Assembly (NCBI GenBank): GCA_947063855.1
Contig: CAMSTW010000036.1
Span: forward strand, 1 to 34,913
From: an uncultured Dorea sp.
GTDB lineage: Bacteria > Bacillota > Clostridia > Lachnospirales > Lachnospiraceae
Direction: 5' to 3'
DNA: 34,913 nucleotides
Numbering within the stretch: the stretch's first letter is position 1; every line of letters starts with the position of its first letter. This document shows, piece by piece, positions 1 to 34,913 of the stretch. The position numbers and the translations under genes were made by a program. The notes below the pieces were generated by a model that was given only the letters and a program-made list of their open reading frames with translations, was not told the origin of the DNA and did no database searches.

Positions 1-489
1 CTCACGGGCATTCAGTGTAAAGTAGAAATTGCTGTGGAAAGAGTACGGCAGCAGAAATCTTGCGTCCTCCTTGGGAATATCATGTTCCAGCAACATATTA
101 TACGCCGCAAATAAGGCGTCCATATACCGGCAGTACAGATCCCTTTCTTCTCCCGCCAGATCCGCCGGTATATAGTACCCGCTGCTGCCAAAATCTACAT
201 ACCGCCTGGACTTCACCATGAAGGACGCCAGCCTGCATTCTATAAAAAACTGCTCCGCAAAGGCGGATACATCTTTCATCGCAATCGTAAAAACAGCATG
301 CTCTATGACGGACTTGTGCCCGGACTGCAAAACCTTCTGTACCAGCTGCCGGTTCTTCTCATTGCCCTTTGATTTCTCAAAAATCGCGACGGCGTCGCCT
401 TTCGTCGTCGAAATCCTCGCCGCACTGGCACATACTTCCACATTATCAATATTGTAGCTCACCACTACAGCCTGAGACACATTCCCCAT
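1..489 (-). CDS. ThyX-like flavin-dependent thymidylate synthase family protein (3' part beyond window)
   Basis: The first 163 codons are present and run off the left edge. Family signs: an SxxEH block (residues about 60-64), the segment FIECRLASFMVKSRRY at 82-97, which lines up with the ThyX signature RHRx7S followed by RY, and a later LPxxxxxNxxxTLNARE-type block matching the family core. ThyX normally methylates dUMP with FAD, NADPH and methylenetetrahydrofolate. Here the signature Arg-His-Arg is Glu84-Cys85-Arg86, while the following Ser94, Arg96 and Tyr97 are kept, so activity is uncertain. I prefer the ATG at 489 because AGAAGG sits five bases upstream; an in-frame ATG at 504 is the alternative. 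It lies downstream of the 611-1300 gene on the same strand. Membership of the superfamily is fairly sure; catalytic function is not. Confidence 0.75.
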   Translation of the reverse strand, partial: MGNVSQAVVVSYNIDNVEVCASAARISTTKGDAVAIFEKSKGNEKNRQLVQKVLQSGHKSVIEHAVFTIAMKDVSAFAEQFFIECRLASFMVKSRRYVDFGSSGYYIPADLAGEERDLYCRYMDALFAAYNMLLEHDIPKEDARFLLPYSFHSNFYFTLNARE

Positions 490-516
490 TACATCCTTCT
501 CCATTCTTTTTCTTCT

Positions 517-552
517 TTTATTTTAACTTTATTTATTCATTTATTTTAACTT
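517..552. repeat. Two copies of TTTATTTTAACTT upstream of the thyX-like gene
   Basis: Exact 13-base direct repeats lie at 517-529 and 540-552, 23 bases apart, in an AT-rich stretch just before the thyX-like start. They could act as an A/T-rich promoter element, or could be slippage. I see no clear promoter or terminator in the 505-610 gap. Confidence 0.5.
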
Positions 553-610
553 CTTTTATCTGACGATTCGCAACTGTCCCAAAACCGGCCAGTCCTTTCA
601 GGGCAATTCC

Positions 611-1300
611 TTAATAGAATCTTCCAATCGCCGGCATCAGCAGCAATATGTTCAATCCCCACATCACGATCGCGGCGATGATACCGATAATGCAGAGCAC
701 CTTCCCTGCCTTCGCCTGTCCCGCCTTACGGGAGCCTGCTCCCATCCTGGCTCTTGAGAAGCCCAGGCACGCCAGAATAATGCCCACAATCGGAATGATG
801 AATGCAAATACCAGACTGAGGATTCCAAATACCAGGCCCATCGTAGCCGCGCCGGAGTTATCCACCGTATGTACCGGAACAACATTCTGATATGGCTGTG
901 CCGGATTCCCTGGCGCTCCCTGTCCCGGCATGCCTCCCGGATATCCAGGCATCCCTTGACCCGGCATATTCTGGGGCGCAGGAAGCGGCTGCTGCAGGGC
1001 GGCAAACAACTGCTCAAGGCTCTCCCTGTACGGCTTCTTCTGCAGGACTGCCACAAATCCGTTCAGATTCCATTCGCCGCCGAAGGTTCCCTTAAGCCAC
1101 GCCTCCAGATGGAACACTCCGTTCCTGTAATACCATCTCAGATACTTATATCCCTCCATCATCGCGTCGCCTGTACGGTATGCCGGTTCTCCCTTCCATT
1201 CGGACATGATAAAGCTGTTCTTCTGCAGATAATCATTCATCATGAACTGTACAAAATCATCCGGCTTATTCAGCACCAGATCCCTCACATATCTTGCCAT
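611..1300 (-). CDS. Membrane protein with N-terminal globular domain, Pro/Gly linker and two C-terminal TM helices (DUF4190-like tail)
   Basis: 229 residues. Residues 1-100 are soluble and rich in aromatics, with a WYYRNG...FHLEAWLKG stretch. Residues 105-135 form a low-complexity linker of Met-Pro-Gly-Gln repeats. Residues about 150-180 and 197-222 are two hydrophobic helices separated by a basic Arg/Lys loop, as in DUF4190-type membrane tails. The probable topology is a cytoplasmic domain tethered to the membrane by a flexible linker. The ATG at 1300 has a good GGAAGGAGAAG site, and a promoter lies upstream at 1340-1368. Function is unknown. The two-helix tail is the only family resemblance I would defend; the N-terminal domain I do not recognise. 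Confidence 0.8.
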   Translation of the reverse strand: MARYVRDLVLNKPDDFVQFMMNDYLQKNSFIMSEWKGEPAYRTGDAMMEGYKYLRWYYRNGVFHLEAWLKGTFGGEWNLNGFVAVLQKKPYRESLEQLFAALQQPLPAPQNMPGQGMPGYPGGMPGQGAPGNPAQPYQNVVPVHTVDNSGAATMGLVFGILSLVFAFIIPIVGIILACLGFSRARMGAGSRKAGQAKAGKVLCIIGIIAAIVMWGLNILLLMPAIGRFY

Positions 1301-1339
1301 ATTTCTCTTCTCCTTCCCTTGGAACTGACTTCCGTAATT

Positions 1340-1368
1340 ATATTAACCCAAAACGAAGGAAAATACAA
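1340..1368 (-). promoter_or_regulatory. Predicted sigma-A promoter for the 611-1300 gene
   Basis: Minus strand TTGTAT at 1368-1363, 17-bp spacer, TAATAT at 1345-1340, about 40 bases before the ATG at 1300. Confidence 0.5.
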
Positions 1369-1403
1369 GTTACACTTTCCGCCGGCTCCCTGACAACAAA
1401 TAA

Positions 1404-1444
1404 CAGGAATACTTTCATTTGAAGAATTCAAATAAGTATTCCTG
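1404..1444 (-). terminator. Long hairpin after the ABC exporter operon
   Basis: Arms CAGGAATACTT (1404-1414) and AAGTATTCCTG (1434-1444) pair perfectly. Inside them ATTTGAA (1417-1423) and TTCAAAT (1427-1433) pair around a GAA loop, with a 2-base bulge. It begins 20 bases past the stop of the last permease gene and is followed on that strand by a T-rich run, as expected for an intrinsic terminator. Confidence 0.7.
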
Positions 1445-1464
1445 TCATAAAAATCTAATATATA

Positions 1465-2793
1465 CTACCGCATCATCTCCAGCAATTTCTTCGGACTCGG
1501 CGGATTCCCTTTATAGAGGGACATCATCTTATAGACCTTCCCCGCCGCCAGCGTAATCAGGGTCGCCGTCACCACCACGATTCCAAGGGAAGCAAGCGCC
1601 TCCGGCACACTCAGCACGCCAAGCAGGATCTTCGTAGGCGCCACCAGAATCGACGTGAACGGCACCCACACCTGCCAGGTAACTGCATCCCAGGGCACAT
1701 CCGAACCCGAGCCTCCTGCAAACATCGTCGCAAAGAAGCTAACCAGCAGCACCATCACAAACAGCATATTCGTGCTGGACAGATCCTCCGGCTTCTCCGC
1801 AAGCGCCCCGCCGATCGCCGCAAGAGAGCAGTAAAGCAGCAGCCCCGCCGCCAGCATCAAAAGCGCAAGGATTACTCCCGGAACCGTGAACATCCCGGAG
1901 AATTCGCCAAAGGACTCCACAAGCTGAATCAACACCATACCGGTATCCGGATTCACCATTTTCGTAAAATGAATCCCAAGGGCAAATCCCCCGAACAATC
2001 CGGCGATCCATATAAAAATCTGCAGGATCCCGCTTGCCGCCATCGCAAACACCTTGCCCAGCAGCATCGCCCCGGGCTTCACGGACACCAGCATAAGATC
2101 CATGAGTTTCGACGTCTTCTCCATAATCGCAGAATTCGCCGTTCCCTGCCCGTACGCAAGAATCATAAAGTAGAGGATCATGATGTTCAGATAGGGCAAT
2201 AACATCGCCATGACCTCTTTCGCCGCCGCATACTCGTCGCTCTCATCCGCCGAAACGCTGCTGTCCCGCACCACCGTCTCGATAGGCATGGTCATCTCCG
2301 CGATCTGCGAAGCCTCAAGGTTCGATTTCTGGATCAGGATATAACGGAACGCGCCCGAGAGAAATGCACTGTATGCGTCGGCATCCTTCTCCTTAAGCTT
2401 CGTTTCATCCGGAAGAAGCACGTTAAGCTGATACCCGTTCTCCTCATAATCCACCGCGAGCAGGACAGAATACCCGTCCTCTTCGGCCTTCTTCGCGGCG
2501 TCTTCTATATTCCCGGCCATCTCATAAGCGACATCCGTAAACCGCCCGGGATCCGCGCCGTTCAAGACGCTGTAGTCTGCCGCGCCTTCCCCGCTGCCGC
2601 CTGTTTCAACCACATATACCTTGTCAATCTTGCTTACGTACGCCTCATCCTCTCCAAAATATTCGACGGCAGGCATAATCGCCGCCGGGAGCAGCAGACA
2701 CAGGACGGCAATGATAATCGTCGCATTCCGATACCCCTTCTGCTTCACATGCTGGATAAATGTAAACGCAAATATATTTTCAAGCCCTTTCAT
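1465..2793 (-). CDS. ABC-2 type exporter permease, NatB-like (second permease)
   Basis: 442 residues from the ATG at 2793, which overlaps the previous stop (ATGA). A first membrane helix at about 20-45 is followed by a roughly 170-residue acidic extracytoplasmic domain, then a cluster of about five to six helices (ILYFMILAYGQGTANSAIM..., AMLLGKVFAMAASGILQIFIWIAGLF and later segments). This is the standard layout of NatB/YhaP-type ABC-2 permeases. The motif MEKTSKLMDLMLVSVKPGAMLLGK is the cytoplasmic coupling region that faces the ATPase. It is paralogous to the gene before it, so the two permeases probably form a heterodimer with the ATPase. The substrate is unknown: NatAB exports Na+, but relatives export peptides or drugs. 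An AAAGGGGG ribosome site lies ten bases upstream. Confidence 0.85.
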   Translation of the reverse strand: MKGLENIFAFTFIQHVKQKGYRNATIIIAVLCLLLPAAIMPAVEYFGEDEAYVSKIDKVYVVETGGSGEGAADYSVLNGADPGRFTDVAYEMAGNIEDAAKKAEEDGYSVLLAVDYEENGYQLNVLLPDETKLKEKDADAYSAFLSGAFRYILIQKSNLEASQIAEMTMPIETVVRDSSVSADESDEYAAAKEVMAMLLPYLNIMILYFMILAYGQGTANSAIMEKTSKLMDLMLVSVKPGAMLLGKVFAMAASGILQIFIWIAGLFGGFALGIHFTKMVNPDTGMVLIQLVESFGEFSGMFTVPGVILALLMLAAGLLLYCSLAAIGGALAEKPEDLSSTNMLFVMVLLVSFFATMFAGGSGSDVPWDAVTWQVWVPFTSILVAPTKILLGVLSVPEALASLGIVVVTATLITLAAGKVYKMMSLYKGNPPSPKKLLEMMR

Positions 2794-4157
2794 CTGTTCT
2801 CTACCCCCTTTGCACTGCTCTGACGGAACATCTGAATCCACCCGCCAAGCTTCATTCTGTTTCCGCGGTACATCATCAGAGCGCGGTAGATCCTTGCGCA
2901 GACATAGGCAAGAAAAAGAATCACAGCAAGCTGGATTGCCCACGAGAGAGCCAGCATTCCAAATCCGATATCACCAATCATATAACGCACAGGCGCACAG
3001 AACATGGAAGAAACCGGACACAATGACACCAGCGTCGCCAGCACAGGATTACTTCCGATTCCAACCGTAATCGTCGCGATAAAATACCCTGCCATAACCA
3101 GCATAACGATGGTCAGGTTGGCCGGCTCTACATCTTCCGTGGACGAACAGCCCGTTCCAATCAACCCGCTGATCAACGATACCTGCAGATAGCCAAGCAG
3201 CAACGACACCACCAGAATCAGCGCCGTAGCCGGTGATACCTGCAGCGTCCCCAGGGAAAATCCGAACGCCGCAAACTGCTGTTTCAGTACTGTAGTATCC
3301 GCGAACTGCCCGGTTATCACATAAGAGAGTCCCATAACCGCCGCAAGGCTTCCGACCAGCCCCAGGATATATGTCATCACAGCGAGAATCTTTCCCACCA
3401 GCATCGCAAGCGGGCTGACGCTGACCATCAAAAGCTCCGCCAGCTTCGACGCCTTCTCTTCTATCACTTTCTGTATAATATAAGAAGAAACAAACGTACA
3501 CAATACCAGGAGCGCAATGGAATAGATCATCTGTACGCCAAACCGGGCGTCAAAATCATCCGTCTCATCCGCCTTAAGATACTCCGCCACACTCTCCACA
3601 TGCGTCTCATAAGGGCTGGTCAGGGCGGTGATCTGCTCCGGCTTTGCGTTCTGCTGTACGTAACGCGCTTCATCCAGCAGACCTGACAACATGCCCGCAC
3701 AGGTATCCAGATCCCCGTCCGTAAACTCCTTCTCCTCAAGCGCAAAGGCTCCGACAGTAAAGCGCATCTTATCCATATCCTTCTGAAGATGAACATACGC
3801 TTCTGCCGGCTTGATCATGGTCTCATATGTATCTTCCGACCACTCTGCATCCATCACATCCGTATCTATAAATTCCGTATCCGCAAATACCTCATTTCTC
3901 CGGGAAATATCCTCAAGATCCAGCTCATAGCCGGTCTCGTTCTGCACATACACAACCCTGACGCCCAACGGCGAAGCCTCATCCGCAGACGCAGCCTGCT
4001 TCCCGCCCATCATCACCGTCATAACCGGGATACTGGCGGCCGCAAACAGGAAAAAAATCAGCATGGTAATGATATTGGCTTTCCCCTTCACCATCTGCGA
4101 TAACGTAAAACGGAACACCTTTCCCGTCCCGGTAAAATCACTCTTCCTAAGCTTCAT
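2790..4157 (-). CDS. ABC-2 type exporter permease, NatB-like (first permease)
   Basis: 455 residues if started at the ATG at 4157, which has AGGTG six bases upstream; an ATG at 4163 and a GTG at 4166 are in frame. It has one N-terminal helix (about 20-45), a large extracytoplasmic loop, then at least five helices, with the coupling motif IEEKASKLAELLMVSVSPLAMLVGK that recurs in the next gene. It overlaps the ATPase stop by 11 bp and the following permease start by 4 bp, so the three proteins are almost surely made together as one exporter. The substrate cannot be read from sequence. I am sure of the family but not of any specific member. Confidence 0.85.
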   Translation of the reverse strand: MKLRKSDFTGTGKVFRFTLSQMVKGKANIITMLIFFLFAAASIPVMTVMMGGKQAASADEASPLGVRVVYVQNETGYELDLEDISRRNEVFADTEFIDTDVMDAEWSEDTYETMIKPAEAYVHLQKDMDKMRFTVGAFALEEKEFTDGDLDTCAGMLSGLLDEARYVQQNAKPEQITALTSPYETHVESVAEYLKADETDDFDARFGVQMIYSIALLVLCTFVSSYIIQKVIEEKASKLAELLMVSVSPLAMLVGKILAVMTYILGLVGSLAAVMGLSYVITGQFADTTVLKQQFAAFGFSLGTLQVSPATALILVVSLLLGYLQVSLISGLIGTGCSSTEDVEPANLTIVMLVMAGYFIATITVGIGSNPVLATLVSLCPVSSMFCAPVRYMIGDIGFGMLALSWAIQLAVILFLAYVCARIYRALMMYRGNRMKLGGWIQMFRQSSAKGVENR

Positions 4158-5106
4158 GTACATCACCTACTTTCTCCACGAAAATCTCATGGAGAGACGG
4201 CTCGCGCAGACTGAATGTAACAACAGTAACTCCATTCTCAATCAATAGCTTTAAAAATCCGTTGGCCTGCTCATCCCCGGATACCTTAATCTGATACTCC
4301 GTCTCTTTTGCCGAAACCAGCGTAAGCCCCTCCTGCCTGATAAGGTCTGTCACATCCGTCTCCGTTTTCAGCAGAAGGTTAATACGCCCATAGCTCTTCT
4401 TGATATCATTCAGATGCCCGGCAAGGACCGTCTTGGAACGGTTCAGTATAATAATGTCCGTACAGAATTCCTCCACGGTAGCCATCTGGTGGCTCGACAT
4501 GATAAGATATTTCCCTTTCGCAATCTCATCCCGGATAATCCCCTTGAACAAATCCGTATTCACCGGGTCAAGGCCGGAAAGCGGCTCATCTAAAATCAGC
4601 AGGTCAGGGTCAGGCAAAAGCGCCGTCATGAACTGGATCTTCTGCTGATTTCCCTTGGAAAGCTGATCCGCCTTTTTCGGAGCCTGGGCTTTCGCGCGTT
4701 TCTTCTTCCCGTCTTCTGATTTTGGAGCCTGGGGATACAGGTATTCTTCTACCTCAAGCCTCTCGGCCCAGTAACGGATTCTCTTCTTTGCCTCCGCCTT
4801 GGAGATCCCCCTAAGGCCGGCAAAATATATAAGCTGGTCCATCAGGGTATACTTGGGGTACAATCCTCTCTCCTCTGCAAGATAACCCACATTACAGGTC
4901 GCCGTATCAAGAGGCGCGCCATTCCAGAGTACCTCCCCGGTATCCCGTGAAAGCATATTCAGCATCATACGGATAGAAGTGGTCTTTCCGGCTCCGTTTG
5001 TCCCCAGAAGTGCAAAAACACCCGGGTTCTTCATCTCAAAGCTCAGATTTTCCACTACCGTTTTCTCTCCGTATTTTTTGGATAAATTTCTTACTTCTAA
5101 ACTCAT
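4147..5106 (-). CDS. ABC transporter ATPase, NatA-like
   Basis: 319 residues from the ATG at 5106, which follows a GGGAG site. Walker A is GTNGAGKTT (residues 35-43), signature LSKGNQQ (149-155) and Walker B LLILDEP (169-175), followed by the D-loop SGLD and the H-loop SSHQM. It hydrolyses ATP to drive the two permeases encoded directly downstream. An odd lysine-rich insertion at about 125-147, containing a repeated QAPK, sits directly before the signature where relatives have a short linker. The C-terminal 90 residues form the usual accessory domain of NatA-type ATPases. An extended -10 promoter lies 30 bases upstream, so the exporter need not depend on read-through from jetC. Confidence 0.9.
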   Translation of the reverse strand: MSLEVRNLSKKYGEKTVVENLSFEMKNPGVFALLGTNGAGKTTSIRMMLNMLSRDTGEVLWNGAPLDTATCNVGYLAEERGLYPKYTLMDQLIYFAGLRGISKAEAKKRIRYWAERLEVEEYLYPQAPKSEDGKKKRAKAQAPKKADQLSKGNQQKIQFMTALLPDPDLLILDEPLSGLDPVNTDLFKGIIRDEIAKGKYLIMSSHQMATVEEFCTDIIILNRSKTVLAGHLNDIKKSYGRINLLLKTETDVTDLIRQEGLTLVSAKETEYQIKVSGDEQANGFLKLLIENGVTVVTFSLREPSLHEIFVEKVGDVHEA

Positions 5107-5134
5107 CTGCTTATCTCCCTTCTTTGCTGGTAAC

Positions 5135-5143
5135 AGTATAGCA
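5135..5143 (-). promoter_or_regulatory. Extended -10 promoter for the ABC exporter operon
   Basis: Minus strand TGCTATACT (5143-5135) is a TGn-extended -10 box without a good -35. It would start RNA near 5128, leaving a leader of about 20 bases with the ribosome site. The 5107-5246 gap holds no clear terminator after jetC. Confidence 0.5.
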
Positions 5144-5246
5144 TAAAACAGGAGATTTTGTGTCGATTTTGCGTGAAGAGTTCTATTTCCGTCTTGAATG
5201 GTATATCCGGCAGACGATCGGCCTTCATCCAATCCCATACATGTTC

Positions 5247-8200
5247 TCAGAACACCAGCTCCTGCTGCTCCATCACTTCAATCTGAGAAACGATCATCGT
5301 CTCCGGCTCATTCCCCCGCAGATGGTCTGCCTTCAAATACTGCATCCCGCTTCGTAAATTCGCCGCAATCAGATTCAGCACATAAATATTATCAAACCGG
5401 TTATAAATCGAGTCCCCGCCAAGCCCTGTCAGGCACACAAGCTGCGTGTTCGTCTTCTTCGCCACATCCATCAGCGGTTTCAGCAAATGCGACGCATTCG
5501 TCTGGGCGAACGGATTATCCATAACCAGAACCTTCCCCTCATTCTTATCCGCAAATATATCCGTATCATCCTTACGCATATAATACAAAAGGCTCGACAG
5601 AATGACGAATGCTGACAGGAATCCTTCTCCTCCGGAATTCCTCGCCACTTCCGCCCAGGTAATCGGATACTCCCTCTGCGCCTCAATCTTATACAGCCGA
5701 ATCTGCACATTCCCAATCCCGACTATCGTATCATACAGGTTTCTCGTGGTAATCTGGGTTCCGAAATATTCCTGCGCATTTTCATTCTGCTCAAATAACC
5801 GAAGCCCCTTCTGCGTGATCTCGTCAATCATATCCTGAAGCCTGATCTGATACAGGTTCTCATTCTCTTCCCACTCCGGCAGCCCGATTTTCAGCATCTT
5901 CACAGGCCTCTCCCGAATCGCAATCGTAGAATTATGGTCAATCCTGCCAAGATTCTGATGCACCTCCCGGACATAATCCTCCATAAGCTCCACGATTTTG
6001 TTCTTCTCCTTCTCCACAAGGGAAATGTCTACCAAAAGCTTCTCCATCAGGCTGTCATAGGACTGTATCGTGGTGGTAAGCTGCCGCAGCACGGCAGACC
6101 CATCCTTTGTAAGCTCCAGCATCGACTCCAACGGTTTTCTGTAGAAATCCTCCTGAAACTGCTCCATGCGTATCGTACGGTTCAGGAGGCGGTCAAGCAC
6201 ATCCTGCGCCTCCCGGCAGTCCCTGAGCATCTGATTATAATCCCGGATTAAGATGCCCTTAAAATTGCGGAGGCTCTTTGCATCCATCTCTCCAAAGTCC
6301 TGCTCCCATACGACCTCGTTAGCGAGCGGAAAGCCGCTGTATTCCGAAAGCGCCGTCAGGTTCTCCCCATAACTGCGCAGACGTTCCCGGAGGCCCTCCG
6401 CCTGTTTCCCCGCCTCCTTCTCCTGATAACGGAACTGATTCTTCCTTGCGTCAAAATCCTGGTTCTGGATTTCCTCCTCTGGCAGAGGTTCTTCCTCGCC
6501 GCATTCCGCCTTCATCCGTTCCAGCCGCTCACGTTTCTGCTGGTTCACCACGGCGATTTGCTTATCCTCGTCGTTCCAGAGCCTTTGCTTTACGGCAATC
6601 TTACGTTCACATTCGGAAAGCATGATTTCCTGATGAGATTCCGCCTCACGGTTATAACTTACCTGCTCCAAATTCTCGCTGGAAAGCCCGTATTTACTCC
6701 GTAAATGCTCCAATTCATCCACTGCATCCTGATAACGGTTTCCGACGCGCTGCTCCTGTTCCTCGAGCTCCTGAATTTCCTGAGACATATGTGAAGTAAT
6801 TGCGGCATACCGGGCTTCCATTTCCCGGATATTCCAAAACTCTTCTGCCGTTACCTTATTCTGACCTGCCAAGCCTTTCCGGTCCTCTGTCTTTAAGTTC
6901 CCTTCTGCCCGATCTGCATTCTCTTTCTCACTACTCTGGAGGCTTACCTCATGCGCCGGAATCTCTGTCATCCTTTTCACAGTTTCAAGACTTTTCTTTA
7001 CTGCCTCAGGCGTCTCCTCCTTCTCATACCGCTCATACTTCCACCCCTTCTTACGGATCTCATCTCCTTCCCGGAGCAGGTTATTGTACGCAATCTCTCC
7101 GGTCTTCTGCCGCTCCCTTAGCTTCTCCTGCTGGTTCCTGCATAATTTCTGCTTCTCCTTGAGCTTCTCCGCCTCCTTCTTACAACGCATAAGCTCCTTT
7201 AGATTCTGCTCATACGCCTCATACTCCCTGCACAGCCGCCCGAAATCCTCAAGCCTTCGCATCTGGCGGCTCACCTCGCGTTCAGCGCTTCGGGCTTCCT
7301 GTTCCAGACGCTCTGTCTTAGCTCTGAGTTCTGCCAGTTCTCCCGTTTCTTCACGGATCTTTCGCTCCTGCCGCCCGATTTGCTCTCCAAGCTCTCTTAG
7401 ACGTTTCTCATTTGCTTCCCAGTTCTCTTTGCTGACCTCCTGATTACGGATCATCTCCTGACGTTCAAAATATTCCGTGTACTCAGCCTGCCGGATGGCG
7501 ATAGACTCCTTTTTCTTCTCAATCTGCCGCTCCTTCTCCTGCACCAGACCCTTAAGCTTCTCTTCATTCAGCAGATTTTCATTGAACCAGACATAGAAAC
7601 TGACTCCCTCAAGCCGGATCATCCCACTCGCCTGATTCTCCCCGCTTCCATCAAGCATCTCCCGCACCACAATCGGAACCGGGAATGACGTATAGATCCC
7701 TTCCATATTCTGAGACAGTTTACGCACCTCCGCCTCGGAGAGAATCAGCGCATAGGGCAGAAACGGGTGGGCGCGCACCAGCTTAAGATTCTGCGCTTCC
7801 GTATATCCGTTCTTTCCAAGCCACTCCATCCCATAGACCACATGGATTCCAAGGTCTTCAAGCTCCGTTTCCAGTTCCTCCGGCAGCTCTAGCACTTTCC
7901 CCTGTGTCAGACGCTGATACTCTTTCTGCAGGATGTCCTCTTCCTTCTCAAGGTTCCTGCGAAGTCCCGCAATCTCCTTAAGTTTCCGCTCCGACACATG
8001 GAGAATCTTATCCCTGTCAAAAATCACATCCTCCCTCAGGTTCAGATATTGCAGTACAATCTTCCGTGCCCCCAGTTCCTCTTCATATTCCTGCCGCAGG
8101 TTCTCCTGCTGTTCAAGCTCCATCTTCCCCTTAAGAAGCTCTGCGCGCATATCCTCAAGCCCGCGCTCAAGGCTGCGGCTTTTCTCATTTGCCTGCTCCT

Positions 8201-9809
8201 GCTGTTTTAAAAGCGCCAGGCGAGACCGTTTGACCCCTTCCAGCTCCTTCTCATAATCTTCCCGGCGGATTTCTAATGTGCCCGGCTCATATACGCCGAG
8301 AATATTACGGATAAACTCCTCCCCGTAACGCTGGTTATACCCATCCTCCGACCGGTCATAAGACGCCGCCGCACTCCTTAGTCCTCCTGAGCGCGCCGCA
8401 TTTTCAATCAGGAGCTCGGAAAGCTCAGAAAGTTTCCCTTCCACGCCAGACAGCTTTGATGTGATTGCCGCCGCCTCTTCTTCATTCGCCTTCCTCTTCC
8501 TTTCATTTTCCTCCAAAAGCCCTTCATAATAACGCCGCAGAGTATATCCCAGGCTTTTGCGTTCCGGTTCCAAGTCCTCTTCCTTCTGCCTCGATATCAG
8601 GAGCTTCTGGCGGATCAGCTCCAGTTCTCCCCGTTCCTGCTCTGCCGCCTTCCATTGTTTCGCACATACCAGAAGATGCAGCGTATGCCGTATCCCCTGG
8701 GCATCCTGCTCCAGGTCCTCCTTCTCGATTTCAATCATATCCCGGTTGCTCAGATGAAACCTAAGCTCTTCCCTTAGCTTATGAACCTCACTGGACAGCT
8801 TCTCATACTCCACTCTTAAAAGCTGTCCCCGAATCGACTCGATTTCCTCAAGTATCCCTTGATATTCCGCCTCCGTCACATCATGAAGGCGCGCAAGTTC
8901 CGCGATAAAATGTGCGATTCGGTTCTCCTGCCGTCCTGCCTGGCTGCTCTTAGCCTGATAATCCTCTGCCTCCTTACGAATCTTATCTGCCCAAACCTTA
9001 AACTCACGTATGATGTCGCGCCTCTTAATCTTCGTCTGGTTATCCTTATACTGCCCCACATATTTCTCAAGAATCGTCTGGAATTCCTTCATCCGGTTCC
9101 GTTCCTTATTCAGTTTGCTTTCCACGGCATCCAGAAACCATTTCTCCACCAGCCCCTTCTCATCCCGGCAGTCTGCAAACAAATCCGATAATCCCGACTC
9201 TTTCAGATTCACCTTTTTGATAATCGTCTCCCACTCTTTATAGTGAATCTGATACTCCGTCAATTTATCAAAATACTGTCTGGACTGCGCCGCATTCATC
9301 ATATCATAATAGAAGAAGTTCATAGACCTGTCTTTCTTATAGGACTCAAACATCTGCCTGCACGCGGCAAAATTTTTAAGGACAATCTCCTTCTTCCCCT
9401 TCTCCACCACAGGAAGGTGATGGATATCCTGAATGCAGGACTCCCGGTATTCACTGATGATGTTGACCATCTCCAGATTCTCCCCATTCCCCTCTCCCGT
9501 CTCCTGGCTCCTTCGCACCATCATCCCCGTAAGGACATAGCCTGCCCCGCCGTCCAACGCCCACTCCACAAGGATAAATGAGGGCTTATTCGTGGTAAAA
9601 TAGCTCTCGAACGGCCGGTCTTTTGCATCCCGGTATCTCTTATGCACGAACGGAGCCGTCAGCATCTGGACAAGCACGGATTTCCCGCCTCCGTTCCTTA
9701 AAGACAACAGCGTACTCTCACCATTCAGGTGGAAACACTCGTCGCTGATACGGATTGCATTATTGTTATAATTAATATTAATCAATCTGACAGCATTTAT
9801 TTTACTCAT
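5247..9809 (-). CDS. jetC: Wadjet JetC, SMC-like ATPase (MukB/MksB-type)
   Basis: 1520 residues. Walker A variant LRNGGGKSV (Lys43) is at the N-terminal end. Roughly 230-1300 is Glu/Lys/Gln/Arg-rich coiled coil broken by a globular segment near 620-760 that may be the hinge. The C-terminal head has the signature NSGGEG (about 1391-1396) and a Walker B with Asp-Asn, VMDNPF (about 1431), as in SMC-like Wadjet proteins. In known Wadjet systems JetABC extrudes loops on small circular DNA and JetD cuts it, restricting plasmids. The great length suggests a type II-like Wadjet. I chose the ATG at 9809 because GGAG lies nine bases upstream; an in-frame TTG is at 9815. It is the last gene of the defence operon, 56 bp after jetB. 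Confidence 0.93.
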   Translation of the reverse strand: MSKINAVRLININYNNNAIRISDECFHLNGESTLLSLRNGGGKSVLVQMLTAPFVHKRYRDAKDRPFESYFTTNKPSFILVEWALDGGAGYVLTGMMVRRSQETGEGNGENLEMVNIISEYRESCIQDIHHLPVVEKGKKEIVLKNFAACRQMFESYKKDRSMNFFYYDMMNAAQSRQYFDKLTEYQIHYKEWETIIKKVNLKESGLSDLFADCRDEKGLVEKWFLDAVESKLNKERNRMKEFQTILEKYVGQYKDNQTKIKRRDIIREFKVWADKIRKEAEDYQAKSSQAGRQENRIAHFIAELARLHDVTEAEYQGILEEIESIRGQLLRVEYEKLSSEVHKLREELRFHLSNRDMIEIEKEDLEQDAQGIRHTLHLLVCAKQWKAAEQERGELELIRQKLLISRQKEEDLEPERKSLGYTLRRYYEGLLEENERKRKANEEEAAAITSKLSGVEGKLSELSELLIENAARSGGLRSAAASYDRSEDGYNQRYGEEFIRNILGVYEPGTLEIRREDYEKELEGVKRSRLALLKQQEQANEKSRSLERGLEDMRAELLKGKMELEQQENLRQEYEEELGARKIVLQYLNLREDVIFDRDKILHVSERKLKEIAGLRRNLEKEEDILQKEYQRLTQGKVLELPEELETELEDLGIHVVYGMEWLGKNGYTEAQNLKLVRAHPFLPYALILSEAEVRKLSQNMEGIYTSFPVPIVVREMLDGSGENQASGMIRLEGVSFYVWFNENLLNEEKLKGLVQEKERQIEKKKESIAIRQAEYTEYFERQEMIRNQEVSKENWEANEKRLRELGEQIGRQERKIREETGELAELRAKTERLEQEARSAEREVSRQMRRLEDFGRLCREYEAYEQNLKELMRCKKEAEKLKEKQKLCRNQQEKLRERQKTGEIAYNNLLREGDEIRKKGWKYERYEKEETPEAVKKSLETVKRMTEIPAHEVSLQSSEKENADRAEGNLKTEDRKGLAGQNKVTAEEFWNIREMEARYAAITSHMSQEIQELEEQEQRVGNRYQDAVDELEHLRSKYGLSSENLEQVSYNREAESHQEIMLSECERKIAVKQRLWNDEDKQIAVVNQQKRERLERMKAECGEEEPLPEEEIQNQDFDARKNQFRYQEKEAGKQAEGLRERLRSYGENLTALSEYSGFPLANEVVWEQDFGEMDAKSLRNFKGILIRDYNQMLRDCREAQDVLDRLLNRTIRMEQFQEDFYRKPLESMLELTKDGSAVLRQLTTTIQSYDSLMEKLLVDISLVEKEKNKIVELMEDYVREVHQNLGRIDHNSTIAIRERPVKMLKIGLPEWEENENLYQIRLQDMIDEITQKGLRLFEQNENAQEYFGTQITTRNLYDTIVGIGNVQIRLYKIEAQREYPITWAEVARNSGGEGFLSAFVILSSLLYYMRKDDTDIFADKNEGKVLVMDNPFAQTNASHLLKPLMDVAKKTNTQLVCLTGLGGDSIYNRFDNIYVLNLIAANLRSGMQYLKADHLRGNEPETMIVSQIEVMEQQELVF

Positions 9810-9865
9810 ACACAATCACTCCACAAAAACAGCTCTTATCCTTACTCATCATTCTTCCAGAACCT

Positions 9866-10579
9866 TCAATCCTTCTCCATTCCCAATACCCGCAGCACTC
9901 TCTGGTAATGATTCTGGTTCAACAGATTCCAGTCCATAAAATTATCCAGCTTCTTCGTCGTCTTGATCATCTCGTCCGCTTCCACATACTCAATCAATCC
10001 CTGCTTCTGTAAAAATACCAGAATCGAATGAAGGAAACCTTCCTTCGTCGTCTTTGCTCTGGAACCTTTATCATCTGAACGCAAAGCCTCGTACGCTTCA
10101 AGCATGTTGGAAAACGCAATCCCCGACTGTTCCTCCTGTTCCTCATCCATCCCCTCGGCTCCCTCCTTGAGACGGCTAGAAATGCAATTCTGCAGTTCTC
10201 CCACACGCATGTATTCCCGGGCTTTACTGCTGCTTCCCTGTCCGTCGAAGAATTCCACCAGAAGCGTCAGCACCACGAACTGGGAGAGGTAATAATCCTT
10301 ATCTGTCCCGGAGGATTTACAGAGTGCGGCTTTTAGCTGTGCCTTAGAAAAACCAAGGAAATGATTCTCCTCTTTTGGAATCAGATATATCACATTCCCA
10401 TACCGCTCAATCCGGCTCTCGGCAATCTCCCCCTGAGATTTCACTAAATTCTGTATCTCTTCCTGCTCCGTATACGCCCTGTAGAGCTGCATTTCCTCGT
10501 CCTCGCAAAGCTCATGGTGTTCCAGGAGATAGTAGAAAATCTCCTGGCTTGTCCGGACTTCATCTAATTCATAAGCCAT
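9866..10579 (-). CDS. jetB: Wadjet JetB, MukE-like kleisin-associated subunit (DUF6063-type)
   Basis: 237 residues, predicted to be all soluble and mostly helical, with a winged-helix-like C-terminal part (ILVFLQKQGLIEYVEADEMIKTT...) typical of MukE/MksE relatives. It has an acidic linker around 135-148 (GAEGMDEEQEEQ). It should bind the JetA kleisin and the JetC heads. The ATG at 10579 lies 6 bp after the jetA stop and its AAAGGAG ribosome site is inside the jetA 3' end, which argues for translational coupling. Identification rests on size, position between jetA and jetC, and resemblance to the DUF6063 family. Confidence 0.88.
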   Translation of the reverse strand: MAYELDEVRTSQEIFYYLLEHHELCEDEEMQLYRAYTEQEEIQNLVKSQGEIAESRIERYGNVIYLIPKEENHFLGFSKAQLKAALCKSSGTDKDYYLSQFVVLTLLVEFFDGQGSSSKAREYMRVGELQNCISSRLKEGAEGMDEEQEEQSGIAFSNMLEAYEALRSDDKGSRAKTTKEGFLHSILVFLQKQGLIEYVEADEMIKTTKKLDNFMDWNLLNQNHYQRVLRVLGMEKD

Positions 10580-10585
10580 ATATTT

Positions 10586-12202
10586 TTACTCCTTTTCCAC
10601 ACGAATCAACACATTCGAACACCGAATCGTCTTCCTCACCTTATCCTCATTCAAAATCCCTTCAAACGTAACGGTGCCTCCATCCTCGATCCGATAAGTC
10701 CCTACCCTCCGGATATCCCGGAATTCAGGGTATTCCTCCACCAGATGAAGCAGCATCTCGTTCAGCTGGAACTCCCCGGGTACATCCTGGATATACTCAC
10801 TGCGCTCCCTTAAAAGCACGGTAATATCAATCTCCTGATTCTTAATCAGCTCCACCATGACTTCCTTGAAGATCTCCACATTCGGAATCAGTTGTTCCCG
10901 TTCCTCTTCCTGCTCCCTCACAGCCACGCTGATTTCCCGAAGGGATACCTCCCCCGTTTTTACGGCATAACCAAGCAGCCGGCAAAGGCTAGTCTCGTAC
11001 CTTTTCAATTTCTCCTTGCGAAGCCTCTCCTGCTCACGCATCCACGCTTCCTCGTCAAAATCCAGTTCCTCCGCAATATCCTCCTCCATGCGTCTTCGCA
11101 CCGGGCGCTGTAACTGAAACGCCTTATTCAGGTTATAGACCTTATCCGGCTCCTGATTAAACAGCGGCCGCAGGAAATAATCCAGATTCTCAAGAGCCTT
11201 TGGATTCTCAAGCACCTTATCATACAATTCACTCCTAAGAGGGAACCGTCTGATCAGCGACATCTGCGTCAGCGTCTCCAGCTCCTTCGTATATAGTGCT
11301 TTCAGATCAAAATGGCTGTTCAATATCTTCTGATGTTCATCAATCGTCCGGTTCAGGTATGTCTCAATGACCCGCAGATGGGAAAGCCGCTCCTCATCCT
11401 TCTCACTGAGCCTCTTTACATTAATATTCTCCTCCTCCAACGCCTGCGCCCGGCTCTTCACCATCTCCCTGTAATTCTGGAACTTCTCCTTCGTGTCACT
11501 GATGGTATCAAGATTCCCAAGCAAGATCTCCTCGTAATCCTTCACAGAATAATTCAGCGCATTCCTCCGAATCTTCCCCATCGCCTCCTGAATCTTCTGT
11601 AACTGAATCCGCAGCAGGTTGAACACATTCTTAATCTCATCCACAGCCTTGTCATAACTCTGCTTCTCAAGATGCATCTGGAAAATCATCTCATGAATCG
11701 TAAGCTTCATATTATTTTCAATCTCCAGCGTCGCCAGCAGAAGATTGTACCCATCGTCCGTCAAATAGTAAGAAGTACGCTTGAATTCCTGGTCTATGTA
11801 AATAATCCGGTTCGCCACATAACTGATATGAAGATTCTGATACTTATTTTCTTCAAAATCAAACCCTTCAAAATACATAGCCCTCCCTTCGTTGGACAGC
11901 ACAATATTTACCACGAAATCCCCGAGCTGCCTGCACTCGTCATAAGACATACTTTTCCTGAAATGCCCGGTATTGACCGTGTCGATATAGGCGCCTACAT
12001 CATCCATCGTGCAGCGCTCCTCTTTCAAGGACTGCTCCATGATATAGAGCATGACGGCAAAAATCAAGTTCAGCTGCTCCCCCAGAGTCAGGAAACCGAA
12101 CTGCTTCCAGGTTGTCTTCTGGGCACTGTTCTGGATCAGCAGCGCATAAAGCCCCACATTCTTCATCCTTTTGGGGAAATGTTTTAAAAATTCGTATTGC
12201 AT
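10586..12202 (-). CDS. jetA: Wadjet JetA, MukF-like kleisin subunit (DUF5716-type)
   Basis: 538 residues. The N-terminal 190 residues read as a winged-helix/dimer region (FLTLGEQLNLIFAVMLYIMEQSL, YYLTDDGYNLLLATLEIEN). The middle (200-300) is long-helical with heptad character and a basic/acidic linker follows near 365-395. The last 60 residues (...VGTYRIEDGGTVTFEG...) form a small domain consistent with a kleisin end that contacts the SMC head. Its role is to bridge the two JetC heads in the loop-extruding complex. The ATG at 12202 follows an AGGAAAGGA site and sits 12 bp after the ptuB stop, so it is transcribed behind Septu. It is recognisable as the first gene of the jetABC core. Confidence 0.9.
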   Translation of the reverse strand: MQYEFLKHFPKRMKNVGLYALLIQNSAQKTTWKQFGFLTLGEQLNLIFAVMLYIMEQSLKEERCTMDDVGAYIDTVNTGHFRKSMSYDECRQLGDFVVNIVLSNEGRAMYFEGFDFEENKYQNLHISYVANRIIYIDQEFKRTSYYLTDDGYNLLLATLEIENNMKLTIHEMIFQMHLEKQSYDKAVDEIKNVFNLLRIQLQKIQEAMGKIRRNALNYSVKDYEEILLGNLDTISDTKEKFQNYREMVKSRAQALEEENINVKRLSEKDEERLSHLRVIETYLNRTIDEHQKILNSHFDLKALYTKELETLTQMSLIRRFPLRSELYDKVLENPKALENLDYFLRPLFNQEPDKVYNLNKAFQLQRPVRRRMEEDIAEELDFDEEAWMREQERLRKEKLKRYETSLCRLLGYAVKTGEVSLREISVAVREQEEEREQLIPNVEIFKEVMVELIKNQEIDITVLLRERSEYIQDVPGEFQLNEMLLHLVEEYPEFRDIRRVGTYRIEDGGTVTFEGILNEDKVRKTIRCSNVLIRVEKE

Positions 12203-12214
12203 TGTATTCCTTTC

Positions 12215-12973
12215 CTACTCTATGACATTCTTTTCTCTTCTTATTAATGCATTGTACTTTTTGTTCAAGAAGTACAATAGAACTCCTGCATACTCTGGTC
12301 TCTTCTCAGCAGATGCTATCTCGTCCATCTTTTTCTTAATTCTCGAAGCAGTACACTTCCCCTCTTCTCCCAACTTCTTAATAAAACGCCTGTAATGTAA
12401 ATATGTATCTTTTCTACCCTTAACCAGTCCCGTAGATGTATCTGCTATAAATCGTCCGTTTTTCCACAGTCCATTTAATCTCAGTACATCTGTAAGTTCT
12501 TCTTCAAGCTTCTCGTCCTTCGGATTCGTCTTAATAAATCCCTCTCTGTCATAAGCAATGACAGCCATCTGATGCTTGTTCAAAGGAGAAATCATCAATG
12601 TCTTTTCATCCCCTTTACTGGCGTCGCAACACAGAATCCTCTGCCCTTTTCCACTCCATTTCCTTCCACCATCACAAACTGCCAGCATATTCCTATAGTC
12701 TAATGCCTGATCCTTATCTTTGCTCAGTGGATACCAATGCTCTATCGTCGTATGCAATCCATCATTTGCAATCTTCCTCATACAGTACGCACATAAAAAA
12801 TGCTGCTCTTCCAACAACGTTTGACGAATTGTTTCCTTCGGCAATTTGTCAAATTCCGCCCGGATTGCTTTCACATCTTCATCTTTTATCTCTTTCCATT
12901 CCCGGCTGCTTCGTATTTCACTTGTCTTTCGCATCATCTCTCTGGGCGGAATCCCTTTTTCAATATATATCAT
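12215..12973 (-). CDS. ptuB: Septu PtuB-like HNH endonuclease (TIGR02646-type)
   Basis: 252 residues. HNH core: CAYCMRKI (Cys-x2-Cys, about 59-66), TIEHWYPLS with the catalytic His, a conserved NMLAVCDGG segment, then ILCCDASKGD, closely following the TIGR02646 HNH pattern that ends in C..xKG. In Septu, PtuB is the nuclease held by the PtuA ATPase and released to cut DNA on phage infection. The start ATG at 12973 overlaps the ptuA stop by one base (TAATG) with GGAGGA just upstream; a TTG at 12988 is in frame but badly placed. Base composition is visibly AT-richer than that of the surrounding jet genes. No reverse transcriptase is nearby, so a retron of the PtuAB-effector kind is not supported. 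Confidence 0.87.
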   Translation of the reverse strand: MIYIEKGIPPREMMRKTSEIRSSREWKEIKDEDVKAIRAEFDKLPKETIRQTLLEEQHFLCAYCMRKIANDGLHTTIEHWYPLSKDKDQALDYRNMLAVCDGGRKWSGKGQRILCCDASKGDEKTLMISPLNKHQMAVIAYDREGFIKTNPKDEKLEEELTDVLRLNGLWKNGRFIADTSTGLVKGRKDTYLHYRRFIKKLGEEGKCTASRIKKKMDEIASAEKRPEYAGVLLYFLNKKYNALIRREKNVIE

Positions 12974-14241
12974 TAGTCCTCCTCCCAACAGTTCAATCGG
13001 AGTTCATCTCTTGCCCCCCGGACATCAGCATGCTCCTCTCCGAGAATTTCTGCCATCTTATCAATAACCTCTTCTGCCAGTTCCAGTTTTCCTTCATCCA
13101 CAGCTTCTTCAAATTGTTCCGACAACATCTTGATTTCTATCGGTTTCTCCACCGTACCCTGCCTAAAGTTTAAGACATCCTGAACCGAATATCCATATGC
13201 ATTTTCCAGATAAATAATCTCCTGATCCTCCGCAATAAAAATCAGCTGCTCATTCTTGCAAGAAGAAATCACAATTGGGGAATGCGTTGCCAGAATAAAC
13301 TGAATATTTGGAAATGTATCTTCCAATGCATTTACAATATTCCATTGCCACTTAGGGTGCATATGCATATCTATCTCATCAATCAGCACAATCCCTGTTA
13401 CTTCACCCAGATTCATTGTCTTGTCCGGATTCAGCAAAGCCAATCTGTATGCAAGATTCATAACCATCCACAACAAAGACTGATAACCGGCGCTCAGTTC
13501 AAAAATTGGCATATCCATCTCTCCCTCCTGATATACCAGCTGTTCTAACTGCGTAGAATAATAAATCTGCGGCTCAGCCTCAAGGCTGCTTATCTGCATC
13601 ATAAAATGACCCACAATCTTCTTAAACGACTCATATTCCTTAATCTCACTCTTTTTTTGAAATGCATTCAACTCCATCTTCAGACACCATGCCTGTATTC
13701 CCCTGATATCCATAGAATAATCCATACATCCCGCGTACCCGCACCGTCTGTCATTCAGCCCCTTCTTTAATCCCTTCCTGTCATTTTCCCGATGCTTCTT
13801 CCAGATTCTGGCATCACTCTGAAAGCAAAGCAGAGGAAGCACCGAATTTGAATCATTTGTGTTCTCCTGCATCCATTTCGCAATGCCACTATCTTCCTCT
13901 TTTGTCGGGGAATTTTCATCCACGCGATATCGTTTCCAATAAAACTCCTGTCCTTCTGCTTTCATCCGACACGTGATCTCGACCGGAGTTTCGTAATGGA
14001 TTTCCGAAGAAGCATCTCCCCGTTTATTGAAAGAGAAACGAATATCATCCAAAGAAATTTTCCTGACAGGAACGCCCTTAACCCCTCTTAACATTCCAAA
14101 TAAAGCTACTGTAATAGCTTCTAATATTGATGTTTTTCCAACTCCGTTGTCACCAATCAGAAGATTGACTCCGGGAGAAAATTCTATTTTGATATCTTTT
14201 GCAGCTTTAAAATTTTTAATCCCAATCTGCTCAATCTGCAT
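12973..14241 (-). CDS. ptuA: Septu PtuA-like AAA ATPase
   Basis: 422 residues. The N-terminal strand-loop IGIKNFKAAKDIKIEF and Walker A GDNGVGKTS (Lys36) mark the RecF/OLD-like ABC-ATPase fold. The signature region is ELSAGYQSLLWMV, Walker B is IVLIDEIDMHMHP, and the switch His is in ILATHSP. The last 60 residues are charged and helical. The direct partner is the HNH gene that overlaps it by one base, which is what identifies Septu. The start is the ATG at 14241: GAGGAG lies seven bases before it, whereas the ATG at 14247 would leave one base. The 132-bp space before it contains a 15-bp copy of the jetD 3' end. Confidence 0.87.
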   Translation of the reverse strand: MQIEQIGIKNFKAAKDIKIEFSPGVNLLIGDNGVGKTSILEAITVALFGMLRGVKGVPVRKISLDDIRFSFNKRGDASSEIHYETPVEITCRMKAEGQEFYWKRYRVDENSPTKEEDSGIAKWMQENTNDSNSVLPLLCFQSDARIWKKHRENDRKGLKKGLNDRRCGYAGCMDYSMDIRGIQAWCLKMELNAFQKKSEIKEYESFKKIVGHFMMQISSLEAEPQIYYSTQLEQLVYQEGEMDMPIFELSAGYQSLLWMVMNLAYRLALLNPDKTMNLGEVTGIVLIDEIDMHMHPKWQWNIVNALEDTFPNIQFILATHSPIVISSCKNEQLIFIAEDQEIIYLENAYGYSVQDVLNFRQGTVEKPIEIKMLSEQFEEAVDEGKLELAEEVIDKMAEILGEEHADVRGARDELRLNCWEED

Positions 14242-14318
14242 AATCATACTCCTCAATCCTACAAGCATGCACCCATAGCTCTTCTCTGTCATTCACACTA
14301 TCTTTTCCTGTTCCAGAT

Positions 14319-14384
14319 CACTTCAAAAATCAGTAGTATTACGCCACAACCCGTCTTTACGCCTCATACCACTTCAAAAATCAG
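14319..14384. repeat. 15-bp direct repeat duplicating the jetD 3' end
   Basis: CACTTCAAAAATCAG occurs at 14319-14333 and 14370-14384. The second copy includes the jetD stop codon and its last codons. The flanking bases are also similar (AGTAGTATT against AGCTATATT). The other copy lies in the jetD-ptuA gap, possibly a scar of the event that brought the Septu pair in. Confidence 0.75.
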
Positions 14385-15420
14385 CTATATTCAATATCTC
14401 CTGCGGAATATACTTTCCGGCTTCCAGCACAGCCTTCATCCTGCTTACTATTTCCCCGTGGAAATGTGAGAAAAAATCCTCCCGTATATTCCGGTTCTGT
14501 TGTTCCTTCGTATCCGGCAGATTCTTTGCGCCGCACGTCCCATCTGCCTTTTCGAGCATAGCCTCATACGCCTTCGTAAAGGGCAGAATCTCCCACCTGC
14601 CTCTTCCCATTTCTGCAAGGCTTTCGTAGATTCCGATTCCCTCATAATCCAGATCGCCGAAATAATAGATCCGGTTCCTGCCGTCCTTCATATAAGGTTC
14701 CACACACAGATCAAAATCCAGAAACGAGCGCAGGATTCCTTTGCCTGCACCATAGATCAGCGTTCCGATCTCCACGCCAAGGATGCTGCCCTTCCTGTTT
14801 CGCAAACTGATTTTTTCTCCACAAATCTTATCCCGTTCTTCCGGTGCGGCGTCACTCATGATATGCCTTCGCATACTATAAAACGTATCCTTGTTCTCCA
14901 GGATCAAAATATTCTGCGGTACTTGTCTTGTCCGGGAATAGTAAGCCAATGGTTCCGTCGTCTGGTAAATATTAAGAAAGCCTTCCTCCAGACCGCAATT
15001 CTTCAAAATCCGTTTCCCCTGTCCCCGGCTTAAGAACTTCTCATGATTCCAGATCTCAAAGCTTCTTTCATTCGTGGATTCCGTATATTCCAGTTTTTCC
15101 CTTTTTTCCTTCAGATATTCACTCAGCATCAGAACCCACTGCCTGTCCTTCTCATAGCTCGCAAGATGTGACAGATAATAATCAACCGCAATCATAGGGT
15201 GGAGCTGATATTTCAATTCCTCTTCCAGTATACGGTAATCCTTCTCAGGCTCTGCCAGCCAGTATTCCCGGTAAAGCGCTGGACGCTTCCCATTCGTGCC
15301 GGACGCTTTCAGGGGCCTGATCTTCCCTTCAGAAATCAATGCAAGGATATATTCATACTGCCGTCTGTATGCGGCGTCTTGTCTGGCGTAAAGCAATGCT
15401 TCCAGAGATATACGCTTCAT
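14374..15420 (-). CDS. jetD: Wadjet JetD, Toprim-type DNA-cleaving subunit (DUF2220-like)
   Basis: 348 residues. The Toprim signature is intact: Glu175 in ILILENKDTF and Asp256/Asp258 in YFGDLDYEGIGI, with the conserved IYGAGKG loop near 222-228. The N-terminal 130 residues are helical and basic, a likely DNA- or JetC-binding arm. In studied Wadjet complexes JetD is the topoisomerase-VI-like nuclease that cleaves the plasmid once the SMC motors stall. It lies upstream of, and separated from, jetA-jetB-jetC by the ptuA-ptuB pair. The ATG at 15420 has AAGGAG eleven bases upstream, a long spacing; a three-codon reading frame (ATG CTA TGA) with better spacing overlaps this start. Confidence 0.9.
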   Translation of the reverse strand: MKRISLEALLYARQDAAYRRQYEYILALISEGKIRPLKASGTNGKRPALYREYWLAEPEKDYRILEEELKYQLHPMIAVDYYLSHLASYEKDRQWVLMLSEYLKEKREKLEYTESTNERSFEIWNHEKFLSRGQGKRILKNCGLEEGFLNIYQTTEPLAYYSRTRQVPQNILILENKDTFYSMRRHIMSDAAPEERDKICGEKISLRNRKGSILGVEIGTLIYGAGKGILRSFLDFDLCVEPYMKDGRNRIYYFGDLDYEGIGIYESLAEMGRGRWEILPFTKAYEAMLEKADGTCGAKNLPDTKEQQNRNIREDFFSHFHGEIVSRMKAVLEAGKYIPQEILNIADF

Positions 15421-15446
15421 AGCATATCCGACTCCTTTTTCCTAAT

Positions 15447-16259
15447 CTAATTCTTTGCAATCCTTCCATATGCATTCCGGATCACTCCTTTGCACAGAAG
15501 ATGCTTCTTCATATTCCTCTGCAGGGACGTAACCTCAGGCAGGTCCGCATAGTCTGTATCCGGTCTCCTTTGGAAAACCCACTCCATAAATTCCGTATCC
15601 GCCTCACCCTCGTCATAGATCTCAAAACGGTCCTGGAAGCTGATGATATTCGATCCTTCCCGCAGCATTCCTCTGATCCCTGGATCCAAGAGCCAGGAAT
15701 GGCAGCAATATTGCGCATCCGCAGTTTCCGGATAATACTGACGGAAAAATACCTTCGCACTCTCCAGCGACCGTTCCACAGCATCCGGAGAGAAGTCAGC
15801 ATCTGAAGGAATGTGAATTTTGATCATTCTCTCATCTCCCATATCCGCGGCTTCATATTCCAGCGCACCGATCCGGAAGAGATGACCGCCCGCCTGGCGC
15901 GCCGTCCACCAATATCTGTCAAAGTAAAGCCGCCCCGTCATCCTGTAAGTCTCGTCAATAAAACGCGTGTAACACTTCATCGTATCAAGATAAATCTCCG
16001 CGCCGATCCCTTTCTGCTCATAGATCCCCCAGGCGTCTGCCGACGCTTTCAGCATACAGGCAAGTATCTTAATATGGTCTTTATCCTCCCCCAGAATTGA
16101 CTGTAATTCTGAATGTACAGTTTTCATACTTTTATATACAAGAAAATCTTTCAGCTGCTGCTCCACCGCCTTAAAGTCAAATGTTCGTCCGAACTCAAGC
16201 ACCCTCTCTCTAATCTCCGGCTGAAGATTTATCTCATTGCAAAGTGTTGATATATCCAT
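15447..16259 (-). CDS. DUF5596-type putative acyltransferase (GNAT-like C-terminal half)
   Basis: 270 residues, soluble. The N-terminal half has the family's opening (LQPEIRERVLEFGRTFDF, then LGEDKDHIKILACMLKA) and a conserved aromatic block FDRYWWTARQAGGHLFRIGALEYE. The C-terminal half (...IHIPSDADFSPDAVERSL..., then CCHSWLLDP...) resembles the acyltransferase tail of the family. It belongs to a clostridial family annotated as acyltransferase-domain proteins; no substrate is known. It has a strong AAGGGAGG site lying inside the preceding GNAT fragment. It ends 26 bp before jetD on the same strand, so it is co-transcribed with the Wadjet genes. It may be an accessory factor or simply a neighbour; I cannot tell which. 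Confidence 0.75.
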   Translation of the reverse strand: MDISTLCNEINLQPEIRERVLEFGRTFDFKAVEQQLKDFLVYKSMKTVHSELQSILGEDKDHIKILACMLKASADAWGIYEQKGIGAEIYLDTMKCYTRFIDETYRMTGRLYFDRYWWTARQAGGHLFRIGALEYEAADMGDERMIKIHIPSDADFSPDAVERSLESAKVFFRQYYPETADAQYCCHSWLLDPGIRGMLREGSNIISFQDRFEIYDEGEADTEFMEWVFQRRPDTDYADLPEVTSLQRNMKKHLLCKGVIRNAYGRIAKN

Positions 16260-16353
16260 ACGGATCCTCCCTTAGACTGAAAACATCTTCTGCATCTTCT
16301 ACCGTCATTGGCCGAAGCAGCAGGCGCTCCGTTTCAATCTCAATATTGTGCAT
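16234..16353 (-). pseudogene. N-terminal fragment of a GNAT (RimJ/RimL-type) acetyltransferase
   Basis: A 39-codon frame from the ATG at 16353 (GAGGAA site, overlapping the end of the previous gene) to the TGA at 16236-16234. It begins with IETERLLLRPMTVEDAEDVF and then SLREDP, the standard opening of RimJ/RimL-type GNAT enzymes. After about 31 residues it runs into the start of the DUF5596 gene in another frame and stops. A full GNAT needs about 170 residues, so this is a broken gene whose body was probably deleted when the two genes were joined. Confidence 0.7.
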
Positions 16354-16357
16354 ATAT

Positions 16358-18082
16358 CTATTCCTCTTCAGATACTACTTTACACTTTTTCTTATAACAG
16401 GCAATCCCATACTTTAAAATTTTATAATATCCGGCATCTTTTAATTCTGCAGCATAACCCATATCTTCGATTTGTTTCATTGCATTTTCACATTCGGCAG
16501 ACAGCTTTTCATCTTCGGCATATTTGAGCTCAATAACCATTCCTATACCTTTATCCTCAATTTCGATAATGATATCCCCAAAACCATTTCCGGCCTCTCT
16601 GTTCGATTTTACATACCAATCAGTCTTGAATCCCAAAATTCCAAGCATAATACCATGATAGAAGTTCTCCTTAGTTGGCTTTCTTACAAAAGTATCTCGA
16701 ATACTAATCGTTCGTTTCAAGTATTCATTGAATAAACGCTCCACCTCCAAAGCCTTTCCAGCCTCTAAAGCATCACAAAATTCTTGTAATTTTTCACCGT
16801 CCCTTTTGGCAGCTTCTTTGAACATCGTCATAATCTGCTCTGTAAAAATATTTCTAATCTCCATATTCGGTATTGCCAATTGAAAACATTTCCCATCCGG
16901 ATTCCCTCTCTGCGTCAGATATCCGGTAGTAAAGAGAACACTCCAGATATTATCAATCGAATCATAAATATGGTCATAAGTCAGCTCCATGTGGATATCC
17001 TTTGTTATAATTTCGCCGGCAACAAGCGCTTCAATCTCGCTTTTAGCTAATCCTTTATCCACCTTTTCAATAAAATATCTTACAATATCGTTCCCACTGG
17101 TATTTGACCAGTAGTCTTGCGGAGGCAGGCTTCTTTTTTTTCTAAGCTTATTAATGTAACTGACTACATCCCATGGACAATACACATCTGAATCTCCAAA
17201 ACGATATCCGTTATACCAGGCTTTCATGACATCGTATTTATCGCTCAGCTCATAATACTCCAACAATTCCCGCACTTCGTAGTCCGTAAATCCAAAATAC
17301 GAATCGCAGTCTTCATCAATGATAGAGAATATATTCGTATTATTCAATCCAGTAAAAATACTCTCTTTTGAAACCCGCAAACATCCGGTTAAAATTGCAA
17401 AATACAGACTATCATTTGTTTTTAATACCTGTTCAAGCATATTTCGCATTAAAATTATCATATTTTCATAGTAATTTCGCTCATTTGCCTTGGCAAGCGG
17501 TACATCATATTCATCAATCAGGACGACCACTCTTTCTCCATAATGCTTCTGCAACAATGCAGAAAGTGTTTTCAGACTTCCCATCAGCACCGAATCTGGC
17601 ATGATAAAGCTTTCTGCATTATTTGTATCCACTTTTATCAATTGATAATACTGCTTTTTTTCAATCTCATTTAACCGGTCACTATTTATAAACAGATCAT
17701 AGAACCTCAATGCCTCATTTCCAATCACGGAGCACATCAACGATCTGGCGGTTGGATAATCAGCGCCATTTATCCCTTTCAAGGTAATAGAAATTACAGG
17801 AAACCTTCCCATATAAATATTACAAAGCTCCGTTTCTTTCGCAATTTCCAACCCATCAAACATTCTTTTATTACAGCCTATTTCAAAAAAAGACTTAAAC
17901 ATACTCATATTCAATGATTTACCAAAACGCCGCGGCCGGGTAAACAGATTTACCTTCCCCCACGCATCAAGAAAATCCCGTATCAAACCAGTTTTATCCA
18001 CATAGTAAAAACCTTCTGAACATATCTCATCAAAAGCTTCAATACCAATCGGCAGTTTCTTTTTGCCTATACTTTTCCCCAT
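16358..18082 (-). CDS. AAA-ATPase/PD-(D/E)XK nuclease family protein (PF09820 + DUF1703)
   Basis: 574 residues. The N-terminal AAA-like domain has the family hallmark FTRPRRFGKSLNMS (Walker A Lys55) after IGIEAFDEI...YYVDKT, and a Walker B VVLIDEYDVPL. The C-terminal domain (about 450-560) holds a PD-(D/E)XK core: GDIIIEIEDKG followed by VIELKYAED, giving the Asp-Glu-x-Lys constellation. The family is widespread and often multicopy in gut anaerobes; its function is unproven, but a DNA-related or defence role has been suspected. ATG 18082 has GGAG eight bases upstream. The gene is clearly AT-richer than the jet genes, a sign of separate acquisition. It stands first in the same-strand defence run, 4 bp before the GNAT fragment. 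Confidence 0.88.
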   Translation of the reverse strand: MGKSIGKKKLPIGIEAFDEICSEGFYYVDKTGLIRDFLDAWGKVNLFTRPRRFGKSLNMSMFKSFFEIGCNKRMFDGLEIAKETELCNIYMGRFPVISITLKGINGADYPTARSLMCSVIGNEALRFYDLFINSDRLNEIEKKQYYQLIKVDTNNAESFIMPDSVLMGSLKTLSALLQKHYGERVVVLIDEYDVPLAKANERNYYENMIILMRNMLEQVLKTNDSLYFAILTGCLRVSKESIFTGLNNTNIFSIIDEDCDSYFGFTDYEVRELLEYYELSDKYDVMKAWYNGYRFGDSDVYCPWDVVSYINKLRKKRSLPPQDYWSNTSGNDIVRYFIEKVDKGLAKSEIEALVAGEIITKDIHMELTYDHIYDSIDNIWSVLFTTGYLTQRGNPDGKCFQLAIPNMEIRNIFTEQIMTMFKEAAKRDGEKLQEFCDALEAGKALEVERLFNEYLKRTISIRDTFVRKPTKENFYHGIMLGILGFKTDWYVKSNREAGNGFGDIIIEIEDKGIGMVIELKYAEDEKLSAECENAMKQIEDMGYAAELKDAGYYKILKYGIACYKKKCKVVSEEE

Positions 18083-18159
18083 ATCACACGCTCCATATCA
18101 AAAGTCAGCGAGCCTTTAACATATCCGGTCGTCGAATATTTCTCACTTTTATACAGAAT

Positions 18160-18189
18160 ACTATATCACATGACCGGCAGTAAATTCAA
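18160..18189 (-). promoter_or_regulatory. Possible promoter for the defence island
   Basis: Minus strand TTGAAT (18189-18184), 18-bp spacer, TATAGT (18165-18160), about 80 bases before the ATPase/nuclease start. It lies inside the AraC relic. The match is moderate. Confidence 0.35.
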
Positions 18190-18349
18190 TGACTGTCTAA
18201 CGGAACTTCCCATTAAAGCAATCGCCGCCCAATGCGGTTACCCCAATCAGCTCTACTTCTCGCAGGTCTTCAAGAAATCCTACGGCCTGTCGCCTCAGGA
18301 GTGGCGAAAGCAGAATTGTTCCAAACCGGAGATACCTGACCTTAAGTAA
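18170..18349 (+). pseudogene. C-terminal remnant of an AraC-family regulator
   Basis: A 59-codon frame. The segment LPIKAIAAQCGYPNQLYFSQ followed by VFKKSYGLSPQEWRKQN is the second helix-turn-helix of AraC/XylS regulators. The sensor domain and first helix-turn-helix are missing; MTGSKFNDCLT appears joined directly to ELPIKAIA, as if the intervening helix had been deleted. There is no ribosome site at the ATG. A strong hairpin follows the stop at once, so this is the 3' end of a formerly complete gene. Confidence 0.75.
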
Positions 18350-18380
18350 CCGCCCGGAAACAATTTATTTCCGGACGGTT
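18348..18380 (+). terminator. Hairpin after the AraC remnant
   Basis: AACCGCCCGGAAA (18348-18360) pairs with TTTCCGGACGGTT (18368-18380) with one mismatch around a 7-base loop. It overlaps the stop of the AraC remnant and is followed by only a short T run. Confidence 0.65.
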
Positions 18381-18448
18381 TCTAAGTAAATCTGAAATGC
18401 AGAATAATCCTCCTGTATCTGAGGAAGCGGTATTCTGAGTATGCAGCG

Positions 18449-18749
18449 ATCATCTTAGTCTTCGTCAGTACGGGAAGAATGCACTCCAGGTATTTCGAAG
18501 AAATCCCCTGCCTTTTTGCCACCTCTTTCATGGGTACATAACCAGAAGCACAACGATTGTTTTCCCCTCATTCTCAGGGCGCTTCGCCAGCTCCACTGCT
18601 GCGAAAACCGCCGCGCCGGAAGAGATGCCCACAAGAACGCCTTCCTGCCGACAAGCCTTCCCGCCGCAAACGCGTCTTCATCGGAGACCGGCATGATCTC
18701 ATCATAAACCGCCGTATTCAGGACTTCAGGAACAAATCCCACGCCAATC
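18449..18749 (-). pseudogene. Rearranged partial copy of the rrf2-cysK locus
   Basis: 18449-18543 matches 19747-19841 (inside rrf2) with about 6 differences in 95 bases. 18543-18749 matches 20036-20246 (3' part of cysK) apart from scattered substitutions and a 4-base deletion (TTCC) near 18650 that shifts the frame. The roughly 194 bases that separate these parts in the intact locus are missing. Order and orientation are preserved, so this is a decayed paralogous locus, not a random insertion. The reading frame across it fuses Rrf2 and CysK pieces out of frame and cannot encode a working enzyme. Confidence 0.85.
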
Positions 18750-18776
18750 TATCGGCAAAAACAAATGTCTTTTTAA

Positions 18777-18805
18777 TTGATAGGTCAGCTTTTTTCTGCT
18801 ATAAT
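18777..18805 (+). promoter_or_regulatory. Near-consensus promoter before the polyvalent-protein relic
   Basis: TTGATA (18777-18782), 17-bp spacer, TATAAT (18800-18805). Downstream are a GGAG site at 18848-18851 and a TTG at 18861 that would give only a 31-codon peptide before the nonsense codon. Confidence 0.55.
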
Positions 18806-18812
18806 TCGGTAA

Positions 18813-19424
18813 AGAGTGACAAAAGACGATAAAAATAGAAATTTAACGGAGAAAACAATTTTGGATAGGAATGTAAACATAATAGCAGACTTAAAGGGAA
18901 ATAAAATTGTACTAATAAATGATATTATATTCAAGGGAAAAAGGTCTGTAAATTGAGACGATGTGAAGAATTATCTTGAAACATATGTCGGTGAATTTTA
19001 TGAAATTGCCGATACAAAAGATATTGTATATATTGGAAAAGAGTTACCGGATGAATACACTGGTTCGCGGTATACATATTCGCTGAAAGGGGCAAATGCG
19101 AAGGCAAAAGCCAATGCATCACAGGGGATACCTGAGATGTTGGAAATAGCGGCTGGAAAGCATTTCAGGGAAAATTCCGGCGAAAAGCATAACAGAAATG
19201 CTGCGAATGGCTGGTATCGGTATAATTCGCGCTTTGCACTGCCTGTTTATGATGATAGTGGAAAAGCAGAACGATATAATGTGTTCCATGCCTCCATGCT
19301 GATACGTCATGATGCAGACGGAAAAATGTATCTATATGACATCATGGACATAAAAAAAAGAAACGAGCAACCCTTTCGAATCATAAGATTTTACTTGGCA
19401 AAAAACCCATCTCTTTTGTTCTAG
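18813..19424 (+). pseudogene. Relic of a mobile-element polyvalent protein (LPD3-like segment) with a nonsense codon
   Basis: One frame stays open from 18813 to the TAG at 19422-19424 except for TGA at 18954-18956. Before it the frame reads DRNVNIIADLKGNKIVLIND, and after it comes DDVKNYLETYVGEFYEIADT, followed by IYIGKELPDEYTGS, NAKAKANASQGIPEMLEIA, GWYRYNSRFALPVYDD and LYDIMDIKK. These blocks are those of the C-terminal region of very large polyvalent proteins of clostridial conjugative elements and phages. The stop sits where relatives usually have Trp after Ser-Val/Ile-Asn/Asp, so a TGG to TGA change is likely. The GTG at 18963 could restart a 153-residue frame but lacks a ribosome site. 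I treat it as a dead fragment left by an integrated element. Confidence 0.7.
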
Positions 19425-19451
19425 TATAGTGTATGTGGTGGAAGCTGTCAA
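19423..19451 (-). promoter_or_regulatory. Consensus promoter facing into the polyvalent relic
   Basis: Minus strand TTGACA (19451-19446), 17-bp spacer, TATACT (19428-19423). It would transcribe antisense to the relic, starting near 19416. It lies just beyond the rrf2 stop and has no gene of its own downstream. Confidence 0.5.
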
Positions 19452-19478
19452 GCATGATTTTTTCAGAAATTTCGCATC

Positions 19479-19910
19479 CTAAACGGAGGTGAAATCCACA
19501 GTTTCCGGCGGCTTCATCAGAGCCGCCAATGTAATCCCATCAAAATACTCATTGGTAAGCCTGTAGAACTCCGTCCACATCGGTAACGTCCTGCAGCCTT
19601 CGGCGCGCTCACAGATATCCGCCTCACAGCCAAGGCACGCCACCGGCGCAAGATCCCCTTCCGTAAGTCGCAAGATATCCCCGACACGGATGCTGCCGGG
19701 CGAATCCGCCAGGCGGTAACCGCCGCCCTTCCCCTGAAGTCCTTCAATCATCTTATTCTTCGTCAGTACAGGAAGAATGCGTTCCAGGTATTTCAAAGAA
19801 ATCCCCTGTCTTTTTGCCACCTCTTTCATGGGTACATAACCTTTTCCATAATTCTCTGCCAGATCGATCATCACCCGAAGCGCATATCTGCCTTTCGTTG
19901 AAATCATCAT
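19479..19910 (-). CDS. Rrf2-family regulator (CymR/IscR-like)
   Basis: 143 residues. MISTKGRYALRVMIDLAE and the winged helix GISLKYLERILPVLTKNKMI plus GLQGKGGGYRLA are the Rrf2 DNA-binding domain. A cluster CLGCEADICERAEGC (four Cys) lies where IscR holds its [2Fe-2S] ligands, whereas the clostridial/bacillar cysteine regulator CymR lacks such a cluster, so this protein may sense iron-sulfur or redox state. Being last in metY-cysK-rrf2, it probably controls the palindrome at 22258-22280 and hence itself. AGGTGA precedes ATG 19910 by five bases; an ATG at 19907 is also possible. Confidence 0.88.
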   Translation of the reverse strand: MMISTKGRYALRVMIDLAENYGKGYVPMKEVAKRQGISLKYLERILPVLTKNKMIEGLQGKGGGYRLADSPGSIRVGDILRLTEGDLAPVACLGCEADICERAEGCRTLPMWTEFYRLTNEYFDGITLAALMKPPETVDFTSV

Positions 19911-19987
19911 CCTGATCACCTCTCTTGAAAGCTTTTAAAAGCACTTAAAAGACTATTACCTGCAAATTACAGGCAATAGCCTCCTTC

Positions 19988-20920
19988 CTACTCTGCAAAT
20001 AACGGCGTAGACAGATATCTGTCCCCTGTATCAGGCAGAAGCACAACGATTGTCTTCCCCTCATTCTCAGGACGCTTCGCCAGCTCCACTGCCGCGAAAA
20101 CCGCCGCGCCGGAAGAGATGCCTACAAGCACGCCTTCCTTCCTGCCCACAAGCCTTCCCGCCGCAAACGCGTCTTCATCGGAAACCGGCATGATCTCATC
20201 ATAGATTGCCGTATTCAGGACTTCGGGAACAAATCCTGCGCCAATCCCCTGAATCTTATGAGGTCCCGCCTCACCGCCGGAGAGTACGGCGGAGGAAGCC
20301 GGTTCTACCGCAACAACTCTGACAGAAGGAATCTTTGATTTGAGATACTCGCCGACACCGGTTATGGTTCCGCCGGTTCCCGCACCCGCGACAAAGATAT
20401 CCACTTCCCCGTCCGTATCCTCATAGATCTCCGGGCCTGTGCCCGTCCTGTGGGCTTTCGGGTTGGCGGGATTCACAAACTGCCCCGGAACGAAGCTTCC
20501 CGGAATCTCCAAAGCCAGTTCCTCCGCTTTGGCAATGGCGCCCTTCATACCCTTAGCGCCCTCGGTCAGTACCAGTTCGGCGCCATAGGCTTTCATAAGC
20601 TGACGCCGTTCCACGGACATCGTCTCAGGCATGACAATGATGATCCTGTACCCCCGCGCGGCTGCAACGGCGGCAAGGCCAATCCCCGTATTGCCGGAGG
20701 TCGGTTCGATAATGACCGAACCTGATCCTAATCTCCCTGTTCTCTCCGCTTCCTCAATCATCATCTTCGCCACACGATCCTTGACGGAACCCGCCGGATT
20801 CAGGTACTCAAGCTTCGCAAGAATTCTTGCTTTCAGGTGATAGGCTTCTTCTATGTGAGTCAGTTCCAGAAGCGGCGTTCTGCCGATCAGCTGATCGACA
20901 GATGTATATATATTTGACAT
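19988..20920 (-). CDS. cysK: Cysteine synthase A (O-acetylserine sulfhydrylase)
   Basis: 310 residues, the family's usual length. The PLP lysine is Lys47 in [10 protein letters not shown], the phosphate/substrate loop TSGNTG is at 74-79, the glycine loop is GTGGTITG, and the C-terminal [15 protein letters not shown] is intact. It makes cysteine from O-acetylserine and sulfide in the cytoplasm. It starts 29 bp after the metY stop, with an AGGAGG site, and rrf2 follows 68 bp later, so the three form one operon. A decayed partial copy of its 3' end lies at 18543-18749. Confidence 0.95.
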
Positions 20921-20949
20921 AGCATTCCCTCCTATTCAACGAATCCTTA

Positions 20950-22233
20950 TTACTTTACTGCATCGAAGCCGCCCTGCAGATCGGCTATGATATCATCTAT
21001 ATGCTCCGTACCGACAGACAGCCGGATCGTATTCGGCTTAATCCCCTGATCCGCAAGCTCTTCCTCCGTAAGCTGGCTGTGAGTCGTGGTTGCCGGATGG
21101 ATGACCAGACTCTTGACGTCGGCAACATTTGCAAGCAGCGAGAAGATCTTCAGATTGTCAATAAACTTATGGGCTTCCTCCACGCCGCCTCTGATCTCAA
21201 ATGTAAAGATAGAGCCTCCTCCGGCAGGAAAATATCTCTGATACAGTTCATGATCCGGATGTTCCTTAAGGGACGGATGGTTCACCTTCTCGACCTGCGG
21301 ATGCGCCGCAAGGAATTCCACAACCTTCGCCGTATTCTCCGCATGCCGTTCCAGCCGCAGGGATAAGGTCTCTATCCCCTGCAGAAGCAGGAATGCCGCA
21401 AAGGGAGAAATCGCCGCACCGGTATCACGGAGCAGAATCGCACGGATGTAGGTCACAAATGCCGCCGGTCCCGCCGCCTTCACAAAGGATACGCCGTGAT
21501 AGCTTGGATTGGGCTCGGCAATCGCCGGGTATCTTCCCGAAGCGCTCCAGTCGAATCTGCCCGAATCAACAATAATCCCTCCAAGGGTCGTACCGTGGCC
21601 TCCAAGAAACTTCGTCGCCGAATGTACGACGATATCTGCACCATGCTCAATAGGGCGGATCAGATAAGGCGTACCAAAGGTATTGTCTACGACCAGAGGC
21701 AGTCCATGCTTATGCGCAAGCTCTGCAAGTGCGTCAATATCCGGAATATCGCTGTTCGGATTGCCAAGCGTCTCTATATAAATCGCTCTTGTGTGATCCT
21801 GAATGGCCGCTTCCACCTCATCAAGATCATGAATATTAACGAAGCTGGCTGTGATTCCGAACGCCGGAAGTGTGTGCGCCAGCAGGTTGTAGCTGCCTCC
21901 GTATATGGTCTTCTGTGCAACAAAATGGCCGCCGTTCTGCCCAAGGGCTTCCAGCGTATATGTAATCGCCGCCGCTCCGGAGGCGAGAGCCAGGGCCGCT
22001 GCTCCGCCTTCCAGAGCCGCCACACGCTGTTCCAGCACATCCTGCGTGGAGTTTGTCAGTCTGCCGTAGATATTGCCGGCATCGGCAAGGCCAAAACGAG
22101 CCGCCGCATGGGCCGAGTCTTTGAATACATAAGAAGTAGTCGCATAGATCGGGACTGCGCGGGCATCGGTTGCCGGGTCAGGATTCTCCTGGCCTACATG
22201 GAGTTGTAAAGTTTCAAATCTGTAATCAGGCAT
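20950..22233 (-). CDS. metY: O-acetylhomoserine sulfhydrylase (aminocarboxypropyltransferase)
   Basis: 427 residues from the ATG at 22233, which has AAGGAG eight bases upstream; upstream in-frame starts lie inside the operator. This is a Cys/Met-metabolism PLP enzyme: VVDNTFGTPY and HSATKFLGGHGTTLGG with PLP-binding Lys208, the YGRLTNSTQDVLE entry motif, and a C-terminal LIRLSVGTEHIDDI-type end. Length and the DIVVHSATKF...GGIIVDSG pattern fit MetY rather than the shorter MetB/MetC. It joins sulfide to O-acetylhomoserine to give homocysteine for methionine. Being first in metY-cysK-rrf2, it lets sulfide be shared between the methionine and cysteine branches under one regulator. Confidence 0.93.
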   Translation of the reverse strand: MPDYRFETLQLHVGQENPDPATDARAVPIYATTSYVFKDSAHAAARFGLADAGNIYGRLTNSTQDVLEQRVAALEGGAAALALASGAAAITYTLEALGQNGGHFVAQKTIYGGSYNLLAHTLPAFGITASFVNIHDLDEVEAAIQDHTRAIYIETLGNPNSDIPDIDALAELAHKHGLPLVVDNTFGTPYLIRPIEHGADIVVHSATKFLGGHGTTLGGIIVDSGRFDWSASGRYPAIAEPNPSYHGVSFVKAAGPAAFVTYIRAILLRDTGAAISPFAAFLLLQGIETLSLRLERHAENTAKVVEFLAAHPQVEKVNHPSLKEHPDHELYQRYFPAGGGSIFTFEIRGGVEEAHKFIDNLKIFSLLANVADVKSLVIHPATTTHSQLTEEELADQGIKPNTIRLSVGTEHIDDIIADLQGGFDAVK

Positions 22234-22257
22234 AATGGTGTCTCCTTTCTTTTTCCA

Positions 22258-22280
22258 ATACCTACCATTTAGGTTGGTAT
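22258..22280. promoter_or_regulatory. Palindromic operator of the metY-cysK-rrf2 operon
   Basis: ATACCTACC (22258-22266) and GGTTGGTAT (22272-22280) form a 9-5-9 inverted repeat with one mismatch. It starts two bases beyond the -10 box, so a bound protein would block the promoter. The probable ligand is the Rrf2 regulator encoded last in the operon. Confidence 0.65.
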
Positions 22281-22281
22281 T

Positions 22282-22310
22282 AGTATATTCCACATTTCAC
22301 CATATGTCAA
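22282..22310 (-). promoter_or_regulatory. Sigma-A promoter of metY-cysK-rrf2
   Basis: Minus strand TTGACA (22310-22305), 17-bp spacer, TATACT (22287-22282). Confidence 0.75.
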
Positions 22311-22321
22311 GAACAAATTAA

Positions 22322-23056
22322 TTAATCATCTTTACACAACTCTGCAAAATCCTCATAAAACCTCCGAAAACTAATCGGACATTTTTCTTTTAATGTTTCT
22401 ATTGATATTTCATCAGCAATATCTATATATGTCTCTCTATCTGGTTTTTGATAATACTGTTCCAATACTCTTTTTAAGTAGTTCTTTGGATAGTCACTGG
22501 CAGGGTTATTTTTCTCTCCCCATATCAGTTCTGGCTTTGATGGCAGCTTAGGGTTCATCGGCTCTGCTCCAAAACATTTTCTATAAGACTCTTTATCAGC
22601 AAGAAGCCAATTCTCTATCATTTTCAACGAAATCATCGGCAGTCCTCTCCAGATCGTACCTTCTACCGACTGCAGCCCTCTTGTAACATCAGAATATATT
22701 TTTTCAAAATACTTTTTACAATGCGTTTCTTCTTTCTGGTTCCCACTAATCACCTTATCAGTATCACAATAAAAGATTCCTTCTGTATATCCATTTTTTA
22801 CTGCGTACATAGAGAATCTTAACGCTGGAATTCCTTTTCCCTCCACTTTTCTTAAATGTCTTGCAGCAAGTTTTACTTTATCCTTTCCATCAATAAAACG
22901 CTTTTCTACATATTCTATTTCTAAATCTACATTCATTTCTTCCGCACATTTTTTCAATAGATAAATGATTGATCCCGGACGCCATCCTCCTGTTGAGTCT
23001 TTCCATCCATAATCGTCCGGGCCTTCACCATATACAAGAAATTTCAACTGTTTCAC
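22322..23056 (-). CDS. Toprim-like protein (DUF4276/RloB-type) paired with an AAA ATPase
   Basis: 244 residues. FLVYGEGPDDYGW near the N-terminus matches the Toprim-style Glu-Gly-x-x-Asp loop, and IFYCDTDKVISG (about 94-105) supplies the Asp-x-Asp pair, the arrangement of DUF4276/RloB-like and OLD-type Toprim nucleases. The middle has WRGLPMISLKMIENWLLAD, similar to the helical block of DUF4276 proteins. It starts at GTG 23056, overlapping the ATPase stop (GTGA) with AGGGG eight bases upstream, so the two are coupled. ATPase-plus-Toprim pairs of this sort include RloAB/AbiL-like, PARIS-like and split OLD-like defence systems. Which one, if any, is not decidable here. Composition is much AT-richer than that of the sulfur genes. 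Confidence 0.78.
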   Translation of the reverse strand: MKQLKFLVYGEGPDDYGWKDSTGGWRPGSIIYLLKKCAEEMNVDLEIEYVEKRFIDGKDKVKLAARHLRKVEGKGIPALRFSMYAVKNGYTEGIFYCDTDKVISGNQKEETHCKKYFEKIYSDVTRGLQSVEGTIWRGLPMISLKMIENWLLADKESYRKCFGAEPMNPKLPSKPELIWGEKNNPASDYPKNYLKRVLEQYYQKPDRETYIDIADEISIETLKEKCPISFRRFYEDFAELCKDD

Positions 23057-24249
23057 AAAATATTCCCCTCTTTAAGCAACTCGTCAATAATTTCCTGATT
23101 GCTCATGTTCATAAGCAATTCTCCCGGATACAGATAATCCATCTTCGCATTCAACTCAATATTATCTGTTAAGCCGCTGCATCTGCATACCCCCGTCTCT
23201 GGTTCCCGGTACATATATCGGATATTGTCTTTTTCTACATAATCCAGAAAAATCGGGCTATGCGTGGTAACTATCATTTGATTTTTCTTGTTCTGGCAAT
23301 TTTCTTCCAGAATATTAATAATCTTCTCTGCATAATCCAGGTTAATCCCATTCTCTATTTCATCTAACAGCATAATACCCTTCTTGTCCATCTCGCAAAT
23401 CGCAAGGAAAGCAAGTAATCGCAGCATTCCGTCACTCATGTTTTTTGATTCTATTACCAGAATCTTGCTCTCATATTTTTCTTCTGCAACCAACTGTGTC
23501 CATCCTGGTTTTCCCTTCGTTTTTGCTTCTACCTTTATAATTCTGTCATCTAATACCCTTCTTATCTTCTCAGCAAAATTCTTTTTCTGCCTCTGATTCA
23601 TTGACTTGATAAAGGAAGGCAATTTCTCCCCCGCACTTCCAATCGAATCCACTTCTCCCCTGCTGGAAAGTCTCATTTTCTCGGGAGACAAAAGTTCAAA
23701 CGAATCAGAATTCTGTAAGAATTCTTTTAACGCACGCAATACCGGATAATCCGCAAAATCCATTAATTTCATAAGTGAAGCGTCAGCCTGGAATTTGGGC
23801 AATCTCATCAGTTGTCCACCAATACCATCCTGAATAAAATTATCACTGTCTTTTGATACGGAATATGCTAATAATGGCACTATATGCCCTCCATTATTTA
23901 TTGTCACTTCTTCACTAACTAATTCCAAGATATTCTTCTGCGTATATGCCGACAACTGGATTTCCCAACAAACCAGGACATTCCTTGACTCTGCCGATAA
24001 TTCTATCTCACATTTAATTGTAATCTTCTGTGACTTCTGTAATTGTGACTTTATATCCGCCACTTTCCATCCCCGCCGCTCCAGAATAACTGAAAAATCT
24101 TCGCTCCCAAGGTTAGATATAAAGTCCAAGATCTGTAATACCGTGCTCTTCCCCGACATATTGTTTCCAACGATTACTGTAAACGGATTTAAATTCATCT
24201 GAAATTGATTTAACGCTTTAAAATTATCCACATATATTCTTTTTATCAA
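23053..24249 (-). CDS. OLD/RloA-like AAA ATPase
   Basis: 398 residues from TTG 24249. IKRIYVDNFKALNQFQMNLN and Walker A GNNMSGKST (Lys34) mark the RecF/OLD-type ATPase fold. The signature stretch is SDGMLRLLAFLAI, Walker B is GIMLLDEIENGI and the switch His is in IVTTHSPIFLD. No Toprim domain is fused; it is supplied by the next gene. Start choice: GGAGG lies eight bases before this TTG, whereas the upstream ATG at 24327 lies inside the -10 box of the gene's own promoter and cannot be on the transcript; ATG 24276 is possible but has no ribosome site. The sequence is AT-rich, like foreign cargo. Confidence 0.82.
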   Translation of the reverse strand: MIKRIYVDNFKALNQFQMNLNPFTVIVGNNMSGKSTVLQILDFISNLGSEDFSVILERRGWKVADIKSQLQKSQKITIKCEIELSAESRNVLVCWEIQLSAYTQKNILELVSEEVTINNGGHIVPLLAYSVSKDSDNFIQDGIGGQLMRLPKFQADASLMKLMDFADYPVLRALKEFLQNSDSFELLSPEKMRLSSRGEVDSIGSAGEKLPSFIKSMNQRQKKNFAEKIRRVLDDRIIKVEAKTKGKPGWTQLVAEEKYESKILVIESKNMSDGMLRLLAFLAICEMDKKGIMLLDEIENGINLDYAEKIINILEENCQNKKNQMIVTTHSPIFLDYVEKDNIRYMYREPETGVCRCSGLTDNIELNAKMDYLYPGELLMNMSNQEIIDELLKEGNIL

Positions 24250-24318
24250 TGCATTTACCTCCAAATGCCCACACATCCAGTTTGTATCAGGCGGCAGATC
24301 TGAATATTTGACATTGTC

Positions 24319-24347
24319 ATTATACATGATTATATTCCAGAGTACAA
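24319..24347 (-). promoter_or_regulatory. Promoter of the AAA/Toprim pair
   Basis: Minus strand TTGTAC (24347-24342), 17-bp spacer, TATAAT (24324-24319). Transcription would start near 24312, which rules out the ATG at 24327 as a start codon. Confidence 0.65.
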
Positions 24348-24360
24348 TCTTTCTATTCCA

Positions 24361-24393
24361 AAAGCCACAGTTTACCGACGAAACTGTGGCTTT
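24361..24393 (-). terminator. Terminator after the GH32 gene
   Basis: AAAGCCACAGTTT (24361-24373) and AAACTGTGGCTTT (24381-24393) form a perfect 13-bp stem with a 7-base loop, 30 bases past the stop. On the minus strand it ends in a TTTT run. Confidence 0.8.
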
Positions 24394-24422
24394 CTAACAC
24401 CTTCAAAAATCCTTCTTTTTAT

Positions 24423-25907
24423 CTATACAAGATCATACTTCACAACATCTATCTTCGCAATCCCGTCTGCAAAAAATGAGATCCCGTCTGCCTCCTGATC
24501 GGTATACATCGTAGCCGACAGGACTTGCTCTCCGTCATTCACAAAGACTTCCGCACTGAAGCGGTCCAGAATGATCCTAAGCTTCAATTCTCCATCCACA
24601 GGATTCACCAGGCTGCGCCTCTGATGGATAATGGCTCTTCTGGAACCGGAGAACTTCCGGTCTACTTTGAGGACAGATTCTCTTGGGCGGAAACTAAGTG
24701 AAGTCCAATATCTGTCATTCTGGGCAAAACGGACGGCGAACTTCTGATACAGATCTTCTTTGTCAGCCGGACGGACCGTAAGCTCCATATCCACTCTTCT
24801 GCCCTTCACTTTGTCCAGTTCCATCAACTCTGAGACTGTCACGTCCGTATATTCCACCTTATTACACCGCATTGCATCCAGTTCCCTTACCGGCTTCTGA
24901 TACAATCTTCCATTCTTCAGAGACAATTCCCTTGGAAGGCTCATCTGGCCAAACCATGGTTCTTCCGGAGAACGGATGCCGCAGGCATCCCAGTTCTGCA
25001 TCCATCCGATCATGATCCGGCGGCCATCCGGCGCTAATACCGTCTGAGTCGCGTAGAAATCAATCCCATAGTCAATCGACTGATTATACATCTCCTTGAA
25101 TGTACCGGCTTCTTCGTCATAATCACCGATCAGGCAGAGCGTCCCATTCCCGTTGTGGTATTCAAACCCTTCCGGGAGCATATCCTGGGGACTCGTAAGC
25201 AGCACCCATTTCCCGTCCAGTTCAAAGAAATCCGGACATTCCCACATCTTCCCGTACCGGTCGTGGTTCGAGACCAGTACACTCTTGAACTTCCAGCGGA
25301 ATCCATCCTCGCTTGTGTACAGCAATATCTGCCCGCTGCCGTCGGCCGGACGGTTTCCCACAACACAGGCATATGTGCCGTCGGCCTTCTTCCAGATCCT
25401 GGGATCGCGGAAATCATATCTGCTGCTGCCCTCCGGGATATCCCGCTCATCCAGAACCGGGTTCTGCTCATATTTCTCATAATCAATCCCGTCGCCTACG
25501 GCAATGCACTGGGTCTGGACTTCTCTGTAAATATCGCGTTCCTGGTGTTCCTTCAGCACACCGGTATACATCAGCAGATGCCTTCCGTCCGGAAGTATTG
25601 CCGCGCTTCCGGAGAAGCACCCGTCCCTGTCATAGGCCTCGTCCGGCGCAAGGGCGCAAGGAAGATATTCCCAGCGGAGCAGGTCGCTGCTGACCGCATG
25701 GCCCCAGTGCATAGGACCCCATTTTGACTCATAGGGGTAATACTGATAAAACAAATGGTACTGGCCTTTGTAATAGCAAAAGCCGTTGGGGTCATTCATC
25801 CAGCCCGCACGTGGAGTCAGGTGGAAATCCGGACGCTCCTCTTTACTGATTAATTTTTCAGAAGCCTCTTCATATTTTCTCGCTTCACGTAATGTCTGAC
25901 TTGTCAT
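24423..25907 (-). CDS. GH32 sucrose-6-phosphate hydrolase / beta-fructosidase
   Basis: 494 residues, no signal peptide, so it acts in the cytoplasm. The glycoside hydrolase family 32 triad is complete: nucleophile Asp39 in WMNDPNG, transition-state Asp168 in FRDP, and acid/base Glu223 in WECPDF. The C-terminal 110 residues are the family's beta-sandwich (LRIILDRFSAEVFVNDGE). It would split fructose from sucrose, its phosphate or short fructans brought in by the ABC importer encoded upstream. No sugar kinase or phosphotransferase gene is visible, so the unphosphorylated sugar is the likelier substrate here. The ribosome site before ATG 25907 is weak (GGATATAG), and competing hairpins precede it. 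Confidence 0.92.
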   Translation of the reverse strand: MTSQTLREARKYEEASEKLISKEERPDFHLTPRAGWMNDPNGFCYYKGQYHLFYQYYPYESKWGPMHWGHAVSSDLLRWEYLPCALAPDEAYDRDGCFSGSAAILPDGRHLLMYTGVLKEHQERDIYREVQTQCIAVGDGIDYEKYEQNPVLDERDIPEGSSRYDFRDPRIWKKADGTYACVVGNRPADGSGQILLYTSEDGFRWKFKSVLVSNHDRYGKMWECPDFFELDGKWVLLTSPQDMLPEGFEYHNGNGTLCLIGDYDEEAGTFKEMYNQSIDYGIDFYATQTVLAPDGRRIMIGWMQNWDACGIRSPEEPWFGQMSLPRELSLKNGRLYQKPVRELDAMRCNKVEYTDVTVSELMELDKVKGRRVDMELTVRPADKEDLYQKFAVRFAQNDRYWTSLSFRPRESVLKVDRKFSGSRRAIIHQRRSLVNPVDGELKLRIILDRFSAEVFVNDGEQVLSATMYTDQEADGISFFADGIAKIDVVKYDLV

Positions 25908-25956
25908 AAATCTATATCCAACCTTTCCGGCGCAGACGCACCTTTATTTGAAAAGT

Positions 25957-26019
25957 GCAGACAACAGAGGGTGAAAGCCCGTCTGCATATTTCACTTTCC
26001 TTAATACTGCTTTCACCCT
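25957..26019 (-). promoter_or_regulatory. Mutually exclusive hairpins between the lipoprotein and GH32 genes
   Basis: AGGGTGAAAGC (25968-25978) and GCTTTCACCCT (26009-26019) are a perfect 11-bp inverted repeat. GCAGAC (25957-25962) and GTCTGC (25981-25986), with inner GGG/CCC, form a second stem using the same central bases. The second stem is followed by ACTTTTC on the minus strand. It could be a leaky terminator or an attenuator that lowers GH32 relative to the transporter. Confidence 0.5.
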
Positions 26020-26081
26020 TAGTATAACATTTTATCCGGCCTTTTCAAGTATCTGGCAGCCTGTCTATCTATATCCTCTTA

Positions 26082-27803
26082 TTACTCTTGTGTATCTGCA
26101 TTGTAAGAATCCAGGTATTTCTGCAGCAGATTAAGATAATCGCTTAAACCATACGCCTCCAGATCTTCCTGGAATTTATCCCAGTCCGCATCAGTGAACC
26201 CATTCATGATCCAGTCTGATTTCTTTGTATTAATGGTCTTGGAGATATCCGCTTCCAGGTTCGACAGCGTCTCTGTATCTTCACGGCTCATGAAGACATT
26301 GGGATAAACGTTCTCGGTGTGCATATCGGGTGTATAGTATTCCTCAATCCAATCCAGACGGTACTGCGCATCATCCGGGCAGGTCACATACACATCATAA
26401 TACTCATCCAGGACTGCCAGCGGGCCGCCTACAGCCTCCGCCTCTCTTACTTCTACCGGAGATGCATCTCCAAGGGGCGCATGCTTTAACATATCCTCAC
26501 CATCCGCATTCTTGCCCATCTCAAAGATATCGAAGTCATCATCTTCCCCGTAAGTTCCCCAGTTGTTCTGCGGGGACTGCATCGGAGCGTACATCTGATC
26601 CAGCCATGCGCATACCAGCGCCGGGTTCTGCGCCACTGATGTCACTACACAGCGGCCGCGGTCATATCCGCTTGTGAAAGAACCGTTCTGGGGTGTGATG
26701 TTTCTGGTGTCTGCCGTCAGCGCCGGGAGCGGTACCCAGTCTTTCAGGTTATCGATATTTCCCACATCCCAGCTAAAGCATACGCCGTAGCGTCCGGATT
26801 TTCCTTTTGCCACATAGGTGGACCATTCCTGTGTAAATGCTTCCGGGTCGATCAGTTTCTCTTCATACAGCTTGTGAAGCCACTGAAGTCCGTCTTTGAA
26901 TCCTTCCTGCGTCGCGCTGGAGATAACCTTCTGGTCATCCGTAACCGCAATGTGCCGTCCTCTGTCCGCATCCCCGTATCCTTCACCAAAGCCGTTGATC
27001 AGTATACAGGGATCTTGGTCTCCATCATTCAAAATACAGGACATGGGAATAATGCTTCCTTCAATCCCAAACTCTTTCTGGAGCTTTGACTCATTGTCCC
27101 GGAATGCGACCAGCACCTCCTCGAATTCATCCACTGTCTCCGGCATCTTAAGATCCAGGAAATCCAACCATTTCTTATTGATAAAGCTCATATTTCCTAC
27201 TGTCTGGATCGCGGTCTTCCCAGAACCAAGCTGCTCAATCCACGGCAAAGCCCAGATATGGCCGTTTACATCCGTACTCATGGTCCTGTATTCCGGATAT
27301 TTATCAAATACCGCTTTGAGGTTTGGCATATAAGCGTCAATATATTCCTCCAGCGGAATGATGGCGCCGAATTCTCCGTATTTCAGCAGGTTGCTGTCCG
27401 TAAATCCTGCCGTAAAGATAAAATCTGTCAGCTTATTCGGGTCTGACATGTTTAAAGAAATCTTGTCTGCCCACTGGTCTCCCTGGATCGCCGTCCATTC
27501 AATCTCCACATTGGTCTGCTCCTGCAGCCGCTTAAAGATGGTCCGTTTATTGGGATCAGATTCCGTGTTCGCCGGATAGCTGATCATGCCCGTCAGCGTC
27601 GTCTTCTCTTTTAATGGAAACTGAAGTTCTGATTCGTCCACCGGGCGGAATGTTCCGTCATTGATCTCTACCTTCCCCCCGCAGCCCGCAAGGGAAACTG
27701 CCATACAGCCCACAAGCGCAACCGCCGCGATCCGTTTCCCATACCTGCATCCGGATCTGTGTCCGGATCCATCTCCATGCTTCTTACTAAATCTATTCCT
27801 CAT
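26082..27803 (-). CDS. Extracellular sugar-binding lipoprotein of an LplA-type ABC importer
   Basis: 573 residues from ATG 27803 (GAAGGAGG six bases upstream; earlier in-frame starts lack a site). A basic N-terminus and a hydrophobic run lead to the lipobox SLAGC, so the mature protein is lipid-anchored outside the membrane. The body is that of a large type-1 solute-binding protein: TTLTGMISYPANTESDPNKRTIF, VEIEWTAIQG, then PLEEYIDAYMPNLKAV and the C-terminal WDKFQEDLEAYGLSDYLNLLQ. The length (over 500) is typical of LplA/YtcQ-type binders for oligosaccharides. It is encoded after its two permeases and before the GH32 sucrase, suggesting a fructose-containing saccharide as ligand. That substrate is inference. 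Confidence 0.92.
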   Translation of the reverse strand: MRNRFSKKHGDGSGHRSGCRYGKRIAAVALVGCMAVSLAGCGGKVEINDGTFRPVDESELQFPLKEKTTLTGMISYPANTESDPNKRTIFKRLQEQTNVEIEWTAIQGDQWADKISLNMSDPNKLTDFIFTAGFTDSNLLKYGEFGAIIPLEEYIDAYMPNLKAVFDKYPEYRTMSTDVNGHIWALPWIEQLGSGKTAIQTVGNMSFINKKWLDFLDLKMPETVDEFEEVLVAFRDNESKLQKEFGIEGSIIPMSCILNDGDQDPCILINGFGEGYGDADRGRHIAVTDDQKVISSATQEGFKDGLQWLHKLYEEKLIDPEAFTQEWSTYVAKGKSGRYGVCFSWDVGNIDNLKDWVPLPALTADTRNITPQNGSFTSGYDRGRCVVTSVAQNPALVCAWLDQMYAPMQSPQNNWGTYGEDDDFDIFEMGKNADGEDMLKHAPLGDASPVEVREAEAVGGPLAVLDEYYDVYVTCPDDAQYRLDWIEEYYTPDMHTENVYPNVFMSREDTETLSNLEADISKTINTKKSDWIMNGFTDADWDKFQEDLEAYGLSDYLNLLQKYLDSYNADTQE

Positions 27804-27894
27804 CGTCTGCCTCCTTCTAATTCTACCGTCTATAACCATTACCGCAGGCAATCCTGCATATCCTTTACAGTGCCTCCGTAATAACCGTTCTTGC

Positions 27895-28794
27895 TTATCC
27901 TTTTACGGCGCCTGCCATGATCCCGCTGTCAAAATATTTCTGGAAGAACGGATACATGACCAGAAGCGGTAAGCTGGAGATAATGATGGTTGCGTATTTC
28001 AGAAGCTCTGCCAGCTGGGCGCGTGCCGCCGTACTCTGCATATCTGCGATCATACCGGATTCCGGCTGGTTCTGAATCAGTATAGAACGCAGCACAAGCT
28101 GCAGCGGCTGTTTCGCGGAGTCATTTAAATAGATCATCGCGTCAAAGTAGCTGTTCCACATACCTACGAACTGCCACAGCGTGAGTACCGCAATCACAGG
28201 CGTACACACCGGAAGCAGGATCTTGAAGAAGAAGGTCAGCTCACTTGCTCCGTCCACGTCCGCCGCCTCACGAAGCTCCTGTGGAATGCCCCTGTAATAG
28301 GTTCTCGCAATGGTCATATTCCAGACACTAAAGGCTCCTGGGAGGATGACTGCCCACATACTATCAACGAGTCCCAGATTACTTACGATCAAATATGTAG
28401 GGATCAGACCGCCGCCAAAGAACATTGTAATCATGAAAATAATATTAAAGAAGCCCTTCCCTCTGAAATCTGCCCTTGACAGGGGATATGCGGCCAAAAG
28501 CGTAACAACTACAGAAACCACCGTAAACACTACGGAGTAGACGATCGCGTTCTTGAAGCCGACCCAGATCTGTCCGTTGGTCATAACACGCTCATAGGCG
28601 GTTGTGGTCCATTTACTGAAATCAAAGGTGACACCTTTATTCTGCAGTGTGATCGGGTCCATGAAGGACGCTATGATAATATAGATGATCGGCACAATGA
28701 TAGCGATTACAAATAATCCCAGCAACACATAACCGATGCTCAGGAGAACCTTGTCCTGACCGGTATATTTTGTAAGTTTACTCTTTGTCTTCAT
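27895..28794 (-). CDS. Carbohydrate ABC transporter permease, YtcP/LplC-like
   Basis: 299 residues, six predicted helices. The coupling EAA loop ELREAADVDGASELTFFFKILLPV (about 188-211) contacts the ATPase, and the ending PFFQKYFDSGIMAGAVKG is characteristic of YtcP/LplC permeases. ATG 28794 has AAGGAGG eight bases upstream; a GTG at 28797 is in frame. It starts 13 bp after the partner permease stop. No ATPase gene is present in the cluster, as usual for this class, which borrows a general MsmX-type ATPase encoded elsewhere. Confidence 0.93.
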   Translation of the reverse strand: MKTKSKLTKYTGQDKVLLSIGYVLLGLFVIAIIVPIIYIIIASFMDPITLQNKGVTFDFSKWTTTAYERVMTNGQIWVGFKNAIVYSVVFTVVSVVVTLLAAYPLSRADFRGKGFFNIIFMITMFFGGGLIPTYLIVSNLGLVDSMWAVILPGAFSVWNMTIARTYYRGIPQELREAADVDGASELTFFFKILLPVCTPVIAVLTLWQFVGMWNSYFDAMIYLNDSAKQPLQLVLRSILIQNQPESGMIADMQSTAARAQLAELLKYATIIISSLPLLVMYPFFQKYFDSGIMAGAVKG

Positions 28795-28807
28795 CACTCG
28801 AACCTCC

Positions 28808-29758
28808 TTATAATCCCTGTCCGTCGTTCATCTTCGCGACTATCTTATTCACCACAAGCAGCAGAATGACGTTAATGACCGTGTTAAACAGGCCCACCGC
28901 TGTTGAGAAACTGTAATCACCGTCAATCAGACCTTTCCGGTATACATAAGTTGCAATGATCTCTGAAGATGACAGGTTTAAGTCCGTCTGCAGGGCATAG
29001 GCCTTTTCAAATCCGATACTCATGATATTTCCTGCCTGCAGGATAAACTGGATGACAACCATATCTTTGATCGCCGGCCATTCCACCGCCCGAATCTGCT
29101 GCAGAATGTTAGCCCCGTCCATGACTGCCGCTTCACGAAGCTCCTGACTTGCGTTGGAGAGGGATGCCGTATACATGATAGACGCCCAGCCGGCTCCCTG
29201 CCAGATACCGCTGATGATGTAGATGGGACGGAATGCTTCCGGTATGGTCATGAAGTTAATACCTGTTCCCAGCAGAAGATTCACCGGTCCTGTAACAGAC
29301 AATAAGATTCTGACAAGACCACAGAGTACGATAACAGAGATAAAGTTCGGCAGGTAGAGTACCAACTGTATCTTCTTCTTAATACCTGCGCTCTGTATCC
29401 GGTTCAGCAAAAGAGCCAGCAGGATCGGAATCGGGAACCCCCATAAAAGACCGTACACACTTAGCTTCAGGGTATTCACCAAGTAACTCATAAAATCAGG
29501 GGAATGCAGGAATCTCGTAAAATGCTTAAGCCCCACCCATTCGCTGCCTGACACGCCTCTGAATGGATTGTAATCCTGGAACGCGATCAGGATGCCGCTC
29601 ATAGGCGCATACTTAAAGATAATTGTCAACAGAAACGCCGGCATCATGAAGATCAGGTAGAGCTGCCAGTGCTGTTTGATATAAACGACCGCGTTGTGAA
29701 ATCCCGTGTCCTTGCTTCCCTGTCTTCCATTTGAAACAGTTTTTGAATTAGTTGTCAT
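28808..29758 (-). CDS. Carbohydrate ABC transporter permease, LplB/YteP-like
   Basis: 316 residues from ATG 29758 (GGAGG upstream; the ATG at 29797 has no good site). It has six predicted helices, beginning WQLYLIFMMPAFLLTIIFKYAPM and AFQDYNPFRG, the YteP/LplB hallmark, and the EAA loop ELREAAVMDGANILQQIRAVEWPA (about 205-228). It pairs with the next gene to form the channel of the importer. It is the first gene of the minus-strand sugar operon, expressed from the promoter at 29892-29920 and opposed by lacI on the other strand. Confidence 0.93.
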   Translation of the reverse strand: MTTNSKTVSNGRQGSKDTGFHNAVVYIKQHWQLYLIFMMPAFLLTIIFKYAPMSGILIAFQDYNPFRGVSGSEWVGLKHFTRFLHSPDFMSYLVNTLKLSVYGLLWGFPIPILLALLLNRIQSAGIKKKIQLVLYLPNFISVIVLCGLVRILLSVTGPVNLLLGTGINFMTIPEAFRPIYIISGIWQGAGWASIMYTASLSNASQELREAAVMDGANILQQIRAVEWPAIKDMVVIQFILQAGNIMSIGFEKAYALQTDLNLSSSEIIATYVYRKGLIDGDYSFSTAVGLFNTVINVILLLVVNKIVAKMNDGQGL

Positions 29759-29847
29759 AACTTCCTCCTTTCTTTCAAATCCCTCCATCTTCTGCACGTG
29801 TTATCTCTCATAACTTTTTTGAATCTCCTTTCCTTTCATTGTGCATT

Positions 29848-29867
29848 TGTAAAATTATAATTTTACA
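29848..29867. promoter_or_regulatory. Perfect 20-bp palindrome, likely operator
   Basis: TGTAAAATTA and TAATTTTACA abut as exact inverted halves. It lies about 25 bases downstream of the -10 box of the sugar operon, where a repressor would block elongation. Its arms share the TTTTACA core with the repeated motif nearby. Confidence 0.6.
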
Positions 29868-30041
29868 TTCGCTTGAGATTTGTATAATATATTTATATCA
29901 CTTATTTTACATTTAGTCAATATCTTTTTTGCTATTTGCATACTTATATTTTTACATTTTAATTTTGATATACAAACCATACAAATTCACATTGCATTCT
30001 GATGCAAAAAATATTCTTAAAGATTTTACATTTTTACATTT
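29861..30041 (+). repeat. Five TTTTACATTT motifs in the divergent intergenic region
   Basis: Copies at 29861-29870 (last base C), 29905-29914, 29950-29959, 30024-30033 and 30032-30041, all in one orientation. The first is part of the palindrome, the second abuts the -35 of the leftward promoter, and the last overlaps the -35 of the lacI promoter. They are probably binding sites for the neighbouring LacI-type regulator or another factor. The rest of 29759-30201 is AT-rich and holds no gene. Confidence 0.55.
29892..29920 (-). promoter_or_regulatory. Promoter of the sugar import-GH32 operon
   Basis: Minus strand TTGACT (29920-29915), 17-bp spacer, TATAAA (29897-29892). Confidence 0.65.
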
Positions 30042-30068
30042 GACACATTTTGAATTGTGCATTATAAT
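30040..30068 (+). promoter_or_regulatory. Consensus promoter of the lacI-yesL genes
   Basis: TTGACA (30040-30045), 17-bp spacer, TATAAT (30063-30068): a full match to both sigma-A hexamers. A leader of about 125 bases precedes the lacI start. Confidence 0.75.
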
Positions 30069-30201
30069 ATATAAAAATACAGTTATGACTTTTCAGACAA
30101 ATTATATTGAATGCTATTGGATGTGCAAATCACTCAGATATATATAGAAGATGTCCAGACACAAGTACAGATTCAAAAAGATTAATGAACAGGAGGAGTT
30201 T

Positions 30202-31275
30202 ATGAGTACCAGAGTTACAATCCAGGATATTGCCGACGAGCTTGGCATCTCCCGCAACACCGTCTCAAAGGCGATCAACAACACCGGCATCCTCGCCGAC
30301 ACCACCAGGGATAAAGTATTGAAGAAAGCCATGGAGATGGGTTACAAACAGTTTTCTTATGTGACTGTTGCCAAACCAGGAAGTTCCGTCCTTTCCATTC
30401 CCTCACCGAAAGAGAAAACAGAAATCGCAGTATTTCTTACCAATTTCGTGGGAGGGAACCATTTTGCAACCGTCATGCTGGATAAGTTCCAGAAGGAACT
30501 TGCCGGATTGGGCTACAGCCTTACCATGCACAGGATACTTACCGAAGAACAGGACGATCGGAAGCTTCCCGCTTCCTTCTTTCAAGAGCGGACTGCCGGT
30601 ATTATCTGTATCGAGATGTTTGATTATGAATATGATCAGATGCTCTGCAGCCTGGGACTGCCCATCTTATTCGTGGACGCGCCGGTGACCTGCCTAAAGA
30701 AACCGTTGGAAGCAGATCTGCTGTGTATGGATAATCAGTCCGGTATCTGCTTATTTGTAAAGGAGATGGCCCGGCGCGGGAAGACGAAGATCGGGTTCAT
30801 CGGGGAGCATATGCATTGCCAGTCCTTTTTTGAACGGTATATGGCCTATCGGAACGCCATGTATCTGACGGGGCTTCCCTGCCCGGATGAATACTGTATC
30901 ACAGGGAACAAAGAAGGCGTACGCAATCCGTCTTCGGAAGATTATCAGGAATATCTGACAGAAAGCTTTCAGAAAATCTCTCATCTGCCCGAAGTATTCA
31001 TATGCGCCAATGATTTTGTCGCCCTGGATGCTCTCCAGGTGTTGAAGAGATCCGGCTATTCTGTTCCGGATGATGTATGGCTGTGTGGTTTTGACGACTC
31101 GCCTGAGTCGAAGATTGTTACGCCTTCTCTTACCACCATCCACATACACAGCCAGATTATGGGATTCTCTGCGGTGAATCTATTGATGTCCCGGATCAAC
31201 GAGCCGTCCTTGAATTACCGCACTATGCACACGGAGACAGATCTGATCTACCGGGAATCTGCCGGGGATGATTAG
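30202..31275 (+). CDS. LacI-family transcriptional regulator
   Basis: 357 residues. The helix-turn-helix VTIQDIADELGISRNTVSKAIN is at residues 5-26, and the hinge is followed by a periplasmic-binding-like effector domain (EIAVFLTNFVGGNHFATVMLDKFQ..., ICANDFVALDALQVLKRSGYSVPDDVWLCGFDDS). The start ATG 30202 has AGGAGGAG upstream; the in-frame ATG at 30151 does not. It is transcribed away from the sugar transporter operon, which it presumably controls through sites in the intergenic region. Effector unknown; by context a sucrose- or fructan-derived sugar. Confidence 0.92.
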   Translation: MSTRVTIQDIADELGISRNTVSKAINNTGILADTTRDKVLKKAMEMGYKQFSYVTVAKPGSSVLSIPSPKEKTEIAVFLTNFVGGNHFATVMLDKFQKELAGLGYSLTMHRILTEEQDDRKLPASFFQERTAGIICIEMFDYEYDQMLCSLGLPILFVDAPVTCLKKPLEADLLCMDNQSGICLFVKEMARRGKTKIGFIGEHMHCQSFFERYMAYRNAMYLTGLPCPDEYCITGNKEGVRNPSSEDYQEYLTESFQKISHLPEVFICANDFVALDALQVLKRSGYSVPDDVWLCGFDDSPESKIVTPSLTTIHIHSQIMGFSAVNLLMSRINEPSLNYRTMHTETDLIYRESAGDD

Positions 31276-31302
31276 TACAGCTAACGGAAACATGACATTC
31301 GC

Positions 31303-31319
31303 GCCGCCGGCCTGGCGGC
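31303..31319 (+). promoter_or_regulatory. GC hairpin just before the yesL ribosome site
   Basis: GCCGCC (31303-31308) and GGCGGC (31314-31319) form a 6-bp stem around a 5-base loop, ending next to AAAGGAG. There is no T tract, so it is probably not a terminator; it may affect mRNA stability or translation of the next gene. Confidence 0.4.
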
Positions 31320-31335
31320 AGAAAGGAGATTTATT

Positions 31336-31983
31336 ATGAGTAATCTATTTAACCTGGACGGTCCGGTCCTTCAATTCATGAACAAAATCGTTTACAGTGT
31401 TTATCTGAATATCCTGTGGTTCATCTGCTGTATCCCCGTCGTAACGGCCGGCGCATCCACCGCCGCACTGTTCTATGTTACGCTGAAGCTATCCAGAAAC
31501 GAGGAAGGCAATATCACCAAAGCATTCTTCCATTCTTTTAGAGCAAATCTTAAAGAAGCGACGAAGATATGGCTGATCCTTTTGTCTCTTGGCGTCATCC
31601 TGGGCGTCGACGGTTATGTACTGTATCATATGCGGTTTGAAAATGTATTCTGGACACTCTGCACCGCGGTCTTCTGCGTAGCGGCGATCGCCTATGCCAT
31701 TGTCCTGATGTATATATTCCCGCTCCTTGCAAGATTCGACAATACGATTGGCGCAATGTTCAAAAACGCGCTGTTTATCGGCGTCCGTTTCCTGTTCTGC
31801 ACCATATTGATGGCCGTCATTTACTTCGTGATGCTGCTGGTGATCGTCCGCTTCTTTACCCCGGCTGTCATCTTCGGGGAAGGCTTATGCGCGCTGCTCT
31901 GCTCCTATCTGCTGTCCAATGTCCTGGCGCTCTGCCAGGAGAAGACCGAGGATCACGCAGACACCGCACCCGAACTGCAGTAA
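31336..31983 (+). CDS. yesL: YesL-family membrane protein (DUF624)
   Basis: 215 residues, about five helices. NLDGPVLQFMNKIVYSVYLN followed by ILWFICCIPVVTAGASTAALFY is the YesL signature, and it occurs with LplB/YtcP-type importers in many Bacillota. Role unknown, thought to assist carbohydrate uptake or signalling. ATG 31336 follows AAAGGAG at 31323-31329. It lies 60 bp after lacI in the same direction and likely shares its promoter. Confidence 0.9.
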   Translation: MSNLFNLDGPVLQFMNKIVYSVYLNILWFICCIPVVTAGASTAALFYVTLKLSRNEEGNITKAFFHSFRANLKEATKIWLILLSLGVILGVDGYVLYHMRFENVFWTLCTAVFCVAAIAYAIVLMYIFPLLARFDNTIGAMFKNALFIGVRFLFCTILMAVIYFVMLLVIVRFFTPAVIFGEGLCALLCSYLLSNVLALCQEKTEDHADTAPELQ

Positions 31984-32066
31984 CATCATTTGCCCCACTG
32001 CATTGCCAGGTTCCGGCGGCGCTTACCTATTACTTACAAGATTAAATCGGATAACAAGGAGAAGAT

Positions 32067-32795
32067 ATGAATACATGCCCAAACCACCTTCATGGAAAAC
32101 AAAGAATACAGTATATCTGGGATTATTATAAGCTGCCCATTGTAATCTGCCTGATCTTCTTATATATTGCCGGCTATATAGTGTACGGCCATTTTTCCAG
32201 GAAGGAAACCCTGCTTTATACCAGTCTTGTAAATGTTGCAGCAAGCGAACAGCTTGCCGATGAATTAGCTCTGGGTTTCCTGGATTTCCTGGATGCGGAT
32301 TCTTCTAAAGCAGAACTGAAATTATATACCGGCTTATATCTCACGGACAATCCAGATGACCCCAACCATGAGTACACTTATGCTTCCCGCATAAAAACAG
32401 TCGCTTCCATTGACGATGAACAGCTGGATGTCGTACTCATGAACAAAGAAGCATTCGACGCATTTTCACAAAGCGGGTATCTTTATAATATAGAAGAATT
32501 GCTTCGGGATACAGCCCCCGAAGCTTTAGCAGAATGGAACCCTTGTCTTGTAACAAACACGGTCATACTGGAAGACAATGCCAAAGATCTGATGCTTGAC
32601 AGTTCACTGTCTTATCAGGCCGTGACAGATGAATTCCCTATGGGACTTCTTGTATCAAAACAAGGGCTTTTCAAAGAGGCGGGCTTTGAAGACGACGTAT
32701 ATCTTGGCGTAATCAAGAATTCCCCGCGGATGGATATGGCGGCAGAATATATAGAATATCTGTATTCATACGATTCACCATTGCCGTTTTCATAG
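32067..32795 (+). CDS. Membrane-anchored protein with a solute-binding-like extracytoplasmic domain
   Basis: 242 residues. A short basic cytoplasmic tail, one helix at about 22-42 (KLPIVICLIFLYIAGYIVYG), then a roughly 200-residue outside domain. The domain shows features of the C-terminal half of type-1 binding proteins (LDVVLMNKEAFDAFSQSGYLYNIEELL and ...[11 protein letters not shown]). AAGGAG precedes ATG 32067. It sits directly after yesL, and I have seen similar small anchored proteins beside YesL genes, but I do not recognise a named family. Its last 83 bases overlap the trpA 3' end on the other strand. Confidence 0.75.
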   Translation: MNTCPNHLHGKQRIQYIWDYYKLPIVICLIFLYIAGYIVYGHFSRKETLLYTSLVNVAASEQLADELALGFLDFLDADSSKAELKLYTGLYLTDNPDDPNHEYTYASRIKTVASIDDEQLDVVLMNKEAFDAFSQSGYLYNIEELLRDTAPEALAEWNPCLVTNTVILEDNAKDLMLDSSLSYQAVTDEFPMGLLVSKQGLFKEAGFEDDVYLGVIKNSPRMDMAAEYIEYLYSYDSPLPFS

Positions 32796-33543
32796 CCTTT
32801 ACATATTCACCCACATGTTCCGGCGCTTCTTCCCCATACTTTTCCAGCAATTTGATGATTGCGGATCCTACGATAGCGCCGTCGGAAAGAGCCGCCATTT
32901 TCTTCGCCTGCTCCGGCGTGGAGATGCCAAAGCCGACGGCGCACGGCACATCCGTGTTCTCCCGTACCACCTTAATAATGGAGGCAAGGTCGGTCTTGAT
33001 CTCGCTCCTTGTTCCGGTCACGCCAAGACTGGACACGATATAGAGAAACCCTTGTGCTTCTTTCGCGATCATCGCGATACGGTTTTGGGACGTAGGCGCG
33101 ATCAGCGAGATCAGATCCACGCCGTACTTACGGCAGAACGGCAGGAACTCCTCTTTTTCTTCAAAGGGCAGGTCCGGCAGGATCAGTCCGTCAATCTGAA
33201 CCTCCTTACAGGCGGACAGGAACGCCTCCGCGCCATAAGAAAAAATTACGTTCGCATACGTCATAAATACCATCGGAATCTTCACATCCCGGCGGAGTTC
33301 ACGGACCAGACCGAAGATCTTATCAGTCGTCACGCCCCCGGTAAGCGCCCGGAGATTAGCCCCCTGGATGACCGGGCCCTCTGCGGTGGGATCGGAGAAA
33401 GGAATCCCAAGCTCGATAAGATCCGCCCCGTTTTCTGCGGCTGCCCGGACAACGGCGGCCGTAGTCCCAAGATCCGGGTCGCCGCAGGTGATAAATGGAA
33501 TAAATGCTTTCCCGTTTTCAAATGCTTTTCTGATATTACTCAT
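32713..33543 (-). CDS. trpA: Tryptophan synthase alpha chain
   Basis: 276 residues from ATG 33543. It cleaves indole-3-glycerol phosphate to indole and glyceraldehyde-3-phosphate, passing indole to TrpB. Catalytic Glu44 is in [11 protein letters not shown]; the usual Asp of ADGP is Glu55 (AEGP), a variant I recall from other clostridial TrpA. The SSLGVTGTR loop and VGFGIS phosphate site are present. The start overlaps the trpB stop by 8 bp with AGGGGAGG upstream. The C-terminus has about 20 extra residues ([20 protein letters not shown]) read from the opposite strand of the neighbouring gene, presumably after loss of the original stop. Confidence 0.95.
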
Positions 33544-34726
33544 GGATATCCTCCCCTCTGTAGCGTGCGATTGCGGCACAATCCTTGTCGCCTCTGCCGG
33601 ATATGGTAATGACAAGAATCTTGTCTCTTCCCATCGCCGGCGCAAGCTTCATCGCATGGGCGATGGCATGGGCCGATTCGATAGCCGGAATAATCCCTTC
33701 CGTTCTTGAAAGATACTCGAAGGCGTCTACCGCTTCCTCATCGGTCACAGGAACATACTCGGCCCTCCCAATGTCGTGCAGATGGGCATGTTCCGGCCCG
33801 ATGCCGGGATAATCAAGCCCTGCAGAGATGGAATAAACCGGCGCAATCTGCCCGTATTTATCCTGACAGAAATAGGACTTCATCCCATGGAAGATCCCAA
33901 GCCTTCCGGTGGCAATGGTAGCCGCCGTCTCAAATGTCTCTATGCCTCTGCCCGCCGCTTCACAGCCGATCAGTCTGACATTCTTTTCCTCAATGAAATG
34001 ATAGAAACTCCCCATGGCATTGGAGCCGCCTCCGACGCAGGCGAGAACGGCATCGGGCAGCCTCCCTTCCTTCTCCTTAAGCTGCTCCTTGATCTCCCTG
34101 GAAATCACCGCCTGGAAATCGCGGACAATCGTCGGGAAGGGATGCGGTCCCATCACCGAGCCAAGGCAGTAATGGGTGTCGCCAATCCGGGACGTCCACT
34201 CGCGCATGGCCTCGGATACCGCGTCCTTGAGAGTTGCCGTACCGGTCTTCACCGGAACCACCCGGGCGCCAAGGAGCCGCATACGGTACACATTGAGCGC
34301 CTGGCGGACGGTATCTTCCTCCCCCATGAAAACCACACATTCCATCCCCATCAGAGCGGCGGCAGTCGCGGTTGCCACACCATGCTGGCCGGCTCCCGTC
34401 TCGGCAATCAGGCGGGTCTTCCCCATCTTTTTCGCGAGCAGCGCCTGCCCCAGCACATTGTTGATCTTATGCGAACCTGTGTGATTGAGGTCCTCTCTCT
34501 TTAGATAAATCTTTGCACCTTTCAAGTCTTCTGTCATCTTCCCGGCATAGTAAAGCCTGGAGGGCCTTCCGGCATACTCGTTGAATAATTCCGTGAGTTC
34601 CTTGTTGAACCCGGCGTCATTTTTATAGTGGTTATACGCTTCTTCCAGTTCAATCACTGCGTTCATCAGTGTTTCGGGAATATACTGCCCGCCGTGGACG
34701 CCAAAGCGTCCGTTTGGATTTGTCAT
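33536..34726 (-). CDS. trpB: Tryptophan synthase beta chain
   Basis: 396 residues, normal length. The PLP lysine is Lys87 in [21 protein letters not shown] and [10 protein letters not shown] are the cofactor and substrate loops. It condenses indole with serine. It begins [15 protein letters not shown], typical of the TrpB1 class that pairs with TrpA. ATG 34726 overlaps the trpF stop (ATGA) and has GGAAGGGAAG upstream. Confidence 0.96.
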
Positions 34727-34913
34727 AGCTTCCCTTCCTTTCTGACAGCGGCCGCAAACGCCGCCATTTTTATTTTATCTTTTCTTCCACCGGTCTCGAT
34801 ACCGGAGCTTACATCAAGGGCATAGGGGTGCAGATACCTTACCGCCTCCCCCACGTTGTCAGGCGAAAGCCCTCCCGCAAGGAAATACGGTCTTTGGATA
34901 TCCTGTATCAGCT
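34723..34913 (-). CDS. trpF: Phosphoribosylanthranilate isomerase, C-terminal part (5' part beyond window)
   Basis: The last 62 codons plus stop are present. [17 protein letters not shown] and [19 protein letters not shown] are the TrpF C-terminal phosphate-binding and active-site strands, ending in an [10 protein letters not shown] helix. The TGA overlaps the trpB start (ATGA). With trpB and trpA it shows the order trpF-trpB-trpA of a standard tryptophan operon. Confidence 0.93.

Follow-up and report, generated by a model that had tools for sequence, protein, structure and literature searches.

A type I Septu pair within a type III Wadjet operon

The stretch of DNA analyzed here (hereafter, the window; 34,913 nucleotides from an uncultured Dorea sp.) carries, on the minus strand and in the order jetD-ptuA-ptuB-jetA-jetB-jetC, six genes that were identified from open reading frames and PADLOC profiles. 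The locus is a type III Wadjet that contains a type I Septu, and every frame is intact. JetA, JetB, JetC, and JetD, each of the type III form, are all present. The jetD gene (14374-15420, minus strand) encodes the type III Wadjet Toprim-type nuclease (PADLOC JetD3, 5e-120; Pfam JetD_C, 2.9e-6), in which E175, D256, and D258 are invariant among 38 aligned sequences and presumably fill the Toprim role. A PDB sequence search returned no credible match for JetD. The best PDB match of its structural model was topoisomerase VI A (E 4.4e-4, TM 0.33), a weak match that is consistent with the comparison of the JetD Toprim domain to topoisomerase VI A in a review (PMC10586767). The other Wadjet genes, all on the minus strand, encode a kleisin (jetA, 10586-12202; PADLOC JetA3, 3.5e-271), a KITE protein (jetB, 9866-10579; PADLOC JetB3, 4.9e-133; Pfam DUF6063), and an SMC-like ATPase (jetC, 5247-9809; PADLOC JetC3, E=0), the start of which was set at MSKIN, following a sister locus. 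For those genes that are covered by Pfam, its assignments are consistent with PADLOC.

Between jetD and jetA, ptuA (12973-14241, minus strand) encodes a Septu type I ABC-type ATPase (PADLOC PtuA1, 2.3e-141), whose best PDB sequence match is Septu PtuA (8ee4; 7.6e-39) and which carries GDNGVGKTS and VLIDEIDM, taken here to be the Walker A and Walker B motifs. Its open reading frame opens at 14292; because the best profile match begins at residue 18, which is preceded by its own ribosome-binding-like GAGGAG, the start is likely at 14241, leaving a jetD-ptuA spacer of 132 bp. The adjoining ptuB (12215-12973, minus strand) encodes a Septu type I HNH nuclease (PADLOC PtuB1, 8.9e-44). No match to PtuB was found among PDB sequences with phmmer; its AlphaFold model (pLDDT 92.5) first matched 8eea_G of the E. 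coli Septu complex (E 1.4e-6, TM 0.71/0.75), and retron chains ranked after this complex in the structure search. The NCBIfam retron-type PtuA and PtuB models were both matched below their cut-offs. Regarding the traits of Septu type II (retron I-A), no reverse transcriptase was found among the window proteins searched (20 against Pfam, 20 against PADLOC), and, with regard to an msr-msd RNA, no Rfam match reached the gathering score within the window. The AAA/HNH pair therefore groups with PtuA and PtuB in profile searches, a check that the preliminary description had proposed, and it resembles type I Septu in the pairing of an ATPase with an HNH nuclease, in the ptuA-ptuB order, and in that no adjoining reverse transcriptase gene was seen. 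It differs in that it sits within the operon of another system.

The ptuA and ptuB genes overlap by one base (TAATG), ptuB is separated from jetA by 12 bp, and jetA from jetB by 6 bp, so that the gene order and spacing first reported for this locus hold throughout. The jetB-jetC gap (9810-9865) is 56 bp in the window, and the same two genes overlap in the sister locus L096. An acyltransferase-like gene (NAT_N, GNAT_C; 15447-16259, minus strand) lies 26 bp upstream of jetD; it is probably outside the Wadjet system because, among the loci examined, it adjoins jetD only in the window and in the sister genome G398.

Boundaries and transcription of the inserted segment

When the window was compared to nine loci of the genus (blastn), homology on the jetD side ended at 14387-14366, no more than 14 bp from the jetD stop codon (14374-14376), and restarted at 12217-12212, 10-15 bp ahead of jetA. 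These limits define an inserted segment of ~2.16 kb (12215-14372, minus strand, ends approximate); the empty site in G398 has 17 bp between jetD and jetA. The earlier suggestion of an insertion, drawn from AT-richer Septu genes, is supported by the near-precise empty sites in the nine genus loci, and the difference in composition was confirmed (GC 40.3 and 41.5% in ptuA and ptuB, with GC3 of 42-44%, compared to GC 47-50% and GC3 54-63% in jetA-D). The 15-bp sequence CTGATTTTTGAAGTG spans the jetD stop (14370-14384, minus strand) and recurs within the jetD-ptuA spacer (14319-14333, minus strand), 51 bp downstream of the first copy. From its position, the second copy is probably a scar left by an insertion or recombination event; since this direct repeat is present on one side of the insert only, we name no insertion mechanism or element.

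At neither insert junction are the frames or the ribosome-binding-like sites disrupted, and no promoter-like or terminator-like match was found on the coding strand of the jetD-ptuA spacer in a consensus scan, which is weak evidence either way. A weak promoter-like match (9/12) is located at the ptuB-jetA boundary (12228-12201), and the regional scan total (26 found vs. 20.4 expected) is near chance. Judged from these sequence features, a shared transcript of the genes from jetD to jetC is plausible. Septu might instead be hitch-hiking cargo with its own promoter, separate from jet transcription; in favor of this reading, the jetD-ptuA spacer is long for an operon and the match at 12228-12201 could drive jetA. 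Against it, the coding strand of that spacer gave no promoter-like match, weak as the scan is, and we consider separate transcription unlikely.

The jetD-jetA junction in related Wadjet loci

Gene order was compared among the window, 34 family loci, 80 of 194 confirmed loci from genome contigs, 4 genus loci, and 26 phylum loci (145 in all), of which 130 non-redundant jetA loci were retained after 15 with a JetA end identical to one already counted had been dropped. The family set represents 34 of 35 other JetA genomes (excluded were G330, which had the weakest match, and an additional weak match in G319), and the phylum set represents 26 of 27 (the weakest, G960, was excluded). No jetD was in view in 10 of the 130 loci (L138, L141, L142, L160, L049, and L061-L065), some of them at contig edges, and large inserts may therefore be under-counted. 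In every locus where jetD was located, it lies ahead of jetA and shares its strand, at a median spacing of 15 bp (120 loci with jetD in view). The jetD-first order is thus usual in related loci and the insert is the sole anomaly of the window: it shares with other type III Wadjet loci the four genes in jetD-A-B-C order but has ~2.16 kb between jetD and jetA. Contiguity, which is usual rather than strict in Wadjet operons (jetD-jetA spacer <=300 bp in 113 of 120 loci), is interrupted here by ptuAB.

PtuA or PtuB was seen in only one of the 130 loci, the window itself, when the fetched stretches were scanned. Within the genus, jetA is present in 11 of 12 genomes, and PtuAB is absent from the jetD-jetA junction in the other 10 genomes with jetA; PtuA-like genes occur elsewhere in several of the genus genomes. 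In the family draw (397 genomes, the window's included), JetA (E up to 0.001) was found in 36 genomes and PtuA (E up to 1e-30) in 25, and the three other genomes with both (G110, G157, and G373) carry them on different contigs. The class draw (283 genomes, the window's included) yielded PtuA in 5 and JetD_C in 42, again on different contigs in the two other genomes with both (G501 and G558); the PF09983 search used for this draw missed the window's own type III jetD and hence under-counts type III. The preliminary description had asked whether the jetD-AAA-HNH-jetA order recurs in unrelated lineages and had taken restriction to a single genome as evidence against its proposal; in this sample, the order is restricted to a single genome.

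Apart from this rarity, the jetD-jetA junction looks special in that it tolerates inserted genes. Spacers >300 bp occur in 7 of 120 jetD-jetA junctions (the window, L096, L133, L136, L161, L162, and L172), in 2 of 126 jetA-jetB junctions (L166 and L063), and in 0 of 125 jetB-jetC junctions, and spacers >1 kb are found in 5 of 120 jetD-jetA junctions and in none of the other two types. The excess at the two thresholds (Fisher p 0.006 and 0.003; if L133 and L136 are taken as a single locus, 0.015 and 0.010) is a guide only, since the loci are related. The cargo at this junction includes ABC-transporter genes (L172), a gene without a Pfam or PADLOC match (L162), a 2,433-aa protein, surface-exposed in appearance, together with a YibE/F protein (L133), and, in the sister species G402, a truncated, unrelated AAA-ATPase-like gene (PF09820; L096 9627-9986). 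In a distant relative, a 303-aa protein without a Pfam match lies between jetA and jetB (L063 9942-10853). The jetD-jetA junction may be the permissive point of the operon; a probable reason is that JetA, JetB, and JetC are produced together as one complex, with JetD as a separate effector. In type III Wadjet, this boundary between the nuclease and motor genes merits a search for defence genes not yet discovered, on the principle of guilt by embedding.

G402 is the closest relative in jetA (97% identity). Identity between the window and G402 is mostly 92-99% from jetA to ~4215, with 84-89% over some of jetC, compared to 78-90% beyond ~4215, 81% in jetD, and mostly 73-83% in the longer pieces elsewhere (~30 kb queried; one 1.5-kb piece at 91%), some of which may be paralogues. 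Synonymous divergence (dS) is 1.01 in jetD and 0.07-0.16 in jetA-C, and the dN/dS of the jet genes is 0.03-0.21. Based on the contrast of jetA-C in identity and dS with jetD and the remaining genome pieces, jetABC appears to have been swapped recently between the window and G402 lineages, and one break of this exchange falls at the insertion point. Recombination of such allelic jetABC blocks, ending at the jetD-jetA junction, may help cargo to enter or leave. It is very improbable, in our view, that the junction is a recurrent loading dock at which swaps of allelic jetABC blocks between species bring or remove cargo and that, in this lineage, the SMC motor and PtuAB have become functionally coupled via a common dosage or direct contact.

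Origin of PtuAB and its relation to Wadjet

A tree built from 22 PtuA rows pairs the PtuA of the window with that of another Lachnospiraceae genus (65% identity, support 100/99), where PtuB is present and there are no Jet neighbours. No Jet genes were found around 20 PtuA loci that were fetched (14 of 30 other family places, 2 genus loci, 3 class loci, and 1 locus elsewhere in the window's genome), including some short contigs and some loci without a full PtuB. The dS of PtuA and PtuB relative to their nearest relative is saturated, therefore selection on these proteins is not measurable. A first sequence scan of genome contigs gave no match to PtuA. In plasmids and phages, PtuA matches were all <60% identical (47.8% for the best among the matches listed, a faecal phage record); the insert had no DNA-level match in plasmids, and relatives of JetA were found in neither viral contigs nor plasmids. 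The window's genome contains a second Septu pair elsewhere, without Jet neighbours (C11; L232 6891-8901), and a type II Wadjet (C28; L269 18-7138), the jetA of which runs off the fetched edge; thus, neither system is the only one of its kind in this cell.

We favor, with a probability of about 0.8, a scenario in which a self-contained type I Septu entered a permissive junction of Wadjet by horizontal transfer, resulting in two independent defences that may be on one transcript. A single Lachnospiraceae lineage would have gained the ptuA-ptuB cassette in this way, and the cassette would have inserted into a type III Wadjet operon already present, after the stop codon of jetD and ahead of the ribosome-binding site of jetA; a single mRNA may now extend over jetD-ptuA-ptuB-jetA-jetB-jetC. 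In the literature, JetABC is described as detecting circular DNA via loop extrusion, with JetD as the cutting subunit (PMC10586767), a Wadjet restricts plasmid transfer into a Clostridium (PMC12287153), and one E. coli Septu, like retron Eco7, acts on tRNA-Tyr, whereas another E. coli Septu is reported to target DNA (PMC13096335, PMC11555353). JetABC of the window would, by this scheme, extrude small circular DNA and license cleavage by JetD, and PtuAB would separately answer infection, its HNH subunit cutting phage DNA or host tRNA. Septu and Wadjet would then be independent barriers with common expression, an anti-phage module paired with an anti-plasmid SMC system in an apparent single transcription unit.

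The preliminary description had also raised the idea that PtuAB serves Wadjet as a functional accessory, whereby JetABC loop extrusion or plasmid sensing would activate PtuB as a second nuclease. The close gene spacing, the ribosome-binding-like sites, and the short ptuB-jetA gap fit this idea, as does the position of ptuAB next to the jetD nuclease gene, which it could complement. However, JetD retains its conserved acidic residues, PtuAB accompanies one of 130 jetA loci and is missing from the junction in the 10 genus genomes, and neither the closest PtuA relative nor the 20 PtuA loci fetched have Jet neighbours; the accessory role is unsupported and, in our judgment, very improbable. Functional coupling on the grounds of conserved gene order was likewise rejected, given the single occurrence among the 130 loci. 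Least probable of all is an assembly artefact that joined two contigs: the genome is a draft (136 contigs, estimated 84% complete) and the arrangement is seen in one genome only, but both flanks belong to the same operon and each matches sister loci nearly to the insert, with frames and ribosome-binding-like sites uninterrupted over both junctions.

An inserted Septu, as we prefer to read the locus, places a complete second system between the genes of the first. That defence systems can be embedded within one another is already established, and the window is a new example. Septu in Hma is cited and DarTG2 in type I RM described in PMC12255303, PrrC in RM loci in PMC12629846, and the occurrence of Hma with Septu in PMC8565338. 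The window is like these cases in that a complete system lies within another, and unlike them in that the host system is of the plasmid-restricting SMC type and the occurrence is single. The Septu-in-Wadjet pairing was not found among the titles and abstract openings listed by the literature searches, and it may already be on record elsewhere.

Two further features were observed in the window. Upstream of the operon, an AAA-ATPase-like/PDDEXK_9 gene (16358-18082) has relatives at a number of other loci with jet or ptu genes, which perhaps only reflects a common family. A pair composed of an AAA ATPase and a DUF4276-like protein (22322-24327), matching PADLOC PDC-M25A (1.9e-79) and, weakly, PDC-M25B (1.6e-7), is a possible further defence pair.
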